Below are positions 1 through 64,000 of a stretch of 64,000 nt of DNA, in pieces. Both the position numbers and the translations under genes were made by a program. The notes under the pieces are model-generated. The model made no database searches. It was not told where the DNA came from and saw only the letters and a list, made by a program, of their open reading frames with translations. This stretch comes from Virgibacillus sp. MSP4-1 (lineage in GTDB: Bacteria; Bacillota; Bacilli; Bacillales; Alkalibacillaceae), in assembly GCF_010092505.1 (NCBI RefSeq), contig NZ_CP048021.1, positions 1,488,001-1,552,000 on the forward strand, written 5' to 3'. Position 1 is the first letter of the stretch. Every line of letters starts with the position of its first letter.

Positions 1-37
1 TGAAGAAAAACAAGCTCAGAAGAAATCATGAGAACAT

Positions 38-152
38 GAGGCTGGGAGAAACTGAATTATAATGGGTGCAGGGACCAACGCGACGGTAATATACTTCGCT
101 GAGGTATCCCTGTATTCCTATAATTCGGTTTAATGTCCCGGCCTCTTTTTTT
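38..152 (+). terminator. Long multi-part hairpin with T-run
   Basis: GAGGCTGGGA at 38-47 pairs completely (one G-T wobble) with TCCCGGCCTC at 136-145, followed by seven T. Inside it, a second helix (AACTGAATTAT with ATAATTCGGTT) and a third (TGCAGGGA with TCCCTGTA) extend the stem. It would end transcription entering from the left, ahead of sigK. The gaggctggga/tcccggcctc arms recall a repeat I remember between genes of other Firmicutes; that link is from memory. Confidence 0.7.
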
Positions 153-289
153 GATTAATTTAAAAAAGCTGCACTGGCAAAACATTGATTTAAAAAATAA
201 TTAACGGTCGGACAGACACATTATTGCACACCTCCTCATAGGCTTTACAATATAGGCTTTTGCCTAAATGTCTCATGGAGGTGTCCTGC

Positions 290-997
290 TTGTTAAGTAT
301 CTTGAAAACACTCGCTGTATTTTTAAAAGAAATGTTCTTTTTTGCCTCCTACATTAAAAATAATGCTTTTCCTCAGCCACTGTCCTCGGAGGAAGAAGCA
401 AAATACTTAAAGCTAATGCAGCAGGGTGATGAGCATGCCAGAAATATGCTGATTGAGCATAACCTGAGACTTGTTGCACACATCGTAAAAAAGTACGAAA
501 ATACCCGTGAGGATCAGGAAGATCTTATTTCGATCGGAACCGTTGGATTAATTAAAGGTATTGAAAGTTATTCTCCTGATAAGGGAACAAAGCTGGCGAC
601 GTATGCGGCTCGTTGTATTGAAAATGAAATTCTTATGTTTTTAAGATCTCTGAAAAAAACAAGAAAGGATGTATCCTTGCACGACCCCATAGGTCAGGAT
701 AAAGAAGGAAACGAAATTTCATTAATGGATATTTTAAAAATGGATAATCCCGATATGGTTGAACAAATTCAGACGAATATGGAAATTCAAAAGGTCCACG
801 AATTCTTAAACTTATTAGATGAACGGGAAAAAGAGGTTATAATGAAGCGTTACGGATTAGGCCGTTATAAGGAACTCACTCAACGGGAAATTGCAAGGAA
901 CTTAGGGATTTCAAGAAGCTATGTTTCAAGGATAGAAAAACGTGCATTAATGAAAATCTACCATGCCTTTCACCGGGAAAGCCGGAATACAAAGTAA
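290..997 (+). CDS. sigK: RNA polymerase sigma-K (pro-sigma-K), late mother-cell sporulation factor
   Basis: Sigma-70 family factor that directs late mother-cell genes such as those for the coat. I chose the TTG at 290 because GGAGGTG lies six bases upstream, and because this start gives exactly 20 residues ([20 protein letters not shown]) before [12 protein letters not shown]. In B. subtilis the same junction is where SpoIVFB removes the 20-residue pro-sequence. Region 2 ([28 protein letters not shown]) and the region 4 helix-turn-helix ([18 protein letters not shown]) are intact. The gene is continuous, so no skin-type element interrupts it. An upstream TTG at 260 is in frame but would destroy the pro-sequence match. 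CATAGGCTTTA at 237-247 loosely resembles a sigma-K or sigma-E -10; this is weak. Confidence 0.95.
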
Positions 998-1085
998 TTT
1001 TCCGTCAATTGGGGGAATGTCCTGTACAGTTTGTTTGTCCCGTGAATAATTTATAATAAACCCAGGGACTAGAGGTGATGGGCAA

Positions 1086-1259
1086 ATGTTCTATGATGGT
1101 TTCTATTCCTATGGATATCCGTTTGGATATGGCTCTCCGTACGGTTATGGCAGTTACGGAGGATACGGATACAGCGGTGGAGGATACTGGCTGGCTTTAG
1201 CCGTTGTCCTATTAATCCTGTTAATCATTTTCGGTGGATATTACTACTACAATTACTAA
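1086..1259 (+). CDS. Small Gly/Tyr-rich single-pass membrane protein, YjcZ-like sporulation family
   Basis: A 57-residue protein, too short for most ORF callers. The N-terminal half is almost entirely Gly, Tyr, Ser and Phe (MFYDGFYSYGYPFGYG). A hydrophobic helix follows (LALAVVLLILLIIFGG), and the protein ends YYYYNY. The design resembles the YjcZ/SscA group of tiny spore-associated proteins, which pair a Gly/Tyr-rich head with a short VVLxILLII helix. AGAGGTG stands about eight bases before the ATG, and a strong terminator follows the stop directly. It lies 88 bp after sigK and may be sporulation-controlled, but I see no convincing sigma-K promoter. Confidence 0.75.
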   Translation: MFYDGFYSYGYPFGYGSPYGYGSYGGYGYSGGGYWLALAVVLLILLIIFGGYYYYNY

Positions 1260-1260
1260 T

Positions 1261-1294
1261 CAGGAGGGTGCCAGCATAGCACCCTCCTGATTTT
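1261..1294. terminator. Bidirectional terminator
   Basis: CAGGAGGGTGC (1261-1271) pairs perfectly with GCACCCTCCTG (1279-1289) around a seven-base loop, with ATTTT to the right. It ends the small membrane-protein transcript and sits right at the 3' end of the convergent mtnN. Confidence 0.85.
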
Positions 1295-1991
1295 ATAATT
1301 TGTTCAACATACTCATAATTAACGTTGCCGCGTTTTTTGCAGCTTTATCTAAAAATTGATCAAAGGAAACTGAGGATTTCTTACCAGCGATATCAGACAA
1401 TGCACGAATGATCACAAAGGGGATTCCATACTGATAACATACCTGGGCGATTGCTGCTGCTTCCATTTCAGATGCCTGAATTTCCGGAAACTGACGACGA
1501 ACAAACTCGACTCGTTCAGGATTATCCATGAATGAATCCCCGGTTGCAATTAATCCTTCGACAGACGTTACATCCTGCAATTTCTTAACAGCATGAACAG
1601 CCAGGGAAATAAGGGTCTCATCTGCCTTAAAAGAAGCAGGCATTTGAGGAACTTGTCCATATTCATAATTAAAAGCTGTAACATCTACATCATGGTGGAC
1701 AATACGATCTGAAATGACCAGATCTCCCACGTCCAATGCTTCGGCAAACCCTCCGGCGGAACCAGTATTGATAACATAATCAGGCTGGTAGCGTTCCATC
1801 ATAATGGTTGCAGACATTGCCGCATTAACCTTGCCAATGCCTGACTTTAACAGAATGACTTCATGTCCCTCTAAAGTACCTTTATAAAATAAAGATCCAG
1901 CTATCTTTTCTTCGTGCTCAACTTCCATACGGTTTTTTAAAAGTTCAATTTCTTCATCCATTGCTCCTATAATACCGATCATCATGTTCAT
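1293..1991 (-). CDS. mtnN: 5'-methylthioadenosine/S-adenosylhomocysteine nucleosidase
   Basis: Cytoplasmic nucleosidase (232 aa, normal length) that cleaves adenine from methylthioadenosine and S-adenosylhomocysteine, feeding methionine salvage and the activated methyl cycle. It has the PNP/UDP-phosphorylase family marks: GAMDEE at residues 9-14, the [13 protein letters not shown] substrate loop, and the catalytic Asp in ALSDIAG. Its ATG overlaps the yrrS stop (ATGA), so the two are translationally coupled. An ATG three codons in is an equally usable start. In B. subtilis mtnN also follows yrrS but is trailed by mccAB; here the transcript ends after mtnN. Confidence 0.97.
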
Positions 1992-2758
1992 TCACCACTT
2001 TCCTGTTGTTGACCTTCCTCTTCTTCGCTATCCTCCTGGTCTGTGTCTTCCCCTTCACTATCATCACTAAAATGCTTTTTCTTGATATCATTTTCCTTTA
2101 AAACTTCGACTTTTTCCGGTTTCCATCCTTCATTTGTTACCCATTGCAAATAGACTCGGTAGGTTTGAGTCTCAGCCTTATCTGAAATTGTTATTTTCAC
2201 TCTTTGCGGACTTCCCCCGTTGGTTACCCACCAGGTAATATAATCGGATCCAAGGCCGGTTGCATAAGCCGCTGCACTCCACATTTCTTCCCAATCAGTT
2301 GTACCTTCTTCGTATGTTGTTTCGTGAGGTTCCTCCTGCTCGGTTCCGATCGGTTCCCAGTCCTTTTCAATGACTTTTACTACATTCGGGTCTTCGCTTT
2401 CCGTTACGGTAGCTTCTTCAGTGTTCAGGTCTGAATTCTCTTCTGTATGAGAGGATCCATCGTCCGTATTCTCCTGACCTTCATTACTCGTCCCGTTCTC
2501 GCTTCCCTCTTCAGTTTGCTCTGGTGAATCATTTTCATTACCAGTATCAGCCCCTGTTTCTTCTGACTCTGTCTGCTGCCTGGTATCAGACTCACTCTTA
2601 TTGGCCTGCTCTTCATCATCATTAAAGACAAACGTAAAGACTAAAAATACACTAAGCAGTACAGCTAGTACAATTAAAGTATTCATCAGTTTGGTATTTT
2701 TTCTGCGTTTACTAAAACGATCAACTCTTGAACCGTCATCAAAAAATGAATTTGACAC
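1988..2758 (-). CDS. yrrS: YrrS family membrane protein (DUF1510)
   Basis: A 256-residue protein with a short basic cytoplasmic N-terminus, one transmembrane segment (about residues 25-46), a long outside linker very rich in Glu, Asp, Ser, Thr and Gln (about 47-130), and a C-terminal folded DUF1510 domain (about 130-225). A second acidic tail follows. The start is GTG with GGGAGAGAG upstream. In B. subtilis yrrS is cotranscribed with pbpI and linked to sporulation-septum wall synthesis. Here a terminator and a separate promoter uncouple it from pbpI, and it forms a two-gene unit with mtnN. Confidence 0.85.
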
Positions 2759-2781
2759 CGTATCTCTCTCCCTTCTCCCTT

Positions 2782-2810
2782 ATTATACAATGGTTTTGGC
2801 TTGTAACCAA
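2782..2810 (-). promoter_or_regulatory. Sigma-A type promoter of yrrS-mtnN
   Basis: Read on the minus strand: TTGGTT (2805-2810), a 17-base spacer, then TATAAT (2782-2787), 24 bases before the yrrS GTG. A consensus -10 with ideal spacing; not tested experimentally. Confidence 0.75.
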
Positions 2811-2903
2811 CCGCTTTTCGCAGGGGTATTATAGTCCTTACTCTATGACATATGGACAAATGTCCGTCGATTTTCATTTTTTTCTGTCTAAATTCTTCTA
2901 GTT

Positions 2904-2935
2904 TTGACATAAGAGAAGGACTTGCCACATATACA
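2904..2935 (+). promoter_or_regulatory. Possible promoter of the KTSC-like gene
   Basis: TTGACA at 2904-2909 is a perfect -35. The -10 is uncertain: CATATA at 2928 gives an 18-base spacer and TATACA at 2930 a 20-base spacer. Confidence 0.4.
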
Positions 2936-2967
2936 TCTAATATTCTATGAGAAAAGGGGGCTTTACT

Positions 2968-3216
2968 ATGAAAAAAACAAGTTTTGACCAGGACTTGTGG
3001 GGACTTACTCAATTTAATGAAATTGGTTATGATAAATGTCAGGGTAAATTATTTATCTTTTACTTTTCTGGAACAATCCTCGAATTTCAGGAGGTAACAG
3101 AAGAGGATGTCTTTAAAATCATTACTTCCCCTAATAAGGAAGACTTGGTTGAAAATGCCTTTAAGAAATGTTTCCCTTTTGTCCACCATCAAAGTCAGGC
3201 AGCAGTTTCAGGATAA
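2968..3216 (+). CDS. KTSC-like small protein
   Basis: An 82-residue protein with start ATG at 2968 (AAGGGGG seven bases upstream), the only plus-strand gene between yrrS and pbpI. Residues 19-50 (NEIGYDKCQGKLFIFY, then FSGTILEFQEVTEEDVFKI) follow the KTSC pattern: an Ile-Gly-Tyr strand, a strand around L-x-I-x-F, a Gly turn, then an aromatic strand before the helix V-x-x-x-V-F. KTSC proteins are small and of unknown role, sometimes linked to RNA or mobile elements. The family call is by eye. It faces the pbpI 3' end across a terminator. Confidence 0.6.
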   Translation: MKKTSFDQDLWGLTQFNEIGYDKCQGKLFIFYFSGTILEFQEVTEEDVFKIITSPNKEDLVENAFKKCFPFVHHQSQAAVSG

Positions 3217-3225
3217 AATAAAAAC

Positions 3226-3261
3226 TCCCTTTTCATGGCTTCGGGTTTCCATGAAAAGGGA
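3226..3261 (-). terminator. Terminator of the downstream pbpI copy
   Basis: On the minus strand TCCCTTTTCATGG pairs with CCATGAAAAGGGA around a ten-base loop and is followed by GTTTTTATTTT. It begins nine bases after the pbpI stop and separates pbpI from yrrS. It may also stop the convergent KTSC-like transcript. Confidence 0.85.
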
Positions 3262-3270
3262 CGTCACAGG

Positions 3271-5019
3271 TTATTCATTTTTCTTTAAAACAGTGTCAGC
3301 CATTTTCTTATAAATTTGTAAATGGTGTGTTTGTGCTCCAGGTTTATGTCTTAGATCTACTACGGCCATGGAAAATTTCGGTTTTTTCTCAGGAAAATAA
3401 CCGACAAACCATGAATTCTCAAATTCAATCTTTTCATCGTCATCGATATTCAATTCAGCTGTGCCGGTTTTACCTGCAATGGGCAAATCACCTAATGTAC
3501 TTGCTGTTCCGGAATTTCCGGTAACCAGCTTTAATAAGGAGCGAAGGCGTTTAGCTGTCAGGGGACTAATTTGCTGTTTTTTATCCTTATTACTTTTTTG
3601 TGAGAATGAAGCCATTTCGGCACCATTTTGGTATAAAATCTGATCTGCTACTCGTACGTCCTGTCTTTTTCCGTTGTTCACAATGTTCGCCATCATATTG
3701 GCTGCTGCTAAAGGAGTTACCTTTACATTTTTTTGTCCAATAGCTGTTTGAAAGATGGCATCTTTTACATGACGGTCAGATTCATCTGCCCAGATTGTTC
3801 CTTGTTCTTCATCTGGAATCTGGGTAAAATCCTCGTAACGGAACACATCACCTGACCAGCCAACTGGCCCTATAATCCCTAATTTTTTCGCATACTTATC
3901 AATGATCTGTTTATCAGACTCCATGAGTTCCAATGCCAACTGTGCAAATGTTCGATTGCAGCTCTGTGCAAAGCTCTGTTTAAAATTCAGCCTTCCTAAA
4001 TCACGATCAGCCTGTTCTTCTCCATAGACACCCTTGGAACAATTAAAACTCCTTGGTTCATCGACAAGTCCCTTTTCTATAGCAGCAGCGGCAATCACTG
4101 TTTTAAATACGGAGCCGGGAAAATCTGCCGTTATCGTGTAGTTTCGTATACTGTCATTCCCATATGGATTCTCTGGATCTACATTCGGGCGACTAACCAT
4201 CGCCAGTACATCTCTGGACTGAACATCGAGCAGAACCAGACCGCCCTGTTTTACCTCATACTGATTAAACAAATCTTCAGCTTTTTTCTGTAATGAAACA
4301 TCTAAGGTTGTTTTAATTTTAGCTGGATAAAAATGATTATTATCGCCGGCATATTTTAAATCAAAACCGAATATCGGGCGTCCATGACCATCAACATGAA
4401 ACAAAAGCTTTTCCTGTTCCTGCGCGACCAAAAATGGATCAAATGCTTCCTGGAGCCCTGAAATTCCAACAGGTACGGTTTCCTTTTGGGACTTTTCATT
4501 ATACCTTTTCTGATAAAGAGCTGGATTTTGCCTGACAAATCCCAACAGATGCTGAGCGAACTGAGGATCTTCATTTTTAAAACGTTCCATAAGGCGAATT
4601 CCTTTTAAGTCCATTTTCTTTAACTCATTAAACTGTCCGGACGTTATGCTTGTATCCATTAGATTTGTAAAAAAGGCGGGCTGATCCAGGTTATGTATTT
4701 CCCTTTCCAGGGATTGGACGGAAATATTTAATACCCCGGAAATCCTTTTATAGGTTTGTTCAGCGTTTAACTTTGGAAACAGGATGATATCAAATATTTT
4801 TTTATTGGTTAGCGGTTCTCCCTGTCTGGATAGTATTTGTCCCCTTCCGGTCGATAAAACCATCTGGTGAGAGCGCTGAGCTACACTTCTTTCCAAAAGA
4901 TTAACATCATCCGGACCAAAACTTTTCGTTGAAAACAACTGAATATCTGCCAGACGATATATAAGAATACCAAAAAGAATGAGGACAATTGATAATAAAA
5001 TATAGAGTCTTTTTTTCAT
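3271..5019 (-). CDS. pbpI: Class B penicillin-binding protein PbpI (PBP4b), complete downstream copy
   Basis: Membrane-anchored transpeptidase that cross-links peptidoglycan. In B. subtilis pbpI (yrrR) is expressed in sporulating cells. Numbering from the ATG: membrane helix about residues 5-25, dimerisation/pedestal region to about 225, then the transpeptidase domain with SVFK (303-306, active Ser), SCN (353-355) and KTG (517-519). The C-terminus ADTVLKKNE is intact. I prefer the ATG at 5019 (GGTGA five bases upstream) to an in-frame GTG at 5028. GGGTACACTT, about 20 bases before the ATG, fits the sigma-F -10 pattern except at its last base, but no good -35 goes with it. Apparently identical in sequence to the copy at 5652-7371. 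Confidence 0.95.
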   Translation of the reverse strand: MKKRLYILLSIVLILFGILIYRLADIQLFSTKSFGPDDVNLLERSVAQRSHQMVLSTGRGQILSRQGEPLTNKKIFDIILFPKLNAEQTYKRISGVLNISVQSLEREIHNLDQPAFFTNLMDTSITSGQFNELKKMDLKGIRLMERFKNEDPQFAQHLLGFVRQNPALYQKRYNEKSQKETVPVGISGLQEAFDPFLVAQEQEKLLFHVDGHGRPIFGFDLKYAGDNNHFYPAKIKTTLDVSLQKKAEDLFNQYEVKQGGLVLLDVQSRDVLAMVSRPNVDPENPYGNDSIRNYTITADFPGSVFKTVIAAAAIEKGLVDEPRSFNCSKGVYGEEQADRDLGRLNFKQSFAQSCNRTFAQLALELMESDKQIIDKYAKKLGIIGPVGWSGDVFRYEDFTQIPDEEQGTIWADESDRHVKDAIFQTAIGQKNVKVTPLAAANMMANIVNNGKRQDVRVADQILYQNGAEMASFSQKSNKDKKQQISPLTAKRLRSLLKLVTGNSGTASTLGDLPIAGKTGTAELNIDDDEKIEFENSWFVGYFPEKKPKFSMAVVDLRHKPGAQTHHLQIYKKMADTVLKKNE

Positions 5020-5066
5020 TGCAGTCACCCAGTAAAAGTGTACCCATGCGGACTGTAATTAAAAAC

Positions 5067-5104
5067 AAAAAAGAGCAAAATGCGCTTACGCACTTGCTCT
5101 TTTT
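5067..5104. terminator. Hairpin terminator upstream of pbpI (copy 1)
   Basis: AAAAAAGAGCAA (5067-5078) pairs with TTGCTCTTTTT (5094-5104), with an inner TGCG/CGCA step. Both sides are U-rich, so it can work in either direction. It lies 48 bases before the pbpI ATG and would block readthrough from greA, or from the upstream pbpI copy. Confidence 0.75.
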
Positions 5105-5106
5105 GT

Positions 5107-5250
5107 CATGGTCTAGGAAATTATAAAATAAGCGATTTGTGGATAATAAAGACATGAGAGGCCACGTCCAGCTCCAGCGCCCAGCGAGACTTCCTTCACC
5201 TCCGTCCGATAAGTCAACATCGACTCATAAGGTTCGTCGTGTATCCTTTT
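5107..5250. repeat. Intergenic repeat family 2, copy 1
   Basis: Begins CATGGTCTAGGAAATTATAA and continues through GATTTGTGGATAATAAA, GAGGCCACGTC, GCTCCAGCGCCCAGCGA and GATAAGTCAACATCGACTCA to about 5250. The same order of blocks is found at 60120-60270. Both copies start two to three bases after a hairpin T-run. Similar ctccagcgcc-type sequences are widespread between genes in Bacillaceae, as I recall. Confidence 0.8.
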
Positions 5251-7371
5251 CCGCGTGTTAACTGTCTGTAAGACCCCCTGTAATAAATAAATGGGGGTCA
5301 ACAGCCAGTAAAACGGGATAAGACGAAGACATGTAGTGGCATGGTTTTGGCCACGGAATGGCTTTGGCTTATATCCGCCTTGACCTGGGAGCCGCAGCTG
5401 GACATAGAAAAGCGGAGGCGACCGTTTAAGGCCCGACGGCATAAGCAGAATATCCGGAGTGGCCGCTTTTTGGCCATGGAGGGTATTCTGCTTATGACCG
5501 CTTGGGCCTGGGAGCCGTAGCTGGACATAGAAAAGCGGAGGCGACCGTTTAAGGCCCGACGGCATAAGCAGAATATCCGGAGTGGCCGCTTTTTGGCCAT
5601 GGAGGGTATTCTGCTTATGACCGCTTGGGCCTGGGAGCCGTAGCTGGACATCCATTTTCTTATAAATTTGTAAATGGTGTGTTTGTGCTCCAGGTTTATG
5701 TCTTAGATCTACTACGGCCATGGAAAATTTCGGTTTTTTCTCAGGAAAATAACCGACAAACCATGAATTCTCAAATTCAATCTTTTCATCGTCATCGATA
5801 TTCAATTCAGCTGTGCCGGTTTTACCTGCAATGGGCAAATCACCTAATGTACTTGCTGTTCCGGAATTTCCGGTAACCAGCTTTAATAAGGAGCGAAGGC
5901 GTTTAGCTGTCAGGGGACTAATTTGCTGTTTTTTATCCTTATTACTTTTTTGTGAGAATGAAGCCATTTCGGCACCATTTTGGTATAAAATCTGATCTGC
6001 TACTCGTACGTCCTGTCTTTTTCCGTTGTTCACAATGTTCGCCATCATATTGGCTGCTGCTAAAGGAGTTACCTTTACATTTTTTTGTCCAATAGCTGTT
6101 TGAAAGATGGCATCTTTTACATGACGGTCAGATTCATCTGCCCAGATTGTTCCTTGTTCTTCATCTGGAATCTGGGTAAAATCCTCGTAACGGAACACAT
6201 CACCTGACCAGCCAACTGGCCCTATAATCCCTAATTTTTTCGCATACTTATCAATGATCTGTTTATCAGACTCCATGAGTTCCAATGCCAACTGTGCAAA
6301 TGTTCGATTGCAGCTCTGTGCAAAGCTCTGTTTAAAATTCAGCCTTCCTAAATCACGATCAGCCTGTTCTTCTCCATAGACACCCTTGGAACAATTAAAA
6401 CTCCTTGGTTCATCGACAAGTCCCTTTTCTATAGCAGCAGCGGCAATCACTGTTTTAAATACGGAGCCGGGAAAATCTGCCGTTATCGTGTAGTTTCGTA
6501 TACTGTCATTCCCATATGGATTCTCTGGATCTACATTCGGGCGACTAACCATCGCCAGTACATCTCTGGACTGAACATCGAGCAGAACCAGACCGCCCTG
6601 TTTTACCTCATACTGATTAAACAAATCTTCAGCTTTTTTCTGTAATGAAACATCTAAGGTTGTTTTAATTTTAGCTGGATAAAAATGATTATTATCGCCG
6701 GCATATTTTAAATCAAAACCGAATATCGGGCGTCCATGACCATCAACATGAAACAAAAGCTTTTCCTGTTCCTGCGCGACCAAAAATGGATCAAATGCTT
6801 CCTGGAGCCCTGAAATTCCAACAGGTACGGTTTCCTTTTGGGACTTTTCATTATACCTTTTCTGATAAAGAGCTGGATTTTGCCTGACAAATCCCAACAG
6901 ATGCTGAGCGAACTGAGGATCTTCATTTTTAAAACGTTCCATAAGGCGAATTCCTTTTAAGTCCATTTTCTTTAACTCATTAAACTGTCCGGACGTTATG
7001 CTTGTATCCATTAGATTTGTAAAAAAGGCGGGCTGATCCAGGTTATGTATTTCCCTTTCCAGGGATTGGACGGAAATATTTAATACCCCGGAAATCCTTT
7101 TATAGGTTTGTTCAGCGTTTAACTTTGGAAACAGGATGATATCAAATATTTTTTTATTGGTTAGCGGTTCTCCCTGTCTGGATAGTATTTGTCCCCTTCC
7201 GGTCGATAAAACCATCTGGTGAGAGCGCTGAGCTACACTTCTTTCCAAAAGATTAACATCATCCGGACCAAAACTTTTCGTTGAAAACAACTGAATATCT
7301 GCCAGACGATATATAAGAATACCAAAAAGAATGAGGACAATTGATAATAAAATATAGAGTCTTTTTTTCAT
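5113..7371 (-). CDS. PbpI upstream copy, C-terminus replaced by repeat-encoded tail
   Basis: Same protein as the downstream copy through residue 573 (from the ATG at 7371), including SVFK, SCN and KTG. At 5652 the duplication joint removes the last nine residues, and the frame stays open for 179 codons through the repeat block, stopping at 5113. The added tail contains two copies of a 41-residue unit beginning VQLRLPGPSGHKQNTLHG, because the DNA repeat is 123 bp, exactly 41 codons. The tail is low-complexity and basic with no known domain. The catalytic domain is complete, so the enzyme could be active if the tail is tolerated. A pseudogene label is also defensible. An assembly artefact must be excluded. 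Confidence 0.7.
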   Translation of the reverse strand: MKKRLYILLSIVLILFGILIYRLADIQLFSTKSFGPDDVNLLERSVAQRSHQMVLSTGRGQILSRQGEPLTNKKIFDIILFPKLNAEQTYKRISGVLNISVQSLEREIHNLDQPAFFTNLMDTSITSGQFNELKKMDLKGIRLMERFKNEDPQFAQHLLGFVRQNPALYQKRYNEKSQKETVPVGISGLQEAFDPFLVAQEQEKLLFHVDGHGRPIFGFDLKYAGDNNHFYPAKIKTTLDVSLQKKAEDLFNQYEVKQGGLVLLDVQSRDVLAMVSRPNVDPENPYGNDSIRNYTITADFPGSVFKTVIAAAAIEKGLVDEPRSFNCSKGVYGEEQADRDLGRLNFKQSFAQSCNRTFAQLALELMESDKQIIDKYAKKLGIIGPVGWSGDVFRYEDFTQIPDEEQGTIWADESDRHVKDAIFQTAIGQKNVKVTPLAAANMMANIVNNGKRQDVRVADQILYQNGAEMASFSQKSNKDKKQQISPLTAKRLRSLLKLVTGNSGTASTLGDLPIAGKTGTAELNIDDDEKIEFENSWFVGYFPEKKPKFSMAVVDLRHKPGAQTHHLQIYKKMDVQLRLPGPSGHKQNTLHGQKAATPDILLMPSGLKRSPPLFYVQLRLPGPSGHKQNTLHGQKAATPDILLMPSGLKRSPPLFYVQLRLPGQGGYKPKPFRGQNHATTCLRLIPFYWLLTPIYLLQGVLQTVNTRKRIHDEPYESMLTYRTEVKEVSLGAGAGRGLSCLYYPQIAYFIIS
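5272..5299. repeat. GC hairpin inside the repeat block (copy 1)
   Basis: GACCCCC (5272-5278) pairs with GGGGGTC (5293-5299) around an AT-rich 14-base loop. It sits between repeat family 2 and the first type B module. It has no T-run, so it is probably not a terminator. Its duplicate is at 7624-7651. Confidence 0.6.
5314..5650 (-). repeat. Modular palindromic repeat array (A-A-B), copy 1
   Basis: On the minus strand: two type A modules head to tail (5529-5650 and 5406-5528, offset 123) and then a type B module cut short at 5314. Each full module starts GTCCAGCTGCGG (or GTCCAGCTACGG) and ends GGTCGCCTCCGCTTTTCT. Type A has perfect arms ATAAGCAGAATA/TATTCTGCTTAT and an inner TGGCC/GGCCA. Type B has AGGTCA/TGACCT outer arms and a TATAAG/CTTATC core. 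Confidence 0.85.
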
Positions 7372-7418
7372 TGCAGTCACCCAGTAAAAGTGTACCCATG
7401 CGGACTGTAATTAAAAAC

Positions 7419-7456
7419 AAAAAAGAGCAAAATGCGCTTACGCACTTGCTCTTTTT
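7419..7456. terminator. Hairpin terminator upstream of pbpI (copy 2)
   Basis: Duplicate of the hairpin at 5067-5104. Here it lies between greA with its repeat block and the upstream pbpI copy, so pbpI needs its own promoter in the 48 bases that follow. Confidence 0.75.
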
Positions 7457-7458
7457 GT

Positions 7459-7602
7459 CATGGTCTAGGAAATTATAAAATAAGCGATTTGTGGATAATA
7501 AAGACATGAGAGGCCACGTCCAGCTCCAGCGCCCAGCGAGACTTCCTTCACCTCCGTCCGATAAGTCAACATCGACTCATAAGGTTCGTCGTGTATCCTT
7601 TT
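7459..7602. repeat. Intergenic repeat family 2, copy 2
   Basis: Duplicate of 5107-5250, part of the 2.35 kb tandem duplication. Confidence 0.8.
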
Positions 7603-7665
7603 CCGCGTGTTAACTGTCTGTAAGACCCCCTGTAATAAATAAATGGGGGTCAACAGCCAGTAAAA

Positions 7666-8021
7666 CGGGATAAGACGAAGACATGTAGTGGCATGGTTTT
7701 GGCCACGGAATGGCTTTGGCTTATATCCGCCTTGACCTGGGAGCCGCAGCTGGACATAGAAAAGCGGAGGCGACCGTTTAAGGCCCGACGGCATAAGCAG
7801 AATATCCGGAGTGGCCGCTTTTTGGCCATGGAGGGTATTCTGCTTATGACCGCTTGGGCCTGGGAGCCGTAGCTGGACATAGAAAAGCGGAGGCGACCGT
7901 TTAAGGCCCGACGGCATAAGCAGAATATCCGGAGTGGCCGCTTTTTGGCCATGGAGGGTATTCTGCTTATGACCGCTTGGGCCTGGGAGCCGTAGCTGGA
8001 CAAACGAGCGCTTCCGCCTTT
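7666..8021 (-). repeat. Modular palindromic repeat array with 5' cap, copy 2
   Basis: Same A-A-B order as 5314-5650, with the native upstream end preserved. On the minus strand it opens with the cap AAAGGCGGAAGCGCTCG (about 8005-8021), which begins within ten bases of the greA stop. The cap is an imperfect inverted copy of the module end CGGTCGCCTCCGCTTTT, giving the array terminal inverted repeats of about 17 bases. Confidence 0.85.
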
Positions 8022-8025
8022 ATTC

Positions 8026-8502
8026 TTATTCCACTTTCATAATTTTTACATTGATTTCCCCGGCTGGAGTGACTACGGGAACTTCTTCACCTACTTCACG
8101 GCCAAGAAGGCTTTTCGCCATTGGAGAGTCATTGGAAATTTTTCCTTCAAAAGGATCGGATTCTGCACTTCCCACAATGGTGTATGTCTCTTCATCGCCA
8201 TCAGGGAGTTCCTGAAATGTGACAGACTTCCCTAACTGAACAACATTCTGATTTTCAGTATCATTTTCTATAATAACAGCGTTACGAATCATTTTTTCAA
8301 GCTGGGCAATCCTTGACTCAACAAAAGCTTGTTCGTCTTTGGCTGCATCGTACTCAGAGTTCTCGGATAAATCACCAAATCCCCGTGCAATCTTGATTCG
8401 CTCTACGACTTCCTGACGTTTTTCCGTTTTTAATTCATGAAGTTCCTGTTCTATTTTTTCTTTTCCTTCTTCTGTCATGTAATAACTTTTTTCTGTTGCC
8501 AT
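8026..8502 (-). CDS. greA: Transcription elongation factor GreA
   Basis: Rescues backtracked RNA polymerase by stimulating transcript cleavage through the secondary channel. 158 aa, the family's normal length. The N-terminal antiparallel coiled coil spans about residues 1-75, with the acidic tip near [15 protein letters not shown] (46-60). The C-terminal FKBP-like domain holds GKSVTF and the typical ending [24 protein letters not shown] precedes the ATG. Upstream is udk, and downstream the repeat array starts almost at the stop. Confidence 0.98.
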
Positions 8503-8571
8503 ACCCCAAACACTCCTTCATCATTAACCATTCAATCAACATTTATGAATGTATTCCAAATTCATTACCAA

Positions 8572-8600
8572 ATTATAGTTACTCTTCTATACTATGGCAG
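8572..8600 (-). promoter_or_regulatory. Candidate sigma-A promoter of greA
   Basis: Minus strand: CTGCCA (8595-8600), 17 bases, TATAAT (8572-8577), about 70 bases before the greA ATG. Perfect -10, 4/6 -35. Confidence 0.6.
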
Positions 8601-8628
8601 ATTTTTTTGATTTTTTCAATACCTATAA

Positions 8629-9264
8629 TCATATAATCGAACGTTTTTCAAGTATACTACGAACTTTGGTTGTCATCAAATCGATGGCGACCAGATTTTG
8701 ACCACCTTCAGGTATAATAATATCAGCATAGCGTTTTGTCGGTTCAACAAATTGCAAATGCATAGGTCTGACAACATTTTCATATTGTTCAATAACCGAT
8801 TCAATGGATCTTCCTCGTTCTTTTATATCACGCATTAACCGACGAATAATCCGAATATCAGCATCCGTATCTACAAAGACCTTAATATCCATTAAATCTC
8901 TCAGGGACTTATCTTCAAGAACTAAAATCCCTTCAATGATAATAACATCTCTTGGTTCAACCGGAATGACCTTGTCTGATCTTGTATGAAGTTTATAGTC
9001 ATAGACAGGTTTTTCAATCGACTCACCATTTATTAATTTCTTAAGATGTTCAATTAACAGATTATTATCAAATGCCAGCGGATGGTCATAGTTTGTGTTT
9101 AGTCGTTCTTCCAGCGGTATATGACTTTGATCTTTATAGTAATAATCCTGTTCAATGATTAATATGGACTTATCGACAAAATGCTGGTGTATTGATCTTG
9201 TGACAGTAGTTTTACCGGACCCTGTCCCTCCAGCAACCCCGATCACAACTGGTTTTTCTGACAT
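8629..9264 (-). CDS. udk: Uridine kinase
   Basis: Phosphorylates uridine and cytidine to UMP and CMP in pyrimidine salvage. 211 aa, the usual size. The P-loop [12 protein letters not shown] is at residues 9-20, with further Udk marks: QDYYYKDQS (40s), NYDHPLAFD (58-66), and the lid region [12 protein letters not shown] (143-154). AAAGGAG lies upstream of the ATG. In B. subtilis two U32 peptidase genes (yrrN, yrrO) separate yrrM from udk; here they are absent. Confidence 0.97.
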
Positions 9265-9302
9265 GCCGTATAAGCTCCTTTCTCGCCCAATAAGCTAATT
9301 TT

Positions 9303-9947
9303 TCATTCATCTTCTTTCACACTCACAGCAACTCCATCTCCCACAGGAACAATCGTTGTGGAAAAACCAGGTTGCTTCATGAGCCAATCATTATACACAC
9401 GAATTTTTTCGCCAATTTTTTTCATCCGTGAGTTTTCTCCGGGTGTTGTAGCGACATATCCCTTAAAAAGGACGTTATCTGAAATAATCATCCCACCCTT
9501 AGGGACAAGTTTTTCATATAAGGTGAAGAAATTCTGATATTGACCTTTGGCCGCATCTATAAAAAGGACATCATAGGGTCCCTTTTCCTCAACAAGGTCC
9601 GTTACCTCCAGTGCATCTCCAAAAATAACATCTACATCGTTCTCTGCCTGAGCCTTATGTATATTTGATCGTGCATCCTGATAACGATTTTTGTCTCTTT
9701 CAATCGTCACAATGTGTGCTGACGGTGCAGCTTCAAGCATACGTAACGCAGAATAACCAATGGCCGTACCAATCTCTAAGATGTTTTCCGGCTGTTTTAT
9801 ACGTATCAACTGCTTCACAAATTCCATGCTTAACGGTTCCATGATGGGTACCTGATGTTCTTTCGCATAGGCTTCCATCTGGCTCATTAAATGACTTTTT
9901 ACTGGTAACGTCCCTTGCAAATAACTTTCCAGAGAATCATCTCTCAC
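9303..9947 (-). CDS. yrrM: SAM-dependent O-methyltransferase YrrM (TrmR family)
   Basis: Class I methyltransferase. B. subtilis YrrM (TrmR) methylates 5-hydroxyuridine at the tRNA wobble position. Start GTG at 9947 was chosen because AGGAGGT lies six bases upstream and gives 214 aa, close to the family; the longer frame reads back through a terminator hairpin. The SAM motif ILEIGTAIGYSAL is near residue 55. VLFIDAAKGQYQNFF and IISDNVLFKG carry the metal and catalytic region. A wobble-uridine enzyme fits a window that also holds mnmA and tgt/queA. Confidence 0.92.
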   Translation of the reverse strand: MRDDSLESYLQGTLPVKSHLMSQMEAYAKEHQVPIMEPLSMEFVKQLIRIKQPENILEIGTAIGYSALRMLEAAPSAHIVTIERDKNRYQDARSNIHKAQAENDVDVIFGDALEVTDLVEEKGPYDVLFIDAAKGQYQNFFTLYEKLVPKGGMIISDNVLFKGYVATTPGENSRMKKIGEKIRVYNDWLMKQPGFSTTIVPVGDGVAVSVKEDE

Positions 9948-9999
9948 ACTAAGACCTCCTAAGAGCAGTGCTAATAACGATATTAGTTTATCATAAGAA

Positions 10000-10036
10000 A
10001 AGTAGGGTATGCGAATGAAATTCACATACCCTACTT
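10000..10036 (-). terminator. Terminator after mltG
   Basis: AAGTAGGGTATG (10000-10011) pairs with CATACCCTACTT (10025-10036), followed on the minus strand by TTCTTATG. It lies between the mltG stop and the yrrM start; the T-run is modest. Confidence 0.65.
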
Positions 10037-10061
10037 GAAAGTTTTGCTCATATCGTGACAT

Positions 10062-11177
10062 TTAATCGATATATTGAGCTTTTTTCCTATTATGTTCTTC
10101 CAGGGTTTTGGAATAGTGAATTTTTCCACTGTCTGTTGCAGCAAGGAAGTATAGCCAGTCTGATTCAACAGGCTTTACTACTGCTTCTAATGAGTTCCCG
10201 GCAAAATTGGATATAGGACCAATAGGTAAATCTGCATACATATAAGTATTATATGGGGAATCAATTTCCAAATAATCATAGGTAACTTTTTCTTTGTGTT
10301 CTCCCAGTGCATAGAGAACAGTAGGATCCGTTTGCAATGGCATGCCTTCATCCATGCGATTATAAAATACACCGGCAATTTTTTGACGATCTTCAAAAGA
10401 TGTGGCCTCATTTTCTACAAGAGATGCCATAGTTATGGCTTCATGTACGGTAAGATTATGAGCCTCAAATTGGTCCATATATTGAACCACTACCTCTCTC
10501 GTTTTATCCAGCATCTTATGAACAATCTGGTCTACAGAAGGATCCTTAGTATAAAAATTGTATGTAGCAGCAAACAAGTATCCTTCCAGTGGCGCCTTAA
10601 TGCCTTCTTTTAAAATTGCATCACTTAGTATAACAGGATATGCATTAATCAGATCCTTAACGAATTCTTTATCATTCACCTTCTCCAGAAATTCTTTTTC
10701 TGACACTGATGAACGTTTTGAGTAAATATTGGCAATCTCCTCGACAGTTTTACCTTCCGGAATGGTCACCGTAATAACAGGATCTTTTTGTACTGTTCCT
10801 GTCTTGAGGTTATCTATAATTTCATCCAGGGTCATCGATGGTGAAAGCTCATATTCCCCGGCCTGAAAATCATGTTCATTTTTAAACTTTACATAATAAC
10901 GAAAAATAGTATCATTTTTGATAATGTCCGCTTCTTCCAGGGTACTTGCAATTGTTGAAACGGTAGATCCTAGTGGAATTTCCACTTTTTTGGTTTGATC
11001 ACTGGAAGGATCGACTGGTTGTAACGCGGATTTTACATAGAAGTATCCTGAAAATCCAATGGCAGCTATCACAATAACGGCTATCGTTAACACAGTGAAA
11101 ACGATTTTCCGAACCGTTCTGGCCTCTTCATATTGAGTTTTTTTCTTCTTTTTGAAATCATTATCCGAAGTAGACAC
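10062..11177 (-). CDS. mltG: Endolytic transglycosylase MltG (YceG-like)
   Basis: Cleaves nascent glycan strands at the outer face of the membrane, thought to set strand length. 371 aa with a charged cytoplasmic N-terminus (KKKKK near residue 10), one membrane helix (about 27-50), a LysM-like part and the YceG domain. The catalytic Glu is in MASLVENEAT (about 250), followed by GVFYNRM and PLQTDPTVLYALG. Start is GTG with AAAGGAGGAG upstream. A terminator follows it and a separate hairpin lies upstream. Confidence 0.95.
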   Translation of the reverse strand: MSTSDNDFKKKKKTQYEEARTVRKIVFTVLTIAVIVIAAIGFSGYFYVKSALQPVDPSSDQTKKVEIPLGSTVSTIASTLEEADIIKNDTIFRYYVKFKNEHDFQAGEYELSPSMTLDEIIDNLKTGTVQKDPVITVTIPEGKTVEEIANIYSKRSSVSEKEFLEKVNDKEFVKDLINAYPVILSDAILKEGIKAPLEGYLFAATYNFYTKDPSVDQIVHKMLDKTREVVVQYMDQFEAHNLTVHEAITMASLVENEATSFEDRQKIAGVFYNRMDEGMPLQTDPTVLYALGEHKEKVTYDYLEIDSPYNTYMYADLPIGPISNFAGNSLEAVVKPVESDWLYFLAATDSGKIHYSKTLEEHNRKKAQYID

Positions 11178-11282
11178 TTGTCTCCTCCTTTCATCTGGTA
11201 CATTATACTACAAAATATTGCATGATTCTATTTTTTTAATAAAAATCTTATATTCAATGTTCACCCGATTAGGAGTCCTAAG

Positions 11283-11335
11283 TTATAAAGTGAAACTTCC
11301 ATCAATGATGGATTACCGCAGTTGATACGTGATAA
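11283..11335. repeat. Degenerate intergenic repeat family 3
   Basis: TTATAAAGTGAAACTTCCATCA followed within 40 bases by GATACGTGATAAA. The first block recurs near 38687 and a diverged form of both blocks at 26107-26156. Confidence 0.5.
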
Positions 11336-11367
11336 AAAAAACTGCCTTTTAAAAGGCAGTTTTTCTT
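11334..11367 (-). terminator. Terminator of the ireB-ruvX-yrzB unit
   Basis: AAAAACTGCC and GGCAGTTTTT flank TTTTAAAA, giving a U-tailed hairpin in both directions just after the yrzB stop. Confidence 0.85.
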
Positions 11368-11380
11368 CTCCTATTGTTTT

Positions 11381-11668
11381 TCAGGATTCTTCCTCATCTT
11401 CCTCAGTAAATGTATTTAACATCTCTTCAATCATATCCCATTCTTCATCGGTCTCAATTTGATAGAGCGTCAGATCATTATCCTTTTCATCCTCTTCAAA
11501 TCGAAAAGCGAATACCTCCTGCTCTTCTGCCTGGGCCTGTTCTACCGGGACAACAACCATATAAGATTTTTCTGTCTGATCCACATCAAATGTGAATAAT
11601 ACCTCAAAGAGATGTTCTTCACCTGCTTCATCAGGGATAATAATACGCTCTTTCTCATCTAAAGCCAT
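11381..11668 (-). CDS. yrzB: YrzB family protein (DUF1292)
   Basis: Highly acidic 95-residue protein starting MALDEKERIIIP. AAGGAGG eight bases upstream of the ATG at 11668 decides the start. DUF1292 proteins are small beta-rich cytoplasmic proteins of unknown function, found next to ruvX and ireB in most Bacillales. The acidic tail (TEEDEEES) is typical. The start region lies just beyond the ruvX stop, so the three genes form one unit. Confidence 0.9.
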   Translation of the reverse strand: MALDEKERIIIPDEAGEEHLFEVLFTFDVDQTEKSYMVVVPVEQAQAEEQEVFAFRFEEDEKDNDLTLYQIETDEEWDMIEEMLNTFTEEDEEES

Positions 11669-11681
11669 TCCAATATCCTCC

Positions 11682-12095
11682 TTAGCTTTTTGCATCTAAA
11701 TAACTCTGTAATATCATCACGGCAGCCATTTTATCGATGACTTTTTTCCGTTTTGACCGACTCATATCAGCCGATAGTAATATACGTTCTGCTGCCATTG
11801 TTGTTAACCGCTCATCCCATAGTTCAACGGGTAACTGGAACTCTTCCTCCATTTTTCCGGCAAAATCTTCACAGGCTTTTCCACGCTCACCAATTGTACC
11901 GTTCATATTTTTAGGATGACCCACGACTACCTTTTTTATTTGATGCTGAGTAATGATTTGACGCAGCTCGTCCACTACCTGATGAAACTCTTCTGTCCAG
12001 CGTATGGTCTTAATCCCCTGAGCTGTCCAGCCAAGCTCATCACTGACAGCTACGCCAATTGTTTTTTCACCTACATCCAATCCTAATATTTTCAT
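11682..12095 (-). CDS. ruvX: RuvX/YqgF, RNase H-fold nuclease (pre-16S rRNA processing)
   Basis: 137 aa, normal for YqgF. Motifs: [15 protein letters not shown] (residues 5-19, first catalytic Asp), [11 protein letters not shown] (58-68), WDERLTT (98-104, with Glu) and the late Asp in [10 protein letters not shown]. Proposed to mature the 16S rRNA 5' end and also linked to recombination. Overlaps ireB by four bases, so translation is coupled. Confidence 0.95.
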
Positions 12096-12364
12096 TTATT
12101 CGCCTCTTCATGTTGTTCCAGGTAATATTTTACTAATTCCTCAATTAACTCGTCACGCTCAATTCTGCGGATTAACTTTCTGGCATCCTTGTGTCGAGGA
12201 ATATAGGCCGGATCCCCTGATAGCAGGTATCCGACAATTTGGTTTATGGGATTGTAGCCTTTATCCTGTAAGGCAGAATGTACCGTCAATAATATTTCAT
12301 TAACATCCTGCTCAAAAGGTTCTTCCGAAAAATTAAACTTCATTGTTTGATCATTTGAGCTCAT
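12092..12364 (-). CDS. ireB: IreB family regulatory phosphoprotein (UPF0297)
   Basis: Also called yrzL. 90 aa from ATG 12364 (AAGGAGTG nine bases before); an in-frame GTG upstream lies inside the ribosome binding site and is rejected. The strongly conserved core [20 protein letters not shown] is intact, followed by [20 protein letters not shown]. In Enterococcus IreB is phosphorylated by the kinase IreK and controls cephalosporin tolerance. No PASTA kinase lies in this window. Confidence 0.93.
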
Positions 12365-12428
12365 GCCGATTGACACTCCTTATTGGAAAGAAATTCATTT
12401 ATATTCATTATAAAGCTTTTAGGGTCAA

Positions 12429-15065
12429 TCAGGAAACCGTTTGTACATATTCTTTTGCATATTTTATGGCCTCATCAATCTTATCAGGCTGTTTTCCGCC
12501 TGCCTGAGCCATATCCGGACGGCCACCACCGCCCCCACCACAGCGGGATGCAGCTTCTTTGATAAGGTTACCTGCATGATAACCCTGATCCATTAAATCT
12601 TTGGATACGCCTGCCGCTAATTGTACCTTACCATTGCTAACCGCTCCCAGTAAAATAACTGCTGAACCCAGTGTATGCTTCATTTCATCCACCATGTTCC
12701 TAAGAGCATTCATATCGGAAACATCAACTTTGGCAGCAAGCACAGAGACACCGTTAATTTCCTCAACAGTATCGGTAATACTCTTCGCCTCTAAGCTGGA
12801 AAGTTTGGCTTTCAGTGACTCATTTTCCCGTTCTACTTCCTTCATTTCTGCAAATAATGTGTCAATACGAGCCGGAATCTGTTCAATCGTTGTTTTCAGT
12901 TTTGAACTTGTGTCCTGAAGAAGCTGTTCACGGCCTTGCACCCATTCATATGCACCTTTACCTGTTAAGGCTTCGATACGGCGGGTACCTGCGCCAATCC
13001 CTGATTCAGAGGTAATCTTAAATATGCCAATTTCAGCTGTATTCGACACATGACAGCCTCCGCATAGTTCGATGCTGTAATCACCAACAGATACAACACG
13101 GACTGTATCGCCGTATTTTTCACCAAACAGAGCCATAGCTCCCATTTCTTTTGCTTCTTTAAAGGTTTTGATATCAATATTGACAGCGATAGACTCCCAT
13201 ATTTTTTCATTCACTTTTTGTTCAATTTCCTTCCATTCATCTTCCGTCACAGCATTAAAGTGGGAGAAATCAAAGCGTAAACGGTCTGGTGCTACCAGAG
13301 ATCCTGCCTGGTTTACATGATCACCGATAACGTCTTTAAGTGCCTGATGCAGAAGATGAGTTGCCGTATGGTTTTTAATCGTATGAACCCTTAAGCTTTG
13401 TTCCACTTCTGCTTCAACCTGATCACCTTTTTGTAAATTTCCTTCCTCAATAATGACTCGGTGCATGTGCTGTCCATTTGGCGCTTTTTGCACATCTTCA
13501 ACACGTGCTGACGCATGACTGGTTGTAATCGTCCCCTTGTCGGCAACCTGACCTCCACTTTCCGCATAAAAAGGTGTCTGGTTCAGGAACAGATAAATTT
13601 CTTCGCCTGATTCAGCTTTGTCTGTCCGTTCATCATTCTTAATCATTTCCACAACAGTGGACTCCGTTTTCAGTTGAGAATATCCTGTAAATTCACTCTC
13701 AAAGGTCAGATCACGAAGAACACCACTTTGTACCTTCATGGATTCAACCTTTTGCCTGGCCTGTCGTGCCCGTGAGCGTTGTTTTTCCATTTCCTGATTA
13801 AAGCCTTCTTCATCAATGGTGAAACCTTCATCCTCTACGTATTCTTCTGTCAGCTCTTTCGGGAATCCATACGTATCATATAGCCTGAAGACTTCCGTAC
13901 CCGGGAAAACAGAACTTCCCTTCGTTTTCTCTTTTTCAATAACTTCCTTAAGAATAGCTAAACCATCATTTAAAGTTTCATGGAATCGCTCTTCCTCTGT
14001 CTTTATCACGTTTGCTATGAAGGATTGCTTTTCCGTCACTTTTGGATAGAAATCAACCATAATGTCAGCTACATCTTTCACAAGCTGATACATGAACGGA
14101 TCTTCTATACCTAAGTACTTTGCATAACGTACAGCGCGGCGTAATAATCTTCGTAATACATAGCCGCGGCCTTCATTGGATGGCAAAGCTCCATCCCCCA
14201 CCGCAAAGGTTACGGTACGAATATGGTCTGCAATCACTTTAAACGCCGTATCGTATTCATCCTTCGTTCCATATTTTATCCCTGCAATTCCAGACGTATG
14301 GTCAATAATGGGCATAAACAAGTCGGTTTCAAAATTTGTTCTTGTATCCTGGATCACACTTACCATGCGCTCGAGTCCCATACCTGTATCAATATTTTTC
14401 TTAGGAAGTGGTGTATATGTATGATCCGGATTATGGTTAAATTGTGAGAACACAAGATTCCAGATTTCTAAATAACGTTCATTTTCTCCACCAGGATATA
14501 ATTCCGGGTCCTCCGGATCATTTCCATATGCCTCTCCACGGTCGTAGAATATTTCCGTATTTGGACCACTCGGACCTTCTCCAATATCCCAGAAGTTTTC
14601 CTCTAAACGAATAATCCGCTCCTCCGGCAGTTTGATATCATTCAGCCAGATTTCATATGCCTCATCATCTTCAGGATGGACCGTAACAGATAAACGTTCA
14701 GGATCAAAGCCTATCCATTTTTCACTGGTCAGAAACTCCCAGGCAAATTCAATAGCTTCTTTTTTAAAATAATCCCCGATAGAGAAGTTTCCCAGCATTT
14801 CAAAAAAGGTATGGTGACGAGCTGTTTTCCCGACATTCTCAATATCATTGGTACGAATTGATTTTTGTGCATTACAGATTCTTGGATTGTCCGGAACAAC
14901 GGAACCATCAAAATACTTCTTTAATGTCGCGACACCACTGTTAATCCAAAGAAGTGTCGGGTCTTCCACCGGGACTAATGATGCACTCGGCTCAACACTG
15001 TGACCTTTTTCTTTAAAATAGTCCAGAAACATTTGTCTTACTTCAGCTGATTTTAAATGCTTCAT
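12429..15065 (-). CDS. alaS: Alanyl-tRNA synthetase
   Basis: 878 aa from ATG 15065 (AAGGAGG eight bases upstream), the family length. Class II catalytic domain about residues 1-240, tRNA-binding region to about 450, editing domain with [11 protein letters not shown] (zinc-binding His pair) and CGGCHV near 655-660, then a coiled coil and the Gly-rich C-Ala domain ([16 protein letters not shown]). Transcription is controlled by the T-box at 15212-15480. Heads the alaS-ireB-ruvX-yrzB order. Confidence 0.98.
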
Positions 15066-15211
15066 GCTCTTTTCCTCCTTCAATTTATCCATAAACGAAA
15101 ACTTTCATCATCATTCGTTGTTAATCCGATTCCCATTCATATGTGCATCCGCAAAAGTATTCAAAGATATAGCTGGTTTTTAAAGAGCTCTATTAAGAAA
15201 TCATCAAGTAT

Positions 15212-15480
15212 AAAAAAACTCCCATCTCTGCATTAATTGCAGGGACGAGAGTTGAGATCGCGGTACCACCCTGATTATGGATAATCATCATCCATCACCT
15301 TTTGCGTTCTAACGGCACGCTGCCGGCGGGGATTAGCCGCACTCCGGATTAGCTTTCCAGGACCTTATATCTGAAACTCCTTCCAGCCAATGGGAATTTC
15401 TCTCTGATTATGGGATCATCCCATAACATTAGATAGTCTCCTGTACTCAGATCCTTCAACGATTTCCTATACTCGTATGA
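15212..15480 (-). promoter_or_regulatory. T-box leader of alaS (Ala specifier GCT)
   Basis: The antiterminator T-box GGGTGGTACCGCG is at 15259-15271 on the minus strand. The terminator is CTCTCGTCCCTGCA pairing with TGCAGAGATGGGAG, then seven T (15212-15251). In stem I the AGTA bulge is followed by CAGGA, which pairs with TCCTG. Right after it the specifier loop reads GAAAGCTA, so GCT (Ala) at 15351-15353 is the specifier, matching the gene. Uncharged tRNA-Ala should favour readthrough into alaS. Confidence 0.92.
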
Positions 15481-15490
15481 TTATGCCGAT

Positions 15491-15519
15491 ATTATAGACA
15501 ACTTTCAAAAACATGTCAA
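15491..15519 (-). promoter_or_regulatory. Sigma-A promoter of alaS
   Basis: TTGACA (15514-15519), 17-base spacer, TATAAT (15491-15496) on the minus strand: a full consensus match, directly upstream of the T-box. Confidence 0.9.
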
Positions 15520-15527
15520 ATGGAACG

Positions 15528-15666
15528 AAAAGCGGAGGCGACTGATCAGGTCATGCGGGATAAGACGAAGACATGAAGTGGCATGGGTTTCGCCACGGAA
15601 TGGCTTTGGCTTATATCCGCCTTGACCCAGGAGCCCGCAGCTGGACAACGAAAAGCGGAGGCGACT
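15528..15666 (-). repeat. Modular palindromic repeat, type B module
   Basis: Complete type B module, minus orientation (15528-15646), from GTCCAGCTGCGGG to GTCGCCTCCGCTTTT, preceded by a second module end (15651-15666). Its end lies eight bases from the alaS -35. The 15667-15752 remainder up to the yrrI stop shows no gene or clear signal. Confidence 0.85.
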
Positions 15667-15752
15667 CGAAGCAAGAAAGTACACTTGCTTCTGCGATGCT
15701 ATTTCTTAGAAGTATTCCTTTGTGTTCAGGTCATGCGTGCGCAACTTATAGT

Positions 15753-16841
15753 TCATCGATTGCCCTTCTTAGATCCCCATGCTTCTTTCATCTTTTTTAC
15801 AATGGGAGTTGGTTCTGCAAAAACTTTAATAATTGTTAGTACGGGAACAGCAAGAATCATTCCGGCAATACCAAACGATTCTCCCCCTATTAACAGAGCG
15901 AGAATAATTAAAACAGGATGCACATGCAGAGATCTTCCAACGATATACGGTGATAGAAGATTTCCTTCAATGAGTTGTACACTGACAACAGCCAGAATCA
16001 CATACAATACCTTATTGGCTGATATTGTAAAGGCAATTAAAACCGCTGGAATAGCGCCTAAAACCGGACCAAAGTAAGGAATGATATTGGTGATTCCCAT
16101 GAAAGTACCGAGCAATAAGGGGTATTTCATATGGATCAGCCACAGCAATAAAAAGGAAATCACTCCAACAAATAAACAGACTAAGAATTGCCCCCGAAGA
16201 TAGCCGCCGAGATTACGGTCAATATCTTTTAATACCGATTGAAAATGTCCCTTTTTATTTTCCGGACCAATCGCTATAAGAGAAGCCCGGAATTTCGGAA
16301 AGTCTTTTAAAAAATAAAAAACAAGGATCGGAATTACTGCAATCATCACGATTACATCCGTGATTCCAGTAAGAGAATAGGCAATATTGGTTAATAAGTC
16401 TATAAGACCCTCTTCCAGCTTCAAAAATGCTTCGTCCATTTTATCATGGACATCTTCGGGAAATTCTGAAGTACTGACATATAGGTTGTAAATCCATTCC
16501 TGGTACGTGTCAAACAATTGGGGCAATGAATGAATTAACCCCTTTAATTGTTTGACAAATGTAGGAATCGCCTTATAAATGGCAGCACCAATCCCGCCAA
16601 AAATGACAATATAAATGACCAGAATGGCTGTCCATCTTGGCATAAAGCCATCAAGCCAATTGATCAGGGGATATAGTAAGTAGGCAATGATCGCAGCAAT
16701 TAAAATCGGGGTTAAAATTGTTATTAAAAAAGAAAAAACAAATTGATAAAAAGGAAAGGTTTTTAATAATAAATAAAATAGAATCGAAACGATAACCGCA
16801 ATCCCGAGTATATATAACAGTCTTTTCTCTTTGTTCGTCAT
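15753..16841 (-). CDS. yrrI: AI-2E family transporter-like membrane protein YrrI
   Basis: 362-residue polytopic membrane protein of the AI-2E/PerM family (formerly UPF0118), about eight membrane helices. Family signatures: a paired helix near the N-terminus ending YLLYPLINWL, an amphipathic middle, then FMGITNIIPYFGPVLGAIPA and the C-terminal pair around GGESFGIAGMILAVPV. Members have been proposed as exporters or Na+/H+ antiporters; the substrate cannot be read from sequence. Start taken at ATG 16841 (GAGAGGGTT upstream); an in-frame TTG at 16856 lies in the binding site. Confidence 0.88.
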   Translation of the reverse strand: MTNKEKRLLYILGIAVIVSILFYLLLKTFPFYQFVFSFLITILTPILIAAIIAYLLYPLINWLDGFMPRWTAILVIYIVIFGGIGAAIYKAIPTFVKQLKGLIHSLPQLFDTYQEWIYNLYVSTSEFPEDVHDKMDEAFLKLEEGLIDLLTNIAYSLTGITDVIVMIAVIPILVFYFLKDFPKFRASLIAIGPENKKGHFQSVLKDIDRNLGGYLRGQFLVCLFVGVISFLLLWLIHMKYPLLLGTFMGITNIIPYFGPVLGAIPAVLIAFTISANKVLYVILAVVSVQLIEGNLLSPYIVGRSLHVHPVLIILALLIGGESFGIAGMILAVPVLTIIKVFAEPTPIVKKMKEAWGSKKGNR

Positions 16842-16886
16842 CCAGAACCCTCTCAATCGGGACTAATTTACTCGAAAATGAAAGGA

Positions 16887-16910
16887 GGACAGCATATGCA
16901 GCTGCCCTTT
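16887..16910 (-). terminator. Weak candidate terminator after yrzR
   Basis: GGGCAGC pairs with GCTGTCC on the minus strand around TGCATAT, followed by TCCTTTCATTTT. Short stem; it may be a pause or nothing. Confidence 0.35.
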
Positions 16911-16948
16911 CTTCTGACTTTTTCATTTTTAACTGATAAAGATCTTAC

Positions 16949-17143
16949 CTATGTATAAGAGTTTGGCGTAAGCTCTTCATCATTGAACAAATCATCCAAA
17001 GAGGATAAAGTTCCATCCTCTTCTACTTCATGAACTTTAATTCGGTCATTGTCCAAGGAAAGTTCGATAAAGCAATTCCAGCAATAATATTGATTATGTC
17101 CTATTTTCCCTAAATTTTGACCTTGACAATTTGGACAGTTCAC
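16949..17143 (-). CDS. Small zinc-ribbon protein, YrzR-like
   Basis: 64 aa, start GTG 17143 with AAAGGAG about 11 bases upstream. CPNC (residues 3-6) and CWNC (21-24) form a CxxC-CxxC zinc ribbon. The rest is acidic and ends in a conserved-looking EEDGTLSSLDDLF. It resembles a short hypothetical found beside recD2 in Bacilli; the YrzR assignment is from memory of gene order. No function known. Confidence 0.75.
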   Translation of the reverse strand: MNCPNCQGQNLGKIGHNQYYCWNCFIELSLDNDRIKVHEVEEDGTLSSLDDLFNDEELTPNSYT

Positions 17144-17214
17144 TTTTCGGGCAACTCCTTTGAAGATAATCTAGTATAAGAGTTCCCCGCGTTTTTCTTA
17201 AATATACATAGTTT

Positions 17215-19542
17215 TCACATAAAATCATATGGAGACAACTCCTCTTCGTCTGCATCCTCCACATCTTCTTCCTTTATTTCACCCGATATGGGTTCACCTG
17301 CAAACATCTGATTAATACGTTGGGACAGGGTTGTATGCCGTACATTCTGGTCCTCTGTACTTACACCGTCTAAAAACGCTCGCTGATCTCCACAAATAAT
17401 TAGTGACTGCTTACTTCTTGTAATCGCCGTATATAAAAGGTTTTTCCTAAGCATACGCCGAAATTCAGGAACGACAGGCATAACCACAATCGGGAATTCG
17501 CTACCCTGCGATTTGTGAATCGATATACAATAGGCATGCATGAGCTGGTGAAGCTCAGAACGAACATAACGGACTTCTTTGCCATCAAAGTCAACGACCA
17601 GCTGTTCCTGATTTTCCTCTGTTTCATCTGCCTTCAGAATCGTCACCGCATGGCCTATATCTCCATTATATACACCCTTCTCTGGTTGGTTGACAAGCTG
17701 TATCACTTTATCACCTGAGCGAAACACCTGTTCATTAAAATTCAGCGTTCTTTTGCGGCTATTCGCCGGATTAAGGAGCTCCTGTAACGACTCATTTAAT
17801 TTATTAATTCCAACATTCGAACGATACATCGGTGCAAGTACCTGAATATCCCTTATGGAATATCCCTTATCAACAGCCTTTTTTACAATATCCTGCAATA
17901 AGGTTCGTGTATTTGTTCCGTGTGAGCGGAAAAAGGAAAAATCCTCACCTTTTTTTAAGGATTGGTGATCACATTGATGGTTTTTAATTTCATGAGCCAG
18001 CTCTACAATTCTCGAGCCCTCTTTTTGCCGATATATTTCGGTAAGTTTACACGTAGGAATAACTCCTGAAGAAAGCAAATCTGTCAAAACCTGTCCAGGG
18101 CCTACAGAGGGCAATTGGTCCTCATCACCTACCAACACAATCTGTGCCTTACTGGGGATCGCCCGAAAGAGTTGGTTGGCAAGCCATATATCTACCATGG
18201 AAAACTCATCAATAATGATTAAATCGGCATCTAATTGATGACTTTGATTAAACTCAAATTCTTCACTTCCTGACCATCCGAGCAACCGGTGGATGGTTTG
18301 TGCTTTATGACCGGTTGCTTCTGTCATACGCTTTGCTGCCCTGCCTGTTGGTGCTGCCAGAACAATAGGAGATCCCTCATTTTCCTCAGTATTGCTTTTC
18401 GAATTCAGTCGCTCGAAAACTCCGATAATACCTTTGATAACCGTCGTTTTCCCTGTACCTGGACCCCCGGTTAAAATCACAGCCTTTGAGTTTAAAGCCT
18501 GCTCAATAGCTTCATATTGCTCCCTTCCATAGCTTATGGTTTCCTTTTCTTCTATTTCGCCTAACGCTTTTAAAATATCAGCTTGTACGAATTCCCCGTC
18601 CAATTCAACATCCATAATCCTTTTTAACTGAGAGCTTACTCCTTCTTCCGAGAAATAGAGGGAAGGAAGATAGACCCGGTCATCTTCTATGATGAGGTAC
18701 CGTTCTTCTGATAACTCTATCATCTTCTGTTCTACCAGATCATTCGTCACAGACGGTTCCGTTTCATTCAGTAATTTCCGCACATCATCACATAGCTGCC
18801 CAAGGTATTCATAAACATGACCAAATTGAGATTGTTTTTGCAAAATATGGATACAGCCAGCTTGTATTCTGGCTGGATGGTCACCTGCAATACCAATCAT
18901 CTTAGCAATGTTATCCGCTCTTCTGAACCCAAATCCTTCAACTTCAAACACAAACTGATAGGGGTTTTCCTCCAGAAGCTTCAGTGTATCCTCTTTATAA
19001 ACCGCATAAATTTTTTGTGTAAGCTGGAGCCCAATCCCGTAATCAGCTAAGGCCATCACGACTCGCTCAAACCCTTGATTTTCTCGAAGGGTCTGACTAA
19101 AGGATGAAATCACATTTTTAGGAAAGCCGGGGATGCCCGCTAATACATTTTCGTCTTTTAAAATTTGATCGATGGCTGTTTCACCAAGAACATCCACGAT
19201 CTTTTGGGCACTTTTTTTCCCTACACCATAAAAGATGTCACTGGACAAATAACGCACGAGACTATCCTTTGTTTTGGGGATTTCCCTTGTATATGTAAAT
19301 ACCTGATATTGCTGTCCAAATTTGTTGTGCTGATAAAGATTCCCATAGAATATATATTCCTGCTCCTGTTCAAGAGGTGGAAAATGACCTTTCACAACAA
19401 TTTCTTTATCATCAAATGGTTCGTTTGTATCCACAATCCGGATTAAGGCAATGGAAAACTTCTCCTCCGCATTATGAAAAATCGTACGGAGCAGTATCCC
19501 TTTTATATAACCTTTTTCCTCACTTACCAAATCCATTGCCAT
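17215..19542 (-). CDS. recD2: ATP-dependent 5'-3' DNA helicase RecD2
   Basis: 775 aa. RecD-like helicase that acts without RecBC in Gram-positives, in repair and fork restart (yrrC in B. subtilis). The N-terminal OB and helix-hairpin-helix region runs to about residue 240 (IPGFPKN). Walker A GGPGTGKTTVIKG near 358, Walker B LIIIDEFSMVD near 440, then GDEDQLPSVGPGQ, and the UvrD C-terminal fold with HKSQGSEFPIV and YTAITRSK. Start ATG with AGGGAG nine bases before. Between yrrB and the zinc-ribbon gene. Confidence 0.96.
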   Translation of the reverse strand: MAMDLVSEEKGYIKGILLRTIFHNAEEKFSIALIRIVDTNEPFDDKEIVVKGHFPPLEQEQEYIFYGNLYQHNKFGQQYQVFTYTREIPKTKDSLVRYLSSDIFYGVGKKSAQKIVDVLGETAIDQILKDENVLAGIPGFPKNVISSFSQTLRENQGFERVVMALADYGIGLQLTQKIYAVYKEDTLKLLEENPYQFVFEVEGFGFRRADNIAKMIGIAGDHPARIQAGCIHILQKQSQFGHVYEYLGQLCDDVRKLLNETEPSVTNDLVEQKMIELSEERYLIIEDDRVYLPSLYFSEEGVSSQLKRIMDVELDGEFVQADILKALGEIEEKETISYGREQYEAIEQALNSKAVILTGGPGTGKTTVIKGIIGVFERLNSKSNTEENEGSPIVLAAPTGRAAKRMTEATGHKAQTIHRLLGWSGSEEFEFNQSHQLDADLIIIDEFSMVDIWLANQLFRAIPSKAQIVLVGDEDQLPSVGPGQVLTDLLSSGVIPTCKLTEIYRQKEGSRIVELAHEIKNHQCDHQSLKKGEDFSFFRSHGTNTRTLLQDIVKKAVDKGYSIRDIQVLAPMYRSNVGINKLNESLQELLNPANSRKRTLNFNEQVFRSGDKVIQLVNQPEKGVYNGDIGHAVTILKADETEENQEQLVVDFDGKEVRYVRSELHQLMHAYCISIHKSQGSEFPIVVMPVVPEFRRMLRKNLLYTAITRSKQSLIICGDQRAFLDGVSTEDQNVRHTTLSQRINQMFAGEPISGEIKEEDVEDADEEELSPYDFM

Positions 19543-19560
19543 GTGAATATACTCCCTTTT

Positions 19561-20238
19561 TTACTCATTCTCGTTATTATTCTGTTTCAACATTTCAAGT
19601 ACTTTTTCCTTTCCATTCCCGGCAAGTACATGATCAGGCTGAATACGCAAGGCTTCATCGAAGTGATGCAGTGCCTTATCGGTATCTGCATAATATAAAT
19701 GAGCCACACCTAAATTATAATGGGCATCACTATGTTCTGTCTCTAATTTTAGCACTTCTTTCATCTGGTCCATAGCTAAATCAATTTGCTGTGATTGGGC
19801 CAGGGCAAGTCCATACTGAAATTGTGCATCGACATCTTCTGTATTAAGCTCTGCCGCACGCTGTAAATATGGGAGGGCAAATCTCGATTTATCCTGTTGT
19901 ACCAAAGTCATACCAAGCATAAAGTAAACATCGCCATTCTCGAGTCCTTTTTGCAGTGCGGTCTCGAAGTTCTGTTGTGCCTTCCCAAACTGTTCCTGTT
20001 CAAAATACATATTACCCAGGCCATAGTAAGCGGTTGTTGCATTCTCATCCAGTTCAACAGCCTTTTCAAAAAAGTTTTTGGCCCGCTCAAAATCCTGAAG
20101 ATGAAGCAGCAGATTGCCAAAATTAATATAACCTACCGGATTACCGGGATCTTCATCAATCGCCTCTGTAAAGGCTTTTGCAGCATCTTCAAATTTTTGA
20201 TTTTTCAGATATTCAATTCCTTTTTCCATTTTATCCAT
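19561..20238 (-). CDS. yrrB: TPR-repeat protein YrrB
   Basis: 225 aa made of about six tetratricopeptide repeats, each with the W/L-G-Y-A-F-P spacing (for example FTEAIDEDPGNPVGYINFGN and AYYGLGNMYFEQEQFGKAQQ). A soluble scaffold. B. subtilis YrrB lies in the same place next to mnmA and recD2 and has been suggested to assist tRNA thiolation or a related complex, without firm proof. Start ATG with AGGGGG eight bases upstream. Confidence 0.9.
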   Translation of the reverse strand: MDKMEKGIEYLKNQKFEDAAKAFTEAIDEDPGNPVGYINFGNLLLHLQDFERAKNFFEKAVELDENATTAYYGLGNMYFEQEQFGKAQQNFETALQKGLENGDVYFMLGMTLVQQDKSRFALPYLQRAAELNTEDVDAQFQYGLALAQSQQIDLAMDQMKEVLKLETEHSDAHYNLGVAHLYYADTDKALHHFDEALRIQPDHVLAGNGKEKVLEMLKQNNNENE

Positions 20239-20271
20239 AAATCTTTCCCCCTAAAAGTTTTCAAAAAAGGA

Positions 20272-20320
20272 AGGTCAGAATTAACAGGATTCATCCTTGT
20301 TTGCCATTCTGACCTCAGTT
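20272..20320. terminator. Terminator between mnmA and yrrB
   Basis: AGGTCAGAAT (20272-20281) pairs with ATTCTGACCT (20306-20315) around a 24-base loop. The minus side continues TCCTTTTTTG and the plus side CAGTTTTT. It ends the cymR-iscS-mnmA transcript, so yrrB-recD2 probably has a separate promoter or depends on readthrough. Confidence 0.75.
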
Positions 20321-20335
20321 TTTCCCTATTGTTTT

Positions 20336-22605
<2,270 letters not shown>

Positions 22606-22646
22606 CGTTTCACCTTCTTTTCTATCTAAAAATTGCTTTATTTCAG

Positions 22647-23069
22647 TTAAATATAAAACATATAACCATGCTGGTCTTCACTATCTTCAAAGTTTGCCAG
22701 ATCTGCAAGAGTTGTGGTATCCAGAACATCCTTTACAGCATTACGAATACGTACCCACAGTTCTTTTTTTGCGGGTTCTTCCTCTTCAATGCCTTCAACG
22801 ATGAAGATTGGCCCCTCCAAAATACGAATGATATCACCTGCCGTGATATCTTCAGGTGCCTTGGTCAGCAGATATCCACCGTATGCCCCACGGATACTTC
22901 TGACAAAACCTGCATTTCGTAAAGGCGGGATTAATTGCTCTAAATAATGTTCAGATAGATCATGGTCTCTTGCAATCGCCTTTAACGACAACGGCTTTTT
23001 GTCACCATAATTTTTGGCCAGATCAATCATGATGGTTAAGCCGTACCGTCCCTTCGTTGAAATTTTCAC
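22647..23069 (-). CDS. cymR: Rrf2 family regulator of cysteine metabolism CymR
   Basis: 140 aa winged-helix repressor. N-terminus MKISTKGRYGLTIMIDLA, recognition region YLEQLIPPLRNAGFVRSIRG. It lacks the three cysteines that bind a cluster in IscR, as expected of CymR. In B. subtilis CymR with the O-acetylserine lyase CysK represses cysteine and cystine uptake genes. Start GTG with GGAGGAGG upstream. Its first 47 bases lie inside the end of the yczE-like gene. Confidence 0.93.
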   Translation of the reverse strand: MKISTKGRYGLTIMIDLAKNYGDKKPLSLKAIARDHDLSEHYLEQLIPPLRNAGFVRSIRGAYGGYLLTKAPEDITAGDIIRILEGPIFIVEGIEEEEPAKKELWVRIRNAVKDVLDTTTLADLANFEDSEDQHGYMFYI

Positions 23070-23709
23070 TAGATTTCCTCCTCCAAATCAAATACTCCAA
23101 TAAACGTTCAGACTGCGGCAGCGAAAAGCCGACAATGGATCCTAATAATACAGATGCAATCACCGTACCAATTCCAACTGGTCCTCCAAGGAGGTATCCC
23201 AGGATTAAAACAAGAATCTCAAGTCCGATACGAACCCATTGCACTTTCCAACCTGTTTTTTCAGTTAATAAAAGCATCAGTGTATCTCTCGGGCCGGCTC
23301 CTAATTTAGCTGCTACATATAGCCCTACACCGTAGCCGGCAATCAGAAGCCCCGCCATTAATGTAAGAAAATCCATCCATAATGGACCTGGATCCGGTAG
23401 TATAAATAAAAAGAAATCAATAAATATTCCTATAAAGACCATATTTAAAATTGTACCAATTTTTGGCCATGTTTTTCTTGCAGCACATGACACACTCACA
23501 ATAAAAATACCGACAATAATACTCCAGGAGCCAACAGTTAATCCGAATTGTGTGTATAGTCCATAGTGCAGTACATCCCAGGGACTAATCCCAAGATCCT
23601 TTGCCTTTATCGTTAGTGATATCCCAAATGCTAATATGATAATCCCGACAAAATAGATGAACCACCTCATCCATAAATGCTGCCGGTCTTCGTATGAAAG
23701 CTTACTCAA
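23023..23709 (-). CDS. YczE/YyaS-YitT-like membrane protein
   Basis: 228 aa with about five membrane helices, starting MSKLSYEDRQHLWMRWFIY after a long-range start call at TTG 23709 (GGGAG six to seven bases upstream). A GTG at 23727 is an alternative. YczE-type marks are FGISLTIKAKDLGISPWDVLHYG and, in the second half, GVGLYVAAKLGAGPRDTLM: two related loops with a G-x-x-P-x-D core, pointing to an internal duplication. Function unknown; B. subtilis YczE affects surfactin/lipopeptide production. Its C-terminus overlaps cymR by 47 bp. Confidence 0.82.
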   Translation of the reverse strand: MSKLSYEDRQHLWMRWFIYFVGIIILAFGISLTIKAKDLGISPWDVLHYGLYTQFGLTVGSWSIIVGIFIVSVSCAARKTWPKIGTILNMVFIGIFIDFFLFILPDPGPLWMDFLTLMAGLLIAGYGVGLYVAAKLGAGPRDTLMLLLTEKTGWKVQWVRIGLEILVLILGYLLGGPVGIGTVIASVLLGSIVGFSLPQSERLLEYLIWRRKSSENFNEGTVRLNHHD

Positions 23710-23734
23710 TTCTCCACTCCCTCTCACTGATGTC

Positions 23735-23872
23735 CGGTCGCCTCCGCTTTTCTTTGTCCAGCTGCGGGGCCTAGACCCTCACTGATGTAAGCAATCCCCA
23801 CTACACGGCTTGAAGCCGCTCCATGGGGCTTGCTTACACAGTCGGGTCTGGACAAGGCCCCTCCGCTTTTCT
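23735..23872 (+). repeat. Modular palindromic repeat, type C module
   Basis: A module end (GGTCGCCTCCGCTTTT, 23736-23751) is followed by a full type C module: GTCCAGCTGCGG, then arms AGACCC/GGGTCT, GTAAGCAA/TTGCTTAC, CCCCA/TGGGG and GGCTT/AAGCC, ending CCTCCGCTTTTCT. Plus orientation, in the divergent gap between the yczE-like gene and rarA. Confidence 0.85.
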
Positions 23873-23915
23873 GTAAACCATTGATATTATAGCATGAAAC
23901 CCTCTTCCCTTGCAT

Positions 23916-23943
23916 TTTAAACACACGAGAATTACGGTAGAAT
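23916..23943 (+). promoter_or_regulatory. Candidate promoter of rarA
   Basis: TTTAAA (23916-23921), 16-base spacer, TAGAAT (23938-23943), 47 bases before the rarA ATG. A moderate match. Confidence 0.45.
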
Positions 23944-23990
23944 GAAATTAGCACGCTTTCAATGTTTGTTTTTAAAGGAGAAGAGAAAAT

Positions 23991-25271
23991 ATGAGCTTAC
24001 AACCCTTAGCTTACCGAATGCGACCGAAAAGTATAGACGACATTATAGGGCAGGAACATTTAGTGGGACAAGGAAAAATGATTAGAAGAATGGTTGAGGC
24101 AGGCAAATTATCTTCTATGATTCTTTTCGGCCCTCCAGGAACTGGAAAGACCAGTATGGCTATGGCCATTGCCAAAAGTATGGATTATCCTTTTAAACAG
24201 TTAAATGCGGTAGTAGATAAGAAGAAAGATATGGAAATTGTTGTGGAGGAAGCTAAATTTTCAGGCAAGATGATTCTGATATTAGATGAGGTACACCGAC
24301 TCGATAAAGGGAAACAGGATTTTCTTCTTCCCCATTTAGAAAGTAATTTAATCACCCTTATCGGCTGTACGACGAGTAATCCATACCATTCTATTAACCC
24401 GGCTATAAGGAGCAGATGTCACTTATTTGAACTGGAGAGACTTGGCATTGAGGATATAAAAAATGGAATCGTACATGCGCTGGAAGATAAGGAGCTTGGA
24501 ATGGGCGGCTATAAGACTTCATTAACAGATGAAGCTCTGGAACATTTTGCTTTCGCATCCAATGGCGACCTCCGCGCGGCACTTAATGGCTTGGAACTGG
24601 CTGTTACCTCTACACAGCAGAATGGAGAAGGTGTTATCACCATCGACTTGGCTACTGCAGAAGAATGCATGCAGAAAAAAAGCTTTTCACATGATAAAGA
24701 TGGGGATGGTCATTATGATGTCCTATCGGCCTTTCAAAAATCCATTAGAGGGAGCGATGTCAATGCAGCCCTTCATTATTTGGGACGTTTAATAGAAGCA
24801 GGTGACCTTGATAGCATTGGCAGACGCCTTGTAGTTTGTGCCTATGAGGACATTGGTATTGCCAGCCCTCAGGCGGGACAAAGAGCGCTTGCAGCTGTAC
24901 AGGCTGCAGAAAGACTGGGTTTTCCCGAAGCCCGAATTCCCTTGGCTGTATCTGTTGTGGAGCTCTGTCTCTCCCCTAAGTCGAATTCTGCTTATAAAGC
25001 TCTGGATGAAGCCCTGCAGGATATTCGTAATGGAAACAGCGGAGACATTCCTAAGCATTTAAAAGATGCTCATTACAGTGGTGCAAAATCTTTAGGTCGT
25101 GGAGTTGAGTACAAATATCCTCATAATTATGACCAGGGCTGGGTAGCTCAGCAATATTTACCGAATTCTATTAAAAACAGAGAATATTATCAGCCGAAAA
25201 ATACGAGCAAATTTGAAGCATCTCTTAAACAAGTATATGAAAAAATTCAGGGAATAAATAGAAATTCCTAA
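23991..25271 (+). CDS. rarA: Replication-associated recombination protein RarA (MgsA)
   Basis: AAA+ ATPase acting at stalled forks with RecA and SSB. 426 aa. N-terminus LAYRMRPKSIDDIIGQEHLV, Walker A FGPPGTGKTSMA near residue 46, Walker B ILILDEVHRLDKGKQD near 95, sensor 1 GCTTSNPYHSINPAI, sensor 2 GDLRAALNGLE, and the MgsA C-terminal tetramerisation domain (AYEDIGIASPQA; PKHLKDAHY). AAAGGAG precedes the ATG. This is yrvN in B. subtilis and lies next to cymR there too. Confidence 0.97.
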   Translation: MSLQPLAYRMRPKSIDDIIGQEHLVGQGKMIRRMVEAGKLSSMILFGPPGTGKTSMAMAIAKSMDYPFKQLNAVVDKKKDMEIVVEEAKFSGKMILILDEVHRLDKGKQDFLLPHLESNLITLIGCTTSNPYHSINPAIRSRCHLFELERLGIEDIKNGIVHALEDKELGMGGYKTSLTDEALEHFAFASNGDLRAALNGLELAVTSTQQNGEGVITIDLATAEECMQKKSFSHDKDGDGHYDVLSAFQKSIRGSDVNAALHYLGRLIEAGDLDSIGRRLVVCAYEDIGIASPQAGQRALAAVQAAERLGFPEARIPLAVSVVELCLSPKSNSAYKALDEALQDIRNGNSGDIPKHLKDAHYSGAKSLGRGVEYKYPHNYDQGWVAQQYLPNSIKNREYYQPKNTSKFEASLKQVYEKIQGINRNS

Positions 25272-25285
25272 TAAATAGAGTATAA

Positions 25286-25375
25286 ACTCCTCTTTTATTG
25301 AACAGACTAGAAACAAAACAATGATCAATAACTATTATGATAACTATTAAAACATGAAAAGAATAAAAGAGGAGT
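25286..25375 (+). promoter_or_regulatory. Inverted repeat that would bury the rsfA ribosome binding site
   Basis: ACTCCTCTTTTATT at 25286-25299, 15 bases after the rarA stop, is perfectly complementary to AATAAAAGAGGAGT at 25362-25375. The right arm contains AGAGGAG, the Shine-Dalgarno of the rsfA-like gene. On a transcript reading in from rarA the 14-pair helix would block translation. A transcript starting within the 62-base loop would escape. The arms and overlap are visible; the control is inferred. Confidence 0.6.
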
Positions 25376-25383
25376 GAAATACA

Positions 25384-26106
25384 ATGGCGAAAGTCAGACA
25401 AGATGCATGGTCCCATGAAGATGACCTCCTGCTCGCAGAAACCGTTTTGCGGCATATACGCGAAGGCAGCACCCAGTTGAACGCCTTTGAGGAAGTAGGA
25501 GATCAATTAAATAGAACTGCAGCAGCATGTGGTTTCCGCTGGAATGCTGAGGTAAGAAGACGGTATGAGAAAGCGATTGAAATTGCCAAGCGTCAGAGAA
25601 AGGAAAGAAAACGTGCAATTGCACAGCAGCAAAAACTGCAGCAGCAAACTCAGTCCCCATCCGTACCATCGTACCAGCCATCTGCTGAAGATGTTCCAGC
25701 ACAGCAGGATTTACAGGCGCAGAATTCAGAAACAACGACCCAGCCGGAGCCAATAGAGCAGAAGCAACAAGTTCCGTCTTTTGCAAATCATCAATCGGTT
25801 CCGTCTATTGATGATATTATAGTAAGCTTACAAGAATTCAAATCTAATTTTGAACATAACTATCAAAAGCATTCAAATATTGAACAGCTTCAACAGGAAA
25901 ATGAAACATTAAGAGCAGAAAACGAGGATCTGGAAAAACGACTGAAACAGGTGGAAAAAGAATACGAATCCATGCAGGAAGACTATCAAGTATTAATGTC
26001 TATTATGGATAAGGCTAGAAAAATGGTGGTCTTCGACGACGATGCCGAACCATCTCAAGCCTTCCGGATGGATAAAAACGGAAACCTGGAGCAAGTGGCC
26101 CGATAA
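25384..26106 (+). CDS. rsfA: RsfA family sporulation transcription regulator
   Basis: 240 aa. An N-terminal Myb/SANT-like domain (KVRQDAWSHEDDLLLAE; then EEVGDQLNRTAAACGFRW) closely follows B. subtilis RsfA, a forespore factor that modulates sigma-F genes. A basic stretch follows (RQRKERKRA), then a Gln/Pro-rich linker, then a C-terminal leucine-zipper coiled coil (about 155-205, NIEQLQQENETLRAENEDLE). YlbO/GerR is a paralogous alternative, so the symbol is provisional. The binding site AGAGGAGTG lies in an inverted repeat; a terminator follows at 26449, beyond two repeat modules. Confidence 0.82.
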   Translation: MAKVRQDAWSHEDDLLLAETVLRHIREGSTQLNAFEEVGDQLNRTAAACGFRWNAEVRRRYEKAIEIAKRQRKERKRAIAQQQKLQQQTQSPSVPSYQPSAEDVPAQQDLQAQNSETTTQPEPIEQKQQVPSFANHQSVPSIDDIIVSLQEFKSNFEHNYQKHSNIEQLQQENETLRAENEDLEKRLKQVEKEYESMQEDYQVLMSIMDKARKMVVFDDDAEPSQAFRMDKNGNLEQVAR

Positions 26107-26156
26107 AACGAAAATTTCCATCAGCGGGAATGTTAAGGGCATTTTATACGTGATAA
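26107..26156. repeat. Diverged intergenic repeat family 3
   Basis: AAAATTTCCATCAGCGGG then TTTATACGTGATAAA: a diverged version of the blocks at 11283-11335. Confidence 0.4.
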
Positions 26157-26160
26157 ACAA

Positions 26161-26442
26161 CAGCGGAAGCGTCCGTCTAAACGGGTCGCCTCCGCTTTTC
26201 TTTTGTCCAGCTGCGGGGCCTAGACCCTCGCTGATGTAAGCAATCCCCACTACACGGCTTGAAGCCGCTCCATGGGGCTTGCTTACACAGTCGGGTCTGG
26301 ACAAGGCCCCTCCGCTTTTCTCTGTCCAGCTGCGGCTCCCAGGCCCTAGCGGTCATAAGCAGAATACCCTCCATGACCAAAAACGGCCACTTCGGATATT
26401 CTGCTTATGCCGTCGGGCCTGAACGGTCGCCTCCGCATTTCT
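26161..26442 (+). repeat. Modular palindromic repeat array (C-A)
   Basis: A cap remnant CAGCGGAAGCGTCCG (26161-26175) and a module end (26182-26200) are followed by a type C module (26202-26320) and directly by a type A module (about 26322-26442). Same orientation as rsfA, between its stop and its terminator. The type C core is nearly identical to that at 23755-23872. Confidence 0.85.
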
Positions 26443-26448
26443 TGGCCA

Positions 26449-26482
26449 GATGCTGTTATTATCATAGACAGCATCTTTTTTT
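26449..26482 (+). terminator. Terminator after rsfA and its repeats
   Basis: GATGCTGT (26449-26456) pairs with ACAGCATC (26468-26475), followed by seven T. It isolates the arginine operon from upstream transcription. Confidence 0.88.
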
Positions 26483-26504
26483 ATGGAAAATGACATTTTT
26501 ACCA

Positions 26505-26533
26505 TTGAATTTTTATACTTAATAATGCATAAT
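26505..26533 (+). promoter_or_regulatory. Sigma-A promoter of the arginine operon
   Basis: TTGAAT (26505-26510), 17-base spacer, CATAAT (26528-26533), 55 bases before the argG ATG. Confidence 0.75.
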
Positions 26534-26541
26534 AATTCATA
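26524..26541 (+). promoter_or_regulatory. ArgR (ARG box) operator
   Basis: AATGCATAATAATTCATA matches the ARG-box pattern (TGAAT-N4-ATTCA) with one mismatch in the left half. It covers the -10, so arginine-loaded ArgR should block the polymerase. A weaker half-match lies at 26503-26520 over the -35. Confidence 0.75.
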
Positions 26542-26588
26542 AACATTTTAATTTTTTCACTATTTCGTCATAAAGGGAGAGATTGTTC

Positions 26589-27848
26589 ATGGAGAAAAAA
26601 AGAATTGTTTTAGCGTATTCCGGCGGATTGGATACTTCGGTTGCAATCAAATGGCTGCAGGATAAATACAATTATGATGTGATTGCAGTGGCTCTTGATG
26701 TAGGTGAAGGAAAAGATCTGGAATTTGTTAAAAATAAAGCCCTTGATGTTGGTGCGGTTAAATCCTATGTAGTTGATGCCAAATCAGCCTTTGCAAAAGA
26801 CTATGTAGCGAAGGCTTTAAAGGCCAATCTTCTATATGAAGGGAAATATCCTCTTGTCTCAGCACTATCCCGTCCGCTAATTGCGAAAATTCTTGTTGAT
26901 ATTGCCAAACAGGAAGGCGCAGTAGCTGTTGCCCATGGATGTACAGGAAAAGGAAATGACCAGGTAAGATTTGATGTATCCTTTACAGCACTGGCACCTG
27001 AGCTTGATATTGTGGCCCCTGTACGTGAATGGGCTATGTCAAGAGATGAAGAAATTGCCTATGCAAAGGAAAATGGAATCCCTATTCCTGTTGACCTGGA
27101 AAGTCCTTATAGTGTGGACCAGAACCTTTGGGGCCGAAGTAATGAATGCGGGGTTCTCGAAGATCCTGCGGTGGAACCTCCTCAGGATGCCTATGAGTTA
27201 ACAGTTGACCCTGTTGATGCACCAGATCAACCTCAATACGTGGACATTGAGTTTGACAAAGGAGAGCCCGTTGCAATCAATAATGAAAAGTTACCTTTAG
27301 ATGATTTGATTTTAAAATTGAATAAAATAGCCGGTAAGCATGGGGTTGGGCGTATTGACCATATTGAAAGTCGTTTAGTTGGAATTAAGTCACGCGAGGT
27401 CTATGAGTGCCCTGCAGCCCTGACTCTTATTGCAGCTCATCAGGAACTAGAAGCATTAACTTTGCCCAGAGAGGTTGCCCAATTTAAACCGACAATTGAG
27501 CAGAAGCTTACTCAGACGATTTATGACGGATTGTGGTATTCCCCATTAACCAATGCTCTACATGCCTTTATTGACCAGACCCAGACCTATGTTTCAGGAA
27601 AAGTGACAGTAAAACTCTACAAGGGGCAGGCACAAGTAACAGGACGCTCGTCAGATTACTCACTCTATGATTTCGGTTTAGCTACTTATAAGCCGGACGA
27701 TGAATTCGATCATAATGCAGCTTTAGGGTTCATACAGCTGTGGGGGCTTCCGACAAAGGTCCACTCATCCGTAACCAATGAATATCAGAATACGGAGCTT
27801 GAAAATAGCAATATAAAAATGGAGAAGAAAGAAGCGATTAAACAATGA
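26589..27848 (+). CDS. argG: Argininosuccinate synthase
   Basis: Joins citrulline and aspartate with ATP. 419 aa from ATG 26589 (AAAGGGAG upstream); the in-frame TTG at 26583 is less likely. N-terminal ATP pyrophosphatase loop AYSGGLDTS (residues 9-17), [13 protein letters not shown] (115-127), [10 protein letters not shown] for citrulline/aspartate binding. The C-terminus is about ten residues longer than typical, with a charged tail. First gene of argG-argH-carA-carB-argF; its last bases overlap the argH start. Confidence 0.97.
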
Positions 27849-29278
27849 AACTATGGGGCGGAAGATTTACCAAACCTACCAATGAACTTGTAGATGAGTA
27901 TACTTCCTCTATTCAGTTTGATCAAAAACTTGCCCAGCAGGACATAAAAGGAAGCCTTGCCCATGTCGAGATGCTTGCGAGCTGCGACATTATTTCAAAG
28001 GAAGAAGAAGCCACCATTTCTAAGGGACTAACCGCTGTTGCAAAAAAAATACAAAATGGAACAGCCGAATTGTCGGAAGATCACGAAGATATTCATATGA
28101 ACATTGAAAAGCTGCTTATTGAAGAAGTTGGACCTGTAGGGGGAAAACTGCATACAGGTAGAAGCCGTAATGACCAGGTCGCACTGGATATGAGACTGTA
28201 TTTAAGAGAATCCATTGTTATGCTAACGGATTTACTCGTTCAAGTTCAGGAGTCACTGATTGAGCAGGCAGAAAAAAATCTGGACACCATTCTTCCAGGC
28301 TACACCCATTTACAGCGTGCCCAGCCCGTCCGTTTTGCCCATCATCTAATGGCTTACGTATTTATGCTTCAGCGCGATACGGAACGACTGAAAGACAGCT
28401 ATAAACGTGTAAATCAGTCCCCATTAGGTGCAGGTGCCTTAGCAGGGACTACGTTTCCGATTGACCGGGAGCAGGTAGCTGACAGCCTGAATTTTGATGG
28501 AATTTGTGAAAATAGCCTGGACGCCGTCAGTGATCGGGATTTTGTAGTGGAATTTTTATCTAATTCATCTTTAATATCCATGCACCTGTCAAGGTTATGC
28601 GAGGAGCTTGTTCAATGGTCAAGTGCGGAGTTTAATTTCATAGAACTGGATGATGCCTTTTCCACAGGTAGCAGTATGATGCCCCAAAAGAAAAATCCGG
28701 ATGTAGCTGAATTGGTCCGCGGGAAAACAGGCAGAGTGTACGGACATTTAATGGGGATGCTAACGACTCTAAAATCACTGCCATTAGCTTACAACAAAGA
28801 TATGCAGGAGGACAAAGAAGGGATGTTCGACACGGTAGACACACTAAAAGGGGCTTTGTCTCTCTTTGCCCCTATGATATCCAGTATGCAGGTGAAAAAG
28901 GAAGAAATGTATGATGCCGTGCAAAAGGACTATTCCAATGCAACAGATTTAGCTGATTACTTAGTACAGCAGGATATTCCTTTCCGTGAAGCCCATGCCA
29001 TTGTCGGTCAAATTGTTCTTTACAGCATCGAGCAGAATAAATACTTATTACAGTTGACATTAGAGGAGTTCCAGCAGTTTTCAAGTTCAATTGGTGATGA
29101 CATTTATGAAGCTCTGAAACCTGAATCTGTCGTGGATGCAAGAAATGTAAAAGGAGCAACATCAAAAGGTCAAGTCAAAGAGCAATTTCATCATGCGTAT
29201 CATTTTATCGAAGGGAATAAAAGCTGGATTCAGAGTCATGAACAGAGTGCCGGAAACTCTAATTATTTATCAATATAA
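27845..29278 (+). CDS. argH: Argininosuccinate lyase
   Basis: Splits argininosuccinate into arginine and fumarate. 477 aa, slightly longer than the usual 460 or so because of the C-terminal tail. Fumarase/aspartase superfamily signature [12 protein letters not shown] near residue 278; the [11 protein letters not shown] substrate loop near 103-113; [12 protein letters not shown]-like [11 protein letters not shown] with the catalytic His. ATGA overlap with argG shows translational coupling. Confidence 0.97.
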
Positions 29279-29348
29279 TGTATAAAAATGTACTAAAATG
29301 TATATTAATACGAAAATTTATGTTTTTCTTGAAGAGGAGATGATTTCA

Positions 29349-30440
29349 ATGGATGAGCACACGGGTTTTCTAACGTTAAATACGGGGCATGTTTTTGAGG
29401 GAAAGTGGTTATATAAAGATGATCAAACTGAGGGAGAGATGGTATTTAACACAGCAATGACCGGATATCAGGAGGTCATGACTGATCCATCCTATGCGGG
29501 ACAAATCGTGACCATGACCTACCCTTTAATTGGGAACTATGGATGTAATGACTGGGATAATGAAAGCTGGAAGCCCTCATTGGCCGGCTTCATTATTGCA
29601 TGTCCTTTTTCAAATCCCATACATGAAGAAACGAAACATTCTTTACGGGAAATGGTAAACAAACATAGCATTCCCACACTTTACGATATGGATACCCGTG
29701 CCTTAACCCGTATCATTCGAAAACATGGTGAAGTATATGGAAAGTTCACATCAGACCCAAACGATTTTCCTGTAATGAAAGAAATCGAAGCGGACATTGT
29801 TCGTAAGGTAGCCATAAAAAAGTCATTTATAGTCAATCCTGAAAATCCTTCATCCAGTACTCACAAAATAGCTGTGATTGATTTTGGCTACAAACACTCC
29901 ATCGTAGAAACATTCCGGAAATTAGACTGTGAAATTCACGTAGTCCCTTATCATATTACCTGGGAACAGATGAAAGAAATTAACCCTGATGCCGTAGTAT
30001 TGTCCAATGGTCCAGGAAATCCCAAAGACCTCATGTATCTATTTGATAATCTGAGACCAATTATTCATCATTACCCAACTCTCGGGATTTGCCTGGGACA
30101 GCAAATTATAGCTCTCGCAAACGGTGCTGAAACCAAGCGGCTGCCATTCGGTCATCGAGGCAGCAATCATCCAGTCAAGGATATAACAACAGGGAAAGTA
30201 CTCATTACCTCTCAAAATCATGGCTATACAGTCGATGAGAAGTCGCTTCATACGCATGAATGGAATGTGACACATCTCAACGTTAATGATCAATCCGTGG
30301 AAGGAATCATGCATCGCTATAAACCGATTATGTCTGTACAATTTCATCCTGAAGCACACCCGGGACCCATGGATTCCTTTTATATCTTTAAACAATTTTT
30401 AGCCTTAACTCATACTAAAGGAGAGAAGCAGCATGCCTAA
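29349..30440 (+). CDS. carA: Carbamoyl-phosphate synthase small subunit, arginine-linked
   Basis: Glutamine amidotransferase that supplies ammonia to CarB. 363 aa from ATG 29349, chosen for AGAGGAG nine bases upstream; the 17 extra codons upstream have no family similarity. N-terminal CPSase domain (EGEMVFNTAMTGYQEVMTDP) and class I amidotransferase domain with LGICLGQQIIA (nucleophile Cys) and FHPEAHPGP (His, Glu). Membership in the arg cluster, not a pyr operon, marks it as the arginine paralogue. Overlaps carB by eight bases. Confidence 0.96.
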   Translation: MDEHTGFLTLNTGHVFEGKWLYKDDQTEGEMVFNTAMTGYQEVMTDPSYAGQIVTMTYPLIGNYGCNDWDNESWKPSLAGFIIACPFSNPIHEETKHSLREMVNKHSIPTLYDMDTRALTRIIRKHGEVYGKFTSDPNDFPVMKEIEADIVRKVAIKKSFIVNPENPSSSTHKIAVIDFGYKHSIVETFRKLDCEIHVVPYHITWEQMKEINPDAVVLSNGPGNPKDLMYLFDNLRPIIHHYPTLGICLGQQIIALANGAETKRLPFGHRGSNHPVKDITTGKVLITSQNHGYTVDEKSLHTHEWNVTHLNVNDQSVEGIMHRYKPIMSVQFHPEAHPGPMDSFYIFKQFLALTHTKGEKQHA

Positions 30441-33400
30441 ACTTCCATCTATTAAAAAAGTTCTGGTCATAGGTTCCGGCCCTATTGTTATTGGTCAGGC
30501 AGCTGAATTTGACTATGCTGGTACACAGGCCTGTTTAGCCCTGAAAGAAGAAGGCATTGAGGTTGTGCTGGTAAATAATAATCCCGCAACAATCATGACA
30601 GACCCTCAGTTTGCTGATCAGATTTATTTAGAGCCCTTAACCTGCGAATCGGTAACGAAAATTATTGAACAGGAAAAACCTGATGGACTCCTCCCTACTC
30701 TCGGGGGTCAGACAGGTTTAAACCTGGCCCTTTCTTTAACGGAAGCTGGTGTTCTGGACCAATATGAAGTGGAGTTACTCGGAACACCTCTGAACTCTAT
30801 TCAAAAAGGAGAAGACCGGGAGCGGTTCAAATCTATGATGATTAATATAGATGAACCGATTGCTCACAGCGTTCCTGCAACGTCAACGAAGGAAGCCATT
30901 GAGTTTGCTGATCAGACCGGCTATCCCATTATGATTCGACCCGCCTATACCCTGGGTGGATCAGGCGGTGGTGTAGCAGCCAATCAAAAGGAATTAGAAT
31001 CAATCGTCATGAATGGTCTTCAATTAAGTCCTATTCACCAGGTTTTAATTGAACAGAGTGTAAAAGGCTGGAAGGAAATTGAATTCGAGGTTATGCGTGA
31101 TGCCAATGATACCTGCATTATTGTCTGCAGCATGGAAAATATTGATCCTGTAGGGGTTCACACAGGAGACAGTATGGTGGTAGCCCCTGTCCAAACATTG
31201 ACTGATCGTCAATACCAAATGCTTCGAACAACCTCCTGTAAAGTTATCAGGGAACTTGGTGTAGTAGGAGGCTGTAATATCCAATTTGCGGTTCACCCTG
31301 AACGTGATGAATATGTCATCATTGAGGTTAATCCGCGAGTGAGCAGATCAAGTGCACTCGCTTCAAAAGCAACAGGTTATCCCATTGCGAGAATTGCTGC
31401 TAAGCTGGCTCTGGGCTATCATCTGGATGAAGTCCTGAACCCTATTACAGCAAATACGTATGCAAGCTTCGAGCCTGCTATTGATTATATTGCCGTGAAG
31501 CTTCCCCGCCTGCCTTTTGATAAATTTACGGATGCTGACCGTAAACTCGGTACACAGATGCAGGCAACCGGTGAAGTAATGGCCATTGCACGGAACCTGC
31601 CTGCAGCTATTCAAAAAGCCATACGTTCGCTGGAAATTGGTGCAGACCAATTGCATTTGCCCTCTGTTCAACGTTTATCCCATGAACAACTGCAATTGCA
31701 GTTAGCTGAGGCATCTGATGAACGCTTATTTGTCATTGGAGAAGCGTTACGTCGGGGTTTTTCAATTGAAACCATCCATGGGATAACAGACATTCATCCA
31801 TACTTTCTATATGAAATTTCAACCATCATTGAGCATGAAAATGACCTATCCCATAGGGCATGGGGAGAAATGGAGAGAAAAGATTGGTTAACAGCAAAAC
31901 AGCTTGGCTTTACGAATAAAACGTTAGCCAAACTATTTAAAGTCAGCGAGCATGAAATAGCAACTGAAATCTCTCACCTCCCTGCCTACAAAATGGTCGA
32001 TACGTGCGCTGCAGAATTTTCTGCAGATACTCCTTATTATTACAGTTCCTGGAATGAGATGGATGAAGTTGAAAAATTAGATGGGAGTCAGAAAACCGTT
32101 GTCATCGGGTCCGGTCCAATTCGAATCGGCCAGGGCATTGAATTCGATTATTGCTCTGTCCAGGCTGCGATGTCCTTAAAAGACCAGGGGATCAATTCCA
32201 TTGTCATTAATAACAATCCTGAAACGGTCAGTACAGATTTTCATACGGCTGATCATCTATACTTTGAGCCTTTAACCGCCGAAGATGTCATTCACATCAT
32301 GCAGAAAGAACAAGCAGATCATGTAATGGTTCAATTCGGTGGTCAGACAGCCATTAACCTGGCAGAGGACTTGCAGAATGCCGGTTTTCATATTGCCGGT
32401 ACCTCCCTTTCTTCCATTCAAAAGGTGGAAGACAGAGATCAGTTTTATCAAATGCTGACCGAACTGAATATTCCGCATATACCTGGAGAGACCATTTATG
32501 CCTTTCAGAATGCACATGATGCAGCGCAAACGATTGGTTTTCCCCTCCTTGTCCGCCCTTCTTATGTTATTGGTGGAAAAGGAATGAAAGTTATCCAAAA
32601 TGACAATCAATTAGATGACTATGTAAATGAGCTCGAACATGAATTATCGGTAGATTCCATTTATCCGCTGCTTATGGATCGCTTTATTACAGGTAAGGAA
32701 TTCGAATTGGATGCCGTTTGTGATGGTTCTGACATCATTATACCTGGAATTTTTGAACATGTGGAAAAGGCAGGAATTCATTCAGGTGACAGTATGGCCA
32801 TCTTTCCGGCTCCATCATTAACGGAAAAGGATAAGGAAACCATTTTTAACTATACTCAAAAAATCTCCGCAAAGCTTAATGCCAAAGGGTTGATGAATAT
32901 TCAGTTTGTCATGGATGAAGCCACCAAGGATATCTTTGTACTCGAGGTAAATCCACGAGCTTCAAGAACCGTTCCGATCGTTTGCAAAATTACGGGGATC
33001 CCCCTAATTGACTTAGCAACAAAAGTTCAATTGGGAGAAACTCTTCATTCACACCCATACGAAATGGGGCTGCATGAAGATATCCCTTATTACACCGTTA
33101 AGATGCCAATCTTTTCAACGGAAAAACTGAATGGTGTCGATCCAATAACAGGACCTGAAATGAAATCCACTGGAGAAGCCATTGGTATTGGCAAAACGGT
33201 CCCTCAGGCCATGGCCAAAGCCTTTCATTGGTCAGAAAACAAGGGCACTCCTCCTGATGAAAAGAACTGGATACTCATGACCGGCAGCCTGGATGATGAT
33301 ATCAGCAGTCAGCTCTGTACGTCTTTAAGAAAAACAGACATCAATATTGCTGCAACACCCGAAACTGAACAAACATTAAAGCGAAATGGGGTTGAAGTCG

Positions 33401-33660
33401 CCGAAACCTTGACAAAAGAAGAAGCGAAAGAACGATTCCTGAAAAAATCCTATACCCTTCTCTTTACAAATCAGCTGGAAGACTCTTTACAGAGGGAACT
33501 TCGGGAATATGCCTTAAAAAACGGAATAATGAGTTTTACAGCAACGGAAACCCTGACAGCCTTTCTTATGGCATCAGCCGAGTCCTTTCATCAGCCATTA
33601 TCGATACAGAACTATAATAACATGATTGATTGCCATCAAACGGAGAAGGAGAGTGTTTAA
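30433..33660 (+). CDS. carB: Carbamoyl-phosphate synthase large subunit, arginine-linked
   Basis: 1075 aa. Two tandem ATP-grasp halves: first about residues 1-400 (VIGSGPIVIGQAAEFDYAGT, IEVNPRVSRSSALASKATG), then an oligomerisation region, second about 550-930 (VIGSGPIRIGQGIEFDYC, LEVNPRASRTVPIV), then the C-terminal MGS-like regulatory domain. Uses ammonia, bicarbonate and two ATP to make carbamoyl phosphate for ArgF. AGGAG precedes the ATG. Confidence 0.97.
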   Translation: MPKLPSIKKVLVIGSGPIVIGQAAEFDYAGTQACLALKEEGIEVVLVNNNPATIMTDPQFADQIYLEPLTCESVTKIIEQEKPDGLLPTLGGQTGLNLALSLTEAGVLDQYEVELLGTPLNSIQKGEDRERFKSMMINIDEPIAHSVPATSTKEAIEFADQTGYPIMIRPAYTLGGSGGGVAANQKELESIVMNGLQLSPIHQVLIEQSVKGWKEIEFEVMRDANDTCIIVCSMENIDPVGVHTGDSMVVAPVQTLTDRQYQMLRTTSCKVIRELGVVGGCNIQFAVHPERDEYVIIEVNPRVSRSSALASKATGYPIARIAAKLALGYHLDEVLNPITANTYASFEPAIDYIAVKLPRLPFDKFTDADRKLGTQMQATGEVMAIARNLPAAIQKAIRSLEIGADQLHLPSVQRLSHEQLQLQLAEASDERLFVIGEALRRGFSIETIHGITDIHPYFLYEISTIIEHENDLSHRAWGEMERKDWLTAKQLGFTNKTLAKLFKVSEHEIATEISHLPAYKMVDTCAAEFSADTPYYYSSWNEMDEVEKLDGSQKTVVIGSGPIRIGQGIEFDYCSVQAAMSLKDQGINSIVINNNPETVSTDFHTADHLYFEPLTAEDVIHIMQKEQADHVMVQFGGQTAINLAEDLQNAGFHIAGTSLSSIQKVEDRDQFYQMLTELNIPHIPGETIYAFQNAHDAAQTIGFPLLVRPSYVIGGKGMKVIQNDNQLDDYVNELEHELSVDSIYPLLMDRFITGKEFELDAVCDGSDIIIPGIFEHVEKAGIHSGDSMAIFPAPSLTEKDKETIFNYTQKISAKLNAKGLMNIQFVMDEATKDIFVLEVNPRASRTVPIVCKITGIPLIDLATKVQLGETLHSHPYEMGLHEDIPYYTVKMPIFSTEKLNGVDPITGPEMKSTGEAIGIGKTVPQAMAKAFHWSENKGTPPDEKNWILMTGSLDDDISSQLCTSLRKTDINIAATPETEQTLKRNGVEVAETLTKEEAKERFLKKSYTLLFTNQLEDSLQRELREYALKNGIMSFTATETLTAFLMASAESFHQPLSIQNYNNMIDCHQTEKESV

Positions 33661-33662
33661 TT

Positions 33663-34625
33663 TTGGATATAGCCCTGGATAAAACGATTCAATCTATGAA
33701 GGATAAAGATTTCCTGACATTAAACGATTACTCGAAACAGGAGATCAATCGTTTACTAAATTTAGCCAGTGATTTAAAGCAACTGCAAAAGGAGGATACA
33801 AGACCTAAAATTTTAGAAGGAAAAACATTAGGAATGATATTTGAAAAAGCATCTACCAGAACACGAGTATCCTTTGAAGCAGGGATTTATCAATTAGGAG
33901 GATCAGGGCTGTTTTTAAACACTCAGGATATTCAGCTCGGACGCGGGGAAACAATCGCGGACACGGCAAAGGTTCTTTCCTCTTATCTCGATGGGATTAT
34001 GATCCGTACCTATAGCCAATCTGCTGTTGAACAGCTGGCAGAGCATGCAGCCATTCCTGTCATAAATGGACTGACGGACAGGTATCATCCCTGTCAGGTG
34101 CTTGCAGATCTCCTTACAATTAAGGAACAAAAAGGAGATCTTAGTGGATTAACGTTAACCTACATCGGGGATGGAAATAATATGGCTCACTCCCTTATGA
34201 TTGGGAGTGCAAAAATGGGAATGAATGTTCACATTGTAAGCCCAAAGGAGTTCCAGCCACACTCGGCTATTACGGATCAGGCACAGGCAATAGCTGAGCA
34301 AAACCATTGCTCGGTTATGGTCACTCAGGATATACAAAAGGCTGTTCGTAATACAGATATTATCTATACGGATGTATGGGCAAGTATGGGACAGGAGAAG
34401 GAACAAAAAGAACGCTCAGAAATCTTCAGTGACTATCAGGTCAATGACAGTCTGATGGCTCTGGCGAATCCAGAGGCTGTCTTTATGCACTGTCTGCCTG
34501 CGCACCGGGGCGAAGAAGTTACGGCCAGTGTGATTGATGGAGAGCAATCTGTAGTATTTGAAGAGGCAGAGAATCGTCTCCATGTACAAAAAGCACTGAT
34601 GGTCGCACTCATGGGCAGTCATTAA
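33663..34625 (+). CDS. argF: Ornithine carbamoyltransferase
   Basis: Makes citrulline from ornithine and carbamoyl phosphate. 320 aa from TTG 33663, three bases after the carB stop, with AGGAGAG nine bases upstream; longer frames run inside carB. Carbamoyl phosphate motif STRTRVSFE (near 58), HPCQ (near 138), ornithine motif DVWASMGQE, and HCLPAHRGEE with the catalytic Cys. Last gene of the operon, followed by a strong terminator. Confidence 0.96.
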   Translation: MDIALDKTIQSMKDKDFLTLNDYSKQEINRLLNLASDLKQLQKEDTRPKILEGKTLGMIFEKASTRTRVSFEAGIYQLGGSGLFLNTQDIQLGRGETIADTAKVLSSYLDGIMIRTYSQSAVEQLAEHAAIPVINGLTDRYHPCQVLADLLTIKEQKGDLSGLTLTYIGDGNNMAHSLMIGSAKMGMNVHIVSPKEFQPHSAITDQAQAIAEQNHCSVMVTQDIQKAVRNTDIIYTDVWASMGQEKEQKERSEIFSDYQVNDSLMALANPEAVFMHCLPAHRGEEVTASVIDGEQSVVFEEAENRLHVQKALMVALMGSH

Positions 34626-34642
34626 GTATCACATATTTTAAA

Positions 34643-34676
34643 ATCCCACAGGGTATATACCCTGTGGGATGTTTTC
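34643..34676 (+). terminator. Terminator of the arginine operon
   Basis: ATCCCACAGGGTAT and ATACCCTGTGGGAT form a perfect 28-base palindrome (34643-34670), followed by GTTTTCT. It may also act on the 6S RNA side, since AAAA/TTTT stretches flank both ends. Confidence 0.85.
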
Positions 34677-34689
34677 TGGTTCAGTAAGC

Positions 34690-34898
34690 TATGTATTACA
34701 ATCCCAATCGTGCCGTCACCCTGTAACGTTTTGAACCCGCTCCCGGCAGGTGGGTGCCCTGTTCCATGCTTTGTACTTCCACACATGTTGGAGGCATGTA
34801 CGCCACACAAAAACTCCAGGCTCCCTTTTACGTTGTTGTTCGGTCAAAACTGGTTGGTTGTGACGAACACATCAGGATTGTTATCTAATTTCTATTGT
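34690..34898 (-). ncRNA. ssrS: 6S RNA (RNA polymerase-binding regulatory RNA)
   Basis: Minus-strand sequence with the hallmarks of Firmicute 6S RNA. The 3' half reads GGGCACCCACCTGCC, then GCGGGTTCAAAACGTT, then GACGGCAC. A closing stem pairs ACAATCC near the 5' end with GGATTGT near the 3' end, continuing GTG...TCGTC with GACGG.CAC. 6S RNA mimics an open promoter and sequesters sigma-A polymerase in stationary phase. B. subtilis bsrA also lies beside aspS. The ends are approximate. No protein gene is convincing here; short frames on both strands are spurious. Confidence 0.85.
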
Positions 34899-34904
34899 AA
34901 TTGA

Positions 34905-34934
34905 ATCTTAGCATATTACCCCTGTTTATTTCAA
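34905..34934 (-). promoter_or_regulatory. Promoter of the 6S RNA
   Basis: TTGAAA (34929-34934), 18-base spacer, TAAGAT (34905-34910) with an extended TGC before the -10, on the minus strand. Start expected near 34898. Confidence 0.75.
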
Positions 34935-34973
34935 GGCATTATATTATGGTAAGATTACAAATCTTTAACAATT

Positions 34974-36746
34974 TTATTTCCCTTCCCGACCTGAAAGCTT
35001 TAACTTTAACTCCTGCAACTGATTCTCATCCACTTCAGATGGTGCTTCCGTTAATAAGTCTGATGCAGATGCCGTTTTAGGAAAGAGAATTGTATCTCTT
35101 AAATTATCTCTTCCGGCCAATAGCATGATAAATCGGTCAAAGCCAAGAGCAATTCCACCATGCGGCGGAGCTCCATACTGTAATGCTTCCATTAGAAAAC
35201 CAAACTGATCATTGGCTTCATCTTTTGTGAATCCAAGGGCTTCAAACATTTTCTCCTGAAGTTCGTAATCATGAATACGAAGGGAACCTCCCCCTAATTC
35301 ATACCCATTAAGAACCAAATCATAGGCCTCTGCTTTCATTTCTTCAGGAGCATCATTAAACTTTTCCAGTGCGCCAGGGGCAGGCATTGTAAATGGATGA
35401 TGAGCCGCAAAATATCGTTCAGAGTCTTCATCATATTCAAGTAAAGGCCAGTCAGTTACCCATAGAAAATTAAATTTCGCTTCATCAATTAAGTTAAGCT
35501 CCCGGCCCAGCTTCAGACGAAGGGCTCCCAAACTTTCATAAACCACTGTTGTTTTATCAGCAACGAATAAAAGAAGATCGCCATTTTCTACATCCATGGT
35601 TTCCTTAATACCGTTTACTTCCTCTTCAGAAAGGAATTTCGAGATAGGTCCTGTTAACCCGTCATCTTCAGCTTTTAACCAGGCAAGACCTTTAGCCCCG
35701 TAAATTTTCACAAAGTCTGTTAATTGATCAATATTTTTTCTTGAATATGCAGAAGCCTGGCCTTTCACATTGAGTCCACTGACTTTTCCACCGGATTCAA
35801 CAGCAGTGCGGAATACTTTAAAATCAGAGTTCTGTATGACTTCAGACACACTATGGAGTTCCAGCCCAAAACGGGTATCAGGTTTATCTGAACCATAACG
35901 TTCCATAGCTTCATCATATTTCATTCTTGGGAAAGGTGTTGAAATATCCAGTCCTTTTACTTCCTTCATTACCTTCTTCATCATGCGTTCCATCATGCCC
36001 ATAATATCCTCTTTAGACATAAAGGAGGTTTCAATATCAACTTGAGTAAATTCCGGCTGACGGTCGGCACGGAGGTCCTCATCACGGAAGCAGCGGGCTA
36101 TTTGATAATATTTTTCAAAGCCTGACATCATAATCAGCTGTTTAAACAACTGAGGGGACTGTGGCAATGCATAAAACTCTCCCGGGTGCACCCGACTTGG
36201 TACTAAATAGTCTCTGGCCCCTTCTGGTGTGCTTTTTGTTAGCATAGGCGTTTCCATCTCCAGGAAGTCCTCATTGTTCAGGAAATTCCGGATTGCCTGT
36301 GTGGTCTGATGACGGAGCTTAAAGGTTTCCTGCATCGGTTTCCTTCTAAGATCCAGATAACGATACTTAAGACGGACTTCCTCTGTTGTATCTGATTCTT
36401 CCTCTAAAGTAAACGGTGGTGTTTTTGATTTATTCAGGATCGTTAATTCCTTCGCTTCCACTTCAAGTGCACCTGTTGGCATATTCTCATTAATAGTAGC
36501 TTCTTCTCTTGCAACCACTTTTCCTGTTACTTCAATGACAAACTCACTGCGTACTGAGTCTGCTTTTGCCAAGGCGTCCGGGCTGATGGAAGGATTGAAC
36601 ACAATTTGCACCAATCCTGAAACATCACGAAGGTCAATAAAAATTAATCCACCAAGATCACGACGCTTCTGCACCCATCCTTTTAACAGGACTTCTTCTC
36701 CAATGGTTGCTTTCGTTAAATTTCCACAGTAAAAGCGTTCACTCAT
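34974..36746 (-). CDS. aspS: Aspartyl-tRNA synthetase
   Basis: 590 aa, class II, bacterial type. N-terminal OB-fold anticodon domain (1-105; [17 protein letters not shown]), catalytic core with motif 2 [19 protein letters not shown] near 218, bacterial GAD insertion (about 300-420), motif 3 [14 protein letters not shown] near 530. Whether it also charges Asn-tRNA cannot be settled from sequence. Overlaps the hisS end by eight bases and shares the hisS T-box. Confidence 0.97.
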
Positions 36747-38025
36747 TCTCTGTTCCTCCTTGTACAGCCTTTTTTAAATAGGAGGCAACCTGATCCAATG
36801 GCTGATCACTCTGCTCTCCCGTTTCCATATTTTTAACGGCTGCTTTGCCTTCATTTAATTCGTTTTCGCCCATAACAATCACATAACGGGCTTTTAACCG
36901 ATCTGCAGCTTTGAATTGTGCCTTCATCTTTTTATCCATATAGTCCATATCCGTTTTTATCCCATGATGTCTCAAGGAAAGCTGCAATTTCACAGCTTCT
37001 TTCTTAGCCATATCCCCCATAGCTGCAATATAGCAATCAATGGCTTCATCAAAAGGAAGGTTAATGTTTTCAGCATCTAAAGCGAGCAATAAACGTTCGA
37101 TACTCAAAGCAAAGCCTATACCAGGGGTTTCAGGGCCGCCCAGTTCCTCAACAAGACCGTTATAACGACCGCCGCCGGATAATGTAGTAATCGCACCAAA
37201 TCCTTCAGCATCACTCATGATTTCAAATGCAGTATGATTATAGTAGTCCAGACCTCTTACCAGATTAGGATCTGTCACATACTCAATCCCCATTTGCTCC
37301 AGATAGGTTTTCACCTGTTCAAAATAGGTACGGGAATACTCATTCAAATAATCCATAATGGAAGGGGCTGTCTGCATCGCAGGGTGGTTTCGGTCCACCT
37401 TACAATCTAAAACCCTTAAAGGATTTTTTTCGAGACGATTTTGGCAATCCTGACATAGCTCCTCTTTATGTGGTGTGAAATGCTCAATTAAAGCATTACG
37501 ATGATTGGTACGACTCTCCATATCACCAAGACTATTGATCACTAATTTTAGTGATTTTAACCCTAAGGCTTTGTAGCAGTCCAGAGCGAAAGCCAGCACT
37601 TCAGCATCAATCGCAGGGTCAGCACTTCCTAAAGCTTCGATGCCAAACTGTACAAACTGACGCGTACGCCCTTTTTGCGGACGTTCATAACGAAACATCG
37701 GTCCAAAATAGAATAACTTAGTTGGCTGCTGGGGGGCGCCATGCATTTTATTTTCAACGTAAGAACGTACTACAGACGCTGTTCCCTCAGGTCTCAAGGT
37801 CAGGCTTCTTCCTCCCCGATCAGTAAAGGTGTACATTTCTTTTTGAACGATGTCTGTCGTGTCACCTACCCCTCTTTGAAATAATTCTGTGCGTTCAAAT
37901 ATAGGGGTTCGAATCTCATGGTAATTATACAAACTCGCTAATTCCTGAAGCTTCTGTTCGACATACTGCCATTTTTTCGACTGTTCCGGTAAGATGTCTT
38001 CTGTCCCTCTTGGTACGTTAATCAT
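36739..38025 (-). CDS. hisS: Histidyl-tRNA synthetase
   Basis: 428 aa class II enzyme. Motif 2 with the [18 protein letters not shown] loop (near 110-127), histidine motifs [14 protein letters not shown] (near 257) and GGGRYNGL, then a C-terminal anticodon-binding domain. Start ATG with GGAGGAG upstream. First gene of hisS-aspS, with the T-box leader at 38098-38388. Confidence 0.97.
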
Positions 38026-38097
38026 CCTTGCTCCTCCTTCGTAATATGTAAGATGCTTTCTATCAACGTTAACGATGGAATCCTTTTGGAAGAAATT

Positions 38098-38388
38098 AAA
38101 AAATCCCGTCCCTTTTAAAGAAAAAGGGACGGGATTTCACCCGCGTTGCCACCCTAAGTTGAAGCAATATAATCCTCGGTATCATTGCTTCCCCTTAATT
38201 TCCATTAACGCATGGGTAACGTCTGCATCTACTAAGGCTAACCGTTCGACACAGAACCTCCAGAATGTCTTTCATTAAGGGAGTATGGAGAAATGCTCAC
38301 AGCCCCGGGCATTTCCTCTCTGGCCATCTCTTTCTTAACTACTCTTTCCTTCACAGGATTTCCGCACTATAATTTTCGAATTGATTAT
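38098..38388 (-). promoter_or_regulatory. T-box leader of hisS-aspS (Asp specifier GAC)
   Basis: T-box GGGTGGCAACGCGGG is at 38139-38153 (minus strand). Terminator arms AAATCCCGTCCCTTTT and AAAAGGGACGGGATTT with a T-run lie at 38098-38136. In stem I the AGTA bulge is followed by GTTAAG, which pairs with CTTAAT. The specifier loop then reads GAAAGACA, so the specifier is GAC (Asp) at 38267-38269. Thus the operon should answer to uncharged tRNA-Asp, although hisS comes first. Confidence 0.9.
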
Positions 38389-38389
38389 A

Positions 38390-38418
38390 ACTATAATGTT
38401 GTGAAGACTAATTGTCAA
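38390..38418 (-). promoter_or_regulatory. Sigma-A promoter of hisS-aspS
   Basis: TTGACA (38413-38418), 17-base spacer, TATAGT (38390-38395). The -35 overlaps the stop codon of the small gene upstream. Confidence 0.88.
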
Positions 38419-38591
38419 GAACGAGTTAGCCTTTCTTTTAAGTTTTTTACATCTTTTAAGGATAAGCCAAATTCCTGTGCCAATTCCATTGAAGATTGTT
38501 CCTTTTCCGAGTTCATGAAGTGATGGAAATCGATTTGAAAAATACCCTGATCCGAATAAGATAGAGCATTACGGTTTCCGCTTGTTCTCAT
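38415..38591 (-). CDS. Small helix-turn-helix protein, YrzK-like
   Basis: 58 aa from ATG 38591 (GGAGGT seven bases upstream). The C-terminal SMELAQEFGLSLKDVKNLKER looks like a sigma region 4 or similar helix-turn-helix; the N-terminal half (SGNRNALSYSDQGIFQIDF) is a conserved-looking extension. A short gene in this position beside hisS is known in Bacilli, sometimes labelled sigma-like; the yrzK link is from memory. Its TGA stop lies in the hisS -35. Confidence 0.7.
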   Translation of the reverse strand: MRTSGNRNALSYSDQGIFQIDFHHFMNSEKEQSSMELAQEFGLSLKDVKNLKERLTRS

Positions 38592-38684
38592 GTGAGGGAC
38601 CTCCACTCTTTGGTTTTGTTCTTAGCTTGTTCAAAAAGGAGATTTTATTTACAATAAATTTAGGAATTTTCCAGTTGATTCAAG

Positions 38685-38710
38685 CCATAAAGTGAAACTT
38701 CTATTCAGTA
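38685..38710. repeat. Fragment of intergenic repeat family 3
   Basis: CCATAAAGTGAAACTTCTATT matches the first block of 11283-11335 with few differences; the second block is missing. Confidence 0.35.
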
Positions 38711-38715
38711 AGAGG

Positions 38716-38735
38716 TTTTACAATCATTTGTAAAA
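38716..38735 (+). promoter_or_regulatory. Inverted repeat before the amidase gene
   Basis: TTTTACAA-TCAT-TTGTAAAA, eight-base arms, immediately before the ribosome binding site of the amidase gene. Possibly an operator, possibly chance in AT-rich DNA. Confidence 0.35.
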
Positions 38736-38751
38736 TAGTGAGGGTAATGTT

Positions 38752-39816
38752 ATGAAAAAAAGAATGATACTGCTCAGCTTAGTAATCATTGTGTTTCTCA
38801 GTACTGTTTTTCAGCCTGTTCCTTCTTCCCGGGAGTCTCATGTATATGCTGAGGAAGGAATAATTACCACAGATGATTTAAACATCAGAAGTGGCCCGGG
38901 ATTGGACTATGACGTGATTGGACAAGCCAGTCAAAATACATCGGTACAAATTCTGGAAAAATCCGGTGATTGGTTTAAAGTTCAATTTCAGAATTTTGCA
39001 GGCTGGGTTTCAGGAGATTATGTTCGTCAAAGTCCTGAGCAATCCCAATCACTGGAGACTTTGCACATTTCAGTGAAGGATACGGAAATTGCCGTACATA
39101 CTAAGGCTTCCATCACCAGTCCAACCATTAAAAAAATCAGTTCCGGTCAAACCTATCCTATTACTGATGAAAAGAAGAATTGGTATCAGATTCAATTCAC
39201 AAATGGGGATCGCGGATGGGTAGCAAAATGGCTTGTTGATTCCAGCACAGACCGTCAGGATGAAGATCAGACGAATACGCTAAAAGGCAAGGTAATTGTT
39301 GTCGATGCCGGACACGGAGGCGCAGATACAGGAACAATAAGTGCATCAGGAGATTATGAAAAATTGGTTACAACTGTTACAGCCAGAACGCTTGCAAGTA
39401 AATTGGAAACAATGGGCGCCCGTCCGGTTCTGACAAGAACAACCGATACATTTCAACCTTTGGAGAACCGAGTGGCTCATGCACAAGCATACCAGGCGGA
39501 TGCTTTTATAAGCATACACTATAACAGTTCACCGCAGTTCCCAAGTGTAAACGGAATCGGAACTTATTATTATCACGATCGTCAAAAACCACTGGCAGCC
39601 AGCATACACCAGGAGGTTCTCAAAACGACAGGATCAAATAATCGGAAAGTTAAGTTTGGCAACTATATGGTCATCAGAGAAAATCAAAGGCCCGCAGTAT
39701 TGATTGAATTAGGCTTCTTATCCAATCAACGGGAGGAAGCTAAAGTTAATACCAGGTCCTTTCAGGAAAAAGCAACAAATGGGATTATCCGTGGATTAAG
39801 GAAGTATTTTAGATGA
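38752..39816 (+). CDS. yrvJ: N-acetylmuramoyl-L-alanine amidase with two SH3b domains (YrvJ-like)
   Basis: Secreted wall hydrolase, 354 aa. Signal peptide about residues 1-32 (LLSLVIIVFLSTVF, cleavage near VYAEE). SH3b domain 1 about 38-95 (DDLNIRSGPGLDYDVIGQAS), SH3b domain 2 about 100-165, then Amidase_3 from about 180: VVDAGHGGADTG (zinc His), the KLVT-type Glu helix, SIHYNSS (second His), and VLIELGFLSN with the catalytic Glu. B. subtilis YrvJ has more SH3 repeats, so this is a shorter form. Confidence 0.92.
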   Translation: MKKRMILLSLVIIVFLSTVFQPVPSSRESHVYAEEGIITTDDLNIRSGPGLDYDVIGQASQNTSVQILEKSGDWFKVQFQNFAGWVSGDYVRQSPEQSQSLETLHISVKDTEIAVHTKASITSPTIKKISSGQTYPITDEKKNWYQIQFTNGDRGWVAKWLVDSSTDRQDEDQTNTLKGKVIVVDAGHGGADTGTISASGDYEKLVTTVTARTLASKLETMGARPVLTRTTDTFQPLENRVAHAQAYQADAFISIHYNSSPQFPSVNGIGTYYYHDRQKPLAASIHQEVLKTTGSNNRKVKFGNYMVIRENQRPAVLIELGFLSNQREEAKVNTRSFQEKATNGIIRGLRKYFR

Positions 39817-39930
39817 TACAACATCGGTTCCGTTGTTGGTTTCGTTTAATTTGAAATGAGTAAAAGGCTTTATATATCCCACCATCCTTTTATATCCCTT
39901 TCTATTCCAACATTGCTTTCTTACAGATTA

Positions 39931-39967
39931 AATAAGCATCGATTTGGTTTACAAATCGATGCTTATT
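39931..39967. terminator. Bidirectional terminator between yrvJ and dtd
   Basis: AATAAGCATCGATTTG (39931-39946) and CAAATCGATGCTTATT (39952-39967) are perfectly complementary, with T-rich flanks on both sides; the genes are convergent. Confidence 0.85.
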
Positions 39968-39976
39968 TATTCGTGT

Positions 39977-40426
39977 TTATTTATGGTCATCACTGTCGAT
40001 AATCAATGTCACAGGACCTTCATTCGTTAAGCTTACGTCCATCATTGCTCCAAACTTACCGGTTTCTACAGGAATACCCTTCGACTCAACAAGAGAGTTA
40101 AACTTATTGTACAGCTGTTCAGCCGGCTCAGGCTTTGCTGCTTTCATAAAATTAGGTCTTCTTCCTTTCCTGGTATCCCCGTATAATGTGAACTGGGAGA
40201 TGGATAATACAGATCCTTGAACATCCTTTAAAGACAGGTTCATTTTATCATCTTCGTCCTGAAAAATTCGCAGGTTCACACATTTATCCGCAATATATTC
40301 ACAATCAGATTCATCGTCCTCATGCGTTACACCCAGGAGGACCACAAGTCCATTCTCAATTTGTCCGGTTATTTCTTCATCTACTTTCACATTTGCCTGA
40401 TTTACTTTTTGAATAACAGCTTTCAT
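39977..40426 (-). CDS. dtd: D-aminoacyl-tRNA deacylase
   Basis: Removes D-amino acids and glycine wrongly attached to tRNA. 149 aa from the second ATG (40426; AAGGAG seven bases upstream, matching the usual MKAVIQKV start). Motifs [17 protein letters not shown] (SQxT, residues 78-94) and NEGPVT (the Gly-cisPro-type GPVT near 137). Eleven bases after the relA stop, so it shares the relA transcript. Confidence 0.96.
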
Positions 40427-40437
40427 CATCGGTCTCC

Positions 40438-42636
40438 TTACTGAATCTTTCTGCGTACGGTATACACATCATGTATTTGTTTTACTCTGTCTACAATTTT
40501 TCGCAGGTGACTGATGTTGTGAATCATAATCGTGATATTAATGGTGGCCATTTGCTTCTGGTCCGATTTACCAGTCACAGCCGTTATACTTGTTTTGGTT
40601 TCATTAATGACTTGCAATACTTCATTTAACAGACCGTGTCGATCGTAGCCTGTAATCTCAATATCCACACTGAATTGTTTGCTGTTTTCACCAGCACCTT
40701 CCCACTCGACTTCCAGCAGTCTGCCTTGAATTTCTTCGTTCTTCACATTTGGGCAGTCAGCGCGGTGAACAGATACACCTCTCCCCTTGGTAATGTACCC
40801 GACAATTTCATCACCAGGGACAGGATTACAGCATTTGGAAAGGCGGATCAATAGATTATCGACTCCTTTTACTTTAACGCCTGAATCTGCCTTATGTTTC
40901 TTTTGAGTCCCTACTTCCTGTTTAACCTCTTCCAATGCTTCTTCAAAATCCTGAGTTTTCTTTTGTTCCCGCACCTTATCAGCTAAACGATTAGCGATTT
41001 GAGCAGCAGTAATTCCCTGATATCCAACCGCAGCATACATGTCTTCTTCATTATTAAAGTTGAATTTTTCCCCGACTTTACGCAGATTTTCCTGAGTAAA
41101 AACGTCTTTTAAATGAACATTCAGGTTATGGAGTTCCTTTTCAACCTGTTCTTTCCCTTTAGCGATGTTTTCATCTCTTTGCTGTCTCTTGAAGAATTGC
41201 TTAATTTTATTCTTCGCCTGGGATGTCTTCGTGATGGTCAGCCAATCCCGTGATGGACCATAAGAATGCTTCGAGGTCATAATTTCAACGATGTCTCCGG
41301 TTTTCAGCTTATAATCGAGCGGCTCCATTTTGCCATTCACCTTGGAACCAATAGTTTTATTCCCTATTTCCGTATGAATGCGGTACGCAAAATCAATAGG
41401 AACAGAACCTGAAGGCAATTCAATGACATCGCCTTTTGGAGTGAAAACATAAACCATGTCTGAAAATAAATCCATCTTCAGGGTTTCCATAAATTCTTCG
41501 GCATCATGTGTATCATTCTGCCATTCGAGAATTTCTCTGAACCATGTTAACTTATCTTCAAAGGAACGTTTCGGTTTATCTGGTTGCTTTTCCTCCTTAT
41601 AAGCCCAATGAGCCGCAATCCCATATTCGGCAATCTCATGCATGTCTTTTGTTCGTATCTGGACTTCCAGGGGATCTCCTTTTGGTCCAATGACTGTGGT
41701 GTGAAGGGACTGATATAAATTCGGTTTTGGCATAGCAATATAATCCTTAAAACGCCCCGGCATCGGCTTCCAGCACGTATGAATAATGCCCAGAACAGCA
41801 TAGCAGTCCTTTATACTGTTTACAATGACGCGTACAGCTAATAAGTCATAAATCTCATTGAACTGTTTATTTTGCATAACCATTTTTCGATAAATACTAT
41901 ATAAGTGCTTAGGGCGACCGGAAATTTCCGCCTCTATTTGTACATCTTTTAACTGTTGCTGTATTTCATCCACGACATCATGAATGTAATATTCCCGCTC
42001 ATTACGTTTTTGCTTCATAAGGTTCACAATCCGGTAGTACTGCTGTGGATTGAGATAACGTAATGCGGTATCCTCCAGTTCCCATTTGATGGTAGATATT
42101 CCTAACCGATGAGCAATGGGCGCAAAAACTTCCAGGGTCTCATTAGCAATTCTCCGTTGCTTCTGTGGTGGTAAATGCTTAAGTGTACGCATATTATGAA
42201 GACGATCGGCGAGTTTGATTAAAATCACTCGAATATCCTTCGCCATAGCTACGAACATTTTTCGGTGATTTTCCGCCTGCTGTGCTTCTTTTGATTTATA
42301 TTTAATTTTCCCTAATTTTGTGACACCGTCAACAAGCATAGCCACTTCTGCATTAAACTCATTTTCCAGGTCTTGAATGGTTACATCCGTATCCTCGACT
42401 ACATCATGGAGGAAGCCGCACGAAACCGTATCTACATCCATTTCCAATTCAACTAAGATACCTGCCACCTGAATCGGATGATGAATATACGGTTCCCCGG
42501 ATTTGCGAAACTGCTCTTTATGAGCATTCTCCGCAAACTGGTAGGCATGCCGGACAAACTCAACATCCTTTGCGGACATATATTCAGAAGCGCCTTTAAT
42601 CACTTCGTCTGCTTTTAATAACTTATCAGTAGACAT
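40438..42636 (-). CDS. relA: (p)ppGpp synthetase/hydrolase Rel (RSH)
   Basis: Bifunctional stringent-response enzyme, 732 aa. N-terminal HD hydrolase (HPIQVAGIL about 51; HDVVEDTD about 77; ADRLHNMRT about 140), synthetase domain (about 235-345, [11 protein letters not shown]), TGS ([16 protein letters not shown], about 395), zinc-finger region ([12 protein letters not shown]) and C-terminal ACT. Both active centres are intact. The long-form single RSH is normal for Bacilli. Followed by dtd. Confidence 0.97.
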
Positions 42637-42683
42637 GAAATCACCTTATATTTCAAAAAACTAAATTTTTTGATGTTTTATAC

Positions 42684-42712
42684 ATTATTATGGATATCGT
42701 ACACTTTGTAAA
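42684..42712 (-). promoter_or_regulatory. Candidate promoter of relA
   Basis: TTTACA (42707-42712), 17 bases, AATAAT (42684-42689), minus strand, about 48 bases before the relA ATG. Confidence 0.6.
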
Positions 42713-42732
42713 GCAAAAACCTTAAAATCTAG

Positions 42733-42769
42733 TTAAAGAAGAGTACTCTTTCTGAGCACTCTTCTTTAA
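42733..42769 (-). terminator. Terminator after apt
   Basis: TTAAAGAAGAGT (42733-42744) pairs with ACTCTTCTTTAA (42758-42769). The stem is good but the U-run beyond it is poor. Confidence 0.6.
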
Positions 42770-43278
42770 TATTCCATTAATGTCAGGACATCGTAGCCCT
42801 GTAACTTATCCCGGCCGTGTAAATAGGAGAGCTCGATTAAAAATGCACAGCCGACCACAACTCCGCCTAATTGCTCAACGAGATTTATCGTTGCCTCAAT
42901 CGTTCCTCCTGTAGCCAGCAGGTCGTCCGTAATCAGAACTCTTTGTCCCGGTTTTATGGCATCTTTATGAATGGTCAGAACGTCCTTACCATATTCAAGA
43001 CCATAATCCACCTTTATAACCTCGCGTGGAAGTTTTCCTTCTTTACGCACCGGTGCAAATCCCACTTCAAGCGCATAGGAAACAGGACACCCTATAATAA
43101 ATCCGCGTGCCTCAGGGCCAACAACCACATCAATATTTAATCGATCTGCATAGTCAACGATTTCATTAACGGCAGATTTAAAGGCTTTTCCATTATCCAT
43201 TAGGGTGGTAATATCTTTAAATTCAATTCCTTCCTTAGGCCAATCGTTTACAACCGTAATATATTTCTTATAATCCAT
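42766..43278 (-). CDS. apt: Adenine phosphoribosyltransferase
   Basis: Purine salvage: adenine plus PRPP gives AMP. 170 aa, normal length. PRPP-binding loop [16 protein letters not shown] (near 115-130), [15 protein letters not shown] (near 52-66). Ends LTLMEY, the family ending. Its start overlaps the recJ stop by 11 bases, so it is coupled to recJ. Confidence 0.97.
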
Positions 43279-45604
43279 GTACTACTTCCTCCTTCAAGCG
43301 GCTTTCGCCCATCTTTGAGTTCAACCACTTTTTCAGTTCTGTATAAGTTGAATAATAGAGAGTTTTTTCTACCTCAATTTGATTCATCTTCAGTTGATAG
43401 GTTGCTGATTCTGTTAAATCTTTTTTTGCCGGTTTTGTCACATATATGAGTTCTCTATCCTCTATTTTAACAAATTGCAGCTCTAAAAACACTTTTATCA
43501 TAAAGTCCACAAAATTTAAGGACCAGCCGCGTGACCGGGCAAGTGCAGCTCTATCTTTATCCAGATTAAGCCTTCCCCTTTTCATCATCATCCCATAAAA
43601 CCATTTAAAATGGTCCCGGTTGGGAATTTGACTAAAGTAGTTTTCTTCATTCATCTTAAAATACGCATAAATGTTTTTTGGCTTTACTTCATTTAAAACA
43701 TTTGACAACTGTTCCAAAGACAGAGGAAGATCAACGAACCATAAATGGGACACATCTTCAAATGAGAGATTTTGCCATTGATCAATATGGGTAACTTTTA
43801 ATTGGTCATCCATCCAAGCTTCAATCTCAGTTGAAGAATCAAAGTATAGGGCAACATGTTTTTCTGTGTCCAGCCCCTGAATCTGCTTCTGTAAATGCCT
43901 GGAACCTCTAAAGTCGAACAACTGCCATTCATTAATCCTTAAATCCTTCATCATAATCTGGAGTTTTTTACGTCCATTCCACTCATTAATGCCCAGTTCT
44001 CCTACAATGGACATTCTCGCATGTGGAGAAATTTCCGGATAAAGATATCCCATACCAAAGCCAACTGCGTCTATGGACTTTGAATCCTCCTGGAAAATCA
44101 TTTTCAAATGATTCTGTTTGGATCCAATTAAACGAATTTCACTTGCGTCATGTTCCGCAAGTTGAAAAAGAGGTTTTGGATTCCCCATTCCAAACGGAGC
44201 CAGCTTCTCGATTTCCTGAATAAATTCAAGGCTGATATCCCCCATATCCAGTTGCTTATCAATCGTAAGTATGGGCTGAAAATCTTCACTGGAAAGCTTT
44301 TGATTGGCTAATTCATTAAGATCGTGACGAAGCCGTGATATGTTATCCAGTGAAACGGTCATACCAGCTGCCTGTGCATGTCCGCCAAAACTGATAAAAC
44401 GATCCTTTATTTCCATGCAATTTTCAAAAAGGTTAAAGGCGTCAATGCTTCTGGCAGATCCCTTTGCCTGCTTTTGATCAGGCTCTATCCCGAGTACGAT
44501 GGTTGGTTTTGAATGAGACTGTACAAGTCGAGAAGCCACAATTCCCAGAACACCTGGGTTCCAGCCTTCACCGGCTAAAACCAGAACAGAGTCCTCATCA
44601 AATTGATTCTCTTCAACCATCTTCTCTGCTTCTTTTGTGATTTCAGATACTAATTGCTGCCGTTGCTGGTTGAGGTTTTGCACTTCCTCAGCTAATTCCC
44701 GTGCAACGTCCAGATCCTGCTCCAGCAATAACTCAACAGCAAGTTTTGCATCCTGCAAGCGGCCGACAGCATTTAGGCGTGGACCAATTCCAAAACCGAC
44801 ATTCTCTTCGGTAACATTTCCCTCGATTCCACATACTTCTTTTAACATCTTAATCCCGGGACGCTTGGAAGAAGTTAACGCTTTAAGACCATAATGGACT
44901 AGAACACGATTTTCGTTTTGTAACGGAACAAGATCTGCTATTGTTCCAATGGCTGCAAGCTCTAAAAAATGCCGGGGAAGCTTCCCTAATAGTGCATGGG
45001 CAAGTTTGAAGGCAACTCCTACTCCCGCCAATTCATCAAATGGATATGTCCTGGACACTTTGGGATGTATCGTGGCCACTGCTTCAGGTAATTCTTCCTG
45101 TGCTTCATGGTGGTCTGTAATGATCAAATCCATCCCAAGCTCTTTGGCTATATTTGCTTCATGAACCGCAGCGATTCCTGTATCAACCGTAATGATTACG
45201 GAAACATTAGCTTCTTTTGCCTGACGAAAGGCCTCTTCGTTCGGTCCATAGCCTTCTGTGAAACGGTTGGGTATGTAATAATCCACAATCGCCCCTCTTT
45301 CTCTTAAGGCTTCCACTAAAACCGTCGTAGAGGTTACACCATCTGCATCATAATCTCCAAAAACCAATACGTTTTCATTATTCAATATAGCATTTTCAAT
45401 TCTTTCTATCGCTTTATTCATATCTGAAAATAAAAAGGGATCATGGAGATCCTCTAAGGTAGGTGATAAAAATCTTTTTGCTGTATCTGTATCCTTAATG
45501 CCTCTATTCTTTAAAAGATCCTTTGTAAACTCTGATATAGGTAAGTCAATGACACCATCATTTTGTTCTTCAATGACTTGCCATTGTGCTTTACTATCAA
45601 TCAT
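43268..45604 (-). CDS. recJ: Single-stranded-DNA-specific exonuclease RecJ
   Basis: 778 aa, the long Bacillus form. DHH motifs: [13 protein letters not shown] (near 80), DTGIAA (near 135), [12 protein letters not shown] (near 158); DHHA1 part with [11 protein letters not shown] (near 400); OB fold, then a Bacillus-specific C-terminal domain of about 200 residues that makes it longer than E. coli RecJ. Works 5'-3' in recombination and mismatch repair. Own promoter at 45626-45654. Confidence 0.96.
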
Positions 45605-45625
45605 AAATTCACCCCTAACGAACCT

Positions 45626-45654
45626 ATTATACTAGAGGTTGTCAGGGGTAGCAA
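45626..45654 (-). promoter_or_regulatory. Promoter of recJ-apt
   Basis: TTGCTA (45649-45654), 17 bases, TATAAT (45626-45631), minus strand, about 20 bases before the recJ ATG. Flanked by ACCCCT/AGGGGT arms that could form an operator or hairpin. Confidence 0.7.
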
Positions 45655-45733
45655 ATCGAATTTTTTCCTCTTATTGTTTCATCTGATTCGTGTCTGCTAC
45701 ATCTAGAACAACGGCTGCAGATTGACCTGAAGC

Positions 45734-46060
45734 TTATTGTTTTGAAGGGTCCGTGTCTGCTCCATTTTCTTTGCTATCTTCGTAAGAGTCCAAAAACTCT
45801 TGTTCATCATAATCTGTATTTTCCTGTTGCTCCTGTTTCAACTGTCTAATGGTTCTCTGCAGCTGGTAAATTTTCACGAATCCAAAAGACGCTGTAATTA
45901 AACTTCCCATTAAAACAGAGATTAAAATAATCAGGATTAAAGGGGCTTCTCTCGTGAAAAACAGAAAATTGACAGGGACAGCATTTACATTAATAACAGC
46001 AAAAGTAGCAACAAGTAAGGCAAAAATGATGGCAAGAATAATAGAAGTTTGTGCTTTCAT
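45734..46060 (-). CDS. LapA domain protein (DUF1049), YrvD-like
   Basis: 108 aa with two membrane helices (about residues 5-29 and 38-62), the pattern of the LipopolysaccharideA assembly domain family (LapA/DUF1049), then a cytoplasmic coiled-coil tail (IYQLQRTIRQLKQEQQE) and an acidic end. In B. subtilis yrvD lies in the same place between recJ and secDF. Function in Gram-positives unknown. GAGGTGA precedes the ATG. Confidence 0.85.
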   Translation of the reverse strand: MKAQTSIILAIIFALLVATFAVINVNAVPVNFLFFTREAPLILIILISVLMGSLITASFGFVKIYQLQRTIRQLKQEQQENTDYDEQEFLDSYEDSKENGADTDPSKQ

Positions 46061-46114
46061 TCATGTTCACCTCATATATTAGACTGTTATTGTTTTTCCC
46101 TGTTCATACATAAT

Positions 46115-46151
46115 ATAAACCCTTGTCCGAATCGATTGGACAAGGGTTTAT
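46115..46151. terminator. Terminator beyond secDF
   Basis: ATAAACCCTTGTCC and GGACAAGGGTTTAT (46115-46128 and 46138-46151) form a long perfect stem; the plus side continues TTTG and the minus side ATATTATG. Separates secDF, with its trailing repeats, from the lapA-like gene. Confidence 0.75.
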
Positions 46152-46186
46152 TTGAACGCAGAAATATCCGCTCACCAGCTTAGAAA

Positions 46187-46448
46187 CAGTCGCCTCCGCT
46201 TTTCTACTGTCCAGCTGCGGCTCCCAGGCCCAAGCGGTTATAAGCAGAATACCCTCCATGGCCAAAAGCAGGCCACTCCGGATATTCTGCTTACGCCGTC
46301 GGGCCTAAACGGTCGCCTCCGCTTTTCTTGTCCAGCTGCGGCTCCCAGGTCAAGGCGAATATAAGCCAAAGCCATTCCGCGGCCAAGCCCATGCCACTCC
46401 ATGTCTTCGTCTTATCCCGCATGACCTAAACGGTCGCCTCCGCTTTTC
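46187..46448 (+). repeat. Modular palindromic repeat array (A-B)
   Basis: A module end (46187-46205), then a type A module (46208-46327) and a type B module (46329-46448), both complete with GTCCAGCTGCGG and GGTCGCCTCCGCTTTTCT ends. Plus orientation, opposite to secDF, whose stop codon lies six bases away. Confidence 0.85.
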
Positions 46449-46453
46449 TCTCT

Positions 46454-48712
46454 TTATACCTGCGGGCCGCCGGTTTGTTTTTTCTTTTCAAACTGAATAG
46501 GCTTCTTATCAAGCATTTTCCCTCTCCATACAAGCCAGATTTGGGCAGCCAGGAATAGGGAGGAATACATTCCGACCAACAACCCGACTACAAGGGCAAA
46601 GGAGAAGTTGGTAATGGCTGTTGCACCGAAGATCAACAGCATCAATGCAGCGGCCATAGTTGTAATGGTAGTATTTACACTTCGGGTCAGAGTTTGCATT
46701 AAACTCTTATTCACGACAGTTGCCAGCTCTTTAAAGGACCTCACTCGTCTCTTCAAGCGCAAATTCTCTCTGATCCGGTCAAAAGTGACAATCGTATCAT
46801 TGATGGAGTAACCTACAATCGTCAGAATAGCTGCAATGATGGTAATATCAAATTCCAGCTGGAAGATGCTAAACAGCGCGAGTACAAAGAAAGCATCATG
46901 AAGCAATGCAATAATTGCTGTAATCGCAAAGAAAAACTCAAATCTTATGGTGACATAAATAATAATTCCAATGGATGCAAATAAGACAGCGAGTACGGCA
47001 TTCCGGGCCAGCTCCTGACTAACCTCAGGCGATACGGTACTTACACTTGGTTCATTTCCATACTTATCATTAAAATGAGCTTTTACATCTGCAATGGAAT
47101 CCTCAGACAAGACCGAATCAAAACGAACCATTACAATTTCGTTCTGGTCACCAGCCCGTGTATATTCCACAGGTTCAAGTCCCAGTTCTTCAAATCCATT
47201 TTCGACTTCTTCAACGGTAATCGTTTGATCGGCAAGCACCTGAACACGGGAACCATGAGTGAAATCAATCCCCAGGTTTAACCGAAAAGCAGCAAGGAAT
47301 ATAATCCCTATAACGACTAATATGGTTGAAGCCATAATGAATTTCTTCCGGTGTTTTACAATATCAAAGAACTTGCCGAGGAATCTCGGTTCAACTTCCT
47401 CACCTTTTTTAATATCTTTTATTTCATCATTCTTAACACCAAACCATCCCGGTCGTCTGTTCAAGGCTTTACTGTTCACCCAAAGCCCCATTAACAAACG
47501 GGTTCCATACACGGCCGTAATAAAGCTGACTAAAATACTTACAATTAACATGGTCGCGAATCCTTTTACAGAGCTTGTACCATACATAAATAATACAGCC
47601 GCGGCGATTAATGTTGTAATATTGGCGTCAAATATGGCTGATAGGGATTGTTTGTTCCCGGAACGATACGCCGAAAGCATACTTTTTCCGGCTTTCAACT
47701 CCTCTTTTATCCGCTCAAAGGTAATAATATTCGCATCGACAGCCATACCAACTCCGAGTACTAATGCCGCCAGTCCAGGGAGCGTTAACACCCCATTCAT
47801 AAGGTTAAAAATGAGTAAGATTAAGAAGATGTAAGCACTAATGGTGATCACAGACACAACACCTGGGAAACGGTAATAGCCAATCATAAATAGGAAAATT
47901 AAACCAACCCCTATCGCACTGGCAAGAATGGTTTTATCCAATGATTGCTCACCGAATTGAGCCCCTACTGAAACTGAATAAATCTCTGTCATATTCACAG
48001 GCAGCGAGCCGGCATTAATAATATCCGCAAGCCTTTGCGCTTCATCAACAGTAAAATCACCTGTGATCATGATACTCTTACTGTTAATGGGACCTTCTGA
48101 TAAGCCTGGTGCTGAGATATATTTTGGATCTTCTTTTTTGACCTCTTCTTTATAAGAATCCCCTTCCTCATAATCCATCCAGATAACCAGTTTATCGTTA
48201 GGGGCACCCCGTTCATAGAGCTTGGTTGTTACCTCTTTAACTTTTTCAGCACTTTTCATTTCGAGGGTAACAATCGGCTGCTTCGTTCTTGGGTGGAAAT
48301 CCTGTTTTGCACTTTGCTCTACTACATCCGATCCATCTAAAAACTCTTTATCATTAACACCTCTAAAGGATAAACGTGCCTGTGTGGATAATAGCTCACG
48401 AGCTTCGGTCTGATCCTGAATGCCTGCTAATTGAACCCGGATCCGGTTATCCCCCTCAATATCGATTTGGGTTTCACTGATCCCGAGTACGTCGACCCTT
48501 TCACGCAAGGCCTGTACTGTGGCTTTTAAGTCATCACTCGTTATATTCTGGTCTTCATCTACAGGTTCAACCTCATATAAAATTTCAAATCCACCCTGCA
48601 GATCAAGCCCCAGAGGAATGCCTTTTGATATATCTGTTGTCGTTGTCCCAATCACTCCAGCCAGTATAAATGTGATCAGGAAAAAAGCAATAATTCTACC
48701 TTTTTTCACCAT
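46454..48712 (-). CDS. secDF: Protein translocase subunit SecDF (fused)
   Basis: 752 aa, SecD and SecF in one chain as in B. subtilis. 12 membrane helices, uses the proton motive force to help SecA/SecYEG export. SecD half: GLDLQGGFEILYEVEP (residues 35-50), P1 domain (about 60-240), GMAVDANIITFERI (near 325). SecF half from about 440 with LGIDFTHGSR (near 485), GYSINDTIVTFDRIREN (near 635). The join of the halves is continuous. Repeats begin six bases past its stop. Confidence 0.96.
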   Translation of the reverse strand: MVKKGRIIAFFLITFILAGVIGTTTTDISKGIPLGLDLQGGFEILYEVEPVDEDQNITSDDLKATVQALRERVDVLGISETQIDIEGDNRIRVQLAGIQDQTEARELLSTQARLSFRGVNDKEFLDGSDVVEQSAKQDFHPRTKQPIVTLEMKSAEKVKEVTTKLYERGAPNDKLVIWMDYEEGDSYKEEVKKEDPKYISAPGLSEGPINSKSIMITGDFTVDEAQRLADIINAGSLPVNMTEIYSVSVGAQFGEQSLDKTILASAIGVGLIFLFMIGYYRFPGVVSVITISAYIFLILLIFNLMNGVLTLPGLAALVLGVGMAVDANIITFERIKEELKAGKSMLSAYRSGNKQSLSAIFDANITTLIAAAVLFMYGTSSVKGFATMLIVSILVSFITAVYGTRLLMGLWVNSKALNRRPGWFGVKNDEIKDIKKGEEVEPRFLGKFFDIVKHRKKFIMASTILVVIGIIFLAAFRLNLGIDFTHGSRVQVLADQTITVEEVENGFEELGLEPVEYTRAGDQNEIVMVRFDSVLSEDSIADVKAHFNDKYGNEPSVSTVSPEVSQELARNAVLAVLFASIGIIIYVTIRFEFFFAITAIIALLHDAFFVLALFSIFQLEFDITIIAAILTIVGYSINDTIVTFDRIRENLRLKRRVRSFKELATVVNKSLMQTLTRSVNTTITTMAAALMLLIFGATAITNFSFALVVGLLVGMYSSLFLAAQIWLVWRGKMLDKKPIQFEKKKQTGGPQV

Positions 48713-48775
48713 GTTGTCGTGCTCCTCCTTCTATTACACCTGAAAACAAAACTATGATTATGTACAAATGAATGC

Positions 48776-49078
48776 CTATTCTGCCTTTTCTTTTCCAGTT
48801 AGTGCCTCAATCTGTGCCATTAAATCATCATTTCGTTCCTGATAAATTTCCCGAGCTAAGTAGCTCATAAAAACACCTGAATCTAAATGCAGAATATCCT
48901 GGACGATCTCATACAGCCTTTTTTCGACTTCCTTTTTCCATACTTTCTTCTCCAGGCAATCCCACACCTGCTGTTCCGTTGCTTTGTCATAACCTAATAC
49001 ATGAAGTTCATCAACCTTACTTGTTAAAACGGGTGTGACAAAAGGCCGCCATTCCTTTACATTTCTGACCTCTTTCAT
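48776..49078 (-). CDS. comN: Post-transcriptional regulator ComN family
   Basis: 100 aa from ATG 49078 (AGGGGGCAGG upstream). Contains RPFVTPVLTSKVDELHVLGY, the family's N-terminal block, then VWDCLEKKVWKK and FMSYLAREIYQERNDD. B. subtilis ComN (YrzD) controls comE mRNA and lies in the same place between secDF and spoVB. RNA-related function taken from that homologue. Confidence 0.85.
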   Translation of the reverse strand: MKEVRNVKEWRPFVTPVLTSKVDELHVLGYDKATEQQVWDCLEKKVWKKEVEKRLYEIVQDILHLDSGVFMSYLAREIYQERNDDLMAQIEALTGKEKAE

Positions 49079-49239
49079 AAACCTGCCCCCTAATTTAATC
49101 GTGTGTATAGCTTTTTTGCTCATTTATACCATTAAGCCAAAATTTTGCTCCACGGCTTCATAACCACCACGAACTTTTAATGGTGTAAAGACTATTTGTT
49201 CTAGTATTATGTATAAAACCGAAAAGCTTCATTGGGCTT

Positions 49240-49270
49240 GTCATGCTTGACCACCCTTCATGCATATACA
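49240..49270 (+). promoter_or_regulatory. Possible sigma-E promoter of spoVB
   Basis: GTCATGCT (49240-49247), 15 bases, CATATACA (49263-49270), comparable to the sigma-E pattern GTCATATT/CATACAAT with several mismatches. spoVB is sigma-E-controlled in B. subtilis. Confidence 0.4.
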
Positions 49271-49316
49271 TTCATTGTATATGATTTTTACAATTTTGAG
49301 AAGGCAGGGCAAACAC

Positions 49317-50867
49317 ATGGCAAAACAAACATTCATACAAGGTACTCTTGTGTTAATCATCGCTGGATTAATAACAAGGTTTTTAGGATTTATTAATCGT
49401 ATCGTTGTTGCACGAATTATGGGTGAAGAAGGCGTGGGTCTCTATATGATGGCCCTACCCACTCTTTTTCTGGTTATAGCCATTACCCATTTCGGTTTAC
49501 CAGTGGCCATTTCCAAAAGAGTTGCAGAAGCTGATGCTAAAGGAGATCGGCAAAAAATAAAAAAGATTTTACTCGTATCTTTTTCGTTAACGTTTATACT
49601 AAGCACAATATTTACCATTATATTTATTCTCATATCACCGGTTGTAGCTCAATACCTGCTCACTGATCATCGAACCTTATATCCTTTACTGGCTATCAGT
49701 CCTATTATTCCTATTGTAGCGATATCAGCTGTGCTGAGAGGGTATTTCCAGGGTCTGCAGAATATGAAGCCTCAGGCCATTTCACAGGTGATTGAACAGA
49801 TTGTACGTATAACACTTGTGGCTTTTTTGACCAAGCTACTATTGCCATACGGCGTTGAATTCGCTGCCAGTGGAGCCATGATTTCAGTCATCATCGGCGA
49901 ATTCTGTTCTTTGATGTTTATCATTTATCAATTTAAAAATAAAAAGCGAATCAAATTACGACGAAATATCGGACAATCTCTGCAAAAGGCCAAAGGAACT
50001 TTAAGAGAATTAATGTCCATCGCGCTCCCGACAACAGGCAGCGGTATTGTTGGAAGACTTTCACACTTTCTCGAACCGATTCTCGTGTCACAAAGCCTGG
50101 CCATTGCTGGTTATACCGTCACTCAAAGCACTAAATTGTATGGAGAGTTAACTGGTTATGTGCTCCCATTGCTGTTTCTGCCAACGTTTATTACAACATC
50201 CTTATCGACAGCTCTTGTTCCATCCATTAGTGAAGCTGATGCCAAAAATCAAGTAAAACTGATACACTTCAGAATTCATCAGTCGATTCGGCTGTCCTTT
50301 GCATCAGGTGCATTTGCAACCATTATTCTCTTTATTTACGCCAAACCAATACTTGCTTTTATGTACAACGATCCTGATGCCAGTCGATTTGTAACCTTAA
50401 TGGCACCATTCTTTATTCTGTTGTACTTTCAGGCTCCCCTGCAAGCCGCTCTGCAGGCCTTGGATCTGGCCAAACAGGCAATGTACAACAGTATTATCGG
50501 ATCTGTGGTGAAGCTGTCTACACTGATTATTCTGGCCTCGCAGCCACAGTTCGGAATCATGGGTGTTGTTCTGGCTATCATAGTAGGAGTAATCCTTGTC
50601 ACTCTTTTACATTTTGCTGTTTTATTCAAACATATTCAGTTCAGACTTCCATTTGGCGATATTGTTAAGATGATGAGTCTGCTTCTTATTACCTATTACC
50701 TGGGAAACATGCTTTATAATCTATTCCCGGATGCAGAACAGAATTTGCTCCCCCTATTCATAGTTCTAATCATCTTAGCTGTACTCTACATCATTCTGTT
50801 ATTTATTTTCCGCTTTATTACGAAGGATGAGTTCGCACAATTACCTGTTTTCAATAAAATTAAATGA
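49317..50867 (+). CDS. spoVB: Stage V sporulation protein B (SpoVB), MurJ-like flippase
   Basis: 516 aa with about 14 membrane helices, MOP (MATE/MurJ) superfamily, required for spore cortex. Starts MAKQTFIQGTLVLIIAGLIT at ATG 49317; 19 codons upstream have no family match. Marks: RIMGEEGVGLYMMALP (about 38-53), GLPVAISKRVAEAD (about 64-77), RGYFQGLQNMKPQAISQVIEQ (about 143-163). Expected to move cortex precursors across the outer forespore membrane. Followed by a terminator; comN is divergent. Confidence 0.95.
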   Translation: MAKQTFIQGTLVLIIAGLITRFLGFINRIVVARIMGEEGVGLYMMALPTLFLVIAITHFGLPVAISKRVAEADAKGDRQKIKKILLVSFSLTFILSTIFTIIFILISPVVAQYLLTDHRTLYPLLAISPIIPIVAISAVLRGYFQGLQNMKPQAISQVIEQIVRITLVAFLTKLLLPYGVEFAASGAMISVIIGEFCSLMFIIYQFKNKKRIKLRRNIGQSLQKAKGTLRELMSIALPTTGSGIVGRLSHFLEPILVSQSLAIAGYTVTQSTKLYGELTGYVLPLLFLPTFITTSLSTALVPSISEADAKNQVKLIHFRIHQSIRLSFASGAFATIILFIYAKPILAFMYNDPDASRFVTLMAPFFILLYFQAPLQAALQALDLAKQAMYNSIIGSVVKLSTLIILASQPQFGIMGVVLAIIVGVILVTLLHFAVLFKHIQFRLPFGDIVKMMSLLLITYYLGNMLYNLFPDAEQNLLPLFIVLIILAVLYIILLFIFRFITKDEFAQLPVFNKIK

Positions 50868-50870
50868 ATC

Positions 50871-50907
50871 AAAAAACCCCGTACTATTTATTCGTACGGG
50901 GTTTTTT
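50871..50907. terminator. Bidirectional terminator between spoVB and yrbG
   Basis: AAAAAACCCCGTAC pairs with GTACGGGGTTTTTT (50871-50884 and 50894-50907) around nine bases; the genes converge here. Confidence 0.92.
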
Positions 50908-50945
50908 GCTGTACAGGATTTTTCACCTTAAGAAAACTTCCTTGA

Positions 50946-51596
50946 CTACTTATTAAGGTTTGATTCATCAATGTGAAGCGTCCCATCTTTATTCAACGAA
51001 CAGTAGGATATGCGATCAATCTCATGATAACCTGATTTCTTCAATTTCTCCCTTAACCATTTCTCATCCTTCCCCATCTGTTCCAGTACATGGTGCTGGA
51101 TGACCCCATCCGAAATTAAGGGTGAATAAATTTTTACAGGATGATCTTTTTTCTCAAAAACCGATAGCTTGCCGTTTGGCTCCAGAATGGCAAGTTCCAC
51201 ATCCTGAACAAGCTGAATCCCCTTTTCATGAAGATTGATGAGTAAATCATCCATATTGTAACGCTGGTAATTCATTTCCTTTTCATCAATTTTCCCATCT
51301 TGAATAATAATGGATGGTTTTCCGTCAAGGAGTTGTCTTATTTTCTGACTCTTTAATGAAATCCTGGCAGAAATCCTTTGTATAATGAGCAGAATAATCA
51401 TTGGTAAAATACTCGAAAAAAATCCTTTGTCTAAATCCTCTATCGAAATAACGGCCATTTCAGCGAGCATAACGAAAATGACTAAATCAAAAATGCTAAT
51501 CTCGCCTAGTTCTCTTTTGCCCATGGAACGTAAAATAATAAAAATCACAAAGTACATCCCTATGGTTCTGAGCACAACAATTCCTATCGATTCCAC
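50946..51596 (-). CDS. yrbG: YrbG/YetF-like membrane protein (DUF421)
   Basis: 216 aa from GTG 51596 (AAAGGGAT nine bases upstream); a GTG at 51605 touches the binding site. Three membrane helices (about 5-75) with the family block RSMGKRELGEISIFDLVIF, then a soluble domain in two related parts (LLDGKPSIIIQDGKI; VELAILEPNGKLSVF). The DUF421 family includes spore proteins linked to germination (YetF, YdfS); the role of YrbG is unknown. Confidence 0.88.
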   Translation of the reverse strand: MESIGIVVLRTIGMYFVIFIILRSMGKRELGEISIFDLVIFVMLAEMAVISIEDLDKGFFSSILPMIILLIIQRISARISLKSQKIRQLLDGKPSIIIQDGKIDEKEMNYQRYNMDDLLINLHEKGIQLVQDVELAILEPNGKLSVFEKKDHPVKIYSPLISDGVIQHHVLEQMGKDEKWLREKLKKSGYHEIDRISYCSLNKDGTLHIDESNLNK

Positions 51597-51652
51597 GCTT
51601 CCCACATCCCTTTACGTAACACTTCCTTTATGTTTTGATTTCACGTAATTAT

Positions 51653-52957
51653 TTATACAATAGATCCATGTAAATAAGGGAGAAGATAGCGTAAGAATAA
51701 ATAAATGGTTGCAATAACCAGGGAAAACAGGACAATCGGGACTCCATACTTCATAAAACGCAGAAATGAGATTCCTTTCCCATAGCTGGCTGCGATTCCT
51801 GCAACAACAACATTGGCTGATGCACCGACCAATGACCCATTTCCACCCAGGCATGCACCTAACGCTAAGGCCCACCATAATGGATCCAAATTTAGCATCC
51901 CAAAATCTTTGAACTCTTCTATTACAGGGATGGTAGCTGCTACAAAAGGAATATTATCAACTACCCCTGAAAATAAACCGGCAATCCATAAAATCAGTAA
52001 GGCGGTTGTCGGCAAGTCTCCTTCTGTAATATCGATAATGCCTTTCGATATTTCATCAATGACCCCTGTTGCCTGCAATCCTCCAACCAATATAAACAGT
52101 CCCATAAAGAAAAATAAGGTCAGCCATTCCACTTCCTTAAAAACCACTTCTGCATTTAAATCCTGATCAGTAAGCAGGAGTAATAATATAGCTCCACTTA
52201 CAGCAATCGTCGTTAAATCCACATGTAAAACAGGATGGAGCAAAAAGCCCACCACTGTTAAGGACATCACAGATAATGATTTGTATAAGAGGGGGGATTT
52301 CACTAAATATTCTTCCGGATTTAGCTGTTGAACCTTCCTGATGTTTTCAGGATTTGACCGTAATGATTTTCGAAACAGCATCACCATTAAAAATAGGGTA
52401 CCTATAAAAATAAGGATCACAATCGGTGCAAGGTTGGTTAAGAAAGATACAAACGTTAAATGTTCAACAGCTTGACCAATCATAATGTTTGGCGGATCCC
52501 CGATTAATGTGGCCGTCCCCCCAATATTTGAGCTGAAAATAATCGTAACCAGATAAGGAAAGGCAGGCTGTGCCAATATAGAAGTCAGATTCAGAATAAC
52601 AGGAACAAATAATAATACCGTTGTCACATTATCCAGTAAAGCGGAACCCAAAGCTGTAAGAACCGCTACCACCATGAGCAGCTTCACAGGCTCCCCCTCC
52701 ACCCTCTGTGCCAGCAATAAAGCAATATATTCAAAAAAACCTGTCTTTTGCGTGATGGAGACAAGGACCATCATGGAAAATAGCAGCGAAATCGTGTGCC
52801 AGTCTATGTAGGACGTAAAGGCATCATCCCACGTGAACAGACCTGCACACAACATTAATATACCGCCTGTTAAGGCAACCAATGCACGGTTAACCTTTTC
52901 TAAAATGATAAAAAGATAGCTGATCAAAAATATCGCAATTGAAAATATAGCATCCAT
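51653..52957 (-). CDS. ArsB/NhaD-type ion permease
   Basis: 434 aa from ATG 52957 (AAAAGGAG upstream), about 11 membrane helices. Ion transporter (IT) superfamily, the group of ArsB, NhaD and the P protein. Marks: SALLDNVTTVLLFVPVI in the first half and FSGVVDNIPFVAATIPVI in the second, an internal repeat with D-N-x-P/T reentrant loops; GGTATLIGDPPNIMIG and GGNGSLVGASANVVVAG. No ars genes nearby, so arsenite efflux is unlikely; sodium/proton exchange is plausible for a salt-tolerant cell but unproven. Confidence 0.85.
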   Translation of the reverse strand: MDAIFSIAIFLISYLFIILEKVNRALVALTGGILMLCAGLFTWDDAFTSYIDWHTISLLFSMMVLVSITQKTGFFEYIALLLAQRVEGEPVKLLMVVAVLTALGSALLDNVTTVLLFVPVILNLTSILAQPAFPYLVTIIFSSNIGGTATLIGDPPNIMIGQAVEHLTFVSFLTNLAPIVILIFIGTLFLMVMLFRKSLRSNPENIRKVQQLNPEEYLVKSPLLYKSLSVMSLTVVGFLLHPVLHVDLTTIAVSGAILLLLLTDQDLNAEVVFKEVEWLTLFFFMGLFILVGGLQATGVIDEISKGIIDITEGDLPTTALLILWIAGLFSGVVDNIPFVAATIPVIEEFKDFGMLNLDPLWWALALGACLGGNGSLVGASANVVVAGIAASYGKGISFLRFMKYGVPIVLFSLVIATIYLFLRYLLPYLHGSIV

Positions 52958-53121
52958 ACCATTACTCCTTTTCCCTTTTCTGACAATTGGAACATTTACT
53001 TCCCGAAAATCATCCCTTAAAACTATATATATTCTTGTCCTTATACAAAATATTTTCATTCTATTTTAAATATTCATGAATACACTCATTTAATAAGTGG
53101 ACAAACAAGGGGGAGTGTAAA

Positions 53122-53499
53122 ATGGTAATGAGAAGATTTACGGCCTTACTGTATGGGTGGATTACCATTTTCCTGTTGATGCTGGTAAGCAGCTTTATTC
53201 TCGCGTTAATCATCCGCTTTTCGGAAATGGGAGAATCAACCCTGCATTGGCTGACATTCGGTTTAGGTATTGTATATGTTTTTGCAGGTGGAATTTTTGC
53301 TGGTATTAAGGGAAAAGAAAAAGGCTGGATGTTAGGAGCACTAACCGGATTAGGCTATAGTCTATTTATCTTTCTTTATCAATTCTTAGCCTACAATCAA
53401 CTGTTTGATGGACAGCAATGGCTTTATCACGGCCTCTTTTTAACCGCCGCCATCTTAGGAGGCATTACAGGAGTCAACTTTCAGGGAAATCAGGAATAG
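53122..53499 (+). CDS. TIGR04086 family membrane protein, YrzE-like
   Basis: 125 aa with four membrane helices. N-terminal YGWITIFLLMLVSSFILALI and a Gly-rich second part FAGGIFAGIKGKEKGWMLGA typical of the family. Function unknown. AAGGGGGAG lies before the ATG. Between the permease (divergent) and yajC (convergent). In B. subtilis yrzE is also next to yrbF (yajC). Confidence 0.85.
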   Translation: MVMRRFTALLYGWITIFLLMLVSSFILALIIRFSEMGESTLHWLTFGLGIVYVFAGGIFAGIKGKEKGWMLGALTGLGYSLFIFLYQFLAYNQLFDGQQWLYHGLFLTAAILGGITGVNFQGNQE

Positions 53500-53502
53500 A
53501 GC

Positions 53503-53520
53503 AAAGGCGGAAGCGCCCGC
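53503..53520. repeat. Lone cap of the modular repeat family
   Basis: AAAGGCGGAAGCGCCCGC, the cap sequence found at 8005-8021, 60377-60393 (reverse) and 63433, here with no module attached. Confidence 0.6.
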
Positions 53521-53563
53521 AAAAAAAGAGGATGCCATTTAGTTATGGTCCATCCTCTTTTTT
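53521..53563. terminator. Bidirectional terminator between yrzE-like gene and yajC
   Basis: AAAAAAAGAGGATG pairs with CATCCTCTTTTTT around a 16-base loop; convergent genes on each side. Confidence 0.88.
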
Positions 53564-53565
53564 CT

Positions 53566-53832
53566 TTATTCGTTATTTTCTTCACTGCTTACTACTTCAC
53601 GAACTGCTGAACGATCATATGTAAGCTTTGTACCATCATCCACTCGTACAACAATAGTACCTTCATCCAATGCATGGATCGTTCCATGCATTCCACCTAT
53701 GGTAACAATCTTATCTTCTTTTTGTAAGTTATTTTGCATTTCCTGTACTTTCTTTTGTCGTTTCTGCTGCGGACGAATTAAAAGGAAATAAAAGATAACG
53801 AAGAACAATACAAGCATAATTAATGGTTCCAT
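53566..53832 (-). CDS. yajC: Preprotein translocase subunit YajC
   Basis: 88 aa. One N-terminal membrane helix (MEPLIMLVLFFVIFYFLLIRPQQK, about 4-18), then the conserved basic RPQQKRQKKVQEMQ, then a small soluble domain with VTIGGMHGTIHALDEGTIVV. Accessory to SecDF in bacteria. Distal gene of the tgt-yajC group. Confidence 0.95.
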   Translation of the reverse strand: MEPLIMLVLFFVIFYFLLIRPQQKRQKKVQEMQNNLQKEDKIVTIGGMHGTIHALDEGTIVVRVDDGTKLTYDRSAVREVVSSEENNE

Positions 53833-53853
53833 GTTTGTTTCACCCCTTTCTGC

Positions 53854-56036
<2,183 letters not shown>

Positions 56037-56053
56037 GATGTATTCAAACTCCT

Positions 56054-56254
56054 CTAACGAAATTTACTTATAATATAAAAAATGAGAGACAGAACAATAC
56101 TGACAACGATGGAAGTCATAATGGGAAAGAAAAAGGTCACATTGCCTTTTTTAAAGGTAATATCACCTGGAAGCTTCCCGATCAGATTCCAAATCAGGCC
56201 AATGACCACGAAAACAATGCCAATCACAATCATTATTTTCCCAAAATCATTCAA
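56054..56254 (-). CDS. DUF2905 membrane protein, YrzS-like
   Basis: 66 aa with two membrane helices (about 7-27 and 41-63) joined by the conserved [12 protein letters not shown]. The family is found beside ruvB and queA across Bacilli; no function known. Overlaps the ruvB stop by eight bases. Confidence 0.9.
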
Positions 56255-57251
56255 CTCCAGGAACCTCCCGATTGAAATGATGGTAAGCGTTTGGCGTTAC
56301 AACTCGTCCTCTTGGAGTGCGCTGGATAAATCCAATTTGCAGTAAAAATGGCTCATATACATCTTCAATGGTCTGGGATTCCTCACCAATCGTAGCTGAA
56401 ATCGTGTCCAGACCAACAGGACCGCCCTGGAAATGATCGATAATACCTAATAATAGTTTATGATCAATGTGATCGAGACCCTGTTCATCCACTTGCAGCA
56501 TTTTAAGAGCCTTTTTCGTTGTTTCCATCGAAATGGTGGATTCACCGCCAACCTGAGCAATATCACGCACCCTCTTCAACAGACGGTTGGCAATTCGCGG
56601 TGTACCTCTAGAACGTCTGGCTACTTCGGTTGCCGCATCATATTCAATACCGATGTGAAAAATATCTGCAGTTCGTTCTACAATATTTCGTAAATCCCTG
56701 GTTTCGTAAAAATCCAGGCGACTCAACACCCCAAATCGATCTCTTAACGGAGCTGTCAGAAGCCCTGCTCTTGTCGTCGCTCCAACCAGAGTAAATGGGG
56801 GTAAGTCAAGCCGGACAGACCTGGCACTTGATCCCTGCCCTAAAACAATGTCCAGGCAAAAATCCTCCATTGCGGGGTATAACACCTCTTCAACCGAGCG
56901 GGGAAGTCTGTGAATCTCATCAATAAAGAGAACATCCCCGGGCTCAAGTGAGGTTAAGATAGCTGCTAAATCTCCCGCTTTCTCAATCGCAGGACCTGAG
57001 GTCGTACGAAATTGTACCCCCATTTCATTCGCAATAATGGTGGCCAGTGTGGTTTTCCCTAAACCGGGCGGGCCATAGAGCAACACATGATCCAAAGCCT
57101 CATCCCGTAACTTAGCCGCTTCAATAAATATGCTTAAATTTTCTTTGATTTTTTCCTGGCCAATATATTGACTTAACGTCTCAGGTCTTAAGCTGTACTC
57201 AATTGATGAATCTTCCTCCTGAAGTTCCCCGGAAATCATCCGATCCTCCAT
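56247..57251 (-). CDS. ruvB: Holliday junction branch migration helicase RuvB
   Basis: 334 aa AAA+ motor. [20 protein letters not shown], Walker [13 protein letters not shown] (near 60), Walker [17 protein letters not shown] (near 107), sensor 1 GATTRAGLL, arginine finger region, and the C-terminal winged helix ([12 protein letters not shown]). AGGAGAGG upstream. 27 bases after ruvA. No ruvC in the window; Bacilli use RecU. Confidence 0.98.
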
Positions 57252-57278
57252 AAAATTGACCTCTCCTTATTCCTTAAG

Positions 57279-57908
57279 TTACGAATTCTTCTTTACCATT
57301 AACGATAAGCCGTTTTTTACAAACTCATCAATGGTTGTGCTGTCTGACTGTCTTAATTGCGGTGTGATCCGCTTAATTTCCCGATCCGAATACCCTAATG
57401 CTTTTAATGCTTCCAAGGCTTCGTTTAATATCTCCTGGTTGGAATCTGACGGGTGACCTTCACCTCTGGCACTTGCATTTTGAGGTATGTCTGCCGAACC
57501 ATTCATCCATTCAGCCACTTTCCCTTTTAAGTCTAAAATCATCTGTCTGGCTGTTTTTTTACCTACACCGGGAAATTGTGTCAGGAGCTTTTCATCCTCC
57601 TGTTCAATAGCTACCGCAATATCATGAACACTTGTGGATGCTAAGATACTAAGTGCTCCTTTTGGTCCAATACCAGAAACATTCAATAGTTTAGCAAACA
57701 ATTGCTTTTCTTCATATTGTTTAAACCCATATAATATCTGTTGATCTTCCCGTATATAATGATATGTATAAATGCGGACAAATTCATTTTGCAGATGCTG
57801 AAACTGAAAGGGGTTTGCACAAACCACTTCGTAACCTGTACCATTCACAACGACAAAAACCGAGCTTTCATCTATTGCATCCATTTTACCCTCTAAAAAA
57901 GCAATCAT
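57279..57908 (-). CDS. ruvA: Holliday junction DNA-binding protein RuvA
   Basis: 209 aa. OB fold (MIAFLEGKMDAIDESSVFV), two helix-hairpin-helix motifs (LLNVSGIGPKGALSIL near 68; LTQFPGVGKKTARQMI near 103), flexible linker, C-terminal domain that contacts RuvB (EALEALGYSDREI). First of the ruvA-ruvB-yrzS-queA-tgt-yajC run. Confidence 0.97.
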   Translation of the reverse strand: MIAFLEGKMDAIDESSVFVVVNGTGYEVVCANPFQFQHLQNEFVRIYTYHYIREDQQILYGFKQYEEKQLFAKLLNVSGIGPKGALSILASTSVHDIAVAIEQEDEKLLTQFPGVGKKTARQMILDLKGKVAEWMNGSADIPQNASARGEGHPSDSNQEILNEALEALKALGYSDREIKRITPQLRQSDSTTIDEFVKNGLSLMVKKNS

Positions 57909-57947
57909 TGTTATTTTCCCTTCTCTCTAAACTAAACACCTCCTTTT

Positions 57948-57975
57948 ATTTTATCATAATTATGGCTTACTTAAA
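57948..57975 (-). promoter_or_regulatory. Candidate promoter of ruvA
   Basis: TTTAAG (57970-57975), 16 bases, TAAAAT (57948-57953) with extended TGA before the -10, minus strand. Confidence 0.6.
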
Positions 57976-58015
57976 GAAGGAAAACTTTGATTCCGATGGG
58001 TGTTCCTGCACGTTG

Positions 58016-58057
58016 AAAAAGGCTGACCCAGGAGATCTGAAATCTCATGAGTCAACC
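58016..58057 (-). terminator. Terminator of bofC
   Basis: GGTTGAC (within the last bofC codons) pairs with GTCAGCC, with an inner GAGAT/ATCTC step, followed by TTTTTC on the minus strand. Confidence 0.7.
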
Positions 58058-58623
58058 GAATCATCAACAGGCTCTGAACTTGCATATTCCTTGTATGTTT
58101 GAATCACATTTTGAAAGGTTGATTTCTTATCTACTTTGATTCCGGATTTTAATTCGTCTTTACGAAAGCTTTCCAATTTCTCTACATCAATTTGGTAAAA
58201 CGCCTTAATCACTTCACTATTCTCAGGCTTGCCATTAAAAATAGAGAGGACATTATCCTCATTTAACCCAAAGTAGCCATTCTTCTTAACTTCTGGTGAC
58301 AAATCTTCAATCTTTTTTTCGAAAACAACACGACCCTCCTGTTGTTTTTGGAGATTCCACGTTCTATAATTTGCCCAAAAATCCTGAAGTGACCAGATGG
58401 TTTCATTTTTTACTTCTTTTTCTATGTTTCCATCAAGATACTTCCTTTTTAACACCACTTCCAATTCCAGTGGTTCCTGCTCCCAGGCTTTCTTCTCATT
58501 GGTACTCTCCTGTTCACCTGCAGAAGTAACTTCATCACTTGTGCCGGGGGCGGCTAATCCATTTAATGTAAAGAAAAAGAAAAAACATACAACCATAGGG
58601 AATATGGAACTTTTCCATTTCAT
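58045..58623 (-). CDS. bofC: BofC, forespore protein of the sigma-K checkpoint
   Basis: 192 aa from ATG 58623 (AAGGGGTG six bases upstream). Signal peptide (MKWKSSIFPMVVCFFFFFTL), a linker, then the N-terminal BofC domain (LEVVLKRKYLDGNIEKEV) and C-terminal domain (YFGLNEDNVLSIFNGKP; VIKAFYQIDVEKLES). In B. subtilis it restrains SpoIVB signalling for pro-sigma-K processing; sigK is also in this window. Confidence 0.93.
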   Translation of the reverse strand: MKWKSSIFPMVVCFFFFFTLNGLAAPGTSDEVTSAGEQESTNEKKAWEQEPLELEVVLKRKYLDGNIEKEVKNETIWSLQDFWANYRTWNLQKQQEGRVVFEKKIEDLSPEVKKNGYFGLNEDNVLSIFNGKPENSEVIKAFYQIDVEKLESFRKDELKSGIKVDKKSTFQNVIQTYKEYASSEPVDDSVDS

Positions 58624-58696
58624 GTCCATCACCCCTTCTTCATAAAATATATCTGGTGCCAACCGATAATGATCACACCAGCTACTGAAAAATGAA

Positions 58697-58735
58697 AAAA
58701 GCTCTATTTCCATTTTTTCCAGAAATAGAGCTTTT
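58697..58735 (-). terminator. Terminator of yebC
   Basis: AAAAGCTCTATTTC pairs with GAAATAGAGCTTTT around about 11 bases, with TTTTTTC after it on the minus strand. Confidence 0.88.
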
Positions 58736-58761
58736 AATCATTTTCTAAGGATTTATAGATA

Positions 58762-59487
58762 TTAAGCGTCCATATTATGATAGATATCCTGAACATCTTC
58801 ACTGTCTTCCAGCATATCAATTAATTTATTCATTTTATGCTCCTGATCCTCAGATACTGCCGATGTCGTTTGTGGAAACATGGTGACTTCTGCTGTATCA
58901 AATTGATAGCCTTTTTCCAGCAATGTATCTCTAACCTCTGTAAAGGCCTCAGCATCTGTATAAATTTCAAAGGCTTCCTGTGATGTTTCCATTTCGTCTC
59001 CGCCGGCTTCCAGTACATCCATCATAAGATCGTCCTCATCAACATCATACTCTCTCCGGTCGACCACCAAGTACCCTTTCCGATCAAACATAAAGGAAAC
59101 ACAGCCATTTTCTCCTAAATTTCCACCATTTTTAGAAAAAGCGTGACGGACTTCCGATGCAGTACGGTTTTTATTATCAGTCAGAACCTCAACCATAACA
59201 GCAATACCACCAGGACCGTAGCCTTCATAGACGGTTTCCTCGTAATGAACACCATCAAGTCCACCTGTTGCTTTTTTTATCGCACGATCTATATTATCAT
59301 TCGGCATATTATTAGCCTTTGCCTTTTCAATTACGGTACGAAGATTGGGGTTGGTTTCCGGGTCGCCCCCACCTTCTTTCGCTGCAACGTATAAATCCTT
59401 GGCATATTTCATAAAGATTTTACCTTTTTTGGCATCCTGTGCATTCTTTCTTCGTTGAATATTTTTCCATTTTGAATGACCAGCCAT
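58762..59487 (-). CDS. yebC: YebC/PmpR family DNA- or ribosome-associated factor
   Basis: 241 aa. Highly conserved N-terminus [22 protein letters not shown], then [11 protein letters not shown] and [16 protein letters not shown], and ARYxGYGPGG-like [15 protein letters not shown] with [15 protein letters not shown]. Called a transcription regulator in older work; more recent studies link YebC to translation of proline-rich stretches. yrbC in B. subtilis, also beside coxA. Confidence 0.96.
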
Positions 59488-59554
59488 CGTTCATCTCACC
59501 TCTCCACTTCATGCATACTTTCATTAATACTATATCATATTCGTTACAATCGAA

Positions 59555-59586
59555 AAAGAAGCAGAGTGCCGGGACTCTGCTTCTTT
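59555..59586 (-). terminator. Terminator of coxA
   Basis: AAAGAAGCAGAGT pairs with ACTCTGCTTCTTT around six bases, minus side continuing TTCG, just after the coxA stop. Confidence 0.85.
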
Positions 59587-59596
59587 CTTAGCCAGT

Positions 59597-60064
59597 TTAT
59601 GGTCTTGTCAGCATATTTCTTACGCGGTTGAAATAAGCTTCGTCAGTGTAAATCGAAACATTTTTGTCATCCAGTTCAAATCTTTCAATAATATCACGCA
59701 CACGATTCGGAATAACAGGATTGGCTCTTTGGCGGTTTACGATGTCAAGAGCCACAACCAAACGGTCATCCTCGAATACCACTTCTGCCTGGTTAACTCC
59801 ATCCACCTTCATAATTTCCTCTTTTAACCGTTTCGAGGTCTCGTTATCTGCCTTCTTCATATTACGGTCAGGTGCATCTATATTGGTATATTCACGTACA
59901 CTATCCTGCCTCTTTGGGTCGTTCTGCTGAGTAGTATCATTACTGCGATATTGCATCGGCTGTGTATTCATCGTGTTATTTTGAGCATTTTCTTCCTGGT
60001 TTCCTCCACATGCTGCTAACAGCATGACGCCTGTCAGTAAAATAAGAAATAGGACTCTTTTCAC
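59597..60064 (-). CDS. coxA: YhcN/YlaJ family spore lipoprotein, CoxA-like
   Basis: 155 aa from GTG 60064 (AGGAGGTG nine bases upstream). Lipoprotein signal ILLTGVMLLAACGG with the lipobox Cys at about residue 20, a low-complexity Asn/Gln linker, then the YhcN/YlaJ domain (EVVFEDDRLVVALDI; VRDIIERFELDDKNVSIYTD). In B. subtilis coxA (yrbB) lies between safA and yrbC and belongs to this family, a spore-cortex protein; assignment is by position and family. The binding site is inside a terminator-like hairpin. Confidence 0.87.
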   Translation of the reverse strand: MKRVLFLILLTGVMLLAACGGNQEENAQNNTMNTQPMQYRSNDTTQQNDPKRQDSVREYTNIDAPDRNMKKADNETSKRLKEEIMKVDGVNQAEVVFEDDRLVVALDIVNRQRANPVIPNRVRDIIERFELDDKNVSIYTDEAYFNRVRNMLTRP

Positions 60065-60067
60065 CAG

Positions 60068-60116
60068 AAAAAGCACCTCCTTTTCCTTCTTATTGTGCAA
60101 AAAGGAGGTGCTTTTT
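60068..60116 (-). terminator. Terminator hairpin that also buries the coxA ribosome binding site
   Basis: Minus strand: AAAAAGCACCTCCTTTT (60100-60116) is perfectly complementary to AAAAGGAGGTGCTTTTT (60068-60084), with a 15-base loop. The second arm holds the AGGAGGTG of coxA (60074-60081) and the stem is followed by a T-run, so it can end upstream transcripts and occlude translation of any that read through. Confidence 0.75.
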
Positions 60117-60121
60117 ACTCA
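60091..60121 (-). promoter_or_regulatory. Candidate sigma-G promoter of coxA
   Basis: TGAGTA (60116-60121), 18 bases, CACAATA (60091-60097) on the minus strand, one mismatch in each half against the TGAATA/CATACTA pattern. Start expected near 60084, after the first hairpin arm, so this transcript would have a free binding site. Confidence 0.45.
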
Positions 60122-60270
60122 TGGTCTAGGAAATTATAAAATGAATGATTTGTGGATAATAAACCAGGAGAGGCCACGTCTGGCTCCAGCGCCCAGCGAC
60201 TAGCGAGACTTCCTTCACCTCTGTCCGATAAGTCAACATCGACTCACAAAGTTCGTCGTGTTTCCTTTAT
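60120..60270. repeat. Intergenic repeat family 2, copy 3
   Basis: CATGGTCTAGGAAATTATAA, then GATTTGTGGATAATAAA, GAGGCCACGTC, CAGCGCCCAGCGAC, GATAAGTCAACATCGACTCA: same block order as 5107-5250, about 90 percent alike by eye. It too directly follows a hairpin T-run. Confidence 0.8.
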
Positions 60271-60308
60271 CTCCTCCGGCTCAGTCCAGTCCGTACTTCG
60301 CTAATTAG

Positions 60309-60396
60309 AAAAGCGGAGGCGACCGGTTAGGTCCGACGGCATAAGCAGAATATCCGGAGTGGCCGCAGCTAGACAAACGGGCGCTTCCGCCTTTGT
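60309..60396 (-). repeat. Modular repeat, type A module with internal deletion and cap
   Basis: Minus orientation. The cap AAAGGCGGAAGCGCCCG (60377-60393) is followed by GTCTAGCTGCGG, which runs directly into the second half of a type A core (TATTCTGCTTAT) and the usual end CGGTCGCCTCCGCTTTT. The first half of the palindrome is lost. Confidence 0.75.
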
Positions 60397-60415
60397 TCCT
60401 GCATAACTGAATTTC

Positions 60416-62146
60416 CTAAAATTTTGGCGGGGACTTTGGCAGCTCACGTTTATGAGCTGTTCGCTTATGCATATTTTCGATTGTATTCCTATCCTGCTCC
60501 GGGACGGATTCTCCTTTTATATACTGATCTATTCTGTCATAAGTGGTTCCCATTTCGTTTTCATCGGTCTGACCTTCCCATAACCCGGCACTTGGTGCTT
60601 TGTGAATAATATCATCAGGGACTCCAAGCTCTTTGGCAAGTTCACGTACTTCGCCTTTGGTAAAGTGAAGAAGCGGGACGAGATCAACACCACCGTCACC
60701 GAATTTTGTAAAGTAGCCGGTATACCATTCTGCAGCATTGTCTGTACCCGTAACTAAATAGCCGTAATTCGCAGCCACCGTATATAATGTACTCATTCTA
60801 AGTCGTGCTCTTAAATTGGCATCTGCAAGACGCTCCTGATTTTCATTCCATTCATTGGCCTCTTTTAAATGGTTCTGCACGGAAGAAAAGAGAACCTCAT
60901 GTGTCTTAGTCAGATCTATGCTCATACTCTTAATTCCTGAACTATTCACAACCTTTTCAGCAGCTTTCTGATCATCAGAATGACTTTTACACGGCATGAT
61001 AACCCCTAGTGAATCTTCTGGAAAAGCACGCTTAATCAAGTGAGCTACCACAGCGGAATCAATCCCCCCACTAAGACCTACTAACAGGCCATTAACGCCT
61101 GCCTCTTTCACCTGATTCTGCAGCCATTGTGTTAAATGCTCCACCTGTTTCTTCATATCCTGATTCCTCTCTTTAATGCTATAATGATTTATTTTACCAT
61201 ATTTTGTTGCTCGTTCAAAAAATTTCTGACGTTGGTGCCACTGTTGCTGGAATCTTTGCAAATAACTTGCAACTTGGTCTTGGGCAGGATTTTTACGCAA
61301 AAAGTGAAGCCATTCCCGAAACAGATCACTCGGAAACATCGTACCGTAATAAAAGTAGGACTGACCCTTAAAGGATTGAAAGATCGGATACCGAAATAAG
61401 TCCTCAAACTGGTCCAGACCTTCAAATAAGAAACGCTGCGCTAACTGGATCCATTCATATTCGTAAGGGGCATACTGAATTAAATCAAAATCAAGCAGAT
61501 AAATTCCATGCTGATTACGGATAAAGTTATGACCCGCATTGTCTCCATGAATAATAAACCTTTTCCTGATGGCCTTTTCCTCTATTTTTCTCCACTTTAT
61601 TTTTTCCATTCGCTCTAATATATCCCGGGTTTGCTTAACAATATTCTGGTAAAAAAGCGTTGCCTGATGCTGGGTAAAAATATCCTTTGTACGTAAAAAG
61701 CGCTGGTATCTTTCCTTGTTTTTTTGCAGGAAGGGCTTCGTTTTTGTCTGTTTGATTGGTAATCCTTTTGCAGTGTCGTGAAAGTCCTGTAAAAGATTTA
61801 TAGCAGCTAGCCGATCTTCATGATACGTATAATTTAACTTACGTCCCTCAACAAATGGACTTAAACACCAGTATTGTCCAAACGAATCTTTAATCCACCT
61901 TTCGCCATTAGGAAAGGGGACAAAACTGATAAAATTTTTCTGATTCTCGATTTGTAAAAATAATGACCATATTTTTTTCGCATGAGAGTGATAACACTTT
62001 ACCATCCACCATTGATTTTCGGCATAAACCTTGAATACGTTCTTCTTTACAGGAATCATTTCCTGACAATCAAGATCGCCCTTTTCCTTTAGAAAATAAT
62101 GGAGACGATCCATAAATGAATCGTCTCTCCAGGAGTTTATTTTCAT
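60416..62146 (-). CDS. nadE: CotS-like kinase fused to NH3-dependent NAD synthetase
   Basis: 576 aa in one frame. Residues 1-330: aminoglycoside phosphotransferase-type kinase of the spore CotS/YsxE/YutH group, with IIHGDNAGHNFI (catalytic loop, near 214) and LLDFDLIQ (metal Asp, near 229). From Met331: complete NadE of about 246 aa, with GLSGGIDSAVVAHL (PP-loop near 360), NLRARLRMSTLY, GTDNAAEWYTGYFTKFGDGG and PSAGLWEGQTDE. Start ATG overlaps the safA stop (ATGA; GAGGAGG upstream). Just before Met331 lie a promoter-like sequence and AGAGAGG nine bases from the ATG, so nadE can probably also be made alone (60416-61156). A lost kinase stop codon is the simplest origin. Confidence 0.88.
   Translation of the reverse strand: MKINSWRDDSFMDRLHYFLKEKGDLDCQEMIPVKKNVFKVYAENQWWMVKCYHSHAKKIWSLFLQIENQKNFISFVPFPNGERWIKDSFGQYWCLSPFVEGRKLNYTYHEDRLAAINLLQDFHDTAKGLPIKQTKTKPFLQKNKERYQRFLRTKDIFTQHQATLFYQNIVKQTRDILERMEKIKWRKIEEKAIRKRFIIHGDNAGHNFIRNQHGIYLLDFDLIQYAPYEYEWIQLAQRFLFEGLDQFEDLFRYPIFQSFKGQSYFYYGTMFPSDLFREWLHFLRKNPAQDQVASYLQRFQQQWHQRQKFFERATKYGKINHYSIKERNQDMKKQVEHLTQWLQNQVKEAGVNGLLVGLSGGIDSAVVAHLIKRAFPEDSLGVIMPCKSHSDDQKAAEKVVNSSGIKSMSIDLTKTHEVLFSSVQNHLKEANEWNENQERLADANLRARLRMSTLYTVAANYGYLVTGTDNAAEWYTGYFTKFGDGGVDLVPLLHFTKGEVRELAKELGVPDDIIHKAPSAGLWEGQTDENEMGTTYDRIDQYIKGESVPEQDRNTIENMHKRTAHKRELPKSPPKF
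61191..61218 (-). promoter_or_regulatory. Candidate internal promoter for the NadE part
   Basis: TTGAAC (61213-61218), 16 bases, TAAAAT (61191-61196) with extended TGG before the -10, minus strand, inside the last kinase codons and 35 bases before Met331. Confidence 0.6.
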
Positions 62147-63258
62147 TTGTCCTCCTCATCATCCCGACCCCAATCATAGGACTGAGGAAACTGACCCTGG
62201 CCATAAGGATTTTGACTCATATTTTGCTGGTATGGGGCTTGCTGACCATATGGGGAAGGGTAGCCATACGGTGCTCCTCCCGGAAAAGGGCTCTGGAATT
62301 GTGTTTGGTATGGTGCACCCCACTGTTGTGCCGGCTGATTCATACCTGATCCCCATGGCTGTTGCTGCTGATAACCCGGCTGAATATTCCACTGCTGCTG
62401 TCCATATGGGGTTGGCTGTTGATTGCCCGTTGCCCACTGATTGGTGTTCCATTCATCAGGCAATTCCGGTATTTCCAGTGAAGAGGATTCCTCATTCATA
62501 TCCAGATTCATTTCCTGATAATTTGCGGTATGATGGACATTCTGGCTGGGTGCTGGCATTTGATCTGGCATATAACCCGGCATTTGCATATTAGATGGCA
62601 TATGAACAGGATTCATTCCACTCATCTGCTGGTGGGGATAGTAAGTTGGATACACAGGCATATAATAGGTGTTCATACCACCTCCGCAGCCACATGGCTT
62701 TTTCGGAACATGATGATAACCCATGTATGGCTGCTGTGGTACCTGAGGATAGTGAACCTGCTGATGCATATAAGTTTGCGGGGTATAATGATAAGTCTCC
62801 ACGCTGATACTTTCCTCTTCGTTATTTTCAATCATCGGCATTTTTGGCATCGAAGGTAACGGCATTTCCTTTTGTTCAGCTTTTTGAGGCTTCTGCTCAT
62901 ATGGCTTCATCACCTTATCCATTGGCTTTTCGTCCTCTTTGATAACTGGAGACATTTCTGGTGATTTATCAATATAAGGATGCTTTGTCGGCTGTTGCTT
63001 GGCAGGCTGGGTGTCAGCCTTAGGCTTCGCCTGCTGAACGGGCTTTTTGGCCGGCTGTTTCTCTGCTCTTTCATTTTCTGCTGCACGTTCCATTTTAACT
63101 GGTTTTGTTGCTGAAGGTACTTTAATTTTCATTCCCGGCAAAATTTCTTCCGGGTTGGATAGTTGTGTATTAAATTCTTTTAATGTGTCAAGATTAACAT
63201 CATATTTTTGAGCAATCTCCCTTAAGGTTTCGCCTTTTTGTACAACATGAATTTTCAA
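62143..63258 (-). CDS. safA: Spore coat assembly protein SafA
   Basis: 371 aa from TTG 63258 (AAAGGAG eight bases upstream). N-terminal LysM (residues 1-49, HVVQKGETLREIAQKYDV; LPGMKIKVPS) that binds the cortex side, a Lys/Pro/Gln linker, and a long Gln/Pro/Tyr/Met-rich region with a CGCGGG cluster near 205. This is the inner-coat hub in B. subtilis; morphogenesis by SpoVID binding follows the LysM. Coupled to the kinase-nadE gene by ATGA overlap. Confidence 0.93.
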   Translation of the reverse strand: MKIHVVQKGETLREIAQKYDVNLDTLKEFNTQLSNPEEILPGMKIKVPSATKPVKMERAAENERAEKQPAKKPVQQAKPKADTQPAKQQPTKHPYIDKSPEMSPVIKEDEKPMDKVMKPYEQKPQKAEQKEMPLPSMPKMPMIENNEEESISVETYHYTPQTYMHQQVHYPQVPQQPYMGYHHVPKKPCGCGGGMNTYYMPVYPTYYPHQQMSGMNPVHMPSNMQMPGYMPDQMPAPSQNVHHTANYQEMNLDMNEESSSLEIPELPDEWNTNQWATGNQQPTPYGQQQWNIQPGYQQQQPWGSGMNQPAQQWGAPYQTQFQSPFPGGAPYGYPSPYGQQAPYQQNMSQNPYGQGQFPQSYDWGRDDEEDK

Positions 63259-63431
63259 TTGAATGGCTCCTTTCTTTCAATTTACAAACTCTTACACGAA
63301 TCCCATATCAATACCAACATATGCACAGATTGAAAAATGTTGAGGCATTGGTCTATATTTATTATGAATATTTTTTTAAACAGCTGATTTCCCAAATGAG
63401 GCGGGATTGCTAACCCTGACACAGTTGAAAT
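63259..63431 (-). other. safA upstream region
   Basis: AT-rich gap between safA and the repeat remnant at 63432. I looked for a sigma-E or sigma-K promoter and found no convincing pair; the short frame at 63282-63479 is not supported. Confidence 0.4.
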
Positions 63432-63498
63432 GACAAAGGCGGAAGTGCCCGTTTGTCCAGCTGCAGCTCCCAGACCCAAGCGGTCGCCTCTGCATTCC
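63432..63498 (+). repeat. Collapsed modular repeat with cap
   Basis: AAAGGCGGAAGTGCCCG, GTCCAGCTGCAGCTCCC, then CCAAGCGGTCGCCTCTGC: both ends of a module with the whole hairpin core deleted. Confidence 0.75.
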
Positions 63499-63531
63499 TA
63501 TTAGCGGCGTGCGCACATGCCGGGCACACAC

Positions 63532-63565
63532 AAAAAGACTGCTCCAAATCTGGAACAGTCTTTTG
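63532..63565 (-). terminator. Terminator of pheA
   Basis: AAAAGACTGCTCC pairs with GGAACAGTCTTTT around six bases with one mismatch, T-rich on the minus side (TTTTTGTG), directly after the pheA stop. Confidence 0.85.
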
Positions 63566-64000
63566 TTACTTATTCAGTGATTTTATTTTTTCTGTTGTAA
63601 TCATGTATTTAGGATAGGTCCCTAAAACCGTAACCTCACAACCCAGTGCCTGTAATTCCGCCTGAACTCCAGGGAACAATACATCGTCATATTCCTGATC
63701 TGCATCAATAATAAAAAAGTAATTTCCGAGACCTGTTTTCATCGGACGGGATTCAATTTTGGACAAATTCATTTTCCTCCACGAAAAAGCCGATAAAACC
63801 TGATGAAGAGCTCCGGCATAGTCCCTTGGCAGGGTTACCATAATTGTCGTTTTGACCCCCTGTTTTTCCAAATCCGGAATATCCACGGCTTCATCCCTTT
63901 TCCTCAACACGACAAACCGGGTGTGATTATTTTCATAGTCGTGAACATCGGATTGCAGAATTTTTAACCCATATTCATTTGCTGCCCGGTCATTCCCAAT
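63566..64000 (-). CDS. pheA: Prephenate dehydratase, C-terminal part (cut by window edge)
   Basis: 145 codons remain, open at 64000. The frame reads IGNDRAANEYGLKILQ and TRFVVLRKRD, the end of the catalytic domain (the TRF motif is catalytic), then the ACT regulatory domain from about VKTTIMVTLPRDYAGALH with the phenylalanine-binding ESRP motif in LSKIESRPMKTGLGNY. Converts prephenate to phenylpyruvate, feedback inhibited by phenylalanine. In B. subtilis pheA also lies near safA. Confidence 0.95.
   Translation of the reverse strand: MGNDRAANEYGLKILQSDVHDYENNHTRFVVLRKRDEAVDIPDLEKQGVKTTIMVTLPRDYAGALHQVLSAFSWRKMNLSKIESRPMKTGLGNYFFIIDADQEYDDVLFPGVQAELQALGCEVTVLGTYPKYMITTEKIKSLNK

Follow-up and report, generated by a model that had tools for sequence, protein, structure and literature searches.

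A lineage-specific fusion of a spore kinase-like gene to nadE, with a putative nadE promoter translated at the joint

How can a kinase gene and nadE come to share one reading frame when the nadE promoter and ribosome-binding site appear to be kept between them, and is the joined protein selected or only tolerated? This question is raised by a locus of Virgibacillus sp. MSP4-1, in the 64,000-nucleotide stretch that we analyzed (the window, within which all positions are counted). A single open frame of 576 codons runs on the minus strand from an ATG at 62146 to a TAG stop at 60418-60416 (60416..62146) and encodes a kinase of the bacterial spore kinase (BSK) type, a linker, and NadE; the frame is also uninterrupted in three other genomes (G002, G010, and G012). 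This confirms the in-frame fusion that an earlier, sequence-only reading had proposed at 60416-62146. The predicted masses are 68.1 kDa for the fused protein and 27.4 kDa for NadE translated from its own ATG; of the products of 66 and 27 kDa announced by the same reading, the smaller keeps its size and the larger has to be corrected. The kinase body spans about residues 1-305 (61232..62146, minus strand), where the match to the TIGR02906 model lies and where the motif residues are invariant in the four fused sequences. The linker, residues 306-330 (61157..61231, minus strand), corresponds to the kinase end followed by the translated nadE promoter, leader, and ribosome site, and is placed by the spacing between a conserved Trp (W303) and the NadE Met (M331), i.e., 28 codons in the alignment of all four fused genomes. 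nadE proper (60416..61156, minus strand; residues 331-576, 246 amino acids) begins at its own ATG (61156-61154) and is delimited by profile and structure matches. Upstream, a safA-like gene with a LysM domain (62143..63258, minus strand; TIGR02899 spore_safA, 67.7 bits, just below the cut-off of 67.85) overlaps the kinase start through an ATGA at 62146-62143, as the sequence-only reading had recognized. The AlphaFold2 model of the fused protein is only fair (mean pLDDT 76.5, pTM 0.50), and for this reason we draw no conclusions on domain contacts from it. Its confidence falls below pLDDT 50 at kinase residues 197-247 and 253-270 and at linker residues 314-325; the latter, which connect the final helix of the kinase to the first of NadE, are compatible in this model with a flexible joint.

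The N-terminal 329 amino acids match the CotS family model TIGR02906 with 60.5 bits (E 1.3e-16), below the curated cut-off of 172.7, and their sole further match is a kinase model at E 0.0024. Judged by its sequence, the window kinase is thus a relative of the CotS family and no member of it by the curated cut-off. A search of solved-structure sequences with the kinase part returned nothing significant (best E 0.15). The BSKs, as listed in PMC2860764, include CotS, CotI/YtaA, YutH, and YsxE; the same source gives HGDxxxxN and DxD as the catalytic motifs of the putatively active members, predicts several classes to be pseudokinases, counts five BSKs devoid of the catalytic D, and notes that no BSK had been assayed. 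The window kinase, with H200-G201-D202, N207, and D219-F-D221 intact, resembles the putatively active members and shares with the BSKs both the sporeforming host and the linkage to coat genes. It differs from them in adjoining safA and nadE rather than spoVID or cotSA, in being fused to NadE, and in scoring below the CotS cut-off. It is also distinct from the YsxE-like and YutH-like kinases of the same genome, which lie at other loci (197.7 and 158 bits, for curated cut-offs of 263.55 and 215.05); these two copies make the window kinase the third in its genome. An assignment of the window kinase to YsxE or YutH was rejected, these models fitting the other loci and not listing the window kinase at E values up to 0.01. 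In the main text of PMC2860764, the words "fusion" and "safA" have no match.

The C-terminal part is a complete NH3-dependent NAD synthetase domain. Indeed, Pfam NAD_synthase covers residues 335-570 (profile positions 2-242 of 242), the TIGR00552 nadE model scores 257.6 bits for a cut-off of 63.65, the SGGIDS motif is present, and the fold is that of the solved NadE structures: the 50 matches listed by Foldseek for the fused model are all NAD synthetases, and so are the best PDB matches. What sets it apart from other NadE proteins is the N-terminal kinase. A comparable situation is known in other organisms, in which NadE bears an N-terminal glutaminase (PMC3376133, for the enzymes described there), and the existence of these glutamine-dependent enzymes implies that an N-terminal extension need not block NadE. 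Both arrangements place a partner in front of the same synthetase domain; however, the glutaminase supplies ammonia, whereas the kinase has no evident catalytic link to NAD synthesis, and only the window fusion contains a promoter inside its joint. One NadE was found in the window genome (G000). The only other match there is partial (29% identity, residues 323-521), is present in many relatives as well, and probably corresponds to a related ATP-pyrophosphatase such as GMP synthase. As for the rest of the pathway, nadA (quinolinate synthase) gave no match in this genome, the nicotinate phosphoribosyltransferase model gave one well below its cut-off, and nadD is present; from this gene content, NAD is perhaps obtained by niacin salvage, with the window NadE as the sole last step. 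A second NadE of a different type occurs in several relatives, and it is the only type in the family members G006 and G018. The window NadE is 39% identical to the Francisella enzyme 3fiu and 33% identical to B. subtilis NadE (1nsy); as 3fiu bears the title NMN synthetase, the substrate preference of the safA-linked NadE may be of interest.

The joint itself carries the signals expected in front of a free nadE gene. A putative −35 element (TTGAAC, 61213..61218, minus strand) is separated by 16 nt from TAAAAT (61196-61191), which has a TG in front and forms with it the extended −10 TGGTAAAAT (61191..61199, minus strand), conserved at kinase-nadE seams and in nadE genes without a kinase. A putative ribosome-binding site for free NadE, AGAGAGG (61166..61172, minus strand), stands nine bases from the ATG and reads AGAGGGG or AAAGGGG at the same position in the other three fused genomes; both the start ATG and the purine-rich site are kept in 4/4. 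The proposal that promoter, AGAGAGG, and ATG were retained at the seam is therefore supported, the positions being exact in the window and having equivalents in all four fused genomes. Promoter-like sites defined by consensus are not above chance (12 found, 9.1 ± 3.0 in shuffles), and the significance of this particular site comes from its conservation, not from its match to the consensus. Indeed, among nadE genes without a kinase in front, 22 of 30 have the extended −10, mostly at the same distance, as compared with 14.6% after shuffling, and all 12 of those labelled as the family (f1) have it; the eight others are L018, L053, L095, L096, L097, L098, L101, and L103. This set was picked by hand (33 loci, three duplicates or short stretches being dropped) and left out the second NadE type (L031, L034-L038, L040, and L041) as well as L105-L121, several of which are clostridial. 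Since the promoter motif, the ribosome site, and the ATG persist in all four fused genomes, free NadE is very probably still made on its own.

Elsewhere, kinase and nadE are often found side by side as two separate genes, in genera that range from Paraliobacillus, Virgibacillus, and Halobacillus to Geobacillus and Sutcliffiella. The gap from stop to start is mostly 18-61 nt (87, 185, and 245 nt in three loci), a value that can come out one codon too small when the true Met has another start codon in front of it. A safA-like LysM start lies upstream in 48 of the 55 distinct loci with enough DNA; the pattern missed seven, among them the fused G010 (L004), and in one of the 48 (L047) safA is not adjacent. 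The wide distribution of the pair and the presence of safA in front of most of them make safA-kinase-nadE an old gene order. After removal of duplicates, 72 distinct seams were retained, of which 67 bear an extended −10 (TGNTANNNT) before nadE and five do not (L043, L044, L046, L056, and L092). In 45 of these 67, the final T of the −10 is also the first base of the kinase stop; the stop comes one codon earlier in 10 (the −10 being TATGAT, which gives TGA), one or two codons later in four, and far from the motif in eight, i.e., five members of the clade that contains the fusions plus L047, L049, and L135. The pattern of unfused ends is ATG-NTA-NNA-TAA, typically M-L-K-stop or M-I-R-stop, written ATG CTA AAA TAA or ATG ATA AGA TAA. 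Where the second codon before the stop encodes Ile, Leu, or Val, it is NTA in 47 of 49 cases, for 30.5% in gene bodies; this count was made on the 65 unfused kinases of at most 327 amino acids and left out the longer ones (the fused kinases, that of Salinibacillus xinjiangensis, L017/L081, and L049). This codon bias, together with the retention of the motif in kinase-less nadE genes, shows that it is a promoter motif and not only a protein motif. Hence, as read from these comparisons, the last codons and the stop of the kinase double as the predicted extended −10 of nadE across many Bacillales genera. Among open-access papers, searched by titles and abstract openings and therefore giving weak evidence of absence, we found neither a BSK-NadE fusion nor a nadE promoter within a kinase stop.

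Searching for the domain pair in other genomes, as the sequence-only reading had suggested, showed that the fused frame recurs in three genera, a recurrence which that reading had counted in favor of a functional fusion. Four of the 22 family genomes have it free of stops: the window genome, G002 (80% identical to the window), G010 (61%), and G012 (59%). Among the matches listed for the order (397 genomes), no others run the full length without a stop, and these four rank first; of the best 80 of 563 loci, a set that may lack the window's own records, a single one is fused, that of Salirhabdus, from the same genome as G012. In the tree built from the kinase and NadE without the linker, the four fused sequences and that of S. 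xinjiangensis group together (support 100/99), and S. xinjiangensis stands beside the two fused members taken for Salinibacillus, the window genome and G002 (95/87). This clade of salt-loving sporeformers comprises few genomes, from Salinibacillus, Salirhabdus, and one further genus. The fused state requires at least two changes on the tree, e.g., one gain and one loss. A stop in close relatives, which the sequence-only reading had named as evidence against it, gives a mixed picture: the other family members that possess the pair (G013, G016, and G005) have one, but within the five-genome clade no kinase stop precedes the start codon of nadE. The window genome and G002 differ so much at silent sites (dS about 2.7, near saturation) that the fused state is not recent. 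In S. xinjiangensis (L009/L048), the kinase frame is shifted as in the fused members, and the nadE leader is two bases longer, so that the kinase ends at an ATGA overlap with nadE instead of running into it. This joint, like that between safA and the kinase in the window, is of the kind found in overlapping operon genes, whereas the four fused genomes have one continuous frame. S. xinjiangensis thereby offers a natural unfused control.

The way in which the stop was lost can be read in the linker. The former kinase end, ATG GTA AAA TAA (M-V-K-stop; 61189..61200, minus strand), is still present and lies out of frame, the window reading it as TAT GGT AAA ATA AAT; unfused relatives end in the phase that the window has left. 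The −10 falls in codon phase 2 in all five clade members versus phase 1 in 60 of the 62 other seams with the motif. The two remaining seams are L135, for which a second candidate −10 existed and was not the one chosen for this count, and L049. From the −10 to the NadE ATG (counted to the codon before Met, with 3 added), the distance is 40 nt, in frame, in the four fused genomes and 42 nt in S. xinjiangensis. The conservation of the old TAA in another phase and the shift of the whole clade point to a net change of one base (modulo three) upstream and not to a mutated stop. For the same two reasons, a point mutation of the kinase stop was ruled out. With the kinase frame offset by one base, translation crosses the promoter, the leader, and the ribosome site and continues into nadE. 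The sequence-only reading had suggested that the kinase lost its stop codon recently, and neither half of this account is supported: genera with saturated silent sites share the fusion, and the old stop triplet is still there, bypassed by a one-base frame shift. Taken together, these comparisons indicate that the gene fusion at this locus is real and lineage-specific, and that its unusual origin can be traced.

Three rival explanations were weighed first. An error of sequencing or assembly in one genome, i.e., a miscounted A-run, could hide the kinase stop. Runs of A are typical sites of sequencing errors, and an AAAA run does stand just before the −10; but the same frame is found in three other genomes and the shifted phase in a fifth, and the identical frame in the three led us to rule this error out, its probability being negligible. 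The same run could make ribosomes slip, some of them ending at the old stop, and a separate kinase would then be produced by programmed frameshifting. This would agree with the stop that the +1 frame meets within the linker in G000, G010, and G012 and with the AAAA run that precedes the −10 in G000, G002, and G010. However, G002 has no stop in the +1 frame of its linker and G012 has no A-run, so that only two of the four genomes combine both elements, and we hold such slippage to be very improbable. Finally, the kinase could be decaying and so little translated that read-through is irrelevant, a view to which the YsxE-like and YutH-like kinases elsewhere in the genome and the predicted pseudokinases among the BSK classes (PMC2860764, as far as its class descriptions go) would lend some plausibility. 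On the other hand, in the fused pair formed by the window genome and G002, the kinase is under strong purifying selection (dN 0.15, dS 2.68), its catalytic motifs are intact, and its start overlap with safA is kept. On the grounds of dN/dS and of the motifs, decay was discarded, and we give it hardly any credence.

The weightier alternative, in line with the sequence-only reading that the fusion, if translated in sporulating cells, would bring NAD synthesis to the coat-assembly operon, is that the fusion is kept by selection, either tethering NAD synthetase, and thus a local NAD supply, to a coat-associated kinase in the mother cell, or tying the amount of kinase to that of NadE. In its favor, three genera with saturated silent sites have the same frame and the same 28-codon length, the kinase is under purifying selection with its motifs intact, and the linker is predicted to be flexible, which would suit two working domains. 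Moreover, when the same linker sites were mutated at random, all four linkers stayed free of stops in about 0.035 of the null runs, and among random linkers matched for length and composition, 9.2% have no stop; the former value hints that the open frame is possibly kept for a reason. But the constancy of the frame is a weak argument, since, of 16 unfused pairs about equally distant, 12 have the same phase, and a constant phase alone therefore says little. The linker protein is barely conserved, with 14-36% identity outside the G000/G002 pair, the NadE ATG and ribosome site, needless in a pure fusion, are kept in all four genomes, and S. xinjiangensis, inside the clade, is unfused. The dN/dS of the linker is about 0.3 for G000 and G002; the other three pairs computed gave 0.8-1.3. 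Its DNA is better conserved than the silent sites of the flanking domains, which are at or near saturation, and this points to a constraint exerted by the promoter and the ribosome site; the linker shows no surplus of synonymous changes (7.1, for 6.2 under the null, P 0.26). The linker thus looks constrained as DNA and not as protein. We consider selection for the fusion doubtful and, on these sequence data, find toleration the likelier of the two, without deciding firmly between them. Its most elaborate form, in which a selected bifunctional spore enzyme would use the kinase to carry NAD synthetase to the coat or mother-cell assembly zone while the promoter, translated as a linker, would make free NadE for growth, seems to us rather unlikely; if true, it would be a case of one gene giving two products under vegetative and sporulation control.

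The best explanation as a whole, to which we assign a probability of roughly two in three, is an old safA-kinase-nadE order in which the kinase frame moved off a stop supplied by the promoter, leaving a mainly tolerated fusion alongside free NadE. In the ancestral order, safA would have been followed by the BSK-type kinase and by nadE, whose housekeeping-type promoter, with its extended −10, would have lain within the last codons and the stop of the kinase. In the ancestor of the five-genome clade, the 3′ end of the kinase would have undergone a net shift of one base (modulo three), which took the frame off this stop. Selection on the promoter, the leader, and the ribosome site would have kept the DNA, through which kinase ribosomes would now read, entering nadE in frame in four genomes and stopping at the ATGA overlap in S. 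xinjiangensis. During growth, RNA polymerase would start at the extended −10, and free 27-kDa NadE would be made from its own ribosome site, as the conservation of these elements suggests. During sporulation, in the mother cell, the safA-kinase message would be translated into the 68-kDa kinase-NadE protein, a timing suggested by safA and the kinase family. As no stop precedes that of NadE, full translation of the kinase frame must yield this fusion unless ribosomes slip. The sigma-E and sigma-K patterns tried matched neither in front of safA nor within safA-nadE; given this, and given that the safA pattern missed G010, expression during sporulation is argued from the gene family and its neighbors. 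The fusion would mainly be a tolerated by-product, both domains probably working much as before.

If this explanation is right, a gene fusion can arise without removal of a stop codon: when the stop is part of the next gene's promoter, displacing the frame by one base upstream suffices, and the bridge between the fused genes is then preserved because the promoter is under selection. The placement of the nadE promoter in the last codons of a spore kinase would be a widespread design, and a case for studying one DNA under two constraints. If, in addition, the fusion is active in spores, it would connect the supply of NAD to the assembly of the coat, a link that would be new.

Two further observations were made around these loci. 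In Paraliobacillus, the seams L043, L044, and L046 have no extended −10, and the gap between kinase and nadE is only 18-30 nt; from this arrangement, nadE may depend there on the upstream message. In the window, the safA-kinase-nadE block lies between oppositely oriented copies of a G+C-rich interspersed repeat (60362-60396 and 63433-63467, inverted; also 60306-60333 and 63473-63500), and a 66-base query taken from this repeat has 24 matches in the genome, itself included.
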